Source: Modicisalibacter xianhensis (GTDB taxonomy: Bacteria > Pseudomonadota > Gammaproteobacteria > Pseudomonadales > Halomonadaceae). Taken from it: a DNA stretch of 64,000 nt. The stretch lies in assembly GCF_900113605.1 (NCBI RefSeq), contig NZ_FOPY01000004.1, forward strand, positions 124,001 through 188,000, written 5' to 3'. This document shows positions 1-64,000 of the stretch, piece by piece (within the stretch, counting starts at the first letter, position 1; each line of letters starts with the position of its first letter). A program made the position numbers and the translations under genes. Under the pieces are notes generated by a model. The model was not told where the DNA came from. It saw only the letters and a program-made list of their open reading frames with translations, and did not search any database.

Positions 1-148
1 GGCGCTTCAAGTCCTCGACCGCCACCACATATACGGATTCTTCCTGCACGAGATGCGCCCACTCGCCCTGCCGGGCCCAGTCCAGCATCCGCGCAGAGCG
101 CTGCAGCAGCTTCTCGTAGCCTGCAAGCACCTCGTTTGCCGCCGTCAT
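1..148 (-). CDS. fliT: Flagellar protein FliT, partial (C-terminus beyond left edge)
   Basis: This is the first 49 codons of a minus-strand gene whose 3' part lies outside the window. The visible protein begins MTAANEVLAGYEKLLQRSAR and continues with an acidic, tryptophan-containing helix. This is the pattern of the short helical FliT chaperones that bind the filament cap FliD and, in enterics, the FlhDC regulator. The ATG sits 6 bases downstream of the fliS stop, so it is the third gene of a fliD-fliS-fliT operon. The assignment rests mainly on operon position plus the helical N-terminus; no diagnostic motif is complete here. Confidence 0.75.
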   Translation of the reverse strand, partial: MTAANEVLAGYEKLLQRSARMLDWARQGEWAHLVQEESVYVVAVEDLKR

Positions 149-153
149 CAAGC

Positions 154-549
154 TTAACTCCTTGCCTGCGGGGCGATTTCACGCCAGGCAGAACTAATGT
201 CCTCAAGCAGCTTCGCCGCCTCGTCGAGACGCTGCTCGTCATTGCGTAGATTGGCCTGTAGAAGTAAGCGGCTAATGTAATCATAGAGCGAGCCGAGATT
301 GTCGGCGATATCGCCGCCCTTCTCCCGATCCAGCGCCGCCAGCAATCCGTTATTGACGATATCGATCGCCTTGGAGAGCGCCTTGCCCTTCTCCGTCACA
401 TTACCCGCCTGCATATGCAGCTTGGCCGCCCGAATCGATGCCTGGGCACCCTCGAACAGCATGACGATCAACTGATGGGGCGATGCCGACATTACTGCAG
501 ACTCGACCCCTACCCGGGCATAAGCACCGGCACCACGCATGGAATTCAT
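154..549 (-). CDS. fliS: Flagellin-specific export chaperone FliS
   Basis: FliS binds flagellin C-termini in the cytoplasm, stops premature polymerisation and delivers the subunits to the FlhA export gate. The 131-residue length is typical. The N-terminal YARVGVESAVMSASPHQLIVMLFEGA stretch (split here as YARVGVES...SPHQLIVMLFEGA, residues 10-35) is the characteristic FliS signature, followed by helices carrying LLQANLRND and the C-terminal ISSAWREI motif. It lies 12 bases downstream of fliD in the same direction and is likely transcribed from the sigma-28 promoter upstream of fliD. Confidence 0.95.
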   Translation of the reverse strand: MNSMRGAGAYARVGVESAVMSASPHQLIVMLFEGAQASIRAAKLHMQAGNVTEKGKALSKAIDIVNNGLLAALDREKGGDIADNLGSLYDYISRLLLQANLRNDEQRLDEAAKLLEDISSAWREIAPQARS

Positions 550-561
550 TTCACGCCTCCC

Positions 562-1935
562 TTACTGGCCCAACTGGGCATTCATGGCCTCGAATTGCTG
601 ACTCAGGTAACTTGTCGTCGAGTTCATCTGAGCAACAAGAGAATCCATTGCCGCAAATTGCTTTCGGTAACGCTCGATGGTGGCATTGATACTGCTTTCC
701 ACCCTGTCGTAACGTTCGCCTAGGGAGTCAATACTCTTTTCCAGCCCGCTAGTTGCCGTATCGAGAATCCCGTCGCTTTTCAGCATGGGCTCCATAACAG
801 CATCAAGCTTATCCGCAAAACCATCAGTCACTTCATCGCCACTGAAGAATTGGCTCAGGCTTGCCGGACTACTAGCCAGCAAGCCGTTAAGTTTATCCGC
901 ATCAAGCTCGAGGCTCCCATCGAGCTTCAGGTCGATACCGATGTCGGAGAGCCGTTGTAGCGTACCCGTACCCAGCGAGTCACTCATGGCACTCCGGAGT
1001 CGGTTGTCAATACTTCGAGTAGTGGAATCGCCAAGTAGAGTCCCTGCACTGTCGCTAGCAGCGTTATATGCCGTTAACGTATCCAAGGTCTTTTGCAGGG
1101 AGTTGTAACTATCAACGAAGGCCTGAACGTCAGCAGTGATGGTTTCACTGTCTTGCACGACATTGATCGTAGAGGTGCTACCTTCACTCACCAAGTTCAG
1201 CGTCACGCCTTGAATGGCTTCTTCTAGCTGATTCGACTGGCTAGTGATGGCCAGTCCATTGACTGTTAACTCCGCGTCCTGTGCCGCAACTGTTTCTGTT
1301 AGACGAGAACTGGTTGTACTATGGTGCAGCAGATCATCCAGCGCTGTATTGTCTGTCGAGCTAATCTCCATCGTGGATGTTGTTCCGGTTTCCTTGGAAG
1401 ACAGCACCAAGCGATGTGGCTTATCCCCTCCTACATTGACTATCGAGGCGGTAACGCCAATTCCTTCACCATTGATCGCATCACGGATGTCCTCGAGCGA
1501 GCTGGCGCCATCCGCAACACTGATGTTGTGTGTGGTTCCATTTTGGGTGATGGAAATCGTTCCCGCGCCGGTACCAATCTGAGCAGTCTTATCCGCAACG
1601 CCTCCAGTCGCCAGTGATTGCGCCTTGGCCAGCTTGGCCACATTTACAGTATAACTACCCGGCACTGCATCCGTGCCGGCCGCAGCAGTTACCCCATCGC
1701 CTGTAACACTACTGGTCACGGCCTGGAATGTATCGGCCTTGTTGAGTTTCTTGGTGGCTTCTTGAAATTCTGTCAGAGCGGACTCCAACTTGCCATAAGC
1801 GGATATCTTTGCCTGGTAGCTTTTCTGCTGTTGGACGATCGGGGTCAGTTTTTGCCTTTCAGCAGACTGCAACTGATTGAGCAGGCCATTCAGGTCCAGC
1901 CCTGTACCGATACCCAGTGAAGCAATACTCGCCAT
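562..1935 (-). CDS. fliD: Flagellar filament capping protein FliD (HAP2)
   Basis: FliD forms the pentameric cap at the filament tip and guides flagellin insertion. The 457-residue protein starts MASIASLGIGTGLDLNGLL, the standard FliD N-terminus (GxGSGLD-type motif), followed by a coiled coil at residues 30-70. It ends with a long C-terminal helical domain (DSLVAQMNSTTSYLSQQF) typical of the FliD C-terminal family. The central, surface-exposed part is serine- and threonine-rich. The gene heads the fliDST operon, and a textbook sigma-28 promoter lies about 90 bases upstream of its start. Confidence 0.96.
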   Translation of the reverse strand: MASIASLGIGTGLDLNGLLNQLQSAERQKLTPIVQQQKSYQAKISAYGKLESALTEFQEATKKLNKADTFQAVTSSVTGDGVTAAAGTDAVPGSYTVNVAKLAKAQSLATGGVADKTAQIGTGAGTISITQNGTTHNISVADGASSLEDIRDAINGEGIGVTASIVNVGGDKPHRLVLSSKETGTTSTMEISSTDNTALDDLLHHSTTSSRLTETVAAQDAELTVNGLAITSQSNQLEEAIQGVTLNLVSEGSTSTINVVQDSETITADVQAFVDSYNSLQKTLDTLTAYNAASDSAGTLLGDSTTRSIDNRLRSAMSDSLGTGTLQRLSDIGIDLKLDGSLELDADKLNGLLASSPASLSQFFSGDEVTDGFADKLDAVMEPMLKSDGILDTATSGLEKSIDSLGERYDRVESSINATIERYRKQFAAMDSLVAQMNSTTSYLSQQFEAMNAQLGQ

Positions 1936-2022
1936 GCGACTCCCCTATTCATGAGGCCTTTTTACCAGCCCATGGAGAACCCGACGTCTCGAAAAGGCTG
2001 GCGATAGCTATTCATTTCACTG

Positions 2023-2048
2023 TATCGGCGAAAATGGACTGGGCTTTA
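2023..2048 (-). promoter_or_regulatory. Sigma-28 (FliA) promoter of fliDST
   Basis: Read on the minus strand, TAAA is followed by exactly 15 bases and then GCCGATA. This matches the FliA consensus TAAA-N15-GCCGATAA at every strongly conserved position. It lies about 90 bases upstream of fliD and points toward it. Confidence 0.85.
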
Positions 2049-2163
2049 GGGTAAAAGCAGGGGTCAGTGACAGAGCTAACGCTGTGCGCCATCATAGGGG
2101 CTTTTCGTGGCGCGACCGAGCCAGGCCGATGCCCATTGCAGAACAGACACCAAGGAAGCCGTC

Positions 2164-2670
2164 ATGGATTCGACCAACCTGTTTGCCGACTACCGCCGCT
2201 GGCAGACATTCCAACGCCAAGACAAGCTGCAGCGCGAACATGCCGCCGCACTGCGCAAGCTGGCCGACTCGGGCGCCATGGCCAGCCGTGTCACTGAAGC
2301 CTACCGCAGCATGGCTGACAAGGGTGCCAAGGAAAACGCCTGTTATCGCACGCTTTTCGAGCGCAAGCGCGACAACGGCGAGTCGCTTGCCTGCGAAGGC
2401 TGGCTGTTCGTGCGCCGTGTCCTCGCCGAGGGGGGCACGACACGTGTCCGCGCCACCCTGCTGGAATCCTTCACGCTCGAGGATGGCGCCATCGAGCCAG
2501 GCAGCAAGCCTGCCAGCAAAGTCACACTGGAAATCTTCGATGAAATCCTCGTCAAGCGCAGCATGACCATGGGATGCCGAATCGACCGCCACGACCAGCC
2601 GCAAGACATTCGCTTCGTGACCTTCTTGGATAGCGTGCGTGGCGATCTGGCCAAACTGATGAAGCAATGA
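2164..2670 (+). CDS. Hypothetical protein, 168 aa
   Basis: I do not recognise this protein. The start at MDSTNLFADYRRWQ is chosen because an AAGGAAG ribosome-binding site lies just upstream; an in-frame ATG at 2107 would add 19 residues. The N-terminal third (residues 5-60) is strongly helical and charged. The second half is mixed beta/alpha (SLACEGWLFVRRVL, VTLEIFDEILV). No signal peptide or membrane segment is seen. It is transcribed away from fliD and is followed after 44 bases by another unknown gene in the same direction, so the two may be co-transcribed. Confidence 0.7.
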   Translation: MDSTNLFADYRRWQTFQRQDKLQREHAAALRKLADSGAMASRVTEAYRSMADKGAKENACYRTLFERKRDNGESLACEGWLFVRRVLAEGGTTRVRATLLESFTLEDGAIEPGSKPASKVTLEIFDEILVKRSMTMGCRIDRHDQPQDIRFVTFLDSVRGDLAKLMKQ

Positions 2671-2714
2671 ATATCCCACTGACTTTCGCGGCGCTTCGCT
2701 TCGGACACAACTGA

Positions 2715-3227
2715 ATGGGACTCGCAGGCTGGCTGACACGCAAAAAGCACGTCTCGCTGTGGGTCGTCAAGCAAATCGACGACGGCTTGCTGCATGTTTG
2801 CGGCAAGGGCAGCGTAATGGCCGACAGTAAGCTCAGTGAAACGCTTCGCCAGCTGCGTGAAGGCAACTTTCAGGGGCCGGTGCGCATGGGGGGCAATGAT
2901 GCCGTACTTAATTCGGCACAGTTCGCCACGTTGATTCCCGAGGAGGAGTTTCGCCTCGTCAACGACAACGAAGCCCTGTGGCAGAATCGCCCCTGGCAGC
3001 TTGCGTGGGTGCCCCAGCGCTGCTGGCTTCACGAGGGGCGTCTGACCAGCCAGCCGGTCGACTTCCAGGGTCAAACCCGCCGAATCAGTGTGGAAGACAC
3101 CAGCCAGATTCGCGCCAAGGCCGAAGCGCCGCGGACCAGAAGCGAGTTCGTTTCTATCGAGCCACTCGGCCATACCACACCCGGGTGGCAATTGGTCGAT
3201 AGGGATGACGACTCATCTCATTCATAA
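2715..3227 (+). CDS. Hypothetical protein, 170 aa
   Basis: The product is unrecognised and appears soluble, rich in tryptophan and charged residues, with no signal peptide or membrane span. The first candidate start (MGLAGWLTRKKH) has no good ribosome-binding site. An alternative ATG at 2817, preceded by AAGGGCAGCGTA, would give a 136-residue protein starting MADSKLSETLRQLREG. The gene ends 8 bases before the transporter gene that follows, so both plus-strand unknown genes probably form a transcription unit with it. Functional links are unknown. Confidence 0.6.
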   Translation: MGLAGWLTRKKHVSLWVVKQIDDGLLHVCGKGSVMADSKLSETLRQLREGNFQGPVRMGGNDAVLNSAQFATLIPEEEFRLVNDNEALWQNRPWQLAWVPQRCWLHEGRLTSQPVDFQGQTRRISVEDTSQIRAKAEAPRTRSEFVSIEPLGHTTPGWQLVDRDDDSSHS

Positions 3228-3235
3228 GGACTGCA

Positions 3236-4453
3236 ATGACAGCACCCATTAACTGGCGCCAGCTCGCGCCTTTTCTGGCATTGATGATTCTGGTGGCGCT
3301 CAACCTGCGCCCGGCGCTGTCTTCCATGGCGCCGATGCTGGTACGCATCCAGCAGGATATTGGCCTATCGGCCATGGCGATCGGCGCTCTGACTACGCTA
3401 CCCGTGCTTTGCCTGGGCATCTTCGCCCCGCTCGCCCCATGGCTTATCCAGCGCGTTGGCGCAGAGCGCACGCTCAGTCTGGCCTTGCTGTTGCTAGGCT
3501 GCGCGCTCGTACTGCGTGCCAATAATCAGCCTTTTCTACTCTACACAGGTACTTTGCTCGTCGGCGCCGCGATCGGCATCGCGGGGACGCTGCTACCCGC
3601 CCTGGTCAAACGCGAACTACCCCAGGGGGCCGATATCGTCACCGGCGTTTACACCATGGCGCTGTGCCTGGGTGGCTCGCTTGGCGCGGGACTCAGCATT
3701 CCGCTGGCCAATGCCTTGGGGAGCTGGCAACTCGGGCTGGGGAGTTGGGCCCTGCTGGCTTTCCTCGCCTTGGTTGCCTGGCGATTGCGCATGCCGCACC
3801 CTCGCCCAACCCGCCCCACCACGACCACACCGGCCATGCCCAAGGTACGCCTGCTGCGCAACCCGCTTGCCTGGCAGGTCACTGGCTACATGGGCAGCCA
3901 GTCGGCGCTAGCCTATATCGTGTTCGGTTGGCTGCCCGTGCTGTTGCAGCGCCGCGGCCTCGGCGAGGCCGAAGCGGGCTGGCTGCTCGCCGCCTCCGTC
4001 ATGGGTCAGCTGATCACAGCGCTCGCCGCGCCCTGGCTGGCGCGCCTGGGTCGCGATCAACGCCCGACGATCTTGTTGCTGCTCAGTTGCACGGCGGCAG
4101 GCATCGTGATTCTTCTTCAAGCCCCACTCGCCTGGCGCTGGCCGGGTGTCATTCTGCTTGGCCTGGGCCAGGGCGGCAGCTTCAGCATGGCCTTGACACT
4201 GATCGTGCTGCGCAGCGCCAACTCCCGCCTGGCCGGCAAGCTATCCGGCATGGCCCAAGGGATTGGCTACAGTCTCGCCGCCACCGGCCCACTACTGGTC
4301 GGCATCCTGCTGGAATACAGTACCGGCCTCGATACACTGACTGGCGTGCTGCTGGCGTTTGTCGCTGCCGCCATGGCCTGTTCGCTACTGGCTGGCCGAC
4401 AGCGTCAGCTCGACTTGGACGAGCAAGGACGGCTGATCACTGTTCACCGGTAA
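3236..4453 (+). CDS. MFS transporter, CynX/NimT (cyanate transporter-like) family
   Basis: This is a 405-residue membrane protein with about 12 hydrophobic spans. The N-terminus LMILVALNLRPALSSMAPML matches the CynX/NimT subfamily of the major facilitator superfamily (LRPxxxxxxPLL pattern in the first helix). Members include cyanate and 2-nitroimidazole transporters, but many have unknown substrates, so the substrate cannot be assigned. The start has a TAAGGA ribosome-binding site. No cyanase gene is adjacent. A perfect hairpin follows the stop codon. Confidence 0.85.
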   Translation: MTAPINWRQLAPFLALMILVALNLRPALSSMAPMLVRIQQDIGLSAMAIGALTTLPVLCLGIFAPLAPWLIQRVGAERTLSLALLLLGCALVLRANNQPFLLYTGTLLVGAAIGIAGTLLPALVKRELPQGADIVTGVYTMALCLGGSLGAGLSIPLANALGSWQLGLGSWALLAFLALVAWRLRMPHPRPTRPTTTTPAMPKVRLLRNPLAWQVTGYMGSQSALAYIVFGWLPVLLQRRGLGEAEAGWLLAASVMGQLITALAAPWLARLGRDQRPTILLLLSCTAAGIVILLQAPLAWRWPGVILLGLGQGGSFSMALTLIVLRSANSRLAGKLSGMAQGIGYSLAATGPLLVGILLEYSTGLDTLTGVLLAFVAAAMACSLLAGRQRQLDLDEQGRLITVHR

Positions 4454-4478
4454 GCCTATGGCCTTTGACCTGACAAAG

Positions 4479-4499
4479 AAGGTGGCAAAATGCCACCTT
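4479..4499 (+). promoter_or_regulatory. Perfect inverted repeat between MFS gene and toxin-antitoxin operon
   Basis: AAGGTGGCA and TGCCACCTT are separated by AAA, forming a perfect 9-bp palindrome. It ends 37 bases before the antitoxin start. There is no T-run, so it is a poor intrinsic terminator. It overlaps a possible -35 region for a CATAAT -10 element at 4506-4511, which would suit an operator for antitoxin autoregulation. The operator role is inference. Confidence 0.45.
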
Positions 4500-4536
4500 G
4501 CGCGCCATAATGCGCCAAATAGCGTGAGGACCCACC

Positions 4537-4767
4537 ATGGCTATCAGTATCAAGCTATCCGATGAACTCGTTGATCAGGCACGCCGCTATGGTCACGTTT
4601 TCCAGCGTTCGACACCCAAGCAAATCGAGTACTGGTCTCGTATCGGCCAGATTGCCGAGGAAAATCCCGACCTACCCTACGCCTTCATCAAGGAAATACT
4701 GCTGGCTGATCAGGAAGCCAAGGACGGCCAGCTCACCTCTTACGAGTTCGGCCCCAACGAACGATGA
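4537..4767 (+). CDS. ParD-like type II antitoxin
   Basis: The 76-residue protein begins MAISIKLSDELVDQARRYGHVFQRSTPKQIEYWSRIGQ (split: ISIKLSDELVDQAR, then RSTPKQIEYWSRIG). This is the ribbon-helix-helix pattern of the ParD-like antitoxin family that pairs with RelE/ParE toxins. The N-terminal beta strand and two helices would bind DNA and repress the operon, while the acidic C-terminal tail would neutralise the toxin. A GAGGA ribosome-binding site precedes the ATG. Its stop overlaps the next start in ATGA, indicating translational coupling with the toxin. Confidence 0.85.
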   Translation: MAISIKLSDELVDQARRYGHVFQRSTPKQIEYWSRIGQIAEENPDLPYAFIKEILLADQEAKDGQLTSYEFGPNER

Positions 4768-5036
4768 AGGTGATGCAAACGCCCCGTTTCCAGCGGGCCG
4801 CCAAGAAACTCAAGCGTAGTCAAAAAGCGGACCTGGATAACGCGATTCGCTGCCTGATCGAAGAGCCTGACATTGGCGACGTCAAGGTAGGCGACCTGGC
4901 AGGCATTCGTGTCTACAAATTCAAGATGACCGGCCAGCTCACCTTGTTAGCCTATCGCTACGACGATGGCGAACTTACCTTGACGCTGCTCATGTTAGGC
5001 AGCCATGAAAACTTCTATCGCGACCTAAAACGCTAA
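4764..5036 (+). CDS. RelE/ParE-family toxin
   Basis: This is a 90-residue basic protein with the RelE/ParE layout. An N-terminal helix pair (RFQRAAKKLKRSQKADLDNAI) is followed by beta strands GDLAGIRVYKFKM, LTLLAYRYDD and LTLLMLGSHENFYRDLKR. The GIRVYKF and the terminal GSHENFYRDLK stretches are typical of RelE-type toxins that bind the ribosome or, for ParE, DNA gyrase; the target is not decidable here. It overlaps the antitoxin by four bases (ATGA) and its stop overlaps the asparaginase start by one base (TAATG). Confidence 0.85.
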   Translation: MKVMQTPRFQRAAKKLKRSQKADLDNAIRCLIEEPDIGDVKVGDLAGIRVYKFKMTGQLTLLAYRYDDGELTLTLLMLGSHENFYRDLKR

Positions 5037-6085
5037 TGAGCACAGCCCCAGCCCCTATTCTTGTCATCTATGCCGGCGGTACGCTGGGCATGGTACCGGG
5101 TGAACGAGGCCTTGTTCCGGGCCGAGATATCGAGTCGCGGCTGCGCAAGGCACTGGCGCAATTACCCCCAGATCGCCAGGCCTCGCTGCCCGAGTTTCGG
5201 ATACACGAAACCACCCGGCCGATCGACTCCAGCGCCGCCACACCCGCCGACTGGCAACAGCTGGCACGGGATATTGTTGAGCACTACTCCTCCGCCGATT
5301 ACGCCGGGTTCGTCATCCTTCACGGCACGGACACCCTGGCCTGGACGGCCTCTAGCCTGGCATATCAACTGCAGGGCATCGACCGTCCCGTCGTCGTCAC
5401 CGGCGCGCAACGCCCCCTTGAAGCCGAAGACAGCGACGCCTTGGCCAATATCGAAGCGGCCTTGCGCTTCGCCGCGCAGCCAACACTTCAGGAAGTCGCG
5501 GTATGCTTCGCGGGTAAGCTGATGCGCGGCGTCTGCACACGCAAGTGGGATACCCATCAGTTCGATGGCTTTACCAGCCCCAATTACCCGCTGCTGGGCG
5601 AGATGGTGGATGGCGCGGCGATCCTCTACCCGTCCCGCGGGCTCGAAGCCCAGCAACGCGGCCTGCCACGTTTCGAACTGCCCGACTATGCTGCCCTGGG
5701 TGATTCACCGGTCGTGCGTGTCGCCCTGTGGCCAGGCATGCCGGCGCGTCTGCTTGCCGCCTGGCTGCTCGACGACAGCGTTCACGGTGCCTTGCTGGAG
5801 GTGTGGGGCAGCGGAAACATCCCCGATGACCCGGCACTGATCGGCGTACTCGCCCAGGCCACCGGCGAGGGTAAACTCATCGCAGCCATCAGCCAGTGTC
5901 CGCACGGGCCGGTAGCTATCAGTACCTACGCCGCGGGCCAAGGGCTGGTCGAAGCCGGTGTGTTATCAGGCGATGCCATGACACCCGAATCCGCCATGAC
6001 CAAGCTGATTCATCTGACTGCCCAGCCGCTGCCCTTGGAAGAAAAGCGCAGGCGCTTCGTCACCTCGTTGGTGGGCGAACGCTAA
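5036..6085 (+). CDS. ansA: Type I (cytoplasmic) L-asparaginase
   Basis: It hydrolyses L-asparagine to aspartate and ammonia. The 349-residue protein has no signal peptide, consistent with the cytoplasmic AnsA type. The first catalytic threonine lies in YAGGTLGM (T16), and the second signature HGTDTLAW is at residues 96-103, with ITGAQRP-like VVTGAQRPLE around residue 120. The ATG overlaps the stop of the toxin gene by one base, so it is probably translated from the toxin-antitoxin transcript, which is unusual for this enzyme. It converges on the DUF2835 gene 13 bases downstream. Confidence 0.93.
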   Translation: MSTAPAPILVIYAGGTLGMVPGERGLVPGRDIESRLRKALAQLPPDRQASLPEFRIHETTRPIDSSAATPADWQQLARDIVEHYSSADYAGFVILHGTDTLAWTASSLAYQLQGIDRPVVVTGAQRPLEAEDSDALANIEAALRFAAQPTLQEVAVCFAGKLMRGVCTRKWDTHQFDGFTSPNYPLLGEMVDGAAILYPSRGLEAQQRGLPRFELPDYAALGDSPVVRVALWPGMPARLLAAWLLDDSVHGALLEVWGSGNIPDDPALIGVLAQATGEGKLIAAISQCPHGPVAISTYAAGQGLVEAGVLSGDAMTPESAMTKLIHLTAQPLPLEEKRRRFVTSLVGER

Positions 6086-6098
6086 GCCCTGCCTCACA

Positions 6099-6326
6099 TC
6101 AGCCCTGCCTCAGCTCGGCAATCGACTCAAATCGCCCGTCGTCGGTAAAGACGAGCCGAAAGACCCCTTTGACCCCATCGCGGCGCAGGATGCGCCGCAG
6201 CGCCCTGGCAGGAAACAGTACGCGTCGCCCATCGAGGCTATAGGCGTACACCTGCTGTACTTCTCCCCGGTAATGCCTGAGACACTCACTCGCCGACAGC
6301 TGAACGTCCACATCGATACTTGGCAT
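6099..6326 (-). CDS. DUF2835 family protein
   Basis: The 75-residue protein (MPSIDVDVQLSASECLRHYR... VFPARALRRILRRDGVKG... FRLVFTDDGRFESIAELR) fits the DUF2835 family of small gammaproteobacterial proteins of unknown function. It has a predicted SH3-like beta layout with an RRDGVKG turn. It is a single gene between the converging asparaginase gene and the divergent flagellin promoter. Confidence 0.8.
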   Translation of the reverse strand: MPSIDVDVQLSASECLRHYRGEVQQVYAYSLDGRRVLFPARALRRILRRDGVKGVFRLVFTDDGRFESIAELRQG

Positions 6327-6367
6327 GCGCCATTACCCGCCTTCTTCAAAAAAATCGCATTTGACCC

Positions 6368-6394
6368 TAAAGCATTTTTCGCCAGCGACGATAT
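6368..6394 (+). promoter_or_regulatory. Sigma-28 promoter of fliC
   Basis: TAAA, 15 bases, then GACGATAT. The -35 is perfect, and the -10 differs from GCCGATAA at its second base and its last base. It lies about 105 bases upstream of the flagellin ATG on the correct strand. Confidence 0.75.
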
Positions 6395-6500
6395 ACAGGG
6401 TAACGGCCAACGGCGCCGTTGTGGCGAGAGGGGCAAACAGAGCCTACCCGCCACTGGAGCCCCCAAGACCTAGATAGGTTTCGAAAGAAGGAATACACAA

Positions 6501-7394
6501 ATGTCAGTGATCAATACCAACATTACCGCTCTGATTGGTCAGAACAACCTGAGCAAAGCCCAAGACGCTCAGCAGACTGCCATGGAACGCCTGTCTTCCG
6601 GTCTGCGCATCAACAGCGCCAAGGATGATGCGGCCGGTCAGGCCATCGCCAACCGTATGACTGCCCAAATTCGCGGTCTGGATCAGGCAGCACGTAACGC
6701 CAACGACGGTATTTCTGTAGCTCAAACTGCCGAAGGCGCATTGAACCAGATTAATGATAACCTGCAGCGTGTGCGAGAGCTGACTGTTCAAGCATCCAAC
6801 AGTTCTAATTCTGATTCTGACATGGCTTCGATTAGCAAAGAAATCGAGGCTCGTATGAATGAGATTGATCGGGTCGTTAAAGATTCTAAATTCAATAACA
6901 CTCAAATTTTTGGTACAGATGGTACTGGTAAGGACTTCATGATCCAGGTCGGCGCTGATTCTGGCTCCGACCGAATTAATATTGCTGCAATAGATGCTAC
7001 GGCATTCAGTGCGGACCCGCTTGGCGACGATAGTAATTCAGGAACTCTCGGTGCCTTTGTTGGTACTACCTTTGCAGCGATTACTGGCGCTGCAGATAGT
7101 ACAGCCAGAGCTACTGCCTCTGATGCAGCTCTGACTGCTCTTGATACTGCAATAGGCGCAGTTGATACAGCTCGTAGTGGCCTAGGTGCGACTCAGAATC
7201 GGCTTGAATCTGCTATTGACAACATCACCTCTACTTCTACCAACCTTTCTGCAGCTCGTTCACGTATTGAAGACGCCGACTACGCTGTCGAAGTCTCCAA
7301 CATGACTCGCGCCGGCATCCTGCAGCAGGCCGGCACTTCCGTCCTTGCCCAGGCTAACCAGGTGCCGCAGGGCGTCCTGTCTCTGCTGGGTTAA
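6501..7394 (+). CDS. fliC: Flagellin
   Basis: This is the filament subunit, exported by the flagellar type III apparatus. The 297-residue length is short, with a reduced variable region. The N-terminal D0/D1 (MSVINTNITALIGQNNL... ERLSSGLRINSAKDDAAGQAIANRM) and C-terminal D1/D0 (RIEDADYAVEVSNMTRAGILQQAGTSVLAQANQVPQ, ending LSLLG) are classic; both are quoted here in shortened form. The central part, roughly codons 100-250, is visibly richer in A/T and in threonine, serine and alanine codons ending in T than the conserved ends. It has its own sigma-28 promoter and a terminator downstream. Confidence 0.97.
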   Translation: MSVINTNITALIGQNNLSKAQDAQQTAMERLSSGLRINSAKDDAAGQAIANRMTAQIRGLDQAARNANDGISVAQTAEGALNQINDNLQRVRELTVQASNSSNSDSDMASISKEIEARMNEIDRVVKDSKFNNTQIFGTDGTGKDFMIQVGADSGSDRINIAAIDATAFSADPLGDDSNSGTLGAFVGTTFAAITGAADSTARATASDAALTALDTAIGAVDTARSGLGATQNRLESAIDNITSTSTNLSAARSRIEDADYAVEVSNMTRAGILQQAGTSVLAQANQVPQGVLSLLG

Positions 7395-7462
7395 TCCCAC
7401 GCATCGCGGTACACGCACCATCCGCAGTACCGGGCGGGGCTTCGGCCCTGCCCACCTCAAAA

Positions 7463-7493
7463 CAGGCTCTCGATTCGGGGGCCTGTCTTTTTA
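7463..7493 (+). terminator. Intrinsic terminator after fliC
   Basis: ACAGGC and GCCTGT form a stem around a 13-base loop and are followed by CTTTTT. A GGGCGGGGCTTCGGCCCTGCCC hairpin-like stretch (GGGC...GCCC) lies just before it. The AGGAAG ribosome-binding site of the next gene begins right after the T-run, so the downstream gene depends on read-through or a separate promoter. Confidence 0.75.
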
Positions 7494-7503
7494 GGAAGTA
7501 ACC

Positions 7504-7854
7504 ATGCTGGCTAGCATTGATCACGTCACCGCCAAGTGTCTTCTTGACGACGTCCTCCCCAAGCTCAAAGCCGTGGAAGATCTCGCCTACAATACACTCT
7601 CTCAGCTCATCGCTCAGGCAACGAGCGATGAGGTTCGACAACGTCACGAACTGCTCCAGCAGGAATTCGAGCTGGAAATCACCATGATCCGCATGAACCT
7701 GGACCACCTGACGACCCGCTATGCCAAGGAGCTACACGATGCAGCAACCGGCAGCGGTAACGTATCGCTGACGCTGGATCGCCATGAGCAACTTGCCATT
7801 CACAGCGCCAACACGCTTTATGATCGCGCCCGCGCCATACAAACCGGTGGATAA
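7504..7854 (+). CDS. Hypothetical protein downstream of flagellin, 116 aa
   Basis: The family is not recognised. The protein is almost entirely helical (LPKLKAVEDLAYNTLSQLIAQ; RHELLQQEFELEITMIRMNLDHL), acidic and soluble, resembling in size and character a small export chaperone or coiled-coil partner. An AGGAAG ribosome-binding site lies 8 bases upstream of the ATG. It stands between fliC and another small helical gene, with only three bases between the two. A flagellar role is suggested by position only. Confidence 0.65.
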   Translation: MLASIDHVTAKCLLDDVLPKLKAVEDLAYNTLSQLIAQATSDEVRQRHELLQQEFELEITMIRMNLDHLTTRYAKELHDAATGSGNVSLTLDRHEQLAIHSANTLYDRARAIQTGG

Positions 7855-7857
7855 TAA

Positions 7858-8082
7858 ATGAGCGAGCCAGCAAAAGCCGATCACACGCTCGATGTAGAGG
7901 ATTGTCAGCATATCCTCAGCGAACTGGAGTCGGTAATCAGCGATGCCAAGGCGCTGATGGCGCGTTTCGAGGCTGCCGGCTTCGACGAGTCCCAGCCTGA
8001 TGACTACTTCGCCTTGCACGAGTTGTATACCCGTTCGGTCAAGGAGCAGCAGAAATACACGCAAATTCTGCTCGACCTGTAA
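7858..8082 (+). CDS. Hypothetical protein, 74 aa
   Basis: This is a small acidic helical protein (DVEDCQHILSELESVISDAKALMARFEAAG, then DDYFALHELYTRSVKEQQKYTQILLDL) without signal peptide or membrane span. It begins three bases after the stop of the preceding small gene and is almost certainly co-transcribed and coupled with it. I cannot name a family. The two-helix layout with leucines every three to four residues would suit a flagellar chaperone or an adaptor, but that is only inference. Confidence 0.6.
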   Translation: MSEPAKADHTLDVEDCQHILSELESVISDAKALMARFEAAGFDESQPDDYFALHELYTRSVKEQQKYTQILLDL

Positions 8083-8100
8083 CCTTCCCGCTTTCGACGA

Positions 8101-8127
8101 TCAAGTTTCCCCTCGCCCCGCCGATAG
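8101..8127 (+). promoter_or_regulatory. Sigma-28 promoter of lipoprotein-flgO pair
   Basis: TCAA, 15 bases, GCCGATAG. The spacing is exact and the -10 core is perfect; the -35 has C in place of A at its second base, as also in the flgK promoter. It lies 47 bases upstream of the lipoprotein start. Confidence 0.65.
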
Positions 8128-8173
8128 AACGCTAAAGTGTCTCCAGTATTAGCGATTCAAGAAGGCGTCTCCC

Positions 8174-8857
8174 ATGCCCTACCGGCTGTTCACTCGACCT
8201 CGTAGTCTTCTGGCCTTGCTTGGTGCCGCCCTGCTTGGCGGCTGTGGTTTCAACAACACCCAGGTCCCCATGGCAGCGACCTACCCCTACAGCGAACAGC
8301 GCAAGATGCAGGCGGCGCATCACTGGGAGGTGCTGGCCGCCTACGAAGCCGAGCGGATCACGCGCAGTGCGCGCCTCGAGGGGCAAGCCCTGTTCGTATC
8401 GCAGGCCAGTCAGGACTCGCCCTTTGCCAAAGGGTTCAGTTCGATGCTCGTCACGCATTTGGTCGCCAACGGCGCCCTGGTGCGTACCGACCCGATCGGT
8501 GCCGCCCAGGTCGATTACCAGGTGCAGGTCGTGGAACACGACGATCGCGATTTCATCCGTCCGCCCCGTGGCGCGTTGACGACGATCGCCACCGGCATTG
8601 CCGTGGCAACCTGGCCGATCAATCACTGGAGCGAACCGGCGTTGGCCCTGGTGCCGGCAGCCGCCGGTGTCGATGCCTTCAGTGGTGGCTGGGCAGGTGT
8701 GACCGACAAGGAGGTGATCATCACCACCCAGGTCATCGATGTAAATCGCGTGCTCTATTCTTCGTCCAACGTGTACTACATCAATCCGGAAGACGAAGCG
8801 CATTACCGCGACGAATCAACGTTCCTCAAGACGATTCCCATAACCAATCGCTGGTAA
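8174..8857 (+). CDS. Putative outer-membrane lipoprotein, 227 aa
   Basis: The N-terminus has a basic start, a hydrophobic run and the lipobox LLGGC with the acylated cysteine at residue 24. The next residue is glycine, so sorting to the outer membrane is expected. The body is mixed alpha/beta and contains repeated VEH/ITTQV-type strands; I do not recognise a family. It is 16 bases upstream of a FlgO-family gene and downstream of a sigma-28-type promoter, so a role near the flagellar outer-membrane rings, comparable in place to FlgP or FlgT of Vibrio, is plausible but unproven. Confidence 0.75.
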   Translation: MPYRLFTRPRSLLALLGAALLGGCGFNNTQVPMAATYPYSEQRKMQAAHHWEVLAAYEAERITRSARLEGQALFVSQASQDSPFAKGFSSMLVTHLVANGALVRTDPIGAAQVDYQVQVVEHDDRDFIRPPRGALTTIATGIAVATWPINHWSEPALALVPAAAGVDAFSGGWAGVTDKEVIITTQVIDVNRVLYSSSNVYYINPEDEAHYRDESTFLKTIPITNRW

Positions 8858-8873
8858 AAAGGAGCCGCGAGAC

Positions 8874-9437
8874 ATGACGACCCCGCTTTGGCGCAACCGT
8901 TTTCTGGCCTTGGCCCTGTCCGGCATGCTGGGGCTCTCCCTGGCAGGCTGTGCCACACACGATCCCGCGCCCCTGATCGTCAAGACACCGGAAACGCACA
9001 TGATCGAACTGGTCGAGGAAGCCTCAGCCACTCTGCTGGCGAATACACGGGGTATATCACCTGACAAGCCGATCATCGCAGCCACGTTCGTCGATATCGA
9101 CGACCTGCAGCGCTCTTCGACGCTGGGCCGTACCCTGTCGGAACTCTTTACATCGGGCCTTGTTCAGGCTGGCCTGACCGTCATCGAAGTGAAGATGCGC
9201 AACAGTCTATTCATCGAACAGAACACCGGTGAGCTGATGCTCTCCCGTGATGTGCAACGTCTTTCCCTGGCGCATGATGCCCAGGCCGTGCTCATCGGCA
9301 CCTATGCGCAAGCGGAGCGTTCCGCCTACGTGAACGTACGCATCGTGCGAGCGCGGGATAACGTCATCCTTGGCGCCACCTCGATCAGGTTGCCGCTGGA
9401 CCGGGACATTCGTGCGCTACTGCCTACCGCCTGGTAA
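8874..9437 (+). CDS. flgO: FlgO-family outer-membrane lipoprotein
   Basis: The 187-residue protein has a signal peptide ending in the lipobox SLAGC (Cys26). The rest matches the FlgO domain: PIIAATFVDIDDLQRSSTLGR, LSELFTSGLVQAGLTVIEVK, then RDVQRLSLAHDAQAVLIGTY and VRIVRARDNVILGATSIRLPL (each quoted in part). In Vibrio, FlgO is an outer-membrane protein needed for stable flagella and motility. It is paired with the preceding lipoprotein gene and shares its promoter. The symbol is used for the family; function in this organism is by analogy. Confidence 0.8.
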   Translation: MTTPLWRNRFLALALSGMLGLSLAGCATHDPAPLIVKTPETHMIELVEEASATLLANTRGISPDKPIIAATFVDIDDLQRSSTLGRTLSELFTSGLVQAGLTVIEVKMRNSLFIEQNTGELMLSRDVQRLSLAHDAQAVLIGTYAQAERSAYVNVRIVRARDNVILGATSIRLPLDRDIRALLPTAW

Positions 9438-9447
9438 CCAGGCCCGC

Positions 9448-9474
9448 TAAATTTTGCGGCACGCTTGCCGATAA
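9448..9474 (+). promoter_or_regulatory. Perfect sigma-28 promoter before nuclease-fold gene and flaG
   Basis: TAAA, exactly 15 bases, GCCGATAA: an unbroken match to the FliA consensus. It starts 8 bases after the stop of flgO and lies about 85 bases upstream of the next ATG. Confidence 0.88.
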
Positions 9475-9494
9475 CGATGGTTAAGACAGGGTCC

Positions 9495-9525
9495 TGCCTG
9501 CGATGCCGCTGAGGCAGCGCAGGCA
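9495..9525 (+). other. Hairpin in the 5' leader of the nuclease-fold gene
   Basis: TGCCTGCG pairs with CGCAGGCA, and inside it TGCC pairs with GGCA around GCTGA, giving a 12-bp stem with one opposed A-G. It falls in the transcript about 15 bases after the expected sigma-28 start site and 35 bases before the ATG. There is no T-run, so it is not an intrinsic terminator. Confidence 0.55.
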
Positions 9526-9559
9526 TGTTCGATAACGACAACAACTCACGGTACGCACA

Positions 9560-10042
9560 ATGACACTTTCCCAGGCGCTGGAGGCATCGGCTCACCATCC
9601 GTTCACCGGGGCACTCGACACTGCCGTGCACTCGCTCATCGACAGGGACCGCTACCTGCTCGGGAACGCCAGGGTCAACGAGCGAGCCCTGTCCTTTCGC
9701 CTTGCGCTTCACCTGCAGGCGCAACTGCCCGACTGGGATGTGGATTGCGAATACAACGGCTGGAATACGCCGTGTCATGCCATGAAGCATGTAGTGACGC
9801 CCACGCATGCCGCAGCCACCGAGGCGCGCACTATTTACCCCGATATCGCCGTGCATCGGCGCGACACCGGGCACAACCTGGCGCTGATCGAGGTCGTCAA
9901 GAGCGAAAGCCGTTTTGGCCACCATCAGGACGTGAAAAAACTGAAGGCCTACAAGGCCCAGATGGGTTACGAATTTGCCCTGCTGCTGACACTCGGCGTC
10001 GGAGTCGATGCCGGCACGCATCATGTTGAAGTCATCGTGTGA
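9560..10042 (+). CDS. Hypothetical protein with PD-(D/E)XK nuclease-like fold
   Basis: This 160-residue soluble protein has an ordered set of marks of the PD-(D/E)XK phosphodiesterase fold: a helix with E41 (VNERALSFRLALHLQ), strand PDIAVHRR with P94-D95, then NLALIEVVKSES with E111 and K114, and a helix DVKKLKAYK. The lysine is one residue later than in the canonical E-x-K (here E-V-V-K), so catalysis is uncertain. It sits between flgO and flaG behind a perfect sigma-28 promoter and ends 51 bases before flaG. No modification or defence partner is present. Function is unknown. Confidence 0.6.
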   Translation: MTLSQALEASAHHPFTGALDTAVHSLIDRDRYLLGNARVNERALSFRLALHLQAQLPDWDVDCEYNGWNTPCHAMKHVVTPTHAAATEARTIYPDIAVHRRDTGHNLALIEVVKSESRFGHHQDVKKLKAYKAQMGYEFALLLTLGVGVDAGTHHVEVIV

Positions 10043-10093
10043 GCGCAGGCGCTCGAACGGTTTCACCTTCCACGCAAGCCATGTAGGGATCGT

Positions 10094-10501
10094 ATGACGT
10101 CGTCACTCATCGAGGCTGCCGCCATGTCAGTCACACCAGACACCTCGGCCACGCCATCCTCCGTCGCGAGACTGACGCCCCACCAGCGTTTGGAAAGCGT
10201 ACTCGCTCACTTGCCAGTTCCGTCGGGCAGTCTCGCTACCGAGCAGGTCAATGCCAGCGACGCTGCCGCGGAATCCTATTATCGTCAACTGCTCGAGCCG
10301 GTGCAGCGAATCAACGACGTCATGCGCAACTACGGCGTCGAGTTTCAGTTGCATGAATTTTCGCAGGGCCAGCGCGTGGTGACACGTATCGTCGACCGTG
10401 ACAGTGGCGAGATTATCAGGCAGATTCCCAGCGAAGAAGTGCTGCGGATTGCCGAATCGCTCGAGCAGATGCAGGGGCGATTGATACAGTTGAAAGCATG
10501 A
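10094..10501 (+). CDS. flaG: Flagellar protein FlaG
   Basis: This is a 135-residue FlaG-family protein. A variable N-terminus is followed by a helix (YYRQLLEPVQRINDVMRNYG) and the conserved FlaG core, FQLHEFSQGQRVVTRIVDRDSGEIIRQIPSEEVLRIAESL (shown here in outline: VVTRIVDRDSGEIIRQIPSE). FlaG proteins affect filament length in Pseudomonas and related bacteria. It is probably transcribed with the preceding nuclease-fold gene from the sigma-28 promoter. An AGGGA ribosome-binding site precedes the ATG at 10094; an internal ATG at 10124 is less likely. Confidence 0.92.
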   Translation: MTSSLIEAAAMSVTPDTSATPSSVARLTPHQRLESVLAHLPVPSGSLATEQVNASDAAAESYYRQLLEPVQRINDVMRNYGVEFQLHEFSQGQRVVTRIVDRDSGEIIRQIPSEEVLRIAESLEQMQGRLIQLKA

Positions 10502-10533
10502 GCCCGCACATTCAGGTAAGACTGAACGAGGCC

Positions 10534-10560
10534 TACGGTTTTTCCGCAAGTTGCCGATAA
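10534..10560 (+). promoter_or_regulatory. Possible sigma-28 promoter of GGDEF-EAL gene
   Basis: A perfect -10 GCCGATAA is preceded at 15 bases by TACG, a degraded -35. It lies 33 bases after the flaG stop and about 195 bases upstream of the GGDEF-EAL start. The weak -35 leaves this uncertain. Confidence 0.45.
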
Positions 10561-10596
10561 CCATAAACAGGAAAACCGATTGGAAATTACGTTCTG

Positions 10597-10742
10597 CCTG
10601 AAAAATCGGCGAGCGATAGCCAGACAAGGCAAAATTGACGAAAGATGGACCGGGCTCGCGCTCGAGTTTACGAGGATAAATGAGCATCTTGAGCCAATTT
10701 TTAACGCTGTATGGGTTAGCGCAGACATTTTTAGACAGAACG
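10597..10742 (+). repeat. Dispersed intergenic repeat, copy B (upstream of GGDEF-EAL gene)
   Basis: This stretch aligns in the same orientation with 13671-13804. Shared blocks in order include a GCGAGCGA/CCGAGCGA block, ACAAGGC, GAGTTTAC, TAAATGAGCA, TTTTTAACGC/TTTTCAACGC and GCGCAG. TTTAC and TAAA facing each other form a small inverted repeat. The two copies are diverged, with a 12-base length difference. It occupies the leader of the GGDEF-EAL gene. Confidence 0.6.
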
Positions 10743-10755
10743 TAGATAAGGCTGC

Positions 10756-13566
10756 ATGGAAGACACCAGACCGGGCAAACCAATGACACAACAGGACACG
10801 CCACCTAACAGCAGCGCTCGGCACCGGGCGGGTGTTCAGGACAGCCTGCGTCTTGCTGCACTGCAGTCGACCGGCCTGCTCGACACACCGCAAGAGTCGC
10901 GCTTCGATGCATTGACGCAGTTGGCTTGCCGGCTTTTCGACGTGCCTATCGCCCTGGTCAGCCTGGTCGATAACAAACGGCAGTGGTTCAAGTCCCGTTG
11001 CGGCCTGGACGCCGAAGAAACGCCCGTGGAACAGGCCTTCTGCGCGCACGCCATCGAGTCGAACGTCTTGCTGGTAATCAACGACGCCACGCAAGACGAA
11101 CGCTTCCAGGACAACCCGCTGGTTACCGGCCCGCCGCATATCCGTTTTTATGCGGGTGCGCCCATCTATGGGCGCAGCAACATGCCGCTCGGCACGTTCT
11201 GCATCATCAGCGATACGCCCCGTGAACTCAGCGACAGCGAAACCGAGACACTACGCAGCCTGGCCCGCCTGGTGACCATCGAGATCGCCCATGGCATGGA
11301 GTTTCCCCTCCTGGCGCCCTCATCGCAGGGCGAAGCTGCCTTGCGCCCGACGGTCGAGGCGTTGATCAACCGAGCGGAACAGCGCCATCTCGCTGGCACG
11401 CCGCCGCGCCTGGCACTGCTCGAGTTGCTCGACGACCTGCTGCGCCTGCTGCAATGCCAGTATGGGCTCGTCGGTGAGGTGCAGCACATCGAAACGACGC
11501 CAATACTGGAGATCATTGGTATGTCGTTTGGCGATGTCACCGAAAAGATGCATGAGTTCTTCATGCACGGCAGACGCCGCTTGAGTCTGCCCCTCATCGA
11601 TGCCATCACTGGCGGGCGTTTCGCGAAATCGGAGATCCAGGTGTTCGATGGCTGCGATTTTGCCGCCATCATGGAGAAGCTGCCGGCCAATCATCCCCCG
11701 CTCGATAATGCGCTGATGATCCCCTTCGTCTCGGGTGACAGAAACATTGGCGTGATGCTGCTAGCCAACCGCGATGGAGGATTCGACAGTATCAGCATGC
11801 AGTGGCTGCTCAAGCCGCTGATGGATGTGGGCAGCCGATTGTTGCTGTCGCTGCAGGAAGAACAGGAAAAGGCGGCGCTGCACTCCACCCTCGAGGAGTT
11901 TCGCGCCACGCTGGATGCCACACTGGACCTGATCCTGATCTTCGACGAGCAGACGCAGCGTTTCACCTACTGCAATCAGGGCGCGCTGGAGCACTTGGGA
12001 TACACTCATCAGGAGTTTCAGGCCATGGCGCCGGCAGAGCTGCTGGATGCGCATAATGCCGAGGGGCTGACCAGCCGCCTGGCTCCGCTCAAGCAACACA
12101 TGCGCTCCATCAGGCTGACCACCACCCTGCGTTGCCGCAATGGCGATACCCTGCCCGTGCAAGCCGTGGTCCAGCGCATCGAGCACCCGGGCTCGGGCAG
12201 AACCAACTATGTGATTGTCGCCCGGGACCTGCGCGAATCGCTCAAGGCCCAGCAGGAAATCGACTGGATCACCTACCACGACCCCTTGACGCGTCAGCTC
12301 AACCGAGCGGGATTTCTGCACTCGCTTGCGGACAACACGCCACATGCCAACGACCTGGCGCCGCTTCAAATGGTGCTGGTGTGCGGCATCGACCGCTTCA
12401 AGCGGCTCAACGATGCACATGGCACGGCCGTAGCCGACAAGGTACTGTGCGAGCTGGCCGAGTCCCTGGCCAGTGCGCTGGCCAGTTATCCCAATGCCCT
12501 GCTCGGGCGCTTGGGCGGTGATGAGTTCGCCATCAGCGTCAACCTGCCGCACGACAGCAACGCGGTGCATCTCGCCGACTGGCTGCGCCAGCAGGTCGAA
12601 CAGTATCGGTTCTCGATAGTCGATGGACTGCAACTGACAGTCAGCGCCGGACTCGCCACCTCCACGGGCGGCAAGGTGCAACCCGAGGAACTGCTGCGCC
12701 GCGCCAATGCCGCACTGGTGCGGGCCAAACGGCAAGGGCGCAACCGGGTACGCCAGTACATCAGCGGCATGCTCGACGAGGCCAGCCGACACCAGACGAT
12801 CGAACGGCGCCTGTCGGGGGCCTTTGCACGCGGCGACTTCCACCTGTTCTTCCAGCCGCAATGGCTATTGTCGGACCTGTCCGCGCCCATCGGTGCGGAG
12901 GTTCTGCTGCGCTGGCGGGATGCCGAGCTGGATTCCATCGGCCCCGATGTGTTCATTCCGATTCTCGAGGAAAGCGGCATGATGGTCGAGGTCGGGCGCT
13001 GGATCATCGACCAGGCGCTGGATCACCTGAAGGCCAACCGGGAGCGCCTGCCGGAGGACTTTTTCCTCAGTGTCAATGTCAGTGCCATCCAGTTGATGGA
13101 CGATGCACACTTGGCGGACCATGTCATCGAGGCCCTGCAGCGTCGCAACCTGCCGACGAGCGTGCTCGAGCTGGAAATCACCGAGACGGCGCTGATCCAG
13201 TCGCCCCACTGGGTCGGTCAGCAACTGCAAGCACTGTACGAACAGGGTATCTGTATCGCCCTGGACGATTTCGGCACCGGCTTCTCGTCGCTCTCGCACC
13301 TGAAGCAATTCCCGTTCGATACGGTCAAGATCGACAAGTCGTTCATCGCCGGCCTGCCCGATTCCGCTGAAGACCGCGCCATCATCGAGTCGCTGCTGAC
13401 GCTTTGCCGTGGTTTCGGCCGCGATGTCTGCGCCGAAGGCATCGAAACCCATGCCCAGCTCGATTTCCTGCGCCGCCTCAACTGCGCTCGCGCCCAAGGC
13501 TACCTGCTCGCCCGCCCCAGCCCCGAGCTTCCCTACAATCTGCCGGTAAAAGAACTCGACCTTTGA
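10756..13566 (+). CDS. GAF-GAF-PAS-GGDEF-EAL cyclic-di-GMP turnover protein
   Basis: This is a 936-residue cytoplasmic protein without membrane spans. It has an N-terminal GAF domain (residues 25-185, with VSLVDNKRQWFKSRCGL), a second GAF-like domain (about 205-370), a coiled coil, a PAS domain (about 380-500), GGDEF (about 510-670, intact GGDEF at 587-591) and EAL (about 680-930; signature E715-V-L-L-R, and DDFGTGFSSL at 836-845). Both catalytic signatures look intact, and no RxxD inhibitory site precedes GGDEF. It could make and degrade c-di-GMP, the second messenger that switches motility to attachment. Its place between flaG and fliE and the sigma-28-like site suggest flagellar control. 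ATG 10756 has AAGG upstream; 10783 is an alternative. Confidence 0.9.
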   Translation: MEDTRPGKPMTQQDTPPNSSARHRAGVQDSLRLAALQSTGLLDTPQESRFDALTQLACRLFDVPIALVSLVDNKRQWFKSRCGLDAEETPVEQAFCAHAIESNVLLVINDATQDERFQDNPLVTGPPHIRFYAGAPIYGRSNMPLGTFCIISDTPRELSDSETETLRSLARLVTIEIAHGMEFPLLAPSSQGEAALRPTVEALINRAEQRHLAGTPPRLALLELLDDLLRLLQCQYGLVGEVQHIETTPILEIIGMSFGDVTEKMHEFFMHGRRRLSLPLIDAITGGRFAKSEIQVFDGCDFAAIMEKLPANHPPLDNALMIPFVSGDRNIGVMLLANRDGGFDSISMQWLLKPLMDVGSRLLLSLQEEQEKAALHSTLEEFRATLDATLDLILIFDEQTQRFTYCNQGALEHLGYTHQEFQAMAPAELLDAHNAEGLTSRLAPLKQHMRSIRLTTTLRCRNGDTLPVQAVVQRIEHPGSGRTNYVIVARDLRESLKAQQEIDWITYHDPLTRQLNRAGFLHSLADNTPHANDLAPLQMVLVCGIDRFKRLNDAHGTAVADKVLCELAESLASALASYPNALLGRLGGDEFAISVNLPHDSNAVHLADWLRQQVEQYRFSIVDGLQLTVSAGLATSTGGKVQPEELLRRANAALVRAKRQGRNRVRQYISGMLDEASRHQTIERRLSGAFARGDFHLFFQPQWLLSDLSAPIGAEVLLRWRDAELDSIGPDVFIPILEESGMMVEVGRWIIDQALDHLKANRERLPEDFFLSVNVSAIQLMDDAHLADHVIEALQRRNLPTSVLELEITETALIQSPHWVGQQLQALYEQGICIALDDFGTGFSSLSHLKQFPFDTVKIDKSFIAGLPDSAEDRAIIESLLTLCRGFGRDVCAEGIETHAQLDFLRRLNCARAQGYLLARPSPELPYNLPVKELDL

Positions 13567-13582
13567 ACGCCCAAACAAAATC

Positions 13583-13606
13583 GCCAGTGCTCTTTCGAAC
13601 ACTGGC
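13583..13606. terminator. Hairpin between GGDEF-EAL gene and fliE
   Basis: GCCAGTG and CACTGGC form a 7-bp stem with a 10-base loop. On the minus strand it is followed by a T-rich run (GATTTTGTTT), so it may end leftward transcripts from fliE as well as those of the GGDEF-EAL gene. Confidence 0.55.
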
Positions 13607-13670
13607 GGTTTGGCAGAAAAGTCGGAAGTCGATCATTATGAGCAGTGCTCAATCGCTTAGCTCAGGTCTT

Positions 13671-13804
13671 ATTCGAAAAGGCGCCGAGCGACGCTTGGTA
13701 CAAGGCGAAAAAAGCCGCAAGGGCGGAGTTTACATGTCGTAAATGAGCACCTTAAGGCTGTTTTCAACGCCGTAGCAGCGAGCGCAGGCCCTTTTCGGAA
13801 AGAC
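13671..13804 (+). repeat. Dispersed intergenic repeat, copy A
   Basis: Same family and orientation as the copy at 10597-10742. It contains the inverted repeat TTTAC-N5-GTAAA (13730-13743 region) followed by ATGAGCA, TTTTCAACGC and a GCGCAGG block. It ends two bases before the fliE stop codon. No coding frame runs through it. Confidence 0.6.
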
Positions 13805-13805
13805 C

Positions 13806-14135
13806 CTACACCTGCATGTTCATGATGTCCTTGTACGCCGTCACCAGCCGGTTCCTTGTCTGCACCCCCATCTGAAACCCGACGCTGGCTTTCTGCATGT
13901 CGACCATCACGTCATTCAGCGCCACGCCCGGGTCACCCGACTGGAACGCCTTGAGCTTGGCATCTGCCGTCTGCTGCAGGCGATTGATGCGCTGGATCGA
14001 GGACTGCAATTCACTGGCGAAACCGCCCTGACCGACGGCCGTCGCGACGTGTTGCCCTTTTGCCGCCTGGCCGGCGGCTTGCGTGGCCAGACTCTGCATC
14101 TGGTTCAGAGCGGATTGAATGGCAGGTGTCGACAT
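13806..14135 (-). CDS. fliE: Flagellar hook-basal body protein FliE
   Basis: FliE joins the MS ring to the proximal rod. At 109 residues it has the normal length. The C-terminal part (GVALNDVMVDMQKASVGFQMGVQTRNRLVTAYKDIMNMQV, shown in outline) carries the family motif MxxxQKAxVxFQxxxxxRNKLVxAYxEIMxMxV. It stands alone on the minus strand, divergent from fliFGHIJK, with an AGGAAG ribosome-binding site. Confidence 0.97.
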   Translation of the reverse strand: MSTPAIQSALNQMQSLATQAAGQAAKGQHVATAVGQGGFASELQSSIQRINRLQQTADAKLKAFQSGDPGVALNDVMVDMQKASVGFQMGVQTRNRLVTAYKDIMNMQV

Positions 14136-14449
14136 GCAATGGCTTCCTGGCGGATTACGAATGATGGCAAGCCTACCAAGCCCCCGGAATCGTCATGTCG
14201 GTAAATGATAGAGAAAAAAGGGGCTTTTCTTCCCTTTAGCCTTGCCGTCCCTACGCATAATGGCACCCATCACCCGACCGCCCATGCCTGACACCCCCGT
14301 TAGCGGGACAACCTGACAGGCGCAGGGCGATGAACCGAGACGGATGCTGGAGCCGGACACCGAATGCACTCTGGACCGACCCGCGGCTACCGGGCCGACA
14401 TCGTTACCACCGCCCAGACGGGCTTCATTGATTTCGCCGGGAGGCGCGC
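14136..14449. promoter_or_regulatory. Divergent intergenic region fliE / fliF
   Basis: This 314-base gap separates the divergent fliE and fliF genes and should hold promoters for both. I see no sigma-28 match and no convincing sigma-54 or sigma-70 box. The only clear structure is a CCCG-TTAG-CGGG mini-hairpin near 14298. The fliF end carries a GGGAGG ribosome-binding site. Confidence 0.4.
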
Positions 14450-16195
14450 ATGACCGACGCCGTTTCGGCCAGCCAGACGACACCCCCGCAAAACGGACGT
14501 GACAAGGCGGCCAACACCAAGGGGGGGCAAATGTCAGGCGTCATGTCTTCATTGCGCAGTAACCCCCGCATTCCCTTGCTCATTGCCGGGGCGGCAGCGA
14601 TTGCCATCGTTGCAGCGTTGTTGCTGTGGGCCCGTGCCCCCGACTACCGCGTGCTGTACAGCAACCTCAGCGACGCCGATGGCGGGCGTATCGTCAACGA
14701 GCTGGATACGCGTGGCATTCCCTATCGCTTCACCGAAGGCGGTGGAGCCTTGCTGGTTCCCGGCGACCAGGTACATGCGCTGCGCCTGCAATTGGCAGAG
14801 CAAGGCTTGCCCCAGGCAGGCGATGTCGGTTTCGAGCTGATGGACAACCAAGCGTTCGGGATCAGCCAGTTCGCCGAGCAGATCAACTACCAGCGCGGCC
14901 TTGAAGGCGAGCTGGCACGCTCCATGGAATCACTGGGGCCGGTCGCCCACGCGCGCATTCATCTGGCCATGGCCAAGCAGTCGGTCTTCGTACGGGAAAA
15001 CGAACCAGCCAAGGCCTCGGTCGTGCTCACCCTGCACCCCGGTCGCACGTTAAGCGATGGTCAGATCAGCTCTATCGTTCACATGGTTTCCAGCAGCGTA
15101 CCGGAGCTGTCCGCCGACGCGGTGACCGTCGTCGACCAGGCCGGCCGTTTGCTTTCGCAGAGCGGCGGTAGCCTGGGCAGCCTGAACGGCACGCAACTGG
15201 ATTATGTGCAGGAAATCGAGCGCTCCTACCAGATGCGTATCGAGCGCATCCTGGCGCCGATTTTGGGCGCCACCAACATCCGTGCCCAGGTGGCCGCCGA
15301 TGTCGATTTCTCCACCCGCGAACAGACCGCCGAACGGTATGGCCCCAACCAGGGCAACAACGCCGCTGCCGTGCGCAGCCGTCAGCTCAACGAGAACTAT
15401 ACCGGTGGCGACGAGCTGGCCATGGGCGTACCGGGTGCGCTGACCAATACCCCGCCGGGCGTCGCGCCGTCACCCATCGACGAAGGCCAACCGGCCGAAG
15501 GCGAGGACGCTGCCGAAGGCAATACGGAAACTACGCAAGCGACCACTCCCCCGAGTCGTCTGAACCGTGGCGACGTGGTCAATTATGAAGTCGACCGCAG
15601 CGTCGAGCATATCCAATACCAGCGCGGCCAGGTCGAGCGCCTGTCTGCCGCGGTGGTCATCAACTACCGCGATACCGTCAACGACGAAGGCAAGCCGGTA
15701 CGCGCGCCGCTCAGCGAGGCGGAACTGGAGCAGATCGAGCGCCTGATCAAGCAGGCCATGGGCTTCTCCGAAGCGCGCGGCGATGAGCTGGCACTGGTCA
15801 ACAGCGCCTTTGCACAGAACGCGACTGGCGCCGAGCCGCTGCCGTGGTGGCAGACACCGCAGGCCATCGAGCTGGGCATGACCCTGGGCCGTTACCTGCT
15901 GGTCGCACTCGCTGCCCTGTTCCTGTGGTTCATGGTACTGCGCCCGATGGTCAAGCGTTACAGCCAGCCGGCAACCGCGTCCAGCCTGGCAATGGACAAC
16001 CTGTCCAACGCCCCGGCGACCGCTATCGGCACGTCAGATGAGGATGATGAGGATAACATCGAGGAGAGCTCACCCCGTCGCCGTCGCAAGGCCAACGCCT
16101 ACGAGCAGCACCTCAAGCAAGCCCGTGAAATGGCCCTGGAAGACCCCCGTATGGTCGCCATCGTTGTCAAGAGCTGGATGAACGAAAATGAGTAA
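14450..16195 (+). CDS. fliF: Flagellar MS-ring protein FliF
   Basis: This 581-residue inner-membrane protein forms the MS ring, the base of the flagellum. It has a first membrane segment near residues 43-62 ([20 protein letters not shown]), the ring-building motifs ([41 protein letters not shown], in part), and a second membrane segment near residues 480-500. An acidic linker ([10 protein letters not shown]) precedes the C-terminal FliG-binding helix. It heads fliFGHIJK and overlaps fliG by 8 bases. Confidence 0.98.
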
Positions 16196-17183
16196 GATGA
16201 GCGGCGTCCGCCGCAGCGCGATCCTGCTGCTGTCACTGGACGAGGACAGCGCAGCCGAAGTCTTCCGCCACCTTTCTACCAAGGAGGTGTCGGCGATCAG
16301 CCGCGAGATGGCGACCATCGACCAGATCTCTCATGAAGAGATGCGCCTGGTGCTCGACGAGTTCCATGACGAGGCCGAACAGTTCGCTGCGCTCAACCTG
16401 CACTCCAGCGACCATATCCGCGCGGTGCTGACCAAGGCGCTGGGGACCGAGCGGGCCTCGAGCCTGCTCGACGAGATTCTCGATGCCCAGGGCGCCAATA
16501 CCGGTATCGAGTCGCTCAACCTGATGGAAGCCTCGATGGTGGCTGAACTGATCCGCGACGAGCATCCGCAGATCATCGCCACGATTCTGGTGCACCTCGA
16601 GCGCCACCAGGCCGCGGATATTCTCGAACTGTTCGACGACAAGCTGCGCAACGATGTCGTGCTGCGCATCGCCACGTTCAGTGGTGTACAGCCGGCGGCA
16701 CTGCAGGAACTGACCGAAGTTCTCGGCGGTATGCTCGATGGCCAGAACCTTCGCCGTAGCAAGATGGGTGGCGTGAGAACGGCCGCCGAAATCCTCAACC
16801 TGATGAACTCGTCGCAGGAAGAAGCCGTCATCGAGACCGTACGGGCCCACAACGAGGACCTGGCGCAGAAGATCATCGACGAGATGTTCCTGTTCGAGAA
16901 CATCGTCGACATCGACGATCGCGGCATCCAGCTCATTCTCAAGGAGGTCGACACCAATTCCCTGGTGGTGGCGCTCAAGGGTGCCCCGGATGCGCTGCTC
17001 GAGAAGTTCATGGCGAACATGTCCCAGCGCGCAGCCCAGTTGCTGCAGGAAGATCTCGAGGCGCGCGGCCCGATCCGGGTTTCCCAGGTCGAGGCCGAGC
17101 AGAAATCCATCCTGCAGATCGTGCGCCGTCTGGCGGACAGCGGCGAGATTGTCATAGGCGGTGGAGACGATAGTTATGTCTGA
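16188..17183 (+). CDS. fliG: Flagellar motor switch protein FliG
   Basis: FliG is the C-ring subunit that contacts both FliF and the stator and transmits torque. The 331-residue protein has the usual three domains: N-terminal FliF-binding helices ([21 protein letters not shown]), a middle domain with the EHPQ motif ([15 protein letters not shown]) and a C-terminal charged domain ([21 protein letters not shown]). It overlaps fliF by 8 bases and is immediately followed by fliH. Confidence 0.98.
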
Positions 17184-17913
17184 GCGTCTGGTCATTCCTG
17201 AGCATGATGTCGGCGACTGGCGTCGCTGGGAAATGGACGAACTCGGCACCCCCGAGCGAGAGCAACGCCGCCAGCGCGAGCGTTCGCGTCAGGAAGCCAT
17301 TCGCCAGCAACTTTTCAAGCGCAATGCCGAACTCGAGGCCCTGCGCGAGAAGGCTCGCCAGGAGGCCTACGACGCCGCCTACAAGGCAGGTTTCGAGGAA
17401 GGCCGACAGGCCGGCTACGAGAAGGGACTGGAAGAAGGCCGCGTGGCGGGCGAGCAGGAACTGCAGCGCCAGACCCAGCAGGCCCTGGCCCCGCTGCTGC
17501 CCCTGGCCGAAGGCTACCGCGAGGCGCTCGATGCCCTGGACGGCGACGTCGCGGAGCGTCTGGTCGACCTGGCGCTGACCACTGGCAGACAGCTTGCCGG
17601 CGAGGCCCTCGACGCCCATCCCGAGGTCATTCTCGATATCGTGCGCGAATTGCTGCATGCCGAACCGTCCCTGTCGGGCCGGCCCAGGCTGTGGCTACAC
17701 CCGGCCGACCTGACACTGGTCAAGGGTCACCTGGGGGCGGAATTCGACGCCGCCGGCTGGCAACTGCAGCCCGACGACACCATCAGTCGTGGCGGTTGTC
17801 GCGCCACCAGCGCCAGCGGCGAGCTGGATGCCACGCTGGAATCGCGTTGGGAGAGCATTTCCCGCCAGGTTCGTCGTCGTCACAATGACGGCCATGACGA
17901 GGGTCAGGCATGA
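17176..17913 (+). CDS. fliH: Flagellar assembly protein FliH
   Basis: FliH binds the FliI ATPase and links it to the C ring. The 245-residue protein has a glutamate/arginine-rich coiled coil (residues 25-90) and the typical glycine-repeat stretch ([25 protein letters not shown]), followed by a globular domain with a GGCR motif near the end. The ATG at 17176 is preferred (GGAGA upstream); a GTG at 17161 in the same frame is possible. The start lies within the last codons of fliG, and the stop overlaps fliI by four bases. Confidence 0.95.
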
Positions 17914-19325
17914 GCATGGCAACGACCGCCGGCGACCTGCACCGGCAACGCTGGCAAGACGCCATTGGCGGCGTGCAGCGCCGCGTTGCCGGCGTGGCCT
18001 CCTACCGCACCAGTGGACGTATCGTGCGCGCGACCGGCCTGGTTCTCGAAGCGGTGGGACTGCGTGTACCGCTGGGCAGTGCCTGCCGCATCGAGCTCTC
18101 CCCCCACCCGGTGACGGGCCTTCCGGGCTCGGAGCAGCCGCGTTTCGCCGAAGCGGAGGTCGTCGGGTTCTCGGGGGAGAAGCTGTTTCTGATGCCGCTG
18201 GAAGAAATCAGTGGCCTGCTGCCCGGCTCGCGCGTCTTTCCCTTGGGCGAAGGCAGCGAGCACAGCAGCGCCAGACGTTTTCCGCTGGGCGATAGCCTGC
18301 TCGGCCGTGTTGTCGATGGTAACGGTCGCCCGCTGGACGGTAAGGGTGAGTTGACCGATGCTCCCCACGCTCCACTTGCCACTCCCCCGCTCAATCCGCT
18401 GTCACGCGCACCGATCGACACCCAGATCGACGTCGGCATCCGTGCCATCAACGGCCTGTTGAGTGTCGGTCGCGGTCAGCGCATGGGCCTGTTTGCCGGC
18501 TCCGGCGTGGGCAAGTCGGTATTGCTTGGCATGATGGCCCGCTATACCGAGGCCGACGTGATCGTCGTCGGTCTGATCGGCGAGCGCGGACGCGAAGTTC
18601 AGGATTTCATTCATAATATTCTCGGTGCCGAAGGCCGCCGCCGCTCGGTGGTCGTCGCCGCACCTGCCGACACGTCACCGCTGCAGCGTCTGCAGGGTGC
18701 CGCCTACGCCACACGACTGGCTGAGGGGTTCCGCGATGCAGGGCGCAACGTGCTGCTGATCATGGACTCGCTGACGCGCTATGCCATGGCGCAGCGCGAG
18801 ATCGCACTGGCCATCGGCGAACCCCCGGCCACCAAGGGCTACCCGCCCTCGGTATTCGCCAAGCTGCCGAGCCTGGTCGAGCGTGCCGGCAACGGCATGC
18901 AGGGCGGCGGCTCGATTACGGCATTCTATACCGTGCTGACCGAGGGCGATGACCAGCAGGACCCCATCGCCGACTCGGCACGCGCCATTCTCGATGGGCA
19001 TATCGTGCTGTCTCGCTCCCTGGCCGAAAGCGGGCATTATCCGGCCATCGACATCGAGGCCTCGATCAGTCGTGTCATGACAGCCGTCGTCAGCGGCGAC
19101 CAGCTGCGCCAGGCCCAGCGCTTCAAGCAGATGGTGTCGCGCTACCAGCGCAACCGCGACTTGATCAGCGTAGGGGCCTATACCCCGGGTCACGACCCGC
19201 AGCTCGACCAGGCAGTGGCAATGTACCCGAGACTCGAGCAGTTCTTGCAGCAACGCATCGACGAACGCGCCGACATGCCACAGACGCACCAGGTTCTCAG
19301 CGCCCTGGTGCCGCCGGGACATTGA
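17910..19325 (+). CDS. fliI: Flagellum-specific ATPase FliI
   Basis: FliI is the hexameric ATPase that helps unfold and feed export substrates. It has 471 residues with Walker A ([15 protein letters not shown]), [13 protein letters not shown], the Walker B aspartate in [20 protein letters not shown] and the [20 protein letters not shown] stretch, all standard for F1-like type III ATPases. It overlaps fliH (ATGA) upstream; the fliJ start used here lies 146 bases after its stop. Confidence 0.98.
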
Positions 19326-19471
19326 GAGCCTTGACTCGTCAGGGCACGAATTCGATGAGAAAGCGACGTTTCCCCCCAGTATCCGTCGCTTTGCTGCAGC
19401 GGGGCATACGCAACAATGCTATGACGCCGCTGCTGCGGCTTGGCCGAAGTCTACCCAGAAGGAACGATCCC

Positions 19472-19945
19472 GTGGCCCAAGCAACGACACCGTTGGATAC
19501 GTTGATTTCCCTGACACGCGACTCGCGAGACAGCGCCAGCATCGAGCTGGGAAACTCGCGTCGCGACCTGCAGAATGCCAAGTCCCAGCTCGAGACCCTG
19601 ACCCGATATCGCCTGGAATACCGCCAACGTCTCCAGCAGGCGATGGAATCGGGCATCGGGCCCGATAGCTGGCGTAACTATCAACAGTTTCTCGCGTCGC
19701 TGGACGCCGCCATCGCCCGAGCCCGACAGACCCTCGGCGAGCGCGAGACACGCGTGAACCAGGGCCAGAAACGCTGGCAGAACGAGCAGCGCAAGCTATC
19801 CGCCTACGACACCCTGGCGACCCGCCGGGACACCGCAGCACAGCAGCGCGCCAACCGCCAGGAACAGCGCCTGGCCGATGAGATGGCAGCCGGCCTCGTC
19901 CTGCGTCGCCAGCGTCAAGACACGAATTCCGAATCCAGTCACTGA
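19472..19945 (+). CDS. fliJ: Flagellar export chaperone-escort protein FliJ
   Basis: FliJ is the central coiled coil of the FliHIJ ATPase complex. I place the start at the GTG of VAQATTPLDTLISLTRDS, which has an AGAAGGAA ribosome-binding site 7 bases upstream and gives 157 residues, close to the usual 147. Longer in-frame openings reach back to 19322 but would add about 50 basic residues unlike the family. The rest is a continuous coiled coil (SIELGNSRRDLQNAKSQLETL; YRLEYRQRLQQAM; WQNEQRKLSAYDTLATRRD) with the conserved W/Y pattern. Confidence 0.85.
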   Translation: MAQATTPLDTLISLTRDSRDSASIELGNSRRDLQNAKSQLETLTRYRLEYRQRLQQAMESGIGPDSWRNYQQFLASLDAAIARARQTLGERETRVNQGQKRWQNEQRKLSAYDTLATRRDTAAQQRANRQEQRLADEMAAGLVLRRQRQDTNSESSH

Positions 19946-19959
19946 GGCAGCCCGCTTCC

Positions 19960-21291
19960 ATGGAACTCTCTCAACTGCTCGCCGGTAGCAACGCCGCCGC
20001 CTCACTGCCCCAGACCCATGCCGACGGCAAGACCGGCAGCAAGGGCGATGCCGAGTTCGCCCGGCTTTTCAAGCAGGCCGGTGAGGCGGGCAAGGGCAAG
20101 ACAACCGATGCGCCGACGCTGGCGTCTGCCACCGGAAAAACCCTGCTTACCGAGGCCAACACCGAAGCCGGTGTGACGACCAGCCCCCCGTCCGTGCGGG
20201 GCGATGCCAAGGAGACTGACCCGGCAGAATTGAGCGATACGCTCCTGACCCAGCCGGGTGAGCTGGCACCGTTGGCTCAGCAGGTTAACCAGGCCATCGA
20301 AGGCAACTTGGCGGAAAACGCCCAGAATGAGCAACTTTCGCAAGACGCATGGCGCCAGGGTCAGGCCGAGCCTGGCGATCCTGTGCTGGGCACACTTGCG
20401 CCGATGCCGGGTAGCGGTGATCTTGCCGATATTCGTCAGCGCCTGGACATGATCGCCAGTGCACAGCGCGGTGATGCGTTGCCTGCTCAGCCGGGCGCAG
20501 CTCTTGCCACCAACGCAGCGCAACTGATGACTCAAGTGGATGCGAGGAACGCATCCGGTGAGCGAGTCATGGCAACCGCCGACGCACAAGCCGCCGGGCT
20601 GAGGCACCAGCAACTGACAGCCCAGGGCATGCATACATTGACGCAGCAGGATGCCCCTGTGCAGCCGCTGACGCCGGCCGCGCCCAACTTCACCGACGCC
20701 ATCGCCGCGGTTGCCGCTGACGAACCCGCCCTGCTCTCCCGACATGGCCCCGACCCAGCGACCAACCTGGGCATGCCTGCTGCGACATCACCGCTGGGCA
20801 GCACGGCCAACGGCGGCAATGGTATCGCTCCTAACGCCATGCCAGCCACACCAACCCTGGCAGCGCCCCTGGCCTCGGCCCAGTGGCAGCAAGGACTGGG
20901 GCAACAGTTGGTAGCCTTGCACCAGCGTGGCGGACAGCAGGTCGAGCTTCATCTGCACCCTGCGGAACTGGGACCGCTGTCCATCAGCCTCAAGGTCGAT
21001 GACCAGTTGGCCCAGGCCCAGTTCTTCTCGGCCAATCCACAGGTACGTGCCGCGGTAGAACAGGCCATCCCCCAGCTACGTGAGGCGCTCGAAGAGAGCG
21101 GCATTCAACTGGGCGAAGCGATGGTGGGCGAGCACCAGCAGCGTGACGAGAGTCGCGACCAGTCCCGGGGCGAGCGTGCCATGGCCGGCCGGACCGGTGA
21201 CTCGCGGCTGACGTCGGCAGACGAATCAGCGACAGCCCCCCGGACGACGACGATCGTCCTGGATGACAACGCGATCGACCTGTACGCCTGA
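19960..21291 (+). CDS. fliK: Flagellar hook-length control protein FliK
   Basis: FliK measures hook length and switches export specificity. The 443-residue protein has a long low-complexity, alanine/glutamine-rich N-terminal ruler region. Its C-terminal FliK domain (QQVELHLHPAELGPLSISLKVDD, residues 325-348 in outline, then VRAAVEQAIPQLREALEESGI) contains the conserved LxPxELGxxxIxL motif. The last gene of fliFGHIJK, it lies 14 bases after fliJ. Confidence 0.95.
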   Translation: MELSQLLAGSNAAASLPQTHADGKTGSKGDAEFARLFKQAGEAGKGKTTDAPTLASATGKTLLTEANTEAGVTTSPPSVRGDAKETDPAELSDTLLTQPGELAPLAQQVNQAIEGNLAENAQNEQLSQDAWRQGQAEPGDPVLGTLAPMPGSGDLADIRQRLDMIASAQRGDALPAQPGAALATNAAQLMTQVDARNASGERVMATADAQAAGLRHQQLTAQGMHTLTQQDAPVQPLTPAAPNFTDAIAAVAADEPALLSRHGPDPATNLGMPAATSPLGSTANGGNGIAPNAMPATPTLAAPLASAQWQQGLGQQLVALHQRGGQQVELHLHPAELGPLSISLKVDDQLAQAQFFSANPQVRAAVEQAIPQLREALEESGIQLGEAMVGEHQQRDESRDQSRGERAMAGRTGDSRLTSADESATAPRTTTIVLDDNAIDLYA

Positions 21292-21300
21292 CGCTACCCT

Positions 21301-21363
21301 TCAAGAATGGCCAACGCGGCCGATACCCAGTAGAGCCTGCACGCATATCGCGTCAGGCTCTAC
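21301..21363 (+). promoter_or_regulatory. fliK-fliL intergenic: sigma-28-like site and strong hairpin
   Basis: TCAA, 14 bases, GCCGATAC (21301-21326) resembles a sigma-28 promoter with a one-base-short spacer. Directly after it, GTAGAGCCTG (21330-21339) pairs perfectly with CAGGCTCTAC (21354-21363), enclosing a second ACGC/GCGT stem, making a 14-bp hairpin. No T-run follows on either strand. It could be a transcript end, a leader structure of fliL, or both. Confidence 0.4.
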
Positions 21364-21502
21364 CGCTGTCTGGAGCGCAACGCGTTCAGCCTTCGGACAA
21401 AGCCTAGAGATAAGCGTGTATCGGCAGCTTTTTCCATCCTTGCCGGAGACAAGGCTGCTTGCATAATCCCCACAGAATCATCGACCAAAGACGGCGTGAG
21501 CA

Positions 21503-21991
21503 ATGGCCAAGAACCCCAACGCAGGAACGAGTCGCAAGCCCTGGTGGCTGCTAGGAATCATCCTCATCGTGCTTTCGATGGCCAGTTCGGCTGGCGTGTA
21601 CTTTCTGCTCGATTCCAAGAGCGAGGCAAGTACCGAGACAGCCGAGGAGCCAGCCGAGCCCATCAAGCCGGAGCCGCCGATCTTCGTGACCGTCTCGCCG
21701 TTCACAGTCAACCTGCAAAGCGACCAGTACGAGCAGCGCCTGCTGTATATCGGCCTGTCGTTCAAGGTGGGCGATGAAACAACGCGCGAGATGCTCGAGC
21801 AGAACATGCCCCAGTTGCGTAGCCGGTTGCTGTTGCTGTTCTCCAGCCAGCATGCCGAAGGCCTGACGACACCTGAAGGCAAGCAGGCACTGTCACAGCA
21901 GATCCTGGCGCTTTTCGACGAGCCGTTCAGCGACCCCCAGCCCGAACTGGCGGTCAACGACGTCCTCTACACCGACTTCATCGTGCAATAG
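21503..21991 (+). CDS. fliL: Flagellar basal body-associated protein FliL
   Basis: FliL is an inner-membrane protein near the stator. The 162-residue sequence has a short cytoplasmic N-terminus, one membrane helix (WWLLGIILIVLSMASSAGVY), a Glu/Pro-rich linker and the conserved periplasmic domain (FVTVSPFTVNLQ; RLLYIGLSFKV; NDVLYTDFIVQ). It starts the fliLMNOPQR operon, seven bases ahead of fliM. Confidence 0.96.
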   Translation: MAKNPNAGTSRKPWWLLGIILIVLSMASSAGVYFLLDSKSEASTETAEEPAEPIKPEPPIFVTVSPFTVNLQSDQYEQRLLYIGLSFKVGDETTREMLEQNMPQLRSRLLLLFSSQHAEGLTTPEGKQALSQQILALFDEPFSDPQPELAVNDVLYTDFIVQ

Positions 21992-21998
21992 GGACACC

Positions 21999-23045
21999 AT
22001 GTCTCAAGACGATCTGCTCTCGCAGGACGAGATCGACGCCCTCCTCAAGGGCGTCAGTGGCGAAGACGATGCGAGTTCCGGCAGCGACAACGCTGGCGAC
22101 TCACGCATTCGCCCTTACGATCCGGCGACCCAGCACCGGATCATCCGGGAACGTCTGCATGCGCTGGACATCATCAACGAACGCTTCGCTCGCCAGTTCC
22201 GCATGAGCCTGTTCAACCTGTTGCGGCGCAGTGCCGACATCACGGTGGATAGCGTGCGTTACCAGAGCTATAGCGAGTTCTCGCGCCACATTCCGGTGCC
22301 GACCAACGTCAACCTGATCTCGATGAAGCCGCTGCGCGGGACCGCCCTGGTGGTCTTTCCACCCAGCCTGGTGTTCATGGTGGTCGACAACCTGTTCGGC
22401 GGTGACGGCCGCTTCCTGACCAAATCGGAAGGTCGCGAGTTCACGCATACCGAGCAGCGTATCATCCAGCGCCTGCTGCACCTGGCTATCGATGCCTATC
22501 AGGATGCCTGGAAGTCGGTCTTCCCGCTGGAGATCGACTATACCCGCTCCGAGATGCAGCTGCGGTTCGCCAATGTCACCAGCTCGCCCAACGAGATCGT
22601 GGTGACAAGCACGTTCCATCTGGAAGTGGGCAACCTGGCCAGCGATTTCCAGGTTTGCATGCCCTACTCGATGATCGAGCCGATTCGCGACCTGCTGTCG
22701 GGCCCGTTGACCGACAACCATGCCGACGAGGAAAGCCAGTGGGGCCAGCGCATGGCGGGCGAGATCAAGCAGTCGCACGTCGAGCTGGTCGCAGATTTCG
22801 TCGACCTGGAAACCAGCCTCGGCCGGGTCATGTCGCTCAAGGTCGGTGACGTGCTTCCGCTGGAACTGCCGGAAATCGTGACCGCGCGCGTCGATGGCGT
22901 GCCGGTCATGGAGTGCGAATTCGGCAGCCAGCAAGGCCAGCGAGCCCTGCGTGTGCGCCACCTGATCGACCATGTCGCCAACAACGCCAAGTTCAAGTTC
23001 ACCCCCGGGCTGTTGAAGCAAGCCAAGGAATCCGACAATGACTGA
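21999..23045 (+). CDS. fliM: Flagellar motor switch protein FliM
   Basis: FliM is the C-ring protein that receives CheY-P. The N-terminal CheY-binding peptide is clear (LLSQDEIDALLKGV, residues 5-18). The middle CheC-like domain (NERFARQFRMSLFNLLRRSADI; PRGTALVVFPPSLVF-like LRGTALVVFPPSLVFMVVDN) and the C-terminal SpoA domain (EIVTARVDGVPVMECEFG) follow. Length 348 residues. It overlaps fliN by 8 bases. Confidence 0.98.
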   Translation: MSQDDLLSQDEIDALLKGVSGEDDASSGSDNAGDSRIRPYDPATQHRIIRERLHALDIINERFARQFRMSLFNLLRRSADITVDSVRYQSYSEFSRHIPVPTNVNLISMKPLRGTALVVFPPSLVFMVVDNLFGGDGRFLTKSEGREFTHTEQRIIQRLLHLAIDAYQDAWKSVFPLEIDYTRSEMQLRFANVTSSPNEIVVTSTFHLEVGNLASDFQVCMPYSMIEPIRDLLSGPLTDNHADEESQWGQRMAGEIKQSHVELVADFVDLETSLGRVMSLKVGDVLPLELPEIVTARVDGVPVMECEFGSQQGQRALRVRHLIDHVANNAKFKFTPGLLKQAKESDND

Positions 23046-23535
23046 CCCCAAGAAACCCGAACAGAACAGTACCGACGACGCTTGGGCGGACGCCATGGCC
23101 GAACAGGGGGCCGGCGCACCATCAGCCGACGAGGACGATCCGTGGGCGGCCGCGTTTGCCGAGCAGGCCGAGGTCGAGGCCGAATTGCAGGTCGAAGTGG
23201 CCGGCAGCCAGGCCACCGCCGCCGGCGACCAGGTCTTCAAGCCGTTGGATTCCAGTGCCAGCAGCGGTACCATGCGCGACCTGGAAATGATCATGGACAT
23301 CCCGGTCAAGTTGACCGTGGAGCTGGGCCGCACGCGTATTACCATCAAGCAGTTGCTGGAGCTGGCACAGGGCTCGGTGATCGAGCTCGATGGCCTCGCC
23401 GGCGAGCCCATGGACATCCTGATCAACGGCTATCTGATTGCCCAGGGCGAAGTCGTCGTGGTCGATGACAAGTACGGTATTCGTATTACCGAAATCATTA
23501 CACCGTCAGAGCGCGTGCAGAAACTCAACCGATGA
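23038..23535 (+). CDS. fliN: Flagellar motor switch protein FliN
   Basis: This is the C-ring base protein. The 165-residue length exceeds the enteric 137 because of an acidic, alanine-rich N-terminal extension (DDAWADAMAEQGAGAPSADE, then DDPWAAAFAEQAEVEAELQ). The SpoA domain is canonical: IPVKLTVELGRTRITIKQLL, GSVIELDGLAGEPMDILING, GEVVVVDDKYGIRITEI. It overlaps fliM by 8 bases and fliO by four. Confidence 0.97.
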   Translation: MTDPKKPEQNSTDDAWADAMAEQGAGAPSADEDDPWAAAFAEQAEVEAELQVEVAGSQATAAGDQVFKPLDSSASSGTMRDLEMIMDIPVKLTVELGRTRITIKQLLELAQGSVIELDGLAGEPMDILINGYLIAQGEVVVVDDKYGIRITEIITPSERVQKLNR

Positions 23536-23975
23536 GCCAAGGTTCCGCGACACAAGGCACCGCCGAGGCATTGAGCGGTGCCCAGGGAGACACCCTGCTG
23601 GGTCTGGCCACACTGGGCAAGACGGCACTGGCGCTTGCGCTGGTGATCGGCGTGATCCTGTTGTGCAGCGCGTTGCTCAAGCGTGTCGGCCCGGGCCGCA
23701 CCGGACATAACCGCCATCTCAAACTGGTAGCCAGTACCGCCGTGGGCCAGCGCGAGCGCGTGGTCATCGTCGAGGTCGAGGGTACCTGGCTGGTGCTTGG
23801 TGTGGGTGGCGGCGAAGTCACGCGGCTGCATGAGATGCCGGCCCCCGAGCCGCACGAGCCCGCTGGCCCTGCTGCCGACGCCGATGGCTTTGCGGCACGC
23901 TTCGCCACGGCCATGCGCCACAATGCACGCAACAAGTTCACGCGTAGCGACAAGCGTAGCGGAGAGGATGTGTGA
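23532..23975 (+). CDS. fliO: Flagellar biosynthesis protein FliO
   Basis: FliO is a 147-residue single-span membrane protein that helps assemble the FliP ring. The membrane segment is at about residues 31-48 ([17 protein letters not shown]), and the FliO core follows ([22 protein letters not shown]... [16 protein letters not shown], in outline). It overlaps fliN (ATGA) and fliP (GTGA). Confidence 0.93.
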
Positions 23976-24775
23976 GGTTGCCAGTCTCCTGCCCACCAAG
24001 CGTTGCGGCCCTGCGCCTTGCTCGCCACTTCCTGATGCCGACACTGATCGCCGCGGTCGTCCTCGTGTTCTTGTGGCCCCAGGCCAGTTGGGCGCAGGCA
24101 ACCATCCCCGGGCTCGTCACGCGCCCACTGGACGATGGTGGCCAACAATGGTCGTTGAGTCTGCAGACACTGCTTCTGCTCAGCTCGATGGCATTCCTGC
24201 CAGCCGTGCTGCTGATGATGACCAGTTTCACTCGCATCATCATCGTGCTCGGCCTGCTGCGTACCGCCATGGGCACCCAATCGGCACCGCCGAATCAAGT
24301 CCTGCTGGGGCTGGCCCTGTTTCTGACGTTTTTCATCATGTCGCCGGTGCTCAACGAGGCCTACGAGGTTGCCTGGCAGCCGTTTTCGGACCAGCAGATC
24401 AATTTCGATGAGTTCCTGCAGCTAGCCAGCCAGCCGTTCCGCGAATTCATGCTGGCCCAGACCCGCGAGCCGGACATCGCCCTGTTCGGACGCCTGGCGG
24501 AGGCCGGCACGTTCCAGGGGCCTGAAGACGTGCCGATGCGCGTCCTGCTGCCGGCCTTCGTAACCAGCGAGCTGAAGACCGCATTCCAGATCGGCTTTAC
24601 TATCTTCATTCCGTTTCTGATCATCGATCTTGTCGTCGCCAGCGTTCTCATGGCGCTGGGCATGATGATGGTCCCCCCGGCAACGATATCCCTGCCCTTC
24701 AAGCTGATGCTGTTCGTGCTGGTGGATGGATGGCAGTTGCTGATCGGCTCACTGGCCGAAAGTTTCTACATCTAG
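23972..24775 (+). CDS. fliP: Flagellar export gate protein FliP
   Basis: This is the export-gate core subunit. The 267-residue protein starts with GTG overlapping the fliO stop (GTGA). It has a cleavable signal sequence ending near SWAQA (residue 43), and the family signatures [43 protein letters not shown] and [20 protein letters not shown] are present in order (each given in part). Confidence 0.97.
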
Positions 24776-24825
24776 GTGCCGTTCGACTCCCGGCGGCGGC
24801 AAGCACATTCGCGAGGTAACCGACC

Positions 24826-25095
24826 ATGACACCCGAAATGGTCATGAGCATGGCATATCAGGGCATGAAGGTGACGCTGTTCCTTGCCGGCCCCCTGCTT
24901 ATCACGGCACTGCTGATCGGTCTGCTGGTCAGCCTGTTCCAGGCGGCCACCCAGATCAACGAGATGACGCTGTCGTTCATTCCCAAGATCCTGGGTGTCT
25001 TTGGTGCCCTGGTACTGGCCGGCCCGTGGTTGATTCAGCTGATCACCAACTTCACTACCGAGCTGTTTCGCAACATCCCGCTGATGCTGGGCTGA
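24826..25095 (+). CDS. fliQ: Flagellar export gate protein FliQ
   Basis: Small export-gate subunit with 89 residues and two membrane helices. The conserved segments AYQGMKVTLFLAGPLLI, LVSLFQAATQINEMTLSFIP and PWLIQLITNFTTELF match the family. An AGGTAA ribosome-binding site precedes the start. One base separates it from fliR. Confidence 0.97.
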   Translation: MTPEMVMSMAYQGMKVTLFLAGPLLITALLIGLLVSLFQAATQINEMTLSFIPKILGVFGALVLAGPWLIQLITNFTTELFRNIPLMLG

Positions 25096-25096
25096 C

Positions 25097-25882
25097 ATGG
25101 TCGAGGTCACTTTCGATCAGTTGCAGGCATGGCTGGTCGCCTTCCTGTGGCCTTTCGTTCGCCTGACGGCCTTCATCATGGCCGCCCCGTTATGGGGCCA
25201 TACCAGCATTCCCCGTCAGGTGAAGATCGGCTTCGCCGCGGTACTCGCCTTCGTCATCGCGCCAACCCTGCCGCCCCTTCCCGACGTCCCCATCGTTTCC
25301 TGGCCCAGCCTGGGCATCATGGTCGAACAGATGCTGATCGGGGTGGCCATCGGCCTGGTGATGCGCGTGACCCTGGCGGTGGTGATGGCAGCCGGGGAAT
25401 ACATTGGCCTGCAGATGGGCCTGGCCTTCGCTACGTTCTTCTCGCCGGACATCGGTGCGCAGAGTATGGTGCTCTCGCGCTTTCTGTACATGATCACGCT
25501 GCTGATGCTGCTGGCCTTCAATGGCCACCTGATCGTCATCGAGATTCTGGCCGGTTCCTTCGATACCCTGCCCATCGGCTATGCCAGTCTCAACCCGAAC
25601 GCCTTCGACATGCTGGCCCGCTATGGCAGCACGATCTTCACGGCCGGCCTGCTGCTGTCCCTGCCGGTTGTCGCCGCATTGTTGATCATCAACCTGTCAC
25701 TGGGCATTCTCAACCGGGCAGCGCCGCAATTGACGATTTTCTCCGTCGGCTTTCCGCTGACCCTGACCGTGGGGCTGGTCCTGCTGATGGTATTGATGAC
25801 CGACTACGCCAGCTTTCTCGAGCGCCTGTTCGCCAACGGCTTCCAGTTTATCCAGCGCCTCATCGAGACGCTGGCAGGCTAG
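25097..25882 (+). CDS. fliR: Flagellar export gate protein FliR
   Basis: FliR completes the FliPQR channel in the inner membrane. It has 261 residues and about six hydrophobic segments. Diagnostic stretches are FVRLTAFIMAAPLWGHTSIPRQVKIGFA and AGEYIGLQMGLAFATFFSPD (in part), and the C-terminal LLMVLMTDYASFLERLF. It is the last gene of fliLMNOPQR and is followed by a strong hairpin. Confidence 0.97.
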   Translation: MVEVTFDQLQAWLVAFLWPFVRLTAFIMAAPLWGHTSIPRQVKIGFAAVLAFVIAPTLPPLPDVPIVSWPSLGIMVEQMLIGVAIGLVMRVTLAVVMAAGEYIGLQMGLAFATFFSPDIGAQSMVLSRFLYMITLLMLLAFNGHLIVIEILAGSFDTLPIGYASLNPNAFDMLARYGSTIFTAGLLLSLPVVAALLIINLSLGILNRAAPQLTIFSVGFPLTLTVGLVLLMVLMTDYASFLERLFANGFQFIQRLIETLAG

Positions 25883-25909
25883 ACCGGTGCAACATCAGCA
25901 TGCGAGAAG

Positions 25910-25938
25910 CACCAAGGGCGCCATCGGCGCCCTTGGTG
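25910..25938. terminator. Bidirectional hairpin between fliR and flgL
   Basis: CACCAAGGGCGCC and GGCGCCCTTGGTG form a perfect 13-bp stem with an ATC loop between the converging fliR and flgL genes. A true T-run is lacking (TCGTTAGG follows), but the stem is very stable. Confidence 0.7.
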
Positions 25939-25955
25939 TCGTTAGGTGATAGCGG

Positions 25956-27170
25956 TCACAGCTGATCGAACAGTGACATCCCCTGGATATCGACAAAGGC
26001 TTTCTGCGAGGCCTGCAGCCCCACCTGGCGCAGCGTGTAGTCGGAAATTGCCCGCGCATAGTCCAGGTCGACCAGATCGGACAGGGTCTGCTCATAGTTC
26101 AGGGAGCGGTTGCCACCGACCGTGTCCAGGGTATCCAGTTCGTTGAGTCGGGCACCGACCGAGGCACGCACGGTAAGCACGTTGTCCAGGCCGTTGTCGA
26201 GCTGACGGCTTGTCGTGGACAGCGTGTTCTGCAGGGCGGCCTTGGCAGCGTCGGTCTCGGTCGTGCTATTGAGAGCCTTGATAGCGTTCTCCAGCGTGGA
26301 GAAGATATTCTGGTCCTGAGCCTTCGCCATGCTGAGGGTATCGCCGGCAACAGGTTCGCCTTCGAGAGTCAGCGATACCCCACCGAATGATAGTGTTTTG
26401 CCGCTTTCGTAAGCCGCATCCTCAATGACGGGCGTATTCGTCGTTGTGTTGGTCACTGTGTAGGTAGGATTGCCGCCGGCATCCTCACCAAAGACCACTG
26501 TATAGCTATCCCCGTAACCGGGGTCACTGGCATTGGATCTCGTCGGACCAGTAAACGTGACGCTCCCGGTATTGCTCTCTGCCGCTTTTGCCACATAGCC
26601 CGTACCGCTATGTACACTGGCGAAGATTTCCGAGCCATTGTTGCCCACCGGCATCAGGCGCGAGGAATCGACCTTCTGCTGCCTGACACCGGTATCGCCC
26701 TGATAGGACACACGGCCATCGGCATCCTTGACGAACGGCGGTGCATCGTCCTGATACCCACCGAACAGATAGGTGCCATTGCCGTTGGTGACATTGGCCT
26801 GGCCGAGCAGGTTCTCGTAGATACCCTGAAGCTCGCTGGCGATGGAGGCCCGGTCGGCATCGCTCAGGGTGCCGTTCTGCGCCTGGACGATCAGCGTCTT
26901 GGCACTGGCGATACTGTCACTGACGCTATTAAGGACACTCTCTTCCTGCGACAGCGCATTGCGTGCCGATACACGGGCATCGGCGTACTGCTGGCTGACG
27001 GCCATGGACTGCGATACGGCCACGGCACGAGACGCCGCCTGGGGATCGTCGGATGGATTGACCACGCGACGCCCACTGGCGATCTGCTGGCCGACTTTCA
27101 TGAAGTCGCTCTGTTGCCGGTTCATCGACGACAGGCTGGATTCGAACATGGTGACGGTGCTGATGCGCAT
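25956..27170 (-). CDS. flgL: Flagellar hook-filament junction protein FlgL (HAP3)
   Basis: FlgL joins the filament to FlgK. The 404-residue protein has the flagellin-like N-terminus (MRISTVTMFESSLSSMNRQQ; GQQIASGRRVVNPSDDPQAA) and C-terminus (YEQTLSDLVDLDYARAISDY, LRQVGLQASQKAFVDIQGMSLFDQL in part). The longer-than-enteric middle is an insertion rich in G, T and S. It follows flgK by 22 bases in the flgKL operon. Confidence 0.96.
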   Translation of the reverse strand: MRISTVTMFESSLSSMNRQQSDFMKVGQQIASGRRVVNPSDDPQAASRAVAVSQSMAVSQQYADARVSARNALSQEESVLNSVSDSIASAKTLIVQAQNGTLSDADRASIASELQGIYENLLGQANVTNGNGTYLFGGYQDDAPPFVKDADGRVSYQGDTGVRQQKVDSSRLMPVGNNGSEIFASVHSGTGYVAKAAESNTGSVTFTGPTRSNASDPGYGDSYTVVFGEDAGGNPTYTVTNTTTNTPVIEDAAYESGKTLSFGGVSLTLEGEPVAGDTLSMAKAQDQNIFSTLENAIKALNSTTETDAAKAALQNTLSTTSRQLDNGLDNVLTVRASVGARLNELDTLDTVGGNRSLNYEQTLSDLVDLDYARAISDYTLRQVGLQASQKAFVDIQGMSLFDQL

Positions 27171-27192
27171 GATGTCGTCCCGTTATTGATGC

Positions 27193-28812
27193 TTAGCGCA
27201 GGCCAAGAATGGTGTCGAGCACGGTCGTGCCGATCTCGATCACCTTGGCGTTGGCCTGGTAATACTGCTGGAAGCGAATGAGGTTGGCCGCCTCTTCGTC
27301 GAGATTGACGCCCGACTCGGACTGCTGCACGGCGGTCAGCTGCTGGGTCAGTCCTTCCTGAGCGGACAGGTTCACCTTGACGACATTGGTACGGTTACCC
27401 ACGTCACTGACCAAGGACGAATACGCTTCGCTCAGACTGGCCTTGCTACCCACGAGGTCAACGTTCTGCAGCTCCTGCAGGGCAAGCGCATTGCGATTGT
27501 CGCCCGATGCGTTGGTTTCACCAGCAGCGATCTTCGCAGTATCGCTGACAAGGTTCTCGAATTGCCCGGCAAGGTTGCGTGTGGGCTGCAGTTGGTACTT
27601 GTCCCCAGCCGCAGGTGTGCCATTAACGGTCAAGGTCACGCCTTCAAACGCCAGTGTCGTGTTTCCTGCCCCGTCGGTGCCCGCCGTAAACGTCACGCTG
27701 TCGCCGGAATCCGCCCGTTTGACCGTGTAGTCGGTACCATCGAAGCGGATATCGTAATCGCTCGTGGTGACTTGCAAGGCGTTGCTGAATTCAGCCGTAA
27801 TGACCGCTGTACTGACATTGCGCTCATTGGCGAAAACGGTCGGCGAGCCGATGGAAAAGAACGCCTCGCCTGTATCGCCATTCAAGTCGATGCCCTGCGC
27901 ATGCTGCTCATTGAAACCTGCTGCCAGCGCCAGGGCCATCTGACCGATCTGGTTCTGGGTCTTGTCCAGGGTTTCGCGACGGAAGGTCATCAAGCCACCC
28001 AGCGTACCACTGTCGAAAGTGGACTCCTTGAGCTCGATGGCATTGCCCCCCGCATCGTGGTAGGCAACCACGGTGCGCGACGGATCGGTCGCGGAGCTGA
28101 CGGCTTCCAAGGCGAAGCTACGACTGCCGGCCACCAGGGGCTGGCCGTTGCCGATCGTCAGGTTGTAGGTGCCGTTGTCCTGAACGATCAGGTCGACACC
28201 GATGCGCTCGCTGATTTCCGCCACCAGTTGGTCGCGTTGATTGAGCAAGCTGTTCGGGGCCTCGCCGGTCTTGGCCTTGGCCAGGGCGATTTCCTTGTTG
28301 AGCTTGGCCATCTGGTCGGCCGCATTGTTGATCTGCGTGACTTCGTCACGGAACTGGCCGTTGATGCCCGATTGCATGTCGTCCAGGTAACTGTCGAAGG
28401 CACGGAACTGCGCGGTGAGCGTATCGGCGGTCCCGATCACACCCTGGCGAGCCGCCGGGTCCGAGGGGGCACCGGCCAGGTCTTCCAGCGAGGAAAAGAA
28501 GCTTTGCATCAGCGGCGCCAGCCCGGCATCACGATCGGCCAGCAGGTTGTCGATCTGGCTGACCTGGGTGGCATACGCCTCGAGGGCACTGGCACTCGAG
28601 GTGGCGTTGTTCAACTGCGAAGCAATGTAATGGTTGAACTGGCGCTGCACGTCGTTGACCTGCACGCCGTTGGCACCGCTACTGCTTTCGCCCAGCAGGG
28701 TGAGCTGGCGGTTATAGCCCGGTGTATAGACGTTGCTGATGTTACTGCCAGTGGTTTGCAGGGCGGTCTGGGCCGCACTCAGGCCGCTGAGGCCGATGGA
28801 AAAGAGGCTCAT
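27193..28812 (-). CDS. flgK: Flagellar hook-associated protein FlgK (HAP1)
   Basis: This is the first hook-filament junction protein. The 539-residue protein starts MSLFSIGLSGLSAAQTAL, then TTGSNISNVYTPGYNRQ, the rod/hook/HAP N-terminal signature. It ends with the matching helix (VNLDEEAANLIRFQQYYQAN, KVIEIGTTVLDTILGLR). A sigma-28 promoter lies 31 bases upstream, separated from flgJ by a hairpin, so flgKL is a late-class unit distinct from flgBCDEFGHIJ. Confidence 0.97.
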   Translation of the reverse strand: MSLFSIGLSGLSAAQTALQTTGSNISNVYTPGYNRQLTLLGESSSGANGVQVNDVQRQFNHYIASQLNNATSSASALEAYATQVSQIDNLLADRDAGLAPLMQSFFSSLEDLAGAPSDPAARQGVIGTADTLTAQFRAFDSYLDDMQSGINGQFRDEVTQINNAADQMAKLNKEIALAKAKTGEAPNSLLNQRDQLVAEISERIGVDLIVQDNGTYNLTIGNGQPLVAGSRSFALEAVSSATDPSRTVVAYHDAGGNAIELKESTFDSGTLGGLMTFRRETLDKTQNQIGQMALALAAGFNEQHAQGIDLNGDTGEAFFSIGSPTVFANERNVSTAVITAEFSNALQVTTSDYDIRFDGTDYTVKRADSGDSVTFTAGTDGAGNTTLAFEGVTLTVNGTPAAGDKYQLQPTRNLAGQFENLVSDTAKIAAGETNASGDNRNALALQELQNVDLVGSKASLSEAYSSLVSDVGNRTNVVKVNLSAQEGLTQQLTAVQQSESGVNLDEEAANLIRFQQYYQANAKVIEIGTTVLDTILGLR

Positions 28813-28842
28813 GAGTCCGTTCCGATGTAGCGATTGTTAGGG

Positions 28843-28869
28843 TTATCGGCATGAAACCGGCAAACTTGA
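28843..28869 (-). promoter_or_regulatory. Sigma-28 promoter of flgKL
   Basis: On the minus strand, TCAA, 15 bases, GCCGATAA: perfect spacing and -10, one substitution in the -35. It sits between the flgJ-end hairpin and the flgK ATG. Confidence 0.75.
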
Positions 28870-28870
28870 A

Positions 28871-28902
28871 GGCGAACAACGCTCATGGGGCCGTTGTTCG
28901 CC
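28871..28902 (-). terminator. Hairpin after flgJ
   Basis: GGCGAACAACG pairs perfectly with CGTTGTTCGCC (11 bp, 10-base loop) just after the flgJ stop. Only TTCAAGTTT follows on the minus strand, so termination may be partial. Confidence 0.6.
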
Positions 28903-28911
28903 TTGCTGGCC

Positions 28912-29997
28912 TCACAGCCCGAGACCGCTGACGAGCGGTGCATGGCCGGCCTGCGCCACACTGCGCTCCTTGCTGCCGAGGGAATTCATCACGGCGATCA
29001 GCTTATCGGCATAGGCCGGGTCGGTAGCGTAGCCTCCCGATTGCAATGCCCGGGCAGCAGAGGCGGCATCCGGTGCGGCAACCACGCCTGCGTAGCGCGG
29101 ATTGTCACCGATCAGGCGAGCGTAGTCGGTGAAGGCCTCCTCGAAGGAACCGTAGACGCGGAAACGATCGACCTGCTTGACCGGACGGCCGTTGACGTAC
29201 TCGGTGGTGGTGATGTCGGTAGTGTCACCCTGCCAGCGGCTGCCCGCCTTGATCCCGAACAGGTTATGGCTGTTACCGCCATCGCGAGTGGGGATCTCGT
29301 GGCGCCCCCAACCGGTTTCGAGCGCCGCCTGCGCCAGGATCAGCTCGGCGGGCACGCCAGTCTTGCGGCTGGCTGCCTGGGCGGGCCTCTCCAGGCGATC
29401 CAGGAATCGCGTCACATGATCGGCGCGCTCGCCGCGTACCGGCGAGATCGTTGCACTGGCATCCGGCGCGTCAGGCGTTACCGAAGCGCCATAGCCGCCC
29501 TGCCCGCCTTGCGGTCGCAGATCGAGTTCCTGGCTCAGCAGCGAGCCGAACTCACTGGGTGCCGGGGTTGGCTCGGTGCGCTTGGCAAGAGGTTCAAGGG
29601 CACCATCGGCATTCAAACCGTCATGCAACAAGCGAGGCGTACCGCGCGGGATACCGGCAATCAGATCCTCGGTCGCGCTGCTGCCCTGGGGCACCAGCCC
29701 ACGCCCCTCCAACTGGTTGATGAGCTGTTCGGCCAAGCCGATACCGTGACCGGACAGATGTTGCGACCACTGCTTGTCGAGCATTTCGGTATAGAACTTG
29801 GTCTGCTGGCTATCGAGCAGCCCCGACTCGGGCACAGCCTCGCGCATGCTCTTGAGCATCATCTGCAGGAAGATCGCCTCGAATTGCTTGGCCGCCTCTT
29901 CCAGCCCCTGGCTGGGGTCGCTGCCGGCCGTGCGCTTGAGGCGCTGCAGCCCCTGCAGGTCAAGGGCAAATTGCCCGCTCAGGTTCTCGACTGCCAT
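28912..29997 (-). CDS. flgJ: Bifunctional rod cap / peptidoglycan hydrolase FlgJ
   Basis: The N-terminal half is the rod scaffold (LEEAAKQFEAIFLQMMLKSMRE; LLDSQQTKFYTEMLDKQWSQ, in part). The C-terminal half is a glucosaminidase that opens the wall for the rod, with catalytic-type glutamate E227 in ILAQAALETGWGRHEI and NLFGIKAGSRWQG. The 361-residue length fits the two-domain form; a linker of about 60 residues rich in P, G and S joins the halves. Its start codon abuts the flgI stop. Confidence 0.96.
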   Translation of the reverse strand: MAVENLSGQFALDLQGLQRLKRTAGSDPSQGLEEAAKQFEAIFLQMMLKSMREAVPESGLLDSQQTKFYTEMLDKQWSQHLSGHGIGLAEQLINQLEGRGLVPQGSSATEDLIAGIPRGTPRLLHDGLNADGALEPLAKRTEPTPAPSEFGSLLSQELDLRPQGGQGGYGASVTPDAPDASATISPVRGERADHVTRFLDRLERPAQAASRKTGVPAELILAQAALETGWGRHEIPTRDGGNSHNLFGIKAGSRWQGDTTDITTTEYVNGRPVKQVDRFRVYGSFEEAFTDYARLIGDNPRYAGVVAAPDAASAARALQSGGYATDPAYADKLIAVMNSLGSKERSVAQAGHAPLVSGLGL

Positions 29998-31130
29998 TAC
30001 ATGATCTCCAGCTCAGCCCGCAGCGAGCCGGCTTCCTTGAGCGCCTGAAGAATCGACATCAGATCCTGCGGCGTTGCACCCAGTGCATTCAAAGCCCGCA
30101 CGACCTCAGCCAGGTCGGCGCTGGTTTCCAGCATCTGCAAAGCGCCCCCCTGCTGGGCTACGGTGATGTCGGCATTGGGCACGACCACGGTTTCGCCTTC
30201 CGAGAACGGATTGGGCTGGCTGACCTGCGGGTTGGAATCGATGGTGATCGACAGGTTGCCATGCGCCACGGCAGCCCGGCGCAGGGTCACGGCGCTGGTC
30301 AGCACCACTGAGCCGGTCCGCGAGTTGACGATGACCCGCGCCGGCCCTTCGCCCAGCGCCAGGTCGATGTTCTGGACGCGTGCCATGAAGCGCACGCGCT
30401 CGTTGCTGTCCATGGGCGCTTCCAGACGGATCACCCGACCATCCAGCGCTGTGGCCACCGGCATGCCGAACTCGCTGTTGATGGCGGTCACGGCACGCTG
30501 GACGGTATCGAAGTCGTAGTTGTCGAGCTGAAGATCGAGCGTGCCATCGGCCCCCAGCACCAGCGGCACTTCCATCTCCACGGTCGCGCCACCGCTGATC
30601 CGGCCAACCGCCTGGTGATTGACCTGCACGCTGCTGCCACCGGCCTGTGCGCCCACGCCACCCACCAGGACATTACCCTGGGCGAGCGCATAGATTTGCC
30701 CATCGGCCCCTTTTAGTGGCGCCATCAACAGGGTACCGCCACGAAGACTCCGGGCATTGCCGACCGACGAGACCACGACGTCGATTTCCTGGCCGGGGCG
30801 CGCGAACGGGGGCAGCACGGCGGTAATCATGACGGCTGCCACGTTCTTGAGCTGCATGTTGGTTCCCTGGGGCACGGTAATGCCCAACTGGGACAGCATG
30901 TTGGTCAGGCTTTGGGTGGTGAACGGCGCCTGGGTTGTCTGGTCCCCGGTCCCATCGAGGCCGACGACCAGGCCATAACCGACCAGCGAGTTTTCGCGCA
31001 CCCCGGCAAAGGAAGCCAGATCGCGGATTCGCTCGGCCTGGGCCGGGAGCGTCATCCCCAGCCACAGCAGAACTACTACGCACAGACGCACAGCCAGCAC
31101 TGAGGAGAAGCGACAGGAAACCATCTTCAT
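29997..31130 (-). CDS. flgI: Flagellar P-ring protein FlgI
   Basis: FlgI is the periplasmic ring protein that surrounds the rod. I use the ATG at 31130 ([16 protein letters not shown]), which gives a proper signal peptide ending ALPAQA-like (TLPAQA) before [13 protein letters not shown], and a 377-residue precursor. An upstream in-frame opening would add 41 unlikely residues overlapping flgH. Family stretches [19 protein letters not shown] and [24 protein letters not shown] are present in part. Confidence 0.95.
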
Positions 31131-31152
31131 CGACCTGTTGTTCCGACGCCGA

Positions 31153-31812
31153 TCAGAACGGCGACACGTTGAGGAAGAAGCGTTGCAGCCAGCCCATGGT
31201 CTGCGCCTCGTTGATATAACCATTACCCACATATTCGATACGCGCATCGGCAACCAGGGTCGACGGCACGGTATTCTGCGCCGTGATGGTGCGCGGGTTC
31301 ACGACACCAGAGAAACGGATGAACTCGGTACCCTGATTGATGATGATCTGCTTTTCGCCGCGCACCCGCAGGTTGCCGTTGTAGAGTACGTCCATCACCG
31401 TGACGGTAATGGTGCCGGTAAAGGAGTTGGAGGCCTCGGCCCCACCGCTACCGGAGAAATCGTTATTGCCTTCCACATCGAAGCCGTACTCGGCTAGCTG
31501 GTCCAGGGCATCGGGCAGCGTCGCCAAATCAAGCCCCGCCGAGCCGCTACGCCCGGCGTTCGCCGATGCGTTCTTGCTGGCGCTGACCTCTTCGTCCAGG
31601 ACAATGGTCAGGATGTCGCCGATCATGCGCGGGCGGCGATCCTCGAACAGCGGCTGGTAACCGCGAGCGGGCTGAAATATCGACCCATTGGGTACCGGTG
31701 ATGGCGGCTCTACGATGACGATGCGCTCCTGCTCACCGACCACAGAGGGCTGAGGCAACTGGGCGCAGCCGCCCAGCACCAGTAAGGCCACCATTGCCAG
31801 CACCCAACGCAT
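31153..31812 (-). CDS. flgH: Flagellar L-ring lipoprotein FlgH
   Basis: Outer-membrane ring lipoprotein. The start [16 protein letters not shown] is chosen because AAGGG lies at good distance and it gives a compact signal with lipobox LGGC; in-frame starts at 31848, 31863 and a GTG at 31878 are also possible. The core has [40 protein letters not shown] and [24 protein letters not shown] (in part). The result is 219 residues, close to the enteric 232. Confidence 0.92.
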
Positions 31813-31879
31813 GAAACGCCCTTGGCCGTTACCTTCTCGCCGTCTCATATACACATTGTCCATGCTTTCGGAACTCACA

Positions 31880-32662
31880 TTACAACTGGGTCAGACGAGC
31901 CAGCATTTCATCGGACGTCTGGACGGCCTTGCTGTTGATCTCGTAGGCCCGTTGGGTCTGGATCATGCTGACCATCTCCTCGACCACATTGACGTTAGAT
32001 GTCTCTACGTAACCTTGGTAGAGCCTACCGGCGCCATTCAGGCCGGGCACGCTGTCATTGCGCGGGCCGGAGGCGTTGGTTTCGAGATAGAGGTTCTCGC
32101 CGATACTTTCCAGGCCGGTCGGGTTGGTGAACGTCGACAGCAGAATCTGTCCCACTTCGTTGGACTCGGAAGACCCCGGCTGGGTCACCGAGACCACACC
32201 GTCCTGACCGATCGAGATCGACAGAGCGTTCTGGGGAATAAATACCGCCGGCTCGACGGGGTAACCACTGGCGGTAACCATCTGACCGTTCTGGTTGACC
32301 TGGAAGCTGCCATCGCGGGTATAGGCCGTGGTGCCATCGGGACGCAGCACCTGGAAGAAACCCTTGCCATTGATCGCCAGGTCACGCGAGTTTTCGGTAT
32401 TCTCGAGCCCCCCCTGATTATGCAGGCGCTCGGTAGCCACGGGACGCACACCGCTACCGATCTGCATGCCTGAGGGCAGGTTGTCCTGGACGGTATTCTG
32501 TGCGCCCGGCTGGCGCATGTTCTGGTACAACAGATCCTCGAACACGGCACGCGAGCGCTTGAAGCCATTGGTGCTGACGTTGGCCAGGTTGTTGGCGATA
32601 ACGTCCATCTGCATCTGCTGGGATTCGAGGCCGGTCTTGGCCGTCCACAGCGATCTGATCAT
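31880..32662 (-). CDS. flgG: Flagellar distal rod protein FlgG
   Basis: Distal rod subunit, 260 residues, the standard length. The N-terminus [20 protein letters not shown] and [20 protein letters not shown] and the C-terminus [39 protein letters not shown] are diagnostic of FlgG. It lies between flgF (42 bases upstream) and flgH. Confidence 0.98.
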
Positions 32663-32704
32663 GGTTGGTTTCCTCGAAAGTCTTGTCCGGTACCGATGGC
32701 GCTA

Positions 32705-33457
32705 TCAGCCAGTCACGGAGAGCAGGTTATTGGCACGCTGGTCGTTTTCATCGACGTTCTCGATGGTCTTCATCTGCATGTCGTAGCGCCGCGCGCTGTC
32801 GATCATGGCGACCATGGCCTCGGTCACGCTGACGTTGCTGCCCTCCAGCGCACCACTGACCACACGCACGTTGTCATCGGCCTGCAGTGCGGGGATATTG
32901 CCGTCGGCATTCGGTGCCGGACGAAACAGACCGTCAATGCCACGCTGCAGGCTGCCCGGTTCGGGGTTGACCAGCTTGAGGCGCCCTGCCGGCCCGCGGG
33001 CTGTCGGGTCGGTGCCCGGCACCAGTGCGCTCAGGGTGCCATCGCTACCGATACTGATGTCGGCGCCCAGCGGCACGACGATCGGACCGCCATCCCCCAT
33101 GACCGGGCGTCCCATGCTGGTAAGCACGCCATTGGCATCGATCTGCAGGTCACCACGGCGGGTATAGGCTTCACCGTCCGGCGTCTGCACGGCCAGCCAG
33201 CCGTTACCGTCGATGGCCACGTCCAGCTCGCGGCCAGTGGTACTGATCGCACCATGGCTGAAGTCGCTGCCCGGCGTGGACGCAGCCACTACCGTTCGCG
33301 TGGGCAGCCCTTCGCCATTGACCGGTACGGCACGCATGGCCTGCAGCTCGGCGCGAAACCCGGGGGTCGCGGCATTCGCCAGGTTGTGGTTGATGACCGC
33401 CTGCAGGTCCATGCTCTGCCTGGCCCCACTCATGGCGGTATAGAGGATGCGATCCAT
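32705..33457 (-). CDS. flgF: Flagellar proximal rod protein FlgF
   Basis: Proximal rod subunit. The start MDRILYTAMSGARQSMDLQA matches FlgF homologues and has a GAGAG-type ribosome-binding site; the frame is open 15 codons further upstream, but that extension is not typical. The 250-residue product ends VTEAMVAMIDSARRYDMQMK, then NDQRANNLLSVTG, the usual rod-protein C-terminal helix. Confidence 0.95.
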   Translation of the reverse strand: MDRILYTAMSGARQSMDLQAVINHNLANAATPGFRAELQAMRAVPVNGEGLPTRTVVAASTPGSDFSHGAISTTGRELDVAIDGNGWLAVQTPDGEAYTRRGDLQIDANGVLTSMGRPVMGDGGPIVVPLGADISIGSDGTLSALVPGTDPTARGPAGRLKLVNPEPGSLQRGIDGLFRPAPNADGNIPALQADDNVRVVSGALEGSNVSVTEAMVAMIDSARRYDMQMKTIENVDENDQRANNLLSVTG

Positions 33458-33536
33458 AGTCGTTGGCTCTCGCTCTCCGGTATCTGTGAAAACCCGGTTC
33501 AACGATGCCGGGAGACTCTCCCGGCATCAGATGGCA

Positions 33537-34721
33537 TTAGCGCAGGTTGACGGCACTCTGCAGGACTTCGTCCTGCACCTTGATGGTCTGCGAGTTGGCC
33601 TGGTAGTTGCGCTGCGCGATGATCAGATCGACCAGTTCCGCCGTGAGATCGACGTTGGATGTTTCCACCACGCCGGACTCGATGGTGCCGAACACCCCGC
33701 CACCCGCCTGACCCAGCAAAGCCTGACCGGATGTGCTGGTTTCAGCCCAGGCGTTGTCACCAATCGGCTGCAGTCCTTCCGGGTTGCGGAAGTTGGCCAG
33801 AGTGATGGTGCCAAGGACCTGCGACTGCTCGTTGGAGTAGTTGCCGACGATGTTGCCTGCGTCATCGATCGTGATACCGACAAGACTACCCGAGCTGTAG
33901 CCGTTCTGATTCAGTGAACTGAGCTCGAAATCGTTGCCAAACTGAGTGGTACCAGTGAAGTCAACGGCATAGTTGAGAGCGGCCGCGCCGCCACCCGGCG
34001 TAAAGGAGAAAGCGCTACCCGTCGTCGAGGCCAAGGTACCGTTCGCGTTGAAGCTCATGGTCCCGGTATTGACGGCATCGACGGTGCCATCCATGGACTG
34101 CTTGACTTCCCATTGGTTGTCGGCAGTCTTGGTGAAGTACATGGTGACGTTGTGGGATACGCCCAGCGAGTCGTAGACTGTTGCGCTGTTGGCGTAGGAG
34201 TACGTATCCGGGTTGGTAGCGTCAAACGCAACGGTACCGCGATCGACGATGTCAGTAGACGCATCCAGATTCAGGCTGGCATCGATTTCCGAGGTTGGCG
34301 TCGCCATCAGCGCACCAGACGGCACCTGCAGGGTCTGCGGCTGACCGCCGGCGCCGACACCGGTCGGATAACCGGTCAGACGCGCGCCCTGGGCATTCTC
34401 AAGATAACCGTCACTGGTCATGGTCAGCTGACCATTACGCGAATAGACGACCTGATCGTTCTGGACCATGCGGAAGAAGCCAGTGCCGCTGACGGCCAGG
34501 TCGAGGTTGCGGTTGGTGGTTTCCAGCGTACCGTCGCTGAAGTTCTGAAGTACCGCGGAAACGCGGGTACCCAGGCCGACCTTGGCGCCGGCGTAGACAT
34601 CGGAGAACTGAGCACTGGAGCCCTTGAAACCGACGGTCTGCGAGTTGGCGATATTGTTGCCGACCACATCGAGATTGGTGGCCGCGGCGTTGAGACCACT
34701 AAGAGCTTGTGAGAAACCCAT
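33537..34721 (-). CDS. flgE: Flagellar hook protein FlgE
   Basis: Hook subunit, 394 residues. The N-terminus MGFSQALSGLNAAATNLDVV followed by GNNIANSQTVGFKGS and the C-terminus NVDLTAELVDLIIAQRNYQA, NSQTIKVQDEVLQSAVNLR are canonical. The middle contains the FlgE D1/D2 region rich in T, S, G and N. It follows flgD by 57 bases in the operon. Confidence 0.98.
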   Translation of the reverse strand: MGFSQALSGLNAAATNLDVVGNNIANSQTVGFKGSSAQFSDVYAGAKVGLGTRVSAVLQNFSDGTLETTNRNLDLAVSGTGFFRMVQNDQVVYSRNGQLTMTSDGYLENAQGARLTGYPTGVGAGGQPQTLQVPSGALMATPTSEIDASLNLDASTDIVDRGTVAFDATNPDTYSYANSATVYDSLGVSHNVTMYFTKTADNQWEVKQSMDGTVDAVNTGTMSFNANGTLASTTGSAFSFTPGGGAAALNYAVDFTGTTQFGNDFELSSLNQNGYSSGSLVGITIDDAGNIVGNYSNEQSQVLGTITLANFRNPEGLQPIGDNAWAETSTSGQALLGQAGGGVFGTIESGVVETSNVDLTAELVDLIIAQRNYQANSQTIKVQDEVLQSAVNLR

Positions 34722-34778
34722 GGTTTGACTCCCTGCGCGTTACAGAATTCGTTTAATGATTTTGGCTATTCATATGCG

Positions 34779-35474
34779 TCAGAGAATCTGGCGCACGTCG
34801 CTCAATGCCACGGGATCGAGCGTGGCCCCGAGATCCAGTTGCGGGCCGCTGGCCGTCTTCACGACGCCACCCACCTGGGCATAGTTAAGCGCCGTCACGG
34901 TGACGGGCTTGTCATCCAGCGTCGCTGCAATGTTGACCCGATAGGAGCCCGACGGCGCCATGGTCTGGCCATCGCTCAAGGTGCCATCCCAAGTGAAGGA
35001 TTCGACACCGGCATCCAGCGCACCCACGTCGAAGGTACGCACGACCTCACCAGCCTCGTTGGTGATAGTGATCTTGACCTGATCGGCGGCACTGTCCAAT
35101 TCGACACCGAACGGCGTGGTTGCCACACCATCGACCTCGTCACTACCCTGCCCGACAAGAACGCGATCCCCCGGCACCAGCACCCCCTGGCCGATCAACG
35201 CTGCTGCCTGCAGCGTCTGGCCGGCATCGATCTGCCCGGTGATGCCCTCTAGCGTACTGTTGAGATCCTGGATGCCGTTGACGGTATTGATCTGTGCCAG
35301 TTGCGAAGTCATTTCCGCGTTTTCCATCGGCTTCAAGGGATCCTGGTTCTTCAACTGCGTCACCAGCAGGGTCATGAAGCTGTCGCTCAACTCCTGACTC
35401 GTACCCTGCGTCTGCTTGGCAGCAGCGCCGAGGTTCATGTTGCTGAGGACGCTGTTATCGATAGTGTTGGCCAT
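34779..35474 (-). CDS. flgD: Flagellar hook cap / assembly protein FlgD
   Basis: FlgD caps the growing hook. The 231-residue protein has the conserved N-terminal region (LSDSFMTLLVTQLKNQDPLKPMENAEMTSQLAQINTVNGI, in outline) and C-terminal Tudor-like/FlgD Ig-like domains with VRTFDVGALDAGVESFTWDG and APSGSYRVNI. Length and order (between flgC and flgE) are standard. Confidence 0.97.
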   Translation of the reverse strand: MANTIDNSVLSNMNLGAAAKQTQGTSQELSDSFMTLLVTQLKNQDPLKPMENAEMTSQLAQINTVNGIQDLNSTLEGITGQIDAGQTLQAAALIGQGVLVPGDRVLVGQGSDEVDGVATTPFGVELDSAADQVKITITNEAGEVVRTFDVGALDAGVESFTWDGTLSDGQTMAPSGSYRVNIAATLDDKPVTVTALNYAQVGGVVKTASGPQLDLGATLDPVALSDVRQIL

Positions 35475-35496
35475 GCCTGTCTCCGTGCGCTACCTA

Positions 35497-35904
35497 TCAG
35501 TTTTCGCCCAGCGTCAGTGTCTTGAGCATCAGCGTCTTGCTGGTGTTCATGACTTCGACGTTGGCCTGGTACGAGCGTGATGCCGCAATCATGTTGACCA
35601 TCTCGTTGACTGGCTCCACGTTGGGCATCGTCACGTAGCCGTTTTCATCGGCCAGGGGATGCTCGGGGCGGTATTCGGTGCGCATCGGCGAAGGATCGTC
35701 GAGGACCTGGGAGACACGCACCCCACCGACGCCGCTGGCGGTCTGCGACTGGGTCTCGAACATGACCTGCTTGGCCCGGTAGGCCTCACCATCGGGCCCC
35801 GCCACACTGTCAGCGTTAGCCATGTTGCTGGCGGTGACGTTCATGCGCTGCGCCTGGGCGCTCATGGCCGAGGCGGAAATATCGAAAACGCTAAACATGG
35901 ACAC
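35497..35904 (-). CDS. flgC: Flagellar proximal rod protein FlgC
   Basis: Rod subunit, 135 residues, starting MSMFSVFDISASAMSAQAQR, then MNVTASNMANADSVAGPDGE. It ends PVNEMVNMIAASRSYQANVE, VMNTSKTLMLKTLTLGE, the family's C-terminal helix. It lies six bases after flgB. Confidence 0.97.
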   Translation of the reverse strand: MSMFSVFDISASAMSAQAQRMNVTASNMANADSVAGPDGEAYRAKQVMFETQSQTASGVGGVRVSQVLDDPSPMRTEYRPEHPLADENGYVTMPNVEPVNEMVNMIAASRSYQANVEVMNTSKTLMLKTLTLGEN

Positions 35905-35910
35905 GTGGCA

Positions 35911-36324
35911 TTACTCCGACTGCATGGCCGTTTTCAGCCCTTGGATCTTGCGATTGAGGATAGTCAGGCCGGCTTGATAGCGGACCGCATTGTCGGCAAA
36001 CTGCGCGCGCTCGCGGTCCATGTCCACGGTATTGCCGTCCAGGCTCGGCTGGTCGGGCACCCGATAGAGCAGCTCGCGCCCCATCGAGGCCGGGGCCTGT
36101 GCAGGGATATGGCGACTGGATGTCGTGGCCAGACTCAACCCGTTTCGGTCACCCCGCCCCTGGTCCATGGCCCTCGACAGTTCGCTGGAAAAGTCGAAGT
36201 CACGCGCTTTGTAGTTGGGCGTATCGGCATTGGCGATATTGCTGGCCAGTACTTTCTGGCGTTCGGCGCGCAGGTTGAGCACTTCCTGGTGAAAGTTGAG
36301 TGACCCGGCAAGCTTGTCGATCAT
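35911..36324 (-). CDS. flgB: Flagellar proximal rod protein FlgB
   Basis: Rod subunit that begins the flgBCDEFGHIJ series. Two adjacent ATGs exist at 36327 and 36324; the second is used because AAGGGG then lies 7 bases upstream, and it gives 137 residues (MIDKLAGSLNFHQEVLNLRA, NIANADTPNYKARDFDF), matching the family. The longer frame back to 36423 has no homologous character. Confidence 0.95.
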   Translation of the reverse strand: MIDKLAGSLNFHQEVLNLRAERQKVLASNIANADTPNYKARDFDFSSELSRAMDQGRGDRNGLSLATTSSRHIPAQAPASMGRELLYRVPDQPSLDGNTVDMDRERAQFADNAVRYQAGLTILNRKIQGLKTAMQSE

Positions 36325-36486
36325 CATCGAGCCCCTTGGCTTGGATGGGGAAAGATTCAGCGTGGAGAATAGACGCCCCCCTGTCTGCCCAAAGGCAAAA
36401 ACAGGCCCTGGTTTGGCCATCATTTCGACATTTGATTTTTTCAGTTGGCTCTTAGAATCGGCGACTGTCGAGATGGGAGGTGGCTG

Positions 36487-37230
36487 ATGCGTATGCGTTC
36501 ACATGCCGATTTGCAAAGACAGCCAAGCCAGATGATGGCGAGGTTCGTGTCAGGACTTCTATTAGCGTTTGGCTTGTGGCTGGTTTCCGCGTCAGCATCC
36601 TGGGCAGCGACCGACAGTCACTCATTGGCGGAGTCTCGAGTCACGGCATTTCTTCTCGAGCAGGCAGCGGGCCTGGGACGTGACATCGGGATTACCGTGC
36701 ATCCGGCGTCGGCCCGCTTGCCTGACTGTATCGATCCGCAGCCCTTCCTTACCAATCCCGGACAGCGCCTTTACGGGCGGGTTTCGGTTGGCCTGCGTTG
36801 CGGTGAACAAGGCCAGCAGACACGCTATCTACAGGCCAGCGTTTCCGTGCTCGTCGATCATGTCGTGGTCGCTCGCGATATCGACGCGGGAAGCCTGATT
36901 ACCGCCGGCGACTTGATGCTGGAGGAAGCACGGCTGGAACGCCTGCCCCGTCATGCCCTGCTGGGCATCGATGATGCCTTGGGCATGACTGCGGCACGCC
37001 CGTTACGTGCCGGGACGACACTGCAGACGCATTACCTTCGTCGTCCGGAATTGGTGTCGCGGGGAGCCCACGTGACCGTGACGGCTCACGGAGCGGGTTT
37101 CTCGATCAGTCGCAAGGCCAAGGCGCTCGATAGCGGTGCCCTGGGAGACACGGTCCGCTTGAGCACCGACAATGGCGAACAATTAATCGCCACCGTAACG
37201 GGCCCCGACCAACTGAAGATTACGCTCTAG
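36487..37230 (+). CDS. flgA: P-ring assembly chaperone FlgA
   Basis: FlgA is the periplasmic chaperone for FlgI ring formation. The ATG at 36487 has a strong GGGAGG site and gives 247 residues with a signal peptide (FVSGLLLAFGLWLVSASASWA, in part, cleavage after residue 37). The SAF domain (VVVARDIDAGSLITAGDLML, PLRAGTTLQTHYLRRPELVS) and the C-terminal VTVTAHGAGFSISRKAKAL, GALGDTVRLS are typical. It is divergent from flgB; the gap of 162 bases must hold both promoters. Confidence 0.95.
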   Translation: MRMRSHADLQRQPSQMMARFVSGLLLAFGLWLVSASASWAATDSHSLAESRVTAFLLEQAAGLGRDIGITVHPASARLPDCIDPQPFLTNPGQRLYGRVSVGLRCGEQGQQTRYLQASVSVLVDHVVVARDIDAGSLITAGDLMLEEARLERLPRHALLGIDDALGMTAARPLRAGTTLQTHYLRRPELVSRGAHVTVTAHGAGFSISRKAKALDSGALGDTVRLSTDNGEQLIATVTGPDQLKITL

Positions 37231-37294
37231 CACGCCGCCGCCCGATAGACAGAGGAAGGCCAACGAGCAGGAACCTAAATTCCCGGCTGGGGAC

Positions 37295-37321
37295 TAAAGT
37301 ATTCGTGGCCAACGCCGATAG
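37295..37321 (+). promoter_or_regulatory. Sigma-28 promoter of flgMN
   Basis: TAAA, exactly 15 bases, GCCGATAG, 34 bases upstream of the flgM GTG. This gives feedback control of the anti-sigma factor by the sigma factor it inhibits. Confidence 0.85.
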
Positions 37322-37354
37322 ACAGGGAAAGCGACCTATCGTGAGGATGTTTGC

Positions 37355-37636
37355 GTGAAAATCGACAGTTCTCAGCCCCTGAACCCGATTGCCCAGGGCG
37401 AAACCGGCAAGAAGCCGCAAGCCGATGCGGCAGAATCGGTAAAGAGCAAGACTCAACCGGCGACCGTCACCCACTTGAGTGACAGTGCCAAGGACGCCAG
37501 CCAGGATGTCGATGCGGCGCGTGTCGCCGAGATTCGCCAGGCGATCAGCGAAGGACGTCTCGATATTCGCGCCGAGCGTATCGCCGACGGCTTGATCGAC
37601 AGCGTCCGGGACCTGCTCGGTGACAAGTCGTCCTGA
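37355..37636 (+). CDS. flgM: Anti-sigma-28 factor FlgM
   Basis: FlgM binds FliA until the hook is complete and is then exported. The 93-residue protein starts with GTG (GAGGA upstream) and reads MKIDSSQPLNPIAQGETGKK. Its conserved C-terminal half is VTHLSDSAKDASQDVDAARV, AEIRQAISEGRLDIRAERIA, DGLIDSVRDLLG, the FliA-binding helices. It is co-transcribed with flgN, 20 bases downstream. Confidence 0.96.
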   Translation: MKIDSSQPLNPIAQGETGKKPQADAAESVKSKTQPATVTHLSDSAKDASQDVDAARVAEIRQAISEGRLDIRAERIADGLIDSVRDLLGDKSS

Positions 37637-37656
37637 AACGTAGTGGAGTACTGACC

Positions 37657-38109
37657 ATGAGCCTGGCCCAGCATATTGCCCGTCAACGAACTTACCTCGA
37701 GACCCTGATTGCACTGCTCGAAACCGAGCGTGAATCCCTGGCTCATGGTCAGGTCGACGGGCAACGTCTTTCGCAACTCGCCAAGGACAAGCAGCAGGCC
37801 ATTGCCCAGCTCGAGCAACTCGAGTCCCAGCGTATCAGTGCACAGCGCAAGCTGGGTTATGGCGAGGGCCGGTTGGGAGCAGAGCGTGCCGCACAGGACG
37901 CTGGCTGCGCGCGGGACTGGCAGGCGTTCCGTGAACGGGCCCAGCATGCCAAGCAACTCAACCAGCTCAATGGTGTACTCGTCGGCTCTCGCCTGACCCA
38001 AAATCAGCGAATCCTGGATTTCCTCAACGAAGCGGCCGGCAAGTCACTGTATGGACCCGATGGCCAGTCGCGTCGACGCGGTTTTGGCGGAGTCGCCTCT
38101 AGCGCATAA
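37657..38109 (+). CDS. flgN: Hook-associated protein chaperone FlgN
   Basis: FlgN is the cytoplasmic chaperone for FlgK and FlgL. The 150-residue protein is helical throughout (LIALLETERESLAHGQVDGQ, LSQLAKDKQQAIAQLEQLES, LNQLNGVLVGSRLTQNQRIL), which matches the FlgN family, and lies directly after flgM, as is usual. Confidence 0.92.
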   Translation: MSLAQHIARQRTYLETLIALLETERESLAHGQVDGQRLSQLAKDKQQAIAQLEQLESQRISAQRKLGYGEGRLGAERAAQDAGCARDWQAFRERAQHAKQLNQLNGVLVGSRLTQNQRILDFLNEAAGKSLYGPDGQSRRRGFGGVASSA

Positions 38110-38120
38110 ATGTAAACGCA

Positions 38121-38220
38121 ACGTAAAATTTACGTATATTTTCGGTAAGCAATTTGTCTTGACCTGCAGTTAACAATCCGCTGTTATAGTGTGATCGACG
38201 GTTATATGCCTTCACTATAA
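38121..38220 (+). promoter_or_regulatory. Regulatory region before HDOD-GGDEF gene
   Basis: This AT-rich stretch carries a palindrome ACGTAAA-A-TTTACGT at 38121-38135, a TTGACC -35-like box at 38159-38164 with GTTATAG about 18 bases later, and an 8-bp inverted repeat TTATAGTG...CACTATAA (38184-38191 and 38213-38220). The inverted repeats look like binding sites for regulators; their identity is unknown. Confidence 0.4.
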
Positions 38221-38227
38221 GGATATA

Positions 38228-38314
38228 ATGATGCGCTCGGTCGTTATAGCATCTGTTTTCTGTAGCACCAGCCTGCAGCCAGCGGAGAGGCGTCATCGGA
38301 GGGCGATTGCTTGA
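38228..38314 (+). CDS. Candidate leader peptide (28 aa) overlapping the HDOD-GGDEF start
   Basis: An ATG with a good AAGGA site 5 bases upstream opens a 28-codon frame, MMRSVVIASVFCSTSLQPAE then RRHRRAIA. Its TGA stop (38312-38314) overlaps the TTG start (38311-38313) of the next gene in the four bases TTGA. This geometry suggests translational coupling. The peptide has no recognised family; it might be a coincidental frame. Confidence 0.4.
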   Translation: MMRSVVIASVFCSTSLQPAERRHRRAIA

Positions 38315-39789
38315 TTTCCGATGCACTGCGCCAGTCCCTGGCCGCCTGCCCCAACCTGCCTTCGCTGCCCGCTGCCGTACTCAAGGTCATCGAACTGGCG
38401 CGTGATCCTGACGTCAAGCTTCAGCCTCTGGTCGAAGCGTTGAATCACGACCCTGCCCTGACTGCCAGGCTGATTTCGCTGGCCAACACCGTCTACTACA
38501 CCCAAGCCGGCCGTCCTGCCAATACGCTACGTGAAGCCGTGGAGCGACTGGGGCTGGACATGTCCGTCTCGCTGGCACTGGGGTTCAGTCTGGCCAAGGG
38601 ATATGGCAACCGGGCCCAGGCCAATGGGCTGGATCTGCATAGGTACTGGCAGCGCTCACTGACCAGTGCAGTGGCTGCGCGTGAACTGGCTCGTCATGTG
38701 CCCGTCAGCCTGGATAGCGACACCATCTTTACTGCAGCGCTGTTACAGGATATCGGCATGCTGGCGCTGGACGCCGTGGAAGGCCCAATCTATGCCGATA
38801 CGCTGCATGGCACCCTCCAGCACGATGACATCAGCCTGCGTGAGCGAATCGACCTGGGGGCGGATCACACCGAAATTGGTGCCTGGCTGGCGGCTTCCTG
38901 GGGATTATCGCCCTTGAGCTGCGAGTGGATACGCTATAGCCACGACTGCCCCGTCAACCGACAAGCGCTGAGCGGGAGCGAGTGCGTGATGTTGTCGGGA
39001 CGCCTGGCAGACATCTGGCTTGCCCCGGATGGCCACAAGACGTTGGCGTTGCTTGAACCCTGGCTGGGCAACGACAAGTTTCGTGGAGAGTTGCTAAGCA
39101 GCATCCAGGAACAGTTACCAGTCATTGCCGAACTGTTCGATGTCGATGCGCCGGGTAAGATCGATCCCCACCAGCTCTTGTTCGAAAGCAAGCAACTGCT
39201 GTTGGAGCGCAGCCTCAATCTGCACGAGCAGCTACAGGCGCAGGAAAGGGAACTCGCCCAGCTACGTGAGAGCAATGCCAAGCTCAATGAAGCCATCCGT
39301 TTCGATCCGCTGACGCGGCTATTCAACCGCCAGTATCTGGTACAGATGTTCGAGGACTGCTTCTGCGAAGCGCAACACGATGACCTGCCGCTTTCCCTGG
39401 TGTTCATCGACCTGGATCACTTCAAGCAGATCAACGATGAACATGGCCACCACTTTGGCGACGAAGTGCTACGCGCCTTCGCCAGCCTGCTCCAACGCAG
39501 CTGCGAACCCGGTACCATCGTGGGGCGGTACGGCGGCGAGGAGTTTCTTGCCATCCTCAAGAACAGCACGCACGCAGAAGCCTCGGCCTTTGCCGACGCG
39601 CTATGCGCCAAGCTACGTGCCCAACCCTTGCTACAGCGTGCCGGTGCCCCTATCTTCATCACGGCATCCGTGGGGGTGGTCAGCCTGAGTGACGGCAACT
39701 TCTCGCTGCCCAAGGAAATGATTCATGTGGCCGATCAACGCATGTATCTTTCGAAACGCCAGGGACGCAACCGAATAACCGCACAGTGA
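38311..39789 (+). CDS. HDOD-GGDEF signalling protein (diguanylate cyclase)
   Basis: This is a 492-residue soluble protein with an N-terminal HDOD domain (about residues 8-225; LPSLPAAVLKVIELARDPDV, AALLQDIGMLALDAVE), a coiled coil (about 290-325) and a C-terminal GGDEF domain (RFDPLTRLFNRQYLV, FIDLDHFKQINDEHGHHFGD, GRYGGEEF with GGEEF at 408-412). The active site looks intact; no RxxD inhibitory site is seen. It should make c-di-GMP in response to whatever HDOD senses. The start is a TTG preceded by GGAGGG. It follows the flgMN unit by 200 bases but has its own upstream region. Confidence 0.88.
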   Translation: MISDALRQSLAACPNLPSLPAAVLKVIELARDPDVKLQPLVEALNHDPALTARLISLANTVYYTQAGRPANTLREAVERLGLDMSVSLALGFSLAKGYGNRAQANGLDLHRYWQRSLTSAVAARELARHVPVSLDSDTIFTAALLQDIGMLALDAVEGPIYADTLHGTLQHDDISLRERIDLGADHTEIGAWLAASWGLSPLSCEWIRYSHDCPVNRQALSGSECVMLSGRLADIWLAPDGHKTLALLEPWLGNDKFRGELLSSIQEQLPVIAELFDVDAPGKIDPHQLLFESKQLLLERSLNLHEQLQAQERELAQLRESNAKLNEAIRFDPLTRLFNRQYLVQMFEDCFCEAQHDDLPLSLVFIDLDHFKQINDEHGHHFGDEVLRAFASLLQRSCEPGTIVGRYGGEEFLAILKNSTHAEASAFADALCAKLRAQPLLQRAGAPIFITASVGVVSLSDGNFSLPKEMIHVADQRMYLSKRQGRNRITAQ

Positions 39790-39794
39790 CCCGG

Positions 39795-40205
39795 CTATAG
39801 CCGGGCCTCGATTCGCTCGAGTATCTGCTGGCTGACCTTGTTGGCGATGGGCTGGGCCGCCTTGTTGACCGCCTTTTCCAGCAGCCGGTTGCGGATCTGG
39901 TAGTCCACGGTCAAGGTCACACGGGTGCCCTCGGGAACGGACTCGAGCAGGTAACGTCCATGGTTGCGCACCCCATCTACCGATTCCCAGGCCAGGACAG
40001 TGGGCGCACGCCGCTCCGTAATCTGTACGTCGAAGCTCCAATCCATGCCAATGGCATGGATATGCCAGCGATAGCGGGAATCGCCAAGCGGCTCGATCGA
40101 TTCGATCATGTCCGAATAATCGGCAAAGCGTTCGACCTGCTCCAGCAGGGCAAACACCCGCTCGCGCTCCGCATGGACAATCGCACTATGCTCAATGGTC
40201 GCCAT
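39795..40205 (-). CDS. SRPBCC-family protein (polyketide cyclase/COQ10-like)
   Basis: The 136-residue protein has the START/SRPBCC helix-grip pattern: IEHSAIVHAERERVFALLEQ VERFADYSDMIESIEPL at the start, beta strands through YRWHIHAIGMDWSFDVQITE and GTRVTLTVDYQI, and a long C-terminal helix (KAVNKAAQPIANKVSQQILE). Such proteins bind hydrophobic ligands; no specific ligand can be assigned. It converges on the HDOD-GGDEF gene with 5 bases between the stops and is divergent from queC. Confidence 0.75.
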   Translation of the reverse strand: MATIEHSAIVHAERERVFALLEQVERFADYSDMIESIEPLGDSRYRWHIHAIGMDWSFDVQITERRAPTVLAWESVDGVRNHGRYLLESVPEGTRVTLTVDYQIRNRLLEKAVNKAAQPIANKVSQQILERIEARL

Positions 40206-40423
40206 TCACAACTCTCGCTGGTTCGCTGAACTGCTTTCGAGGGTAACGTCAGCCAACCCGAATCGCCAGTCGGGAACACTGGCCGAGGGCATATCCAACA
40301 GGTAAGATGACGCCCGCTCGCGACGCGAGCAGTCAACAGCGATGAGCGCTTCGCTTATCGTCCGGACACCCGGATCCCGGACTTCGTCAACGACGAACCA
40401 ACAAATTCTCCGGCAGGATCAAC

Positions 40424-41125
40424 ATGACTGCATTATTCAGCGATGCCACTGGCATCACTTCCCGCAAGGCCGTCGTCATCTATTCCGGCGGCATGGATTC
40501 CTACACCGTTCTCCATAAGTCCCTGCGCGAAGGCTTCGAGGTCCACGCCCTCTCCTTCCACTATGGCCAGCGCCACGCCAGGGAACTCAAGGTTGCCGAG
40601 CAGGTTTGTCTCGACCTGGACATCCCCCACCGTCTCATCGACATACGCGCCATCCATTCGCTCATGGATGGATCCGCCCTGACGGATACCGAGCGCGCCA
40701 TGCCCCAGGGCGAGTATGGCCAGGACAACCTGACTGCCACCATGGTCCCCAACCGAAACATGGTACTGCTGTCGCTTGCGATCGCTCATGCGGTGAATAT
40801 CGGCGCCAGCATCTGCTTCTACGGTGCGCATGGTGGCGACCATGTGCTGTATCCCGATTGTCGTCCTGAGTTCGTCGATAAGATGAACGATGTGGCCGCC
40901 ATCGCCAACTTCGATCCTGTGCGAATCGAAGCCCCCTATCTGCATTCGGACAAGGCAAGCATCCTGGCCGATGGGCTGAGCATGGGGCTCGACTATGCGC
41001 GAACCTGGACCTGCTATCTCGGCGAGGAACTCGCTTGCGGGCAGTGCGGCAGTTGTCGCGAACGCCTGGCAGCCTTTGCAGCCAACAGACTCACCGACCC
41101 GTTGCGGTATGCCGCCCATGTATAG
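40424..41125 (+). CDS. queC: 7-cyano-7-deazaguanine synthase QueC
   Basis: QueC converts 7-carboxy-7-deazaguanine to preQ0 in queuosine synthesis. The PP-loop SGGMDS lies at residues 22-27 ([16 protein letters not shown]), [12 protein letters not shown] follows, and the C-terminal zinc site is [20 protein letters not shown]. The 233-residue length is typical. An AGGA site precedes the ATG. It overlaps queE by 8 bases. The 218-base divergent gap upstream contains only short hairpins, with no preQ1 riboswitch that I can recognise. Confidence 0.97.
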
Positions 41126-41765
41126 TGTCAAGGAAGCGTTTTACTCGCTTCAGGGCGAAGGGGCTCGCGCCGGAAGAGCGGGGGTTTTCTGCCGGTTTTC
41201 GGGATGCAACCTGTGGTCGGGGCGCGAACGCGACCGGGCCTCGAGTCTGTGCCGTTTCTGCGACACGGACTTCGTCGGGATCGATGGCCAGAATGGGGGG
41301 CGGTTTGCTACCGCAGATGCTCTGGCGGAACATCTGGCAGCGCTTTGGCCTTCCTCCTTGGGGGAAGCGGCCACTCCCTATGTCATCTTCACGGGCGGTG
41401 AGCCCTTGCTGCAACTCGATGGCACTCTCATCGACGTCATGCACGATCATGGCTTCGAAGTCGCTGTGGAAACGAATGGCACCCTGCCTCCCCCCGCCGG
41501 CATCGACTGGCTTTGCGTAAGCCCCAAGGGGCAGGCCCCACTGGCGCTACACCAAGGGAACGAACTCAAGCTGGTCTACCCCCAGCCGGACGCCATGCCA
41601 CAACGTTTCAGCGCCCTGGATTTCGAACACTTCTTCTTGCAGCCCATGGACCGTCAGCCTCAGGGGCTCGAGGGAACCACACTGGCGGAGACGGTCGATT
41701 ATTGCCTGACCCATCCCCAATGGCGCCTCTCCATGCAACTGCATAAATTGGCGGGAATCGATTGA
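41118..41765 (+). CDS. queE: 7-carboxy-7-deazaguanine synthase QueE
   Basis: This is a radical-SAM enzyme that makes 7-carboxy-7-deazaguanine from carboxytetrahydropterin. The start [15 protein letters not shown] is the usual one; ATG 41109 (MPPMYS) is possible. The iron-sulfur motif has the extended form found in Pseudomonas-type Que[21 protein letters not shown], where an insertion separates the first cysteine from Cxx[12 protein letters not shown] and VETNGT follow. Length 215 residues. Overlaps neighbours on both sides. Confidence 0.95.
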
Positions 41766-42625
41766 TGACACTCTTCGTTAACAACCTGACCCACCTGGAT
41801 GCCTCGCTATGGTGTCCCCGGCGGGGCCTGATCGGTGCCAGCTGGCACGTCGACGTCGAGCTTGATGGACAGCTTGGCGATGATGGCATGCTTTTCGACT
41901 TCGGCGAGGTCAAACCCTGGCTGAAAGCCCATCTCGATGACGGGCCGGATCATACCTTGCTGATTCCGCTGGAAAGCCCGGGCCTCAGCGTACAGGCTTG
42001 CCGTGAAGGGCTCTGCATAAGGGCCCAGGCCCCGTATGCCATGGAGGTCCGCGGGCCACGCCAGGCCTTTACGCTATTGCCCTGGCGTGAGATCACTCCG
42101 CAGCGTCTCGCTGAACACTACAGCAACCTGCTGAGCCGACGCCCCCCGCCCCGGGTCGATGCCATCCGCCTGCGGCTTCACGAGGAAGCGATTGACGGCG
42201 CCGCCTTCACTTACAGCCACGGACTGAAGCGACACGTCGGCAATTGTCAGCGCATCGCACACGGCCACCGCTCACGCTTGTGCCTGTGGGAGAATGGCTC
42301 CCGGCAGCCCCTGCTGGAAGCGGCTTGGGCCAAACGCCTCCAGGATCGCTACCTCGTGAGCGAAGAGGACATCAGCGATCCCGGACTGCCGGGACCGCGA
42401 GGCCAACTCACGGTGCGATACCAGGCTGGCCAGGGCCAGTTTATGCTCCGCCTGCCGCGGGATCGCTGTATCGTGATGCCAACACCGACCACCATCGAAC
42501 ACATCGCAGCCTGGCTTGCGGCCCGCATCTTGCACGAGACGGGCCGTGAGGTGCGCGTGCAAGCTTTCGAGGGTATCGGCAAAGGCGCTTTCTCGGGTAT
42601 GTCCCCGTTAACCCGTCACGACTGA
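41765..42625 (+). CDS. Double-length QueD-like (6-carboxytetrahydropterin synthase family) protein
   Basis: At 286 residues this is more than twice a normal QueD (about 120). Two QueD-like halves can be seen. The N half (residues 1-95) keeps the LDASLWC, GMLFDFGEVKPWL and PDHTLL pattern, but the HGH zinc motif is altered to SWH (26-28). The C half (about 130-286) has H152 (FTYSHGL), a catalytic-type cysteine C161 (GNCQRIAHGH) and H166-G-H168, the intact zinc site. Position as third gene of queCE overlapping by one base suggests it supplies the carboxytetrahydropterin used by QueE. Assignment of activity is inferred. Confidence 0.75.
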   Translation: MTLFVNNLTHLDASLWCPRRGLIGASWHVDVELDGQLGDDGMLFDFGEVKPWLKAHLDDGPDHTLLIPLESPGLSVQACREGLCIRAQAPYAMEVRGPRQAFTLLPWREITPQRLAEHYSNLLSRRPPPRVDAIRLRLHEEAIDGAAFTYSHGLKRHVGNCQRIAHGHRSRLCLWENGSRQPLLEAAWAKRLQDRYLVSEEDISDPGLPGPRGQLTVRYQAGQGQFMLRLPRDRCIVMPTPTTIEHIAAWLAARILHETGREVRVQAFEGIGKGAFSGMSPLTRHD

Positions 42626-42732
42626 CAGAATTCATCCCAGGATTCGGCGTCGACAGGGTGTTCTTCTAGGCTAGAGACATGCGAACGCGGAGCCAGCCTC
42701 CGCGTAGTCATTTAGCCGATGGAGACAAAGAA

Positions 42733-44079
42733 ATGTATTGGCTCGAACGTCAATTCGGTACTGCGTTATCGAGTTGGACCCTGGCTCTGGCGCTGCTGTT
42801 GATCGCTGCCACGGTGTCTTTCGCCCTGCGCCAGTTGCATCGTCGCGTACAGTCCAGCACCTCTTCTCATCTACGTTTGCTACGCGTACTTGGGCAAGCC
42901 GTCTATCTGCCGATACAGCTTCTGATCTGGTTATATGGCCCTGCCATTTCGCTGGTCATACTGCTACCCGAGGTCCCGGCAAGAATGGTGCTGATCGTCG
43001 CTGCACATACGCTCGGGGCCATTCTCGGTATCTGGCTGTTCCTGCGTCTTGCCAGACGCATGATTGCCTACCTGGACCGCTGGTCACAACGCCGCAGCAA
43101 CGCCCTTGACAAGTACTTCTTTCCCTTTCTGGCGCGCTGTTGCGCCGTGCTGCTGCCCGTCTTCCTGCTTTTCTCGCTATTGCCGCTGGTCACGAACTCC
43201 CCGGGCCTGGAAACCGCGCTACACAACTTGGCCAGCCTGGTGCTCATCGGCGGGATTGCTGCTGTCCTCATGTACATGGTGGGCATTGGCGAAAATATTC
43301 TGCATGCGCGCTTTCGTACCGACGTTGCCGACAATCTACGTGCACGACAGGTACACACTCAGGTAGCCATGCTGCGCAAACTGACCAATTTCATCATCGT
43401 CGTGCTGGCCATTGCCTCGATGCTGATGGTCTTCGACAAGGTGCGCCAGTTGGGGGCCAGCATCCTGGCTTCGGCTGGGATCATCGGGGTTGTCGTCGGC
43501 TTTGCCGCACAGAAGGTATTGGGTAACCTGCTCGCAGGTATACAGATCGCCCTCACCCAGCCCATACGACTCGATGACGCCGTCGTTGTCGAGGGTGAAT
43601 GGGGCCGTGTCGAGGAGCTGACATTGACCTATGTCGTCATACGCATCTGGGACTTGCGACGCCTGGTCCTGCCGATCAATTACTTCATCGACAACCCCTT
43701 CCAGAACTGGACACGCAGCAGCGCCGACCTGATCGGAACCGTGTTCATCTATGCCGATTATACCTTGCCCCTCGATCCGGTCAGAGAGGAGCTGGCCCGG
43801 ATCCTCGCCGCTTCCAGATACTGGGACGGCAAGGTCAGTGTGGTGCAGGCCACCGATTTCAGTGAGCGTACCATGCAGGTTCGCATTCTCGTCAGTGCCG
43901 GGAGTGGTGGCGATGCCTTCGACCTTCGCTGCGAAGTCCGCGAAAAGTTGATCGCCTATATCAATACCCATTATCCCGATGCCCTGCCAAGGCTGCGCGC
44001 AGAAACGGGGGAACTGGCACCAGTGCCCCAGCGAAACTCGACAAGCGGTTTCGCGCAACGGCTCGGCGAAGAAGTATGA
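42733..44079 (+). CDS. MscS-family mechanosensitive channel
   Basis: This 448-residue membrane protein has about five N-terminal hydrophobic segments (residues 15-235). The MscS core follows: glycine/alanine-rich pore helix LGASILASAGIIGVVVGFAA QKVLGNLLAGIQIALTQPIR, then the beta domain GEWGRVEELTLTYVVIRIWD, and the cytoplasmic alpha/beta part. MscS channels release solutes on hypo-osmotic shock. The start is MYWLERQFGT (GGAG site). Its last four bases are ATGA, so an in-frame ATG of the next gene overlaps. Confidence 0.92.
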   Translation: MYWLERQFGTALSSWTLALALLLIAATVSFALRQLHRRVQSSTSSHLRLLRVLGQAVYLPIQLLIWLYGPAISLVILLPEVPARMVLIVAAHTLGAILGIWLFLRLARRMIAYLDRWSQRRSNALDKYFFPFLARCCAVLLPVFLLFSLLPLVTNSPGLETALHNLASLVLIGGIAAVLMYMVGIGENILHARFRTDVADNLRARQVHTQVAMLRKLTNFIIVVLAIASMLMVFDKVRQLGASILASAGIIGVVVGFAAQKVLGNLLAGIQIALTQPIRLDDAVVVEGEWGRVEELTLTYVVIRIWDLRRLVLPINYFIDNPFQNWTRSSADLIGTVFIYADYTLPLDPVREELARILAASRYWDGKVSVVQATDFSERTMQVRILVSAGSGGDAFDLRCEVREKLIAYINTHYPDALPRLRAETGELAPVPQRNSTSGFAQRLGEEV

Positions 44080-44123
44080 ATGACGTAGACTCCCCCACTG
44101 GAATTCGTGGGTGGAGTCTTTCA

Positions 44124-44372
44124 ATGTCGTGTCGTGCCGGTTGCGGTGCCTGCTGTATCGCGCCCTCCATCAGCTCTCCGATTCCGGGCATGCCGCAAGG
44201 TAAACCGGCCGGAACGCGCTGTGTGCAGCTCGATGAGCATAACCTGTGCCGCTTATTCGGCGACCCGCGCCGCCCGCTGGTCTGCCATCGTTTCGATTAC
44301 GATCCCGACCTGTGCGGCGCTAATCGCTCGGAGGCCTTGGAAAATATTGCCATTCTGGAAGCTTCGACGTAA
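44124..44372 (+). CDS. YkgJ-family cysteine cluster protein
   Basis: This is an 82-residue protein with the pattern MSCRAGCGACCIAPSISSPI, PGMPQGKPAGTRCVQLDE, LCRLFGDPRRPLVCHRF, DLC. The eight cysteines match the YkgJ/zinc- or iron-chelating family of unknown function. The start is set at MSCR, the usual one, with GGAG upstream; a longer form from 44076 overlaps the channel stop by four bases. It converges on the GTPase gene with no clear terminator between. Confidence 0.85.
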   Translation: MSCRAGCGACCIAPSISSPIPGMPQGKPAGTRCVQLDEHNLCRLFGDPRRPLVCHRFDYDPDLCGANRSEALENIAILEAST

Positions 44373-44398
44373 GAGAACCAAGCTAACGGTATAATTAT

Positions 44399-45421
44399 CT
44401 AACTGAGACAACACCGCTGCCAGAGTGATTCCAGCTCTTCTACTTCAGGAAGGGTTTCACCTATCAGTTCGACACGCGAATCGCTGCGCCACACGGTATG
44501 TTCCAGCGACAGGCAGCCCTGACTGCGATTGAGCGTTTTCCAGCCTGACGACGTATGCCATATACCTTTGAGCCGCACCCCGCTGGGCAGGCTGTCGATG
44601 ACACATGTCAGGCGATCTAGATCGAACATATCGCTGGGATGCCAGCGCCAGCCCAGGCTTGTATAGCCGAGCGATTCGCCCTGATCGCGTATCGGCTTGC
44701 CCGGCTCGGGCTGGCGATACTCGAACGTTTCCAGCACCACAGCGGGTTGTTCGATGAGCCGGTGTGATCCAGGACGTGCCACCTCACTCTGCCCATGGCT
44801 CTCAGGCTCAAGGAACTCTTCCATGGACATACGTTGACTTTCGCGTACCCAGCGCTTGGCCGGCCACAAAGTCGCGACATGCTCCCGTGCCGCCTGCAAC
44901 TGCTGCGGCGAGGCAACATCGGTCATCGAGAGCAAGACACCATCGGCCAGTGACAGCTGGTCTCGAAACGTTTCGTGCTGTAGCGCCCTGTCATCCTCCA
45001 TGCGCCGCGGATCAAGAAGCGTGATGACCTCGCTGACCTTCAGGGTGGCCTCGAAGGCCTCGCTACGCAGTAGATCGAGCAACCCAGTAGGATGACCAAG
45101 CCCCGAGGGCTCGATCAGTAGCCGGTCCGGCTGACTGCGATGCAGAAGGTTGACCAGTCCCGCTTGTAGAACAAAGGCCAACTGACAACAGAGGCAGCCA
45201 CCAGGCAACCCCTTGATCACCACATCATCGCGCGTTTCGAAGAGCGCCTGATCGATGCCTACCTGGCCGAATTCGTTGATCAGGATTGCCCAGCGCTCTC
45301 CGGGCGGTTTCTGGCGTATCAATGACTTGATGAAGCTGGTCTTGCCGCTGCCGAGAAAGCCCGTGATGATATGAACGGGAATGGGTTGGCCGAGGGGCCG
45401 GCCGGCGTGTGTACGTGGCAT
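44399..45421 (-). CDS. COG0523 (CobW/YjiA-type) GTPase, probable zinc metallochaperone
   Basis: This 340-residue G3E-family GTPase has Walker A GFLGSGKTS (residues 21-29), the metal-binding CLCC motif (C76-L-C78-C79 in GGCLCCQLAF), EPSGLGHPTGLLDLL around residue 110, the Walker B-like region and the CobW C-terminal domain (residues 240-335). COG0523 proteins deliver metal, often zinc, to client enzymes during limitation. A near-consensus Zur box overlaps its promoter region, which supports a zinc role. No client paralogue lies next to it. Confidence 0.85.
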   Translation of the reverse strand: MPRTHAGRPLGQPIPVHIITGFLGSGKTSFIKSLIRQKPPGERWAILINEFGQVGIDQALFETRDDVVIKGLPGGCLCCQLAFVLQAGLVNLLHRSQPDRLLIEPSGLGHPTGLLDLLRSEAFEATLKVSEVITLLDPRRMEDDRALQHETFRDQLSLADGVLLSMTDVASPQQLQAAREHVATLWPAKRWVRESQRMSMEEFLEPESHGQSEVARPGSHRLIEQPAVVLETFEYRQPEPGKPIRDQGESLGYTSLGWRWHPSDMFDLDRLTCVIDSLPSGVRLKGIWHTSSGWKTLNRSQGCLSLEHTVWRSDSRVELIGETLPEVEELESLWQRCCLS

Positions 45422-45431
45422 GCTGCCTCCA

Positions 45432-45452
45432 TATTGTTACTATATAACAATA
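45432..45452 (-). promoter_or_regulatory. Zur-box-like operator
   Basis: TATTGTTA-CTATA-TAACAATA is an 8-bp perfect inverted repeat, 11 to 31 bases upstream of the GTPase start. The core TGTTACTATATAACA agrees with the Zur consensus core TGTTATANTATAACA except at two positions. It would repress the gene when zinc is plentiful. The assignment is from the sequence alone. Confidence 0.65.
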
Positions 45453-45505
45453 CCAGACACTGCCCCGCCCGTCTGCAGCGACGCCGCCGTGCCATTCAAA
45501 TGATA

Positions 45506-45533
45506 AAAAGGCGCAGTCTGCGCTGCGCCTTTT
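45506..45533 (-). terminator. Intrinsic terminator after ppiD
   Basis: AAAAGGCGCAG and CTGCGCCTTTT form a perfect 11-bp stem with a 6-base loop; on the minus strand a T-run of five follows. It separates ppiD from the Zur-controlled gene. Confidence 0.85.
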
Positions 45534-45563
45534 CATTACCTGGCAAGCCTCATTACCGGGTCG

Positions 45564-47390
45564 TCATAACCGCTCGATTTCCGCACTGTCGCGCAAGTTC
45601 TCGAGCAGTCCTTGTACCGCCGCCTGGGCACGCAAGCGCTCGGCCATCTGCACGATGAAGGCATCGACCTGCCCTTCGGTGGCGGTATCGCCAGCCTCCA
45701 CCCGGGTCAAGGCAATCAAGGCCACGCCCTGCGAAGTCGCAGCCTGGCCATAGACAGGCTGATTGCCTTCGGGTCTGGGCAGTCGGAACGCCTGTTGCAG
45801 AATCGGTTGAGGAACATCGGTTTGCTGCTGTCGTGAAATGCTATCGACCTCCTGCCAGTCGAGTTCCAGCGATTCACCATTACGCAGGGCCTGTGCCATG
45901 TCAGCCGCTCTTTCGCGCAATGCCTCACGAACCTTTTCCTGCTCGACTGCGTTGCGTACCTGGTCTTGCACTTCATCCAAGGACAGCGTTGCCGCCTCGC
46001 GATGGTCAATGACACGCAGCACCATGCGACGCTGCTCGTCGAGTTCGATGACCTCGCTGTTATACCCTTCTTCCAGCACATCCGGCTCGAACGCGGCCGC
46101 CATGACGCCGGGCTCGGCCAGAACGCCTTCGGCCCCCTCCCGGGAAAGCCAGTCGCTTTGCTGCAATGTCAGGCCAAGGTCTTCCGCGATGCTAGCCAGA
46201 TCATCGGCAGCAAAGCTTTCATCGATCAGGCGCTGGGCACGCTCATTGAAGACATCCTGCGCTTTTTCCATGGCGACATCGTCACGCAGCGTGTCACGCA
46301 TTTCCTCGAATGACGGAATATCCAGATCAGTCACCTTGACGAGATGCAAGCCATTGTCGGTTTCGACGATATCCGACACCTGACCGGGCTCCAGGGAAAA
46401 TGCCGCGTCTTCGAAAGCTTCACCGAAGAATCCCCGGTTGATGAAGCCCAGATCGCCTTGGCTATCGGCGGTGGTCTCATCGTCTGAGTAGTCAGCCGCC
46501 AATTCCGCAAAGCTTTCCCCTGCCGCCAACTTGTCCTTTACCTCCTGCAACCGTGCTCGGGCCTCCTCACGGGACCGCTCGTCGCCAAAGGTCACCATGA
46601 TATGGGATACCCGCCGACTGGCCTCGCGGGCACGCTCCTCGTAAGCGCTTCGTAGCGCGTCGTCATCTACCTGAATGTCATCGGCCAGGTTCGCCTGATC
46701 GAGGATCACATAGGCGAGGCGGACCTGCTCAGGCCGGCGGAACTGATCCTGGTTGGCATCGTAATAGGACTGCAACGCGTCCTGAGACACAGCAATGTCC
46801 TGCTGCAGGTCAGCTTGCGTCAGCACATGATAACGAAAACTGCGCGTCTGCCGTTGCAACTCGACGAAGCGCTCACGCTCGCTGTCCAGCATGAACTCAC
46901 TAGTAGCCAGCCCTTGTTGAACTTGTTGCCGAATCAGATCCTCGCGCAACTGCTGACGGAAAGACAGCGGGGTGTAACCGGCACTGGCCAGGCGGTTGCG
47001 AAAGATTTCCTTCGAGAAGTCACCGTTTTGATCCTGGAACTCCTCGAGGTTGACGATCAATTGATCGATCTGGGTCTCGGAAGCATACAGGCCGCCTTCC
47101 TCGGCATACTGATCGAGCACCTCACGCGACACCAATTGCTCAATTACCTGATTCCGCAACTCCCGCTCCTGCTCGGGGGGCACCTGACCGGAGCGAATGG
47201 CGCGCTGAACCTCGATCTCGACCTGCTGGCGAGTGATCGGCTCGCCATTGACCTCGGCAACATTATCACTGCTCGAGGTAAACAGGCCGACCAACGACTC
47301 GATACCGAACAGCGCGAGAGCGACGATGACCGCACCAACGATGACCTTGGCGATCATGCTTTGGGAGCGGTCCCGGATTTGTTGCAGCAT
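45564..47390 (-). CDS. ppiD: Peptidyl-prolyl isomerase / periplasmic folding factor PpiD
   Basis: This is an inner-membrane-anchored chaperone that helps outer-membrane and periplasmic proteins leave the Sec channel. It has an N-terminal membrane helix (MIAKVIVGAVIVALALFGIE), a SurA-like N-domain, and one parvulin domain at about residues 260-365 (VSHIMVTFGD, LAADYSDDETTADSQGDLGF, GLHLVKV). The start MLQQIRDRSQSMIAK (GAGG site) gives 608 residues; the frame is open 24 codons upstream over the hupB terminator. Classic neighbour of hupB and lon. Confidence 0.95.
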   Translation of the reverse strand: MLQQIRDRSQSMIAKVIVGAVIVALALFGIESLVGLFTSSSDNVAEVNGEPITRQQVEIEVQRAIRSGQVPPEQERELRNQVIEQLVSREVLDQYAEEGGLYASETQIDQLIVNLEEFQDQNGDFSKEIFRNRLASAGYTPLSFRQQLREDLIRQQVQQGLATSEFMLDSERERFVELQRQTRSFRYHVLTQADLQQDIAVSQDALQSYYDANQDQFRRPEQVRLAYVILDQANLADDIQVDDDALRSAYEERAREASRRVSHIMVTFGDERSREEARARLQEVKDKLAAGESFAELAADYSDDETTADSQGDLGFINRGFFGEAFEDAAFSLEPGQVSDIVETDNGLHLVKVTDLDIPSFEEMRDTLRDDVAMEKAQDVFNERAQRLIDESFAADDLASIAEDLGLTLQQSDWLSREGAEGVLAEPGVMAAAFEPDVLEEGYNSEVIELDEQRRMVLRVIDHREAATLSLDEVQDQVRNAVEQEKVREALRERAADMAQALRNGESLELDWQEVDSISRQQQTDVPQPILQQAFRLPRPEGNQPVYGQAATSQGVALIALTRVEAGDTATEGQVDAFIVQMAERLRAQAAVQGLLENLRDSAEIERL

Positions 47391-47424
47391 GCTGGCCTCA
47401 AATGCTGTTTGTTGAAATAAAAAA

Positions 47425-47446
47425 GCGCATCGCTTACGCGATGCGC
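47425..47446 (-). terminator. Intrinsic terminator of hupB
   Basis: GCGCATCGC pairs with GCGATGCGC around TTAC/GTAA; on the minus strand TTTTTTATTT follows. It ends about 120 bases past the hupB stop. Confidence 0.85.
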
Positions 47447-47567
47447 CTGGCAGCAGGGACATGGTTGGCAGCTAACCGGCAAGGTGGGGTGACCAATCAC
47501 ATGGGTTGATCATCAGCGCCCTGATGTCACTGCCAGGCCCCGCGTCTATACCCGGGACGTCAGGAAA

Positions 47568-47840
47568 TCAGTTGACCGAATCCTTGAGCGCCTTGCCAGC
47601 CTTGAAGCTGGGCACCTTGGCTGCGCTGATGTTGATCGGCTCACCAGTCTGGGGGTTGCGGCCAGTGCGTGCAGCGCGCTCCTTGACGGTAAAGGTACCG
47701 AAGCCGACCAAGGCAACGGAGTCGCCCTTCTTCAGGCTATCGGTAACGGACTCGATCATCGCATCCAACGCGCGGCTTGCAGCTGCCTTGGGAATGTCGG
47801 CAGATGCAGCGATGGCTTCGATCAGCTCGGATTTATTCAC
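47568..47840 (-). CDS. hupB: DNA-binding protein HU-beta
   Basis: Histone-like nucleoid protein, 90 residues: [80 protein letters not shown]. The GxGTFxxxxRxxRxGRNPQTG motif is complete. Its position between lon and ppiD is conserved in gammaproteobacteria. Confidence 0.98.
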
Positions 47841-47921
47841 ACTTCACCCCTTGACTGTTTCGGAAATTACTGAAAATCGGCGCTTCTTTAGGGCGGCTTA
47901 CGCGATCACAGCAAAGCGCAA

Positions 47922-47951
47922 TTTATAGCAATGCGACAAAACTTCTGTCAA
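47922..47951 (-). promoter_or_regulatory. Sigma-70 promoter of hupB
   Basis: On the minus strand TTGACA is followed 18 bases later by TATAAA, a near-perfect housekeeping promoter, 82 bases upstream of the hupB start. Confidence 0.8.
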
Positions 47952-47972
47952 GCAACCTTCGGCGCCAAGCCC

Positions 47973-48004
47973 CGCCATAACGGGGTTTACACCCCATTAT
48001 GGCG
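47973..48004 (-). other. Long hairpin between lon and hupB
   Basis: CGCCATAACGGGGT and ACCCCATTATGGCG pair with a single mismatch around TTAC, forming a 14-bp stem. It lies 13 bases after the lon stop. There is no T-run, so it may be a transcript-stabilising structure or a rho-helped end. Confidence 0.5.
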
Positions 48005-48016
48005 CATTAAAACCCG

Positions 48017-50425
48017 TTAGTGCGTGCTGACCATCGTATGCGAAGAAGCCGCTTCATCGGGACGATTATCATCACTGGACACGTCGGAAGGATCAACCAA
48101 CGCTATATCGAGAACTTCATCAATCCAACGCACGGGACGAATGTCCAAGGCACTGGTGATGTTGTCGGGAACTTCCTTGAGATCGCGGCGGTTCTCTTCA
48201 GGAATAAGTACGATCTTTATACCACCCCGCCTTGCCGCCAGCAATTTCTCCTTTAGCCCACCGATCGGCAACACTTCACCGCGCAGGTTGACTTCACCGG
48301 TCATGGCGACATCGCAACGCACCGGACGTTCGGTGTAGGCAGAGACCATGGCAGTGACCATGGCAATGCCTGCACTGGGGCCATCCTTGGGGGTGGCGCC
48401 CTCGGGGACGTGAATGTGCAGATCCTCCTTTTCGAAGCGTTCGGGATCGATGCCCATGGGAACCGCACGTGCACGCACCACGGTGTGCGCTGCATCAACC
48501 GATTCCTTCATCACGTTGCCCAGAGACCCCGTCTTGTTCAGGCGTCCCTTGCCCGGCGTGACTACCGATTCGATATTGAGCAATTCGCCGCCGACCGATG
48601 TCCAGGCCAGGCCGGTCACCCGCCCCACTTGATGCTCCTGGTCGGCCAGGCCATAGCTATAGCGTCTGACACCTGCATAGGACTCGATATCGTCGGCCGC
48701 CAGCGTCTGCGCGGCCTGGGCGCCTTGCTTGCTCTCCGCCTCGACACGCTCGCGGAGCACCTTGCGGCACACCTTGGCGATCTGTCGCTCGAGCTCGCGT
48801 ACCCCCGCCTCGCGGGTATAGTAGCGGATGAGCTCAAGTATCGCCTCATCGGACATCGCCAGCTCATCGTCCTTGAGACCATTGGCCTTGAGCTGCTTGG
48901 GCAGCAGGTAGCGCTTGGCGATGGCGAGCTTCTCGTCCTCGGTATAGCCGGGCAGGCGGATGATCTCCATGCGATCGAGCAGCGGACCGGGAATGTTCAT
49001 CGAGTTGGCGGTACAGATGAACATCACATCGGAAAGGTCGTAGTCGAGCTCAAGATAATGATCGCTGAACTTGTCGTTCTGCTCGGGGTCGAGCACTTCG
49101 AGCAGCGCCGATGCCGGGTCGCCACGATGATCCATGCCGATCTTGTCGACTTCGTCGAGCAGGAACAATGGGTTTTTCACGCCGGCCTTGCTCATGCGCT
49201 GGATCAGCTTGCCCGGTAGTGAACCGATGTAGGTACGACGATGACCGCGGATTTCCGACTCGTCCCTGACACCGCCCAAGGCCAGACGCACATACTTGCG
49301 ATTGGTCGCGCGCGCGATCGACTGCCCCAGTGACGTCTTGCCGACCCCCGGGGGGCCGACAAGGCAAAGCACCGGCCCCTTGAGCTTCTTGACACGTTTC
49401 TGCACGGCCAGGTACTCGAGAATGCGCTCCTTGACCTCTTCAAGGCCATAGTGATCCTCGTCGAGTACCGACACGGCATGCGGCAGGTCGTGCTTGACAC
49501 GCGTGCGCTTCTTCCATGGCACCGACACCAACCAGTCCAGGTAAGAACGTACGACGGTCGCCTCGGCCGAGGTCGGTGCCATCATCTTGAGCTTGCTCAG
49601 CTCCTGATTGGCTTTTTCGGCCGCCTCGGCAGGCATGCCGGATTCCTTGATCAGCTTCTCGTACTTGTCGGCCTCGTTGGGAACATTCTCGAGCTCCCCC
49701 ATCTCCTTCTGGATGGCCTTCATCTGCTCGTTCAGGTAGTACTCGCGCTGCGACTTTTCCATCTGGTCCTTGACGCGCGAGCGGATCCGCTTTTCCACCT
49801 GAAGCAGGTCGATTTCGGATTCGATCAATGCCATCAGATGCTCGATGCGGTCACGCACGCGATCCATCTCGAGCAGTTCCTGCTTGTCGCCGATCTTGAG
49901 CGACAGATGGGCACAGATGGTATCGACGAGCCGACTGGGATCCTCGATACCCTGCAAGGAGCTGAGCACCTCGTTGGGGACTTTCTTGGACAGCTTGACG
50001 TACTGCTCGAACTGGTTGAGCAATACACGCACCAGCGATTCCTGCTCGCGCTCGGAAAGCGGCTGGCTCTCGCGCATGACGATATCGGCGACGCTATATC
50101 CCGACTCGGCAAGGCCCACATGACGCACGTCGGCACGCGACGTCCCTTCGATGAGTACCTTGACAGTACCGTCAGGCAACTTGAGCAGTTGCACGATTTC
50201 CGCCACGGTGCCGACCGAGAACAGATCTTCCGTGCCAGGATCGTCCTGCCCGGCCTCACGCTGGGCTACCAGCAGCACACGCTTGTCGGCATCCATGGCC
50301 GCTTCGAGGGCCTGGATGGACTTTTCACGCCCTACGAAGAGGGGAATGACCATCTGCGGGTAGACGACAACATCCCGCAATGGGAGAAGGGGCAGACTCA
50401 GTGTCTGTTCGGCGTTCTGCTGCAT
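48017..50425 (-). CDS. lon: ATP-dependent protease Lon
   Basis: Cytosolic quality-control protease, 802 residues from the GAGGAA-preceded ATG ([21 protein letters not shown]); the open frame upstream is not typical. It has the N-domain, coiled coil, AAA+ module (Walker [16 protein letters not shown], Walker [13 protein letters not shown]) and the C-terminal protease with the catalytic serine in [11 protein letters not shown] and lysine in [17 protein letters not shown]. Transcribed downstream of clpX, with a possible heat-shock promoter upstream. Confidence 0.98.
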
Positions 50426-50633
50426 CGCAGACAGTTCCTCACGATTCGAATGTTTGGACACCAGGGCAACCTGGCTTGGCGGTTCGCAGCCGGCGAGAAC
50501 GAAGGGACAGGACACTGATCGGTCCTGACCGGGTATACCGACCCAGATGCGTATCAGCCGGAACCGAGTAAAACGATCTCCTCAGTCAGCCAGGTCAGGA
50601 TCTCCTAGCGCAGCAATCAACTATTGAGACAAG

Positions 50634-50661
50634 ATGTGGGGGCGAAAGTGTCACTTTACAA
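50634..50661 (-). promoter_or_regulatory. Possible sigma-32 promoter of lon
   Basis: On the minus strand TTGTAAA is followed by about 12-13 bases and CCCCCACAT, resembling the heat-shock consensus CTTGAA-N13/14-CCCCATnT with mismatches in both boxes. Position 210 bases upstream of the lon start is acceptable. Confidence 0.4.
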
Positions 50662-50704
50662 CCGCCGAGTGACGATGGCTTCCCGCTGCCTAACATACGA
50701 AAAG

Positions 50705-50723
50705 GGGGCCATGACGGCCCCCT
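50705..50723 (-). terminator. Terminator after clpX
   Basis: GGGGGCC and GGCCCCC form a 7-bp GC stem with a five-base loop, followed on the minus strand by TTTT, 18 bases beyond the clpX stop. Confidence 0.75.
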
Positions 50724-50740
50724 CCCGAACGGGATGAGCT

Positions 50741-52018
50741 TCAACCATCCTTGTTCGCGACCTTGCTCTCTTCCTGGGTGGAATAGATGAGCAGCGGATC
50801 GCTTTCACCGGAGATCACCGACTCGTCGATGACCACCTTGGTGACGCCTTCCAGCGAAGGCACTTCATACATTGTGTCGAGCAGCACGGACTCGAGAATC
50901 GAACGCAGGCCACGAGCCCCGGTCTTGCGAGCCATAGCCTTGCGGGCAACGGCACGCAACGCATCCTCGCGGAAGTCGAGTTCGACGTTCTCCATTTCGA
51001 AGAGCTTCGCGTACTGCTTGACCAGCGAATTCTTGGGCTCGGTCAGAATCTGAACGAGCGCTTCCTCGCTGAGTTCTGTCAGGGTGGCAATAACCGGCAG
51101 GCGACCAACGAACTCTGGAATCAGGCCGAACTTGACCAGATCCTCGGGTTCGACGTCGGCCAACACATCACCCACACCCTTGTTGGAGTCCTTGCTCTTG
51201 ACGGTGGCATTGAAGCCGATACCGCCCTTCTCGGCGCGATCGCGAATCACCTTGTCCAGCCCGGCGAAAGCCCCGCCGACGATGAACAGGATATTGCCGG
51301 TATCGACCTGCAGGAACTCCTGCTGCGGGTGCTTTCGGCCACCTTGCGGCGGTACCGATGCCGTAGTGCCCTCGATCAGTTTGAGCAGCGCCTGCTGTAC
51401 ACCCTCGCCCGAGACGTCTCGAGTGATCGACGGGTTGTCGGACTTGCGCGAAATCTTGTCGATCTCATCGATGTAGACGATGCCGCGCTGCGCCTTCTCG
51501 ACATCGTAGTCGCACTTCTGCAGCAGCTTCTGAATGATGTTCTCGACATCCTCGCCGACATAACCCGCTTCCGTCAGGGTCGTTGCATCGGCGATGGTGA
51601 AGGGCACATTGAGCAGGCGAGCCAAGGTTTCGGCCAGCAACGTCTTGCCGCTGCCGGTCGGCCCGATCAGCAGGATGTTGGACTTGCCCAACTCGACCTC
51701 GTCACCCTTCACACCAGCGCGCAGGCGCTTGTAGTGGTTGTACACCGCTACGGACAACACCATCTTGGCGCGATCCTGCCCGATCACGTAGTCGTCGAGT
51801 GTGTCGCGAATCTCGCGCGGGGCCGGCAGGCGATCCTCGTCGCCTTCAGCGTCGGCCTCCAGGACTTCCTCGCGAATGATGTCGTTGCACAAGTCGACAC
51901 ACTCGTCGCAGATATAGACGGAAGGACCTGCGATCAGCTTGCGCACCTCGTTCTGGTTCTTGCCGCAGAACGAGCAGTACAGCAGCTTACCCTCGTCTTT
52001 GCCTTTGCCGTCGGCCAT
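50741..52018 (-). CDS. clpX: ClpXP unfoldase ClpX
   Basis: ATP-driven unfoldase that feeds ClpP. It has an N-terminal C4 zinc finger ([28 protein letters not shown]), Walker [16 protein letters not shown], pore loop AGYVGEDVE, Walker [10 protein letters not shown] and the ClpP-binding IGF-type loop region. 425 residues from [11 protein letters not shown]. It lies downstream of clpP; the gap of 66 bases lets both be transcribed together. Confidence 0.98.
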
Positions 52019-52084
52019 TCGCGTACCTCTTTCCAAAGGCGACCTTGACGGCCGCCAGGATATGCATGGTTTACAATTACGCTA

Positions 52085-52705
52085 TCAGGATGCCGGGCGC
52101 TTATCCAGCACGGCATCGATGAGGCCATATTCCACTGCCTGATTGCCGTCCATGAAGTTGTCACGGTCGGTATCCTTGGCAATCGTCTCGATGTCCTGTC
52201 CAGTATGATCGGCCAGAATCCGATTCAGTTTATGGCGGATATTGAGAATCTCTCGAGTATGGATCTCGATATCCGAGGCCTGCCCCTGGTATCCGCCAAG
52301 CGGCTGGTGAATCATCATCCGTGAATTGGGCAGACAGAAGCGCTTGTCCTTCGCACCGCCAGCCAATAGCAGCGCACCCATGCTGGCCGCTTGACCGATG
52401 CAAACAGTCGAGACATCGGGCTTGACGAACTGCATGGTGTCATAGATGGACATGCCCGCCGTCACGGAGCCACCGGGCGAGTTGATGTACAGGTGGATGT
52501 CCTTGTCCGGATTTTCGGACTCGAGGAACAACAGCTGCGCCACGACCAGGTTGGCCATGTAGTCTTCCACCGGACCCACCAGGAAGATCACACGTTCCTT
52601 GAGCAGGCGCGAGTAAATATCGTAGGCCCGCTCACCGCGTGCGCTCTGCTCGACCACCATGGGGACCAGACCGCCGGCGTTTTGAATATCGAACTCGTTG
52701 CCCAT
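52085..52705 (-). CDS. clpP: ATP-dependent Clp protease proteolytic subunit ClpP
   Basis: Serine protease forming the double-heptamer chamber. The catalytic serine is in [14 protein letters not shown] and the histidine in [34 protein letters not shown] is intact. 206 residues, as in the enteric enzyme. Set between tig and clpX in the usual order. Confidence 0.98.
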
Positions 52706-52773
52706 TGCGTGACTACCTTAATCCGGTGATTTGTAACGTGATGCCTTGCTTACCTAGCCAGGCACATGACTAT

Positions 52774-52795
52774 CGACCCGGCCGGAGCCGGGTCG
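52774..52795 (-). terminator. Hairpin between tig and clpP
   Basis: CGACCCGGC and GCCGGGTCG form a perfect 9-bp stem with a four-base loop 26 bases after the tig stop. No T-run follows on the minus strand, so partial attenuation between tig and clpP is more likely than full termination. Confidence 0.55.
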
Positions 52796-52820
52796 TTCAG
52801 TCAACCTGCAGGACGCTGTA

Positions 52821-54176
52821 TCAGGCTTGCTGTGAAGCCGCCTCATCCTCATCGGCGTCTTCCTCGGCACCCTGCTGCTGAGCTGCCTGCAGCGCCTGCT
52901 CGTAGGACATCTCGACGTCTTTAACCTGTGCCTGCTCGAGAAGCTTGTCAACCGCCTTCTCTTCGAGAACGGCAGACTTGACCTGATTCTTCATCTGCTC
53001 GTCCTTGAGGTAATACTCGATCACCTGCTCGGGCTGCTGGTACTGCTGAGCGAGTTCTTCGACCTTGGCCTTGATCTCATCGTCGCTGGCGTCCAGTTCG
53101 TTCACCTTGATGACCTCGGCCAGCAGCAGTCCGACCTGAACACGACTCTTGGCCTGATCCGCAAAAAGCTCGTCGGGCAGTTGCGACACGTCGAAGTCAT
53201 CCCCCAGGCCAAACTGCTGGGCAGCCTGACGCTTGAGCGCGTCGGTTTCCTGGCTGATCAGGGAAGCCGGCACCGGAATGTCATTGGCCTGCTTCAGGGC
53301 GTCCAGGGCCTGTTGCTTGACGCGGTTGTCGACCGCCTGCTTGACCTCACGCTCCATGTTCTTGCGCACTTCGGCACGGAACTTGTCGAGGTCGCCATCC
53401 TCGACACCGAATTGCTTGACGAACTCGGCATCGATTTCCGGCAACTGCTGGGCGTTTACCTGATGCACCTTGACCTTGAACGTCGCTTCCTGACCGGCCA
53501 AATGCTCGGCCTGGTAGTCTTCCGGGAAAGTGACCTTGATTTCGCTCTCGTCACCGGCCTTGACGCCGACCAGCTGGTCCTCGAAGCCAGGAATGAAGCT
53601 ATTGGAGCCGAGGACGAGCTCGTGCCCTTCGGCTTCGCCGCCTTCAAACGGCTCATCGCCCAGGAAGCCCTTGAAATCGATCTTGACCTGATCGCCGGAT
53701 TCCGCAGCGCGGTCAACTACTTCCCACTTAGCATTCTGCTTGCGCAGGGTCTCGATCATCTGATCGATATCCGCATCGTTGACGCTGGCCACCGGACGCT
53801 CGATCTCGCTACCCTCAATGGATGCCAGGTCGAACTCCGGATAGACTTCCAGCGTAGCAACGAACTCGAGATCCTTGCCCGTCTCGTTGACGGTCGGCTC
53901 GATCGAGGGGTAACCCGCCGGATTCAGGCTCTGCTCGGTGATTGCCCTGACGTAGTGCTGACGCATCAGTTCGCCCACCACTTCATTACGCACGTCGCGA
54001 CCGTAGCGCTGCTTCACCACTGCCATCGGCACCCGCCCCTGGCGGAAGCCGTTGAGACGAATGTTCTTGGCGGTGTCCTTGAGACGGGCGGCGACGGCCT
54101 CATCGACTTCATTGGACGGCACCTGCACGGTGACGCGGCGCTCGATCTGTGAAGTCGTTTCGACGGAAACTTGCAT
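52821..54176 (-). CDS. tig: Trigger factor
   Basis: Ribosome-bound chaperone. The N-terminal ribosome-binding domain has NGFRQGRVPMAVVKQRYG (the GFRxGxxP signature), a middle FKBP-type isomerase domain (GDQVKIDFKGFLGDEPFEGG) and a C-terminal helical arm. It is 451 residues, slightly longer than the enteric 432 because of an acidic alanine/glutamate tail (QQGAEEDADEDEAASQQA), a feature that would fit an acidic halophile proteome. Confidence 0.98.
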   Translation of the reverse strand: MQVSVETTSQIERRVTVQVPSNEVDEAVAARLKDTAKNIRLNGFRQGRVPMAVVKQRYGRDVRNEVVGELMRQHYVRAITEQSLNPAGYPSIEPTVNETGKDLEFVATLEVYPEFDLASIEGSEIERPVASVNDADIDQMIETLRKQNAKWEVVDRAAESGDQVKIDFKGFLGDEPFEGGEAEGHELVLGSNSFIPGFEDQLVGVKAGDESEIKVTFPEDYQAEHLAGQEATFKVKVHQVNAQQLPEIDAEFVKQFGVEDGDLDKFRAEVRKNMEREVKQAVDNRVKQQALDALKQANDIPVPASLISQETDALKRQAAQQFGLGDDFDVSQLPDELFADQAKSRVQVGLLLAEVIKVNELDASDDEIKAKVEELAQQYQQPEQVIEYYLKDEQMKNQVKSAVLEEKAVDKLLEQAQVKDVEMSYEQALQAAQQQGAEEDADEDEAASQQA

Positions 54177-54270
54177 GAAAGGTCCTCTACCGACTGGGGG
54201 CGTTTGAAAATGCGTTCAAAGGGGAGGATTTTAAGAATCCCGGCACGCGCTGGCAAGCACGTCATGCGGC

Positions 54271-54300
54271 TGTATATGGGGACACCCGAAGGATTTACAA
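54271..54300 (-). promoter_or_regulatory. Possible sigma-70 promoter of tig
   Basis: On the minus strand TTGTAA, 18 bases, TATACA lies about 95 bases upstream of tig and downstream of the tRNA genes. The rest of the 290-base tig-tRNA gap holds GC-rich repeats of CAGCAAC/GTTGCAG and no gene. Confidence 0.4.
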
Positions 54301-54465
54301 GAGCAACGACAAAAACCACACTGCAGCAACGCTGTTAGCGTCGAAAACGGTTGCACTGCAACAGCGGCAGCAAGCCAAGCGAGCGAGGCAAGACGAGAAA
54401 ACGACCACCAAATGGCAGCGGTAAGCACAAGAGGGAATAATAGAGGAGAAACAAGATCGAAGAAA

Positions 54466-54541
54466 TGGGGTGGATGATGGGGATCGAACCCACGACCACC
54501 GGAGCCACAATCCGGGGCTCTACCACTGAGCTACATCCACC
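54466..54541 (-). tRNA. tRNA-His(GTG), copy 2 in transcription order
   Basis: A 76-nt tRNA read on the minus strand. Acceptor GTGGATG pairs with CATCCAC, with an encoded G-1 opposite C73 as required for histidine identity. The anticodon loop TTGTGGC gives GTG. The T loop GTTCGAT is standard and CCA is encoded. It is identical to the copy at 54571-54646, 29 bases away. Confidence 0.95.
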
Positions 54542-54570
54542 ACTTCTTCAAAAAAACAAGGCAGGCGACA

Positions 54571-54646
54571 TGGGGTGGATGATGGGGATCGAACCCACGA
54601 CCACCGGAGCCACAATCCGGGGCTCTACCACTGAGCTACATCCACC
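54571..54646 (-). tRNA. tRNA-His(GTG), copy 1 in transcription order
   Basis: A 76-nt tRNA with the same acceptor (plus G-1), anticodon loop TTGTGGC and encoded CCA as the copy at 54466-54541. The two genes appear base-for-base identical and probably arose by tandem duplication. Confidence 0.95.
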
Positions 54647-54710
54647 ATATCGTACTGCTACTGACGGCATTCGCCTTGCCGACCTGACCAGCATGCACTG
54701 GCATGCGGCT

Positions 54711-54787
54711 TGGCGCGCCCAGCAGGACTCGAACCTGCAACCTACGGCTTAGAAGGCCGTTGCTCTATCCGGTTGAGCTATAGGCGC
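54711..54787 (-). tRNA. tRNA-Arg(TCT)
   Basis: A 77-nt tRNA read on the minus strand. Acceptor GCGCCTA/TGGGCGC, anticodon stem ACGGC/GCCGT around CTTCTAA (anticodon TCT), T loop GTTCGAG and encoded CCA. Part of the Pro-Arg-His-His cluster. Confidence 0.95.
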
Positions 54788-54875
54788 ATACTGTCTCTAC
54801 GGGAGAGTCATGTTACGGCCCCAAGCTTCTCACCACAACCCTACTGTAGACAAAAACACTTGCCAAACAATAGGT

Positions 54876-54952
54876 TGGTCGGGGTAGAGGGATTTGAACC
54901 CCCGACATCCTGCTCCCAAAGCAGGCGCGCTACCAGACTGCGCTATACCCCG
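54876..54952 (-). tRNA. tRNA-Pro(TGG)
   Basis: A 77-nt tRNA read on the minus strand. Acceptor CGGGGTA/TACCCCG, anticodon stem CCTGC/GCAGG around TTTGGGA (anticodon TGG), T loop GTTCAAA, encoded CCA. First gene of the tRNA operon. Confidence 0.95.
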
Positions 54953-55006
54953 CCGTTCGACGCTACGGCCATGACGTCACCGCTCGGGCCCCGTCAAGCG
55001 CTGCGT

Positions 55007-55034
55007 ATTCTACGCAACTTCTTCGCGAGGTCAA
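55007..55034 (-). promoter_or_regulatory. Promoter of the tRNA operon
   Basis: On the minus strand TTGACC, 16 bases, TAGAAT, 55 bases before tRNA-Pro. A strong housekeeping-type promoter that would drive tRNA-Pro, -Arg and the two tRNA-His genes. Confidence 0.75.
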
Positions 55035-55149
55035 CCCCTTAGCTGATCTCGCTGCACAGTAGCGCTTTGACAGTCGCCTAGGACATGCGAAAATCTCGCC
55101 TCTTCTTCTTCCGCAGCGCTTCTGCTCGACAGTACCAAAGGAATCTTTG

Positions 55150-56013
55150 ATGTCAGCCCAACTAATCGACGGCAAGGCCATTGCCGCGCAAGTCCGCCAA
55201 CAAGTCGCTCGCCAGGTGAAGACGCGTCATGAGACAGGCAAGCGCATTCCCGGACTTGCCGTGGTACTGGTTGGTGAAGACCCCGCGTCCGAAGTCTACG
55301 TACGCAACAAGCACCTTGCCTGCGAACAGGCCGGCATCCTCTCCTTTCGCCATCAACTGACCGAAGATACGAGCCAGGAAGCGCTGGAAGACCTCGTCGA
55401 CGAACTGAATGCTGACCCGACCGTCGATGGAATCCTGGTACAGCTTCCCTTACCGGAGCATCTCGATGCCCGCCCGATTCTCGAGCGTATCCATCCCGAC
55501 AAGGACGTGGACGGCTTTCACCCCTACAATCTGGGCCGCCTTGCCCAGCGCCTGCCGGTGCTTCGTCCCTGCACACCCAAGGGCATCATGACCCTGCTCC
55601 AGGAAACCGGCATCCCGGTGCGCGGTCTCGACGCGACCATCGTCGGCGCTTCCAACATCGTGGGACGCCCCATGGCGCTCGAACTATTGCTGGCCGGCTG
55701 CACGACGACGATCTGCCACCGCTTCACCCAGGATCTGGAGACTCATGTCCGCGATGCCGACCTGCTGGTCGTCGCGGTGGGCAAGCCGGGCGTGGTCAAG
55801 GGCGAATGGGTCAAGGATGGGGCCATTGTGATCGATGTCGGCATTAACCGCCTGAACAGCGGTCAACTGATTGGCGACCTGGAATTCGAACCTGCCGCCG
55901 CCCGTGCCAGCTATATCACGCCAGTGCCTGGTGGCGTAGGTCCGATGACGGTCGCTTCGCTATTGGAAAACACGCTATACGCTGCCGAACTGCACGATGC
56001 CATGCACAACTGA
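55150..56013 (+). CDS. folD: Methylenetetrahydrofolate dehydrogenase / methenyltetrahydrofolate cyclohydrolase
   Basis: Bifunctional NADP-dependent enzyme interconverting methylene- and formyl-tetrahydrofolate. The catalytic tyrosine and lysine lie in [56 protein letters not shown] and [17 protein letters not shown] are all present. 287 residues. Start [14 protein letters not shown] with AAGGA upstream. Confidence 0.98.
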
Positions 56014-56088
56014 GTCCTGGCACGTATAATTCTTGCCCTTTTCATGTCCGCAGCCCCGGGCCAACGATCAACGACGTCGGAGAGTGGG

Positions 56089-56559
56089 ATGAACGACCAG
56101 AAGCCAATGAACGTCGAGAGCTTCAACCTGGACCACACCAAGGTCAAGGCACCTTACGTACGCCTGGCCGGCATCAAGACCGGCGATAATGGCGACCAGA
56201 TCCATAAGTACGACATGCGCATCTGCCAGCCCAACCGGGAACACATGGAGATGCCCGCCCTGCACTCGCTGGAACATTTGATGGCTGAGCTGTCGCGCAA
56301 TCACAGCGACAAGGTCGTCGACATCAGCCCGATGGGCTGCCAGACCGGCTTCTATGTCGCCATGATCAATCATGACGACTATGACGACGTGCTCGAGCTG
56401 TTGGCCAAGACCTTGGAAGACGTTCTCGAAGCCAAGGAAGTGCCAGCCTGCAACGAAATGCAGTGCGGCTGGGCCGCCAGCCACAGCCTGGAAGGCGCTC
56501 AGGAACTGGCGCGCAACTTCCTGGCCAAGCGCAACGAGTGGAACCAGGTATTCGCCTGA
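56089..56559 (+). CDS. luxS: S-ribosylhomocysteine lyase LuxS
   Basis: LuxS splits S-ribosylhomocysteine to homocysteine and DPD, the precursor of autoinducer-2. The metal motif HSLEH (H59, E62, H63) and the C-terminal [16 protein letters not shown] region with the third metal ligand cysteine are intact, as is the catalytic-type MGCQTGF. The ATG at 56089 has GGAGAGTGGG upstream; 156 residues. It overlaps mtnN by one base (TGATG), joining consecutive steps of the methyl cycle. Confidence 0.97.
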
Positions 56560-57284
56560 TGCAGAGAATCGGAATCATCGGCGCCATGGCAGAGGAAGTC
56601 GCCCTGCTCGCATCGCGCCTGGAAAATTGCAAGACCCGCGAGCATGTGGGTTCCACCTTCCATGTTGGCCGATTGCATGGTGTCGATGTGGTTATCCTTC
56701 AGTCAGGCATCGGCAAGGTCAATGCCGCTGTCGGCACCACCCTGCTGCTCGACATGTACCAGCCCGAGGCCGTGATTAACACCGGCTCGGCGGGCGGTTT
56801 CGGCAGCGACTTACAGGTCGGCGACGTGGTCGTTTCCACGGAGGTGCGCCACCATGACGTGGATGCCGTCGTCTTCGGCTACGAGCATGGTCAGGTACCT
56901 CGCATGCCAGCCGCCTACCTGCCAGATGAGCGCCTGGTGAAAGTCGCTCGAGACTGCATCGAAAGCCTCGGCCACCTGCGTGTATATGAGGGCCTGATCG
57001 CCACCGGCGATGCCTTCATGGCTTGCCCCGATGCCGTGCAGCGTACCCGCGAGCGCTTCCCGACCATGCTGGCCGCGGAGATGGAGGCGGCTGCCATAGC
57101 CCAGACCTGCCACCTGTACGGCTGCCCTTTCGTGGTCATTCGCGCCCTGTCGGATATCGCCGGTAAGGAGTCCAACCTTTCTTTCCAGCAGTTCATCGAC
57201 CAGGCCGCCACGCATTCGGCCGAGATGGTCGAAGCCATGGTAAAGCGCCTGGGCACGCCCCGCGAGGCCACCGTCGAGGCCTGA
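56559..57284 (+). CDS. mtnN: 5'-methylthioadenosine/S-adenosylhomocysteine nucleosidase
   Basis: MtnN (Pfs) removes adenine from S-adenosylhomocysteine and methylthioadenosine, giving the substrate for LuxS. The 241-residue protein shows [17 protein letters not shown] with the catalytic-type glutamate E12, ILQSGIGKVNAAVGTTLLLD, NTGSAGGF, AAEMEAAAIAQTC and the catalytic aspartate in RALSDIAGKES. It is translated from the luxS stop (TGATG) and converges on cysS. Confidence 0.97.
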   Translation: MQRIGIIGAMAEEVALLASRLENCKTREHVGSTFHVGRLHGVDVVILQSGIGKVNAAVGTTLLLDMYQPEAVINTGSAGGFGSDLQVGDVVVSTEVRHHDVDAVVFGYEHGQVPRMPAAYLPDERLVKVARDCIESLGHLRVYEGLIATGDAFMACPDAVQRTRERFPTMLAAEMEAAAIAQTCHLYGCPFVVIRALSDIAGKESNLSFQQFIDQAATHSAEMVEAMVKRLGTPREATVEA

Positions 57285-57310
57285 GCTGTCAGCCCGCGGC
57301 ACCGAAACGA

Positions 57311-57345
57311 AAAAACCCGCGATAGTTGAAATATCGCGGGTTTTC
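57311..57345. terminator. Bidirectional terminator between mtnN and cysS
   Basis: AAAAACCCGCGATA and TATCGCGGGTTTTC form a 10-bp-plus stem with a 7-base loop, with T-runs on both strands. It ends both converging units. Confidence 0.9.
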
Positions 57346-57361
57346 TTCAAGCCAAGACAAG

Positions 57362-58744
57362 CTATTTTTCGAATACCCAGTTCGTCCCCTCGCGGGAGTC
57401 CTTGAGCACGATCCCCATGGCAGCCAGTTCGTCACGAATACGGTCGGCCTCGGCAAAGTCGCGCTGTGCCTTGGCATCGGCCCGCGCGGCAATACGTGCC
57501 TCGATTTCGGATTCGGTGATCGGCAGGCTTGCCGCCCCCGCCTTGAGAAAGACAGACGGCTCCTGACCGAACAGCCCCAGGATACCGCCCAGGCGCTTGA
57601 GCTCGTACGCCAGGGCGGGTGCCCGCTCGGGTGCCTCCTTGCGCGCCCGGTTCAGGTCGCGAACCAGCTCGAACAAGACAGCGAGCGCCTCGGCGGTATT
57701 GAAGTCATCGTCCATCGCCTCGGTGAAGCGTACCCGGTAACCCTCTTCCACTTCGCCCTTGACCGGCTCCAGGCCATCGAGCGCATTGTAGAAGCGCTCC
57801 AGGGAACGCCGCGCCTCATCGAGCGCATCGGGTGCGTAGTTGATAGGGCTGCGGTAGTGGCTGGACAGCAACAGGTAGCGCACCACCTCGGGATCATGCA
57901 CTTCAAGCACTTCCCGGATGGTAAAGAAGTTGCCCAGCGACTTGGACATCTTCTGCTGGTCGACCCGGACCGCGCCGGCATGCATCCAGGTGTTGACATA
58001 GGGCTTGCCGGTCGCCGCTTCGCTCTGGGCAATCTCGTTCTCGTGATGCGGAAAGGTCAAATCCGGCCCGCCGCCATGAATATCGAACGTCTCGCCCAGG
58101 CAGCAGGTCGACATGGCGGAACACTCGATGTGCCAGCCGGGACGCCCATTCCCCCAGGGGGACGGCCAACTGGCCTCATCCGGCTTCGCCGCTTTCCAGA
58201 GCACGAAGTCGAGCGGATCCTCCTTGTGGGTGTCGACCTCGACACGTGCACCGGCTCGCATCTCGTCGAGGTTGCGGTTATTGAGCTTGCCGTAATCGGT
58301 GAACTTGCGCACCCGGTAGTAGACATCACCGTTATCGGCACGATACGCGTACCCCTTGTCGATGAGCTGCTCGATCATCGCGATGATGTCATCGATGTGC
58401 GCGGTTGCCCGGGGCTCATGGTCGGGACGAAGCACGCCCAGACGTCCCTCGTCCTCATGCATGGCCGCGATCATGCGCTCGGTGAGGCTGACGATGGTTT
58501 CGCCATTCTCGTCGGCCCGCTTGAGGATCTTGTCGTCGATATCGGTGATGTTGCGCACATAGGTCACGTCGTAACCGCGCTCGCGCAGGTAGCGGGTGAT
58601 CACGTCGAACGCGACCATGACCCGGGCATGACCGATGTGGCAATAGTCATAGACCGTGATGCCGCACACGTACATGCGCACCTTGCCCGGCTCGATGGGA
58701 TTGAAGGGCTCCTTGCGCCGGGTCAGGGTATTGTAGATCTGCAT
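57362..58744 (-). CDS. cysS: Cysteinyl-tRNA synthetase
   Basis: Class I synthetase of 460 residues, the enteric length. The N-terminus [38 protein letters not shown] carries the HIGH motif and the zinc cysteine; the KMSKS motif is in [27 protein letters not shown] is intact. It follows glnS by 6 bases on the same strand. Confidence 0.98.
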
Positions 58745-58750
58745 GCCCGC

Positions 58751-60430
58751 TCACCCCTTCTTCTGGATCTTGGCCCAGGTATCCTTGAGACCGACGGTAC
58801 GGTTGAAGACACGCTTGCCCTCGGCTGCAGCATGCCGGTCGGCACAGAAGTACCCCACCCGCTCGAACTGGAAGCGATCCTCGGGCTTGATCTCGGCCAG
58901 GCTCGGTTCGCCATAGCCTTGCACCACGCTCAGTGACTGCTCATTGAGGTGCTCGAGGAAATCCACGTCGCGGTCGCGATCGGGAGCCTCGACCTGGAAC
59001 AGGTTGTCATACAGACGTACCTCGACCGGCACGGCATGCGCCGCACTGACCCAGTGGATCACGCCCTTGACCTTGCGCCCTTCGGGATTCTTGCCGAGCG
59101 TGTCGAAATCCACCGAGCAGCGCAACTCCTCAATGTCGCCAGAGGCGTTCTTCACTACCTCATCGCAGCGGATCACGTAGGCATTGCGCAGGCGGACCTC
59201 CTTGCCCGGCGCCAGGCGGAAGAACTTCTTGGGTGGCTCTTCCATGAAGTCATCGGCATCGATCCAGATCTCGCGACTCAGCGGCAGCTTGCGCACGCCC
59301 ATGTCGTCGCGTGCCGGGTGTCCCGGCACTTCGAAGACTTCGTCATGATCCTCGGCGACATTGGTCAGCACCACCTTGAGCGGCTTGAGCACGCACATGG
59401 CCCGCGGTGCATTGTCCTCGAGGTCCGAGCGGATGGCATGATAGAGCATGGCGATATCGACCATTCCGCCCTCGGCACGGGTAACCCCGATCATGTCGCA
59501 GAACTTGCGGATCGAACTCGCCGTGTAGCCGCGCCGTCGCATCCCCGAGATGGTCGGCATGCGCGGGTCGTCCCAGCCATCGACAATGCCCTTGTCCACC
59601 AGCAGCTTGAGCTTGCGCTTGGACGTCACCGTGTAGTTGAGGTTCAGGCGTGCGAACTCGATCTGACGGGGGCGAGACGGCACCGGCAGGTTCTCGAGGA
59701 ACCAGTCGTACAGCGGGCGGTGATCCTCGAACTCCAACGTGCACAGCGAGTGAGTCACGCCCTCGATGGCATCCGATTGGCCATGGGCGAAATCGTAGGA
59801 GGGATAGATCTTCCACTTGTCGCCGGTCTGGTGGTGACTGGCATGGCGGATGCGATACAGCACCGGGTCGCGAAGATTGATGTTGGGTGATGCCATGTCG
59901 ATCTTGGCGCGCAGTACCTTCCCGCCTTCGGCGAACTCCCCGGTGCGCATGCGCTCGAGCAGGTCAAGGTTCTCCGCGACCGGCCGGTCGCGGTAAGGGC
60001 TCGGGCGTCCGGGCTCGGTCAGCGTGCCGCGGTATTCACGAATCTCCTCGGCGGACAAATCGTCGACATATGCCTTGTCCTCGCGAATGAGATGCTGTGC
60101 CCAGGCATAGAGCTGGTCGAAATAGTCCGAGGCATAGCGAACGTTACCGGCCCACTGGAATCCCAGCCACTCGACGTCGGCCTTGATCGCGTCGATGTAC
60201 GCCTGCTCTTCCTTGGCCGGGTTGGTATCGTCGAAACGCAGATTACAACCACCGCCGAACTGCTCGGCAATCCCGAAATTCAGGCATATCGACTTGGCAT
60301 GGCCGATATGCAGAAATCCATTGGGCTCCGGCGGAAAACGGGTGACGACGGTATCGACGGAGCCCGCTTCGATCTCTTCCCTGACCTGGTTGCGAATGAA
60401 ATTCGGGGCGCTGGTACTCTCGGTGGTCAT
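58751..60430 (-). CDS. glnS: Glutaminyl-tRNA synthetase
   Basis: Class I synthetase of 559 residues from [20 protein letters not shown] (enteric: 554). The HIGH motif is in [20 protein letters not shown], the KMSKS-like motif is TSKRKL, and the two beta-barrel anticodon domains are complete. The upstream frame of 39 codons overlaps the ppiB promoter region and is not used. Divergent from ppiB. Confidence 0.98.
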
Positions 60431-60570
60431 ATGATGTCCATGAACCTCTGGGATCGCGAATGACGAAGGGGATTCACCCGGCTTCGCGCGTAGAACGAAA
60501 GACGCTATTATAGCGCGACGCTCAAGCGCTTCGCCAAGGCGCACCATTTCTGACAGTTGGGAATTCTTCC

Positions 60571-61065
60571 ATGATCGTCCTGCATACCAACCACGGCGAG
60601 ATCCATATCAAGCTCGATCACGATAACGCCCCCAAGACGGCAGCCAACTTCGAGCAGTACGTGCGCGATGGCCATTACGACAACACGCTGTTCCATCGCG
60701 TCATCAATGGCTTCATGATTCAGGGCGGCGGCTTCGACCTCGACTTCGAACAGAAGCCCACCCGCGAGCCGATCGAAAACGAAGCCGACAACGGCCTGAA
60801 GAATCGCAAGGGCACGCTTGCCATGGCGCGCACCCAGGATCCCCATTCGGCCACCGCCCAGTTCTTCATCAACGTAGCCGACAATGATTTTCTCGATCAC
60901 CGCGGCAAGAACCTGCAGGGCTGGGGTTACTGCGTCTTCGGTGAGGTGGTGGAAGGCATGGATGTGGTCGAAAATATCAAGGGCGTACAGACGACACGCC
61001 GCGGCATGCATGCCGATGTGCCTGCCCAAGACGTGATCATCAAGCGCGCGGAAATCGTCGACTGA
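60571..61065 (+). CDS. ppiB: Cytoplasmic peptidyl-prolyl isomerase B (cyclophilin)
   Basis: Cyclophilin of 164 residues without a signal peptide. Active-site stretches [36 protein letters not shown] and [16 protein letters not shown] match PpiB. The glnS-ppiB gap has a CGCTAT-T-ATAGCG palindrome (near 60501-60515) that includes TATTAT/TATAAT -10-like boxes for both directions. Confidence 0.96.
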
Positions 61066-61081
61066 CATCCTGATGCCTTGC

Positions 61082-61111
61082 TGAAACGGCCCGCTACGGC
61101 GGGCCGTTTCA
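61082..61111 (+). terminator. Hairpin between ppiB and lpxH
   Basis: TGAAACGGCCCGC and GCGGGCCGTTTCA form a perfect 13-bp stem with a four-base TACG loop 16 bases after the ppiB stop. No long T-run, but very stable. Confidence 0.7.
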
Positions 61112-61172
61112 CGACCGGCTCTCCGCGCTTGGCAGCGCCGTGACAAGCCCCATCACATGACGGTAGGCACGC

Positions 61173-61901
61173 ATGACGATACGACTGATTTCCGACCTGC
61201 ACCTGCATGCCGGCGCACCCGAGATCGCCGAGAACTTCCTTCGCTATCTCGATGAGCGCGGCCGCCATGCCGAGGCACTCTACATCCTCGGCGATTTCTT
61301 CGAAGCCTGGATTGGCGATGATTACCTGGGAGAGTTCGAGACGCGCATCATGGCGGCGCTCCGGAAGGTGAGCGACAGCGGTACGCGGCTCTACTTCATG
61401 CATGGCAATCGTGACTTCCTGATCGGAGAGGGCTTCGCCCAGGCAACGGGCGTCACCCTCCTGCCCGATCCCAGCGTCGTGACGCTGGGCGACCAATGCG
61501 TTCTGCTGATGCATGGCGATAGCCTGTGTACTCGTGACGAGGCCTACATGCAGTTTCGCGGCATGGCTCGCGATCCCCAGTGGCAGGCACAGATCCTCGC
61601 CATGCCGGTCGAGCAGCGGCTCGAGCTGGCCCGCAATCTGCGCAGCCAGTCAGGCGAGGCCAACTCCAACAAGGCGGAAGACATCATGGATGTCACGCCC
61701 GACGAAGTGGTGCGAGAGATGACTCAGCATGGCGTATACACGCTGATCCACGGGCACACGCACCGCCCCGCCGTACATGAACTGGACATCGATGGCGAGC
61801 CGGCACGGCGCATCGTGCTGGGAGACTGGCAGCCACACCAGGGCTGGGAAATTCTCATCGAAGCGAACGGGACACCGGCGTTGACCCGACTCGACTTCTA
61901 G
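61173..61901 (+). CDS. lpxH: UDP-2,3-diacylglucosamine diphosphatase LpxH
   Basis: LpxH makes lipid X in lipid A synthesis on the inner face of the membrane. The metallophosphoesterase motifs [44 protein letters not shown] and [11 protein letters not shown] occur in order. 242 residues. Followed by a hairpin terminator. Confidence 0.97.
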
Positions 61902-61949
61902 CCCAGGCTCCGCGGAACATCCGCTCCGGAACGACCAGCGCCAGTCCCT

Positions 61950-61982
61950 CACGAGGCGTCGCCTGCACGGTGACGCCTCGTG
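61950..61982 (+). terminator. Terminator after lpxH
   Basis: CACGAGGCGTC and GACGCCTCGTG form a perfect 11-bp stem with an 11-base loop, followed by TTTCCCC, between the converging lpxH and TPR/AAA genes. Confidence 0.7.
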
Positions 61983-62010
61983 TTTCCCCGGGCGCGAATC
62001 GCGGCCGGAC

Positions 62011-64000
62011 TCAGTCGGCGTTGATGGCCCGAAACGTGACCGAGCCACTCGACTGGCACTGATCAAGCAAGTTGCGCCAGCGCACCAGCACCGGTGCATC
62101 GCTCTGTGACACCTCGCCGAGCAGCCGACGCAAGGCCTCCCGTGCATCCACGTCGCTAGGGTCGACGATATCCAGCCAGAGTTCGAGCGCATAGAGCTGG
62201 TGATGGACGTTTTCGTGCTCGCGAGCCTGCTCCAAGGCCTGTTTGGCCAGCTTGCGAATCGCTTCTCGAGGGCGACCCAATTCGTGGTAAACCCTGGCAA
62301 GCTGGACTGAAAGCTCCGGAACGTAGAGGGAATTGCGCTCGCGCGCCATCATCAGGCGTTGATCGAGATAATCTTCCGCCCGCAACAGTTCCCCGAGGAA
62401 CAGACAGGCGTCCACATACCACAGTACGGGGCGCTGATACTGGTCGCGCCCAACCAGTTCGGCGAACTCCTCCAGCCCCGCCTCGATCATGGCCAGTCCC
62501 GCCCGGTCGCCGGTCAGGGCCTTGTGCCACCCCAATGCGCACTGGGCCGTCATGTGCCAGAGATGCAGATCCGGCGTCTGAGTCAACTCGAAAACCCGCT
62601 CCGCCCTGGCACCGGCCAGGTGTACATGCCCAAGCTGCCGGTACAGCGATGCCGCAAACATCAGGGACATGGCCAATGAGCCGGGATGATTGAAGCGTTC
62701 TGCCAGCCGAATCGCAGCCTCGATCTGCACCTCGGCGTTGTGGTAATCGCCACGCAGGCATAATGCCCAGCCCTGATAGCAGGCCGCCGCCACCTGGGGA
62801 TGATCGGAGAAAGGCAACCACTCCAGCATCATCGATTGGTTGAGGGGATCGATCTCCTGAAGGTGATCGTGAGCCTGGCGGATGCGCCCTGCCCAGTATT
62901 CACAATGTGCCTGGGCATATTCTGCCAAACGACGGTAGCGGAGATCGGGCAATTGCTGGGCCAAGGCCGCCATGCGCGATGCCAATGAAAAGGCGTCGGC
63001 ATTGGCGTCACGCTGGCTGCAGCCCACCCAGAGCCCCCACTTGACCAGGAATCTCTGCTCGAGCTCGGTCTCTTCATCGGCGCAAGGCGAACACTCGATC
63101 AACTCGCGTGCCTTGACGAAACTTTCATGGGCGGTCGGCGAACCATGGCCCTCCAGCGCAAAGGCTGCCTGCCCCTTCACGGTCAGCAGGCTGATCTCGC
63201 GCTCCACCTGGTTTTCAACCTGGCGCAGGCTGGCCAGGCCGGCGTCGGCCATGCGCAGCGCCGTGCGGTTGGCACTGACCTTGAGCGCCTCTCGGGCTGC
63301 CAGCTCGAAGTAACGAGCACCACGCGCGAAGTGGCCACTACGCCGTAGATGCGCGGCAAAATCTCCAGGGTTGCGGCTGATCCACATCGGAAAGCGCTCC
63401 TCGATCAGCCCAACGACCTGCTGATGGATGCGCACCCGAACGTCCTTGGGGCAGGAAAGGTATGCCGCTTCCTGCAACAGCGGGTGGGTGAACTGATATT
63501 CGAATTCGCTGCCGGCGTCGCAATTCTCGATGATTTCCAGGCGTGACATTTGTTCCAGTGCCTGCCGGAGCCTAACTTCCTCGATGCCGCAGCACTCGCG
63601 GAGAAAATCGAGACGGAACTGACGACCGAGCACCGCTGCGGCATGGGCGACATGGCGGTCAGCATCGAGTTGGTCGATGCGGCTGGCCAGCAGCCCCAGC
63701 AGACCATGCGGCAACTCGTCGACCTGAACGCTACGGCCTTCCCGGCGGTCCATGTCCAGTCGCCGGCAGATTTCCTGCAGATAGAGCGGAACGCCATCGC
63801 AGCGCTCGATCAATTGACTACGCAGGCGTGGGCTAAGGTGCAAGCGGTAACGTCGTGCCAATTGCGACAGCAGTCGCGACGATTGGGTGGCATCGAGGCG
63901 ACCCAACGCGATCAACTGGTCCCAATGCAGCTTGACCGCTAGCGACTCGCGCCCGTGATAGCTGCTGACCAGCAGGAAGGGGCAATTGATGGGCAGGCGC
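62011..64000 (-). CDS. TPR-containing AAA-ATPase-type regulator, partial (N-terminus beyond right edge)
   Basis: The frame is open to the right edge (first visible residues RLPINCPFLLVSSYHGRESL), so the N-terminus with the expected Walker A is missing. The visible 660 or so residues begin in the tail of an AAA/NB-ARC-like module (LSPRLRSQLIERCDGVPLYLQEICRRL, in part, then LGLLASRIDQLDADRHVAHAAAVLGRQF) and continue in a long TPR-like superhelix of about 450 residues. This arrangement occurs in proteins with an N-terminal adenylate/guanylate cyclase or kinase domain followed by an AAA domain, and in MalT-like regulators. Function is unassigned. Confidence 0.7.
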   Translation of the reverse strand, partial: RLPINCPFLLVSSYHGRESLAVKLHWDQLIALGRLDATQSSRLLSQLARRYRLHLSPRLRSQLIERCDGVPLYLQEICRRLDMDRREGRSVQVDELPHGLLGLLASRIDQLDADRHVAHAAAVLGRQFRLDFLRECCGIEEVRLRQALEQMSRLEIIENCDAGSEFEYQFTHPLLQEAAYLSCPKDVRVRIHQQVVGLIEERFPMWISRNPGDFAAHLRRSGHFARGARYFELAAREALKVSANRTALRMADAGLASLRQVENQVEREISLLTVKGQAAFALEGHGSPTAHESFVKARELIECSPCADEETELEQRFLVKWGLWVGCSQRDANADAFSLASRMAALAQQLPDLRYRRLAEYAQAHCEYWAGRIRQAHDHLQEIDPLNQSMMLEWLPFSDHPQVAAACYQGWALCLRGDYHNAEVQIEAAIRLAERFNHPGSLAMSLMFAASLYRQLGHVHLAGARAERVFELTQTPDLHLWHMTAQCALGWHKALTGDRAGLAMIEAGLEEFAELVGRDQYQRPVLWYVDACLFLGELLRAEDYLDQRLMMARERNSLYVPELSVQLARVYHELGRPREAIRKLAKQALEQAREHENVHHQLYALELWLDIVDPSDVDAREALRRLLGEVSQSDAPVLVRWRNLLDQCQSSGSVTFRAINAD

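What the first reader, a model, noticed from the sequence alone, without database searches (positions are those of the whole stretch)
9448..10501. Nuclease-fold gene embedded in the flagellar regulon between flgO and flaG
A PD-(D/E)XK-like protein (E41, P94-D95, E111, K114, then a KLKAYK helix) is expressed from a perfect sigma-28 promoter together with flaG. A nuclease fold has no known job in flagellar assembly. The canonical E-x-K is E-V-V-K here, so it may be a non-catalytic binder or use a displaced lysine. It may be a new late flagellar gene or a defence-type protein that has adopted the flagellar promoter.
Basis: partly seen in the sequence, partly recalled or inferred. Interest (0 to 1): 0.8.

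Follow-up and report, generated by a model that had tools for sequence, protein, structure and literature searches.

The report
Defence-derived pseudonuclease in flagellar regulon
A small protein related to a bacterial anti-phage nuclease, but lacking the usual cutting residue, lies behind a promoter sequence of the kind that turns on late flagellar genes in a group of salt-loving bacteria, which suggests it was recruited for a new job in swimming cells.

Summary
Confirmed and extended. ORF 9560-10042 encodes a 160-aa protein with a predicted restriction-endonuclease-like core. [quoted passage not shown] The window protein and 26 named Halomonadaceae loci form one clade (99/95). A flagellar gene lies in the held flank (about 6 kb) in 25 of the 26; the other ends at a contig edge. 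A sigma-28-type box lies 75-135 nt upstream in 26 of 26 (one start assumed), against 0 of 15 outgroup relatives and a random mean of 0.62 of 26. The box is kept where the neighbours differ. The ExK lysine is absent in 27 of 27 clade members and present in 15 of 15 outgroup sequences in the tree; E41, D95, E111 and K127 are kept in all 42, and H122 is invariant in the clade only. Pairwise dN/dS is 0.04-0.29. The partner PD-lambda-3_B was not found in any of 24 sampled flagellar-type genomes. Best reading: a domesticated, probably non-cleaving, nucleic-acid-binding protein of the late flagellar regulon. Function untested.

The parts
9448..9474 (+). exact sigma-28 (FliA) type promoter box, TAAA-N15-GCCGATAA
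   Evidence: a box with at most two mismatches lies upstream of the gene in 26 of 26 named clade loci, one start assumed
9560..10042 (+). flagellar-regulon PD-(D/E)XK-fold protein, PD-lambda-3_A family, 160 aa
9680..9682 (+). codon of E41 (helix glutamate, in 42 of 42 aligned sequences)
9839..9844 (+). codons of P94-D95 (PD motif, in 42 of 42)
9890..9901 (+). codons of E111-V112-V113-K114; position 113 is where 15 of 15 outgroup sequences of the tree have the ExK lysine and 0 of 27 clade members do
9923..9925 (+). codon of H122, invariant in 27 of 27 clade members, not conserved outside the clade
10094..10501 (+). flaG, perhaps co-transcribed with the nuclease-fold gene (51-nt gap, no box found in it)
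   Evidence: co-transcription is inferred
8874..9437 (+). flgO, upstream neighbour
   Evidence: Pfam FlgO, E=5.8e-38

Best explanation
A nuclease-fold gene of the anti-phage PD-lambda-3_A family came under a sigma-28 promoter in an ancestor of part of the Halomonadaceae and was domesticated as a late flagellar-regulon gene. Shown here: the family, the predicted fold, the single clade, the conserved sigma-28-type box, the flagellar neighbourhood, purifying selection, absence of the B partner in the sampled genomes, and loss of the ExK lysine with the metal-site acids retained. Inferred: it is made when sigma-28 becomes active, which in general follows completion of the hook-basal body (recalled); it no longer cuts, or cuts poorly; it still binds a metal ion and nucleic acid through the old active site; and binding to flagellar DNA or mRNA (flagellin or neighbouring late genes) tunes late flagellar output. 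I put about 0.9 on the domesticated, sigma-28-type, lysine-less flagellar clade and about 0.4 on the binding-regulator mechanism. The confidence given here is for the whole statement.
For: PADLOC PD-Lambda-3_A matches all 27 members of A3 (25 clade members and 2 outgroup). AlphaFold pLDDT 80.4, pTM 0.78; the first 15 of the 50 PDB rows shown are all PD-(D/E)XK-type or tRNA-splicing nucleases (BstEII, ACE1/Cas4, Hjc, HincII and others). One clade of 27, support 99/95, with the two ExK columns left out of the tree. Sigma-28-type box in 26 of 26 loci (10 exact) against 0 of 15 outgroup genes; random same-strand windows of the same loci gave a mean of 0.62 and a maximum of 3 of 26 in 200 draws. 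FlaG is the nearest flagellar gene in 17 of 26 loci; in eight others the nearest match is to FliC, FlgL, FliE or FliD, and the box is still there. Position 113: K in 15 of 15 outgroup sequences of the tree and 0 of 27 in the clade (Q, A, L, H, V, S, C, T), with E41, D95, E111, K127 the same in 42 of 42. Pairwise dN/dS 0.04-0.29 over 13 pairs. In the window's genus 9 of 14 genomes have the gene; in a tree of the neighbouring GGDEF-EAL protein from 8 with and 5 without, presence and absence form a single split (100/100), as expected of vertical inheritance. PD-lambda-3_B matched 4 of 151 genomes of the family, none of them one of the 24 flagellar-type genomes. Precedent for a nuclease-dead protein controlling flagellin: TldR (PMC13418256, abstract and introduction read).
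Against: No expression, binding or phenotype data were seen. The PDB matches are weak: best E 8.3e-3, and TM-scores normalised by the query of 0.26-0.44 in the first 15 rows. The clade-specific invariant H122 could serve a rewired active site. Retention of all the acidic residues fits a still-active enzyme as well as a binder. No nucleic-acid target was looked for. The clade is one evolutionary origin, so the counts are not independent events. L027 (genome G032), an intact-ExK member outside the clade, also sits directly behind a fliC gene, so flagellin loci may simply attract such inserts. Nine relatives in another genus also lack the lysine (arginine instead) with no flagellar link seen, so change at this position is not special to flagellar members.
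Confidence: 0.45

Rival explanations
1. Rewired but active nuclease: the lysine's role was taken over by another residue (H122, K127 or K114), and the protein cuts a flagellar mRNA or DNA as a late-stage switch.
For: All acidic active-site residues and K127 are kept in 42 of 42 sequences, and H122 is invariant in 27 of 27 clade members but not outside. PD-(D/E)XK enzymes with Gln or Glu in place of the lysine exist (BglII, BamHI; recalled, no call).
Against: Position 113 takes eight different residues across the clade, and the E+3 lysine is lost in L080 and L082. K127 is common to active-type and flagellar members alike, so it marks no change. Whether H122 lies near the active site could not be measured, since no coordinates were available.
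Confidence: 0.25
2. Immune guard of motile cells: the protein still acts in anti-phage defence and is switched on with flagella because flagellated cells meet flagellum-binding phages.
For: The family's named relative PD-lambda-3 is an abortive-infection system (PMC13190303, passages). Outgroup members sit inside a type I restriction operon (L085), beside a DRT8-like reverse transcriptase and an OLD/Gabija-like ATPase (L119), and near a DrmD-like helicase (L118).
Against: The B partner was not found in the 24 sampled flagellar-type genomes; the ExK lysine is lost; the genus-level split looks like vertical inheritance, not the patchy turnover usual for defence genes (recalled); the clade loci hold flagellar genes.
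Confidence: 0.15
3. Protein-binding accessory of flagellar assembly (chaperone, capping or export factor) that uses the old fold as a scaffold, without nucleic acid.
For: Placed beside or near flaG, fliC, fliE or fliD in different species.
Against: It does not explain why E41, D95, E111 and K127 are the same in all 42 sequences.
Confidence: 0.12
4. Passenger: a decaying defence remnant that happens to lie behind a flagellar promoter.
For: The active-site lysine is lost; the C. beijerinckii copy (L074) has no start codon at the family start and matches only from residue 29 on.
Against: dN/dS 0.04-0.29 in 13 pairs; the box is found in 26 of 26 loci with differing neighbours.
Confidence: 0.03

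Closest known systems
PD-lambda-3, component A (E. coli anti-phage abortive-infection system)
   Same: Same protein family: PADLOC PD-Lambda-3_A, E=1.9e-35, residues 12-151 of 160 against 13-151 of 159. The plasmid copy L087 matches the model at E=2.3e-100 and sits beside PD-Lambda-3_B.
   Different: No B partner found, no ExK lysine, sigma-28-type box, flagellar locus, and a single presence/absence split within the window's genus.
TldR, nuclease-dead TnpB-derived regulators of flagellin (PMC13418256)
   Same: A nuclease domesticated after loss of cutting and tied to flagellar genes (abstract and introduction).
   Different: Different nuclease superfamily (TnpB against PD-(D/E)XK fold); in that paper's flagellin-linked clade it is prophage-encoded; it is RNA-guided; its mechanism is tested, whereas this one's is not.
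Restriction-endonuclease-like (PD-(D/E)XK) superfamily
   Same: Predicted core fold and D95, E111 and helix E41.
   Different: The K of ExK is replaced in all 27 clade members.
Late flagellar accessory genes under sigma-28, such as flaG
   Same: Promoter type and location.
   Different: No flagellar protein with this fold is known to me (recalled); the listings showed no paper on one.

Membership tests
PD-lambda-3 defence system | A component matches the PD-Lambda-3_A model | tested here: met
   Window E=1.9e-35; 27 of 27 rows of A3 at E up to 0.001, of which 25 are in the flagellar clade
PD-lambda-3 defence system | B component present (PD-Lambda-3_B) | tested here: not met
   found in 4 of 151 genomes of the family, none of them one of the 24 flagellar-type genomes
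PD-lambda-3 defence system | intact ExK lysine as in the outgroup relatives | tested here: not met
   0 of 27 in the clade against 15 of 15 outgroup sequences in the tree; nine later-found relatives outside the tree have R
PD-lambda-3 defence system | blocks phage by abortive infection | not testable with these tools
   needs plaque assays
PD-(D/E)XK superfamily | restriction-endonuclease-like core fold | tested here: met
   predicted model pLDDT 80.4, pTM 0.78; nucleases of the fold fill the first 15 PDB rows, but best E is 8.3e-3 and query-normalised TM 0.26-0.44. No solved structure.
PD-(D/E)XK superfamily | metal-binding acids (D, E, helix E) | tested here: met
   E41, D95, E111 in 42 of 42
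PD-(D/E)XK superfamily | catalytic lysine at E+2 | tested here: not met
   Q9, A6, L4, H3, V2, S1, C1, T1 of 27 (counted from the motif lines); the nine Q could be a substitute as in BglII (recalled)
PD-(D/E)XK superfamily | cleaves nucleic acid | not testable with these tools
   needs purified protein
sigma-28 late flagellar gene | sigma-28-type box upstream, conserved | tested here: met
   26 of 26 named loci with at most 2 mismatches, 10 of them exact; one start assumed (L074); 0 of 15 outgroup
sigma-28 late flagellar gene | conserved flagellar neighbourhood | tested here: met
   25 of 26 named loci, the 26th at a contig edge
sigma-28 late flagellar gene | transcription depends on FliA; mutant has a flagellar phenotype | not testable with these tools
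   needs RNA-seq and deletion

The most novel reading that the evidence does not exclude
The protein is a new class of flagellar regulator: an anti-phage nuclease of the PD-lambda-3_A family, disarmed by loss of its lysine and re-tooled (H122, W68) into a metal-dependent nucleic-acid-binding switch that is made once sigma-28 is released and then sets flagellin or late-gene output.
Probability: 0.35. Interest if true: 0.88.

Novelty: new variant of a known kind. Interest (0 to 1): 0.74.

Why it matters
Defence genes are usually seen as a fast-moving, mobile pool. Here one looks fixed in the regulon of a large cellular machine, with a single presence/absence split in the window's genus, and its active-site change can be read across three halomonad groups. 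It gives a testable case of immunity-to-housekeeping recruitment, parallel to TldR but in a different nuclease superfamily, and it adds an unnamed candidate to the late flagellar regulon. It also warns that a match to PD-Lambda-3_A alone is not evidence of a defence system.

Tried and rejected
Pfam, NCBIfam and PHROGs gave no family above cut-off for the protein. Phage records gave no match, and IMG/VR one relative, L086. A sequence-profile search of PDB chains gave nothing significant (best E=0.74). A chance flagellar location was rejected by the 26 of 26 promoter result. A pseudogene reading was rejected by dN/dS. Measuring whether H122 sits in the active site was not possible, because the structure tool returns no coordinates.

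Rows dropped: two weak matches (L029, E=7.3e-4; L030, E=8.0e-4, with an internal stop), which the profile search did not recover; L032 (E=5.2e-4, with an internal stop), for which one search found no match. L039 (short, internal stop) and L090 (cut by an IS element) were left out of the tree. Nine relatives in genus g501 found later, whose ExK reads E-[VI]-R-K, and L127 and L137, which read K there, are not in the tree; adding them would give 17 K and 9 R at position 113 outside the clade, and still no clade member with K. My notebook entry wrongly says '10 of 12 incl. 9'; the count is 9 of 12.

RNA-seq of C. salexigens (PMC6104435, passages only) reports induction of flagellar genes by salt and heat; the passages do not name this gene, and its supplementary tables were not seen. 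Not in print as far as searched: the listings show no paper on a nuclease-fold flagellar gene; open-access library only, and beyond the papers named in this report only titles and starts of abstracts were seen.

Full report
Observation. An exact sigma-28 box, TAAA-N15-GCCGATAA, lies at 9448-9474. It is the only exact one in the window, and a first-order random model expects 0.005 per 64 kb. flaG follows after 51 nt.

What the protein is. Pfam, NCBIfam and PHROGs find no family above cut-off, but PADLOC's PD-Lambda-3_A model matches residues 12-151 at E=1.9e-35. The same model matches all 27 rows of alignment A3 (25 clade members, 2 outgroup). AlphaFold2 on A3 gives pLDDT 80.4 and pTM 0.78, with N-terminal helices, three strands, a helix and two strands; residues 1-9 and 79-89 are below pLDDT 50. 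Foldseek against the PDB fills its first 15 rows with BstEII, tRNA-splicing endonucleases, Cas4-type proteins, a restriction-endonuclease-like protein (3ijm), Hjc and HincII. The matches are weak: none has E below 1e-3, and query-normalised TM-scores in those rows are 0.26-0.44; unrelated proteins (for example Rep15) appear further down with TM around 0.5. The fold call therefore rests on the order of elements, the motif residues and the family, with Foldseek as support. A model of the outgroup relative L084 has a similar order of elements; its alignment overlaps, so it is not independent.

Where relatives are. A sample of 151 genomes of the family gave 29 matches with the single protein and 27 with the profile. 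Of the 27, 24 are in three genera (g1, 9 of 14 genomes; g2, 10; g13, 5) and are the flagellar type. The other three (G021, G032, G105) have an intact ExK. FlaG is found in 121 of the 151 genomes, so most sampled genomes with flaG lack this gene. Counting the window's own genome, 5 of 390 genomes of the order match (two of them weakly, with stops), 6 of 369 of the class match the PADLOC model, and 12 of 398 of the phylum match the profile. A named-genome scan returned 28 loci: 26 Halomonadaceae, one Rhodoferax MAG and one Microbacteriaceae MAG.

Flagellar linkage and promoter. A tblastn annotation with window flagellar proteins finds a flagellar gene within the held flank (about 6 kb) in 25 of the 26 Halomonadaceae loci; L069 ends at a contig edge just after the gene. 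FlaG is the nearest in 17 of the 26; in the other eight the nearest match is to FliC, FlgL, FliE or FliD (FlgL matches may be flagellins, since the two are related). A box with at most two mismatches to TAAA-N15-GCCGATAA lies 75-135 nt upstream of the start in 26 of 26; for L074 the start was assumed. Random same-strand windows of the same loci gave a mean of 0.62 and at most 3 of 26 in 200 draws, and 0 of 15 outgroup relatives have one. The conserved thing is therefore the regulon, not one neighbour. Among 17 other loci of outgroup relatives scanned with the same proteins none shows a flagellar gene (distant taxa could be missed); one further outgroup locus, L050 (G032), does, and is described below.

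One clade, one lost lysine. A tree of 42 proteins, with the two ExK columns left out, puts the 27 flagellar-type sequences (window and 26 named loci) on one side of a branch with support 99/95. Position 113, the lysine of ExK, is K in the 15 outgroup sequences and in none of the clade: Q 9, A 6, L 4, H 3, V 2, S 1, C 1, T 1 (counted from the motif lines). The next lysine, K114, is lost in L080 and L082. E41, D62, E64, P94, D95, H99, R101, E111 and K127 are the same residue in 42 of 42, and W68, A108, H122 and V147 are invariant in the clade and not conserved outside it. Nine later-found relatives in one other genus (g501) read E-[VI]-R-K and were not in this tree, so loss of the lysine is not confined to flagellar members. 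Pairwise dN/dS is 0.04-0.29 in 13 pairs, so the protein is maintained.

Inheritance. In the window's genus five of 14 genomes lack the gene, and these five have flgO and flaG without it between them. In a tree of the adjacent GGDEF-EAL protein (8 with, 5 without; the ninth carrier, L064, shows no such gene in its flank and was not included) presence and absence form a single split, 100/100. That fits one gain or one loss followed by vertical descent.

Family background. The screen that yielded the PD-lambda systems is PMC9519451 (passages and section 7 read; PD-lambda-3 is not named in the main text held). PD-lambda-3 is used as an abortive-infection control in PMC13190303 (passages) and is listed with a PD(D/E)XK nuclease domain in PMC10952713 (one passage). 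A plasmid copy, L087, matches PD-Lambda-3_A at E=2.3e-100 with PD-Lambda-3_B next to it. Other outgroup copies sit inside a type I restriction operon (L085), beside a DRT8-like reverse transcriptase and an OLD/Gabija-like ATPase (L119), and near a DrmD-like helicase (L118). PD-Lambda-3_B matched 4 of 151 family genomes and none of the 24 flagellar-type genomes.

Mechanism. Shown: family, predicted fold, clade, sigma-28-type box, neighbourhood, selection, loss of the lysine, lack of the partner in the sample. Inferred: late expression, loss of cutting, kept metal and nucleic-acid binding, and a regulatory effect on late flagellar genes. I favour a non-cleaving binder because the acids that hold metal do not vary in 42 sequences while the lysine position takes eight residues in the clade. 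That loss of this lysine often spares binding is recalled knowledge, not a call. The invariant H122 leaves room for rewired catalysis. A guard against flagellum-binding phages is possible but weakened by the missing partner and the single-split inheritance. TldR, a nuclease-dead TnpB relative that controls flagellin, is the nearest functional precedent (PMC13418256, abstract and introduction); it belongs to another nuclease superfamily.

Limits. The clade is one evolutionary origin, so counts across it are not independent. No transcript, binding or mutant data were seen. G032 (L050) shows an intact-ExK member, outside the clade, directly behind a fliC gene and with no sigma-28 box found, so flagellin loci can also pick up such genes without domestication.

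Noticed in passing
L050 1444-1944 (genome G032): A PD-lambda-3_A-like gene with intact E-I-K-K lies directly behind a fliC gene and a hairpin followed by T's, with no sigma-28 box found, and outside the flagellar clade.
   Followed up: partly
L128-L136 (nine genomes of genus g501): A second group of relatives, found in nine genomes of one genus of large genomes, reads E-[VI]-R-K: the lysine is replaced by arginine. No flagellar genes were seen around the two examined (L138, L139).
   Followed up: partly
window 7504-7854 and 7858-8082: Two small genes without a Pfam family above cut-off (116 and 74 aa) recur near the nuclease-fold gene in many of the loci; perhaps FliT-like export chaperones (a guess).
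   Followed up: no
window 10756-13566: A GAF-PAS-GGDEF-EAL protein follows flaG, with a sigma-28-like box at 10534 (two mismatches); the neighbour is kept in several relatives.
   Followed up: no
window 8101-8127: A sigma-28-like box with two mismatches lies upstream of ORF 8174-8857 (lipoprotein-like by eye) and flgO.
   Followed up: no
L090 570-986: On a Klebsiella plasmid the PD-lambda-3_A-like gene is followed at its end by an ISEc52-family element that cuts it short; described only.
   Followed up: no
L085 4406-10804: A PD-lambda-3_A-like gene sits inside a type I restriction operon between the methylase and specificity genes.
   Followed up: partly
L119 1261-5266: A PD-lambda-3_A-like gene directly follows a DRT8-like reverse transcriptase gene and an OLD/Gabija-like ATPase gene.
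   Followed up: partly
window 4537-5036: Two short adjacent ORFs (76 and 90 aa) look like a type II toxin-antitoxin pair (ParD-like and RelE-like by eye, no search run).
   Followed up: no
L060 (Halomonas sp. M20): The nuclease-fold gene and its sigma-28-type box are present but no flaG was found in the flank, nor in genome G110, whose contig has the same length.
   Followed up: no
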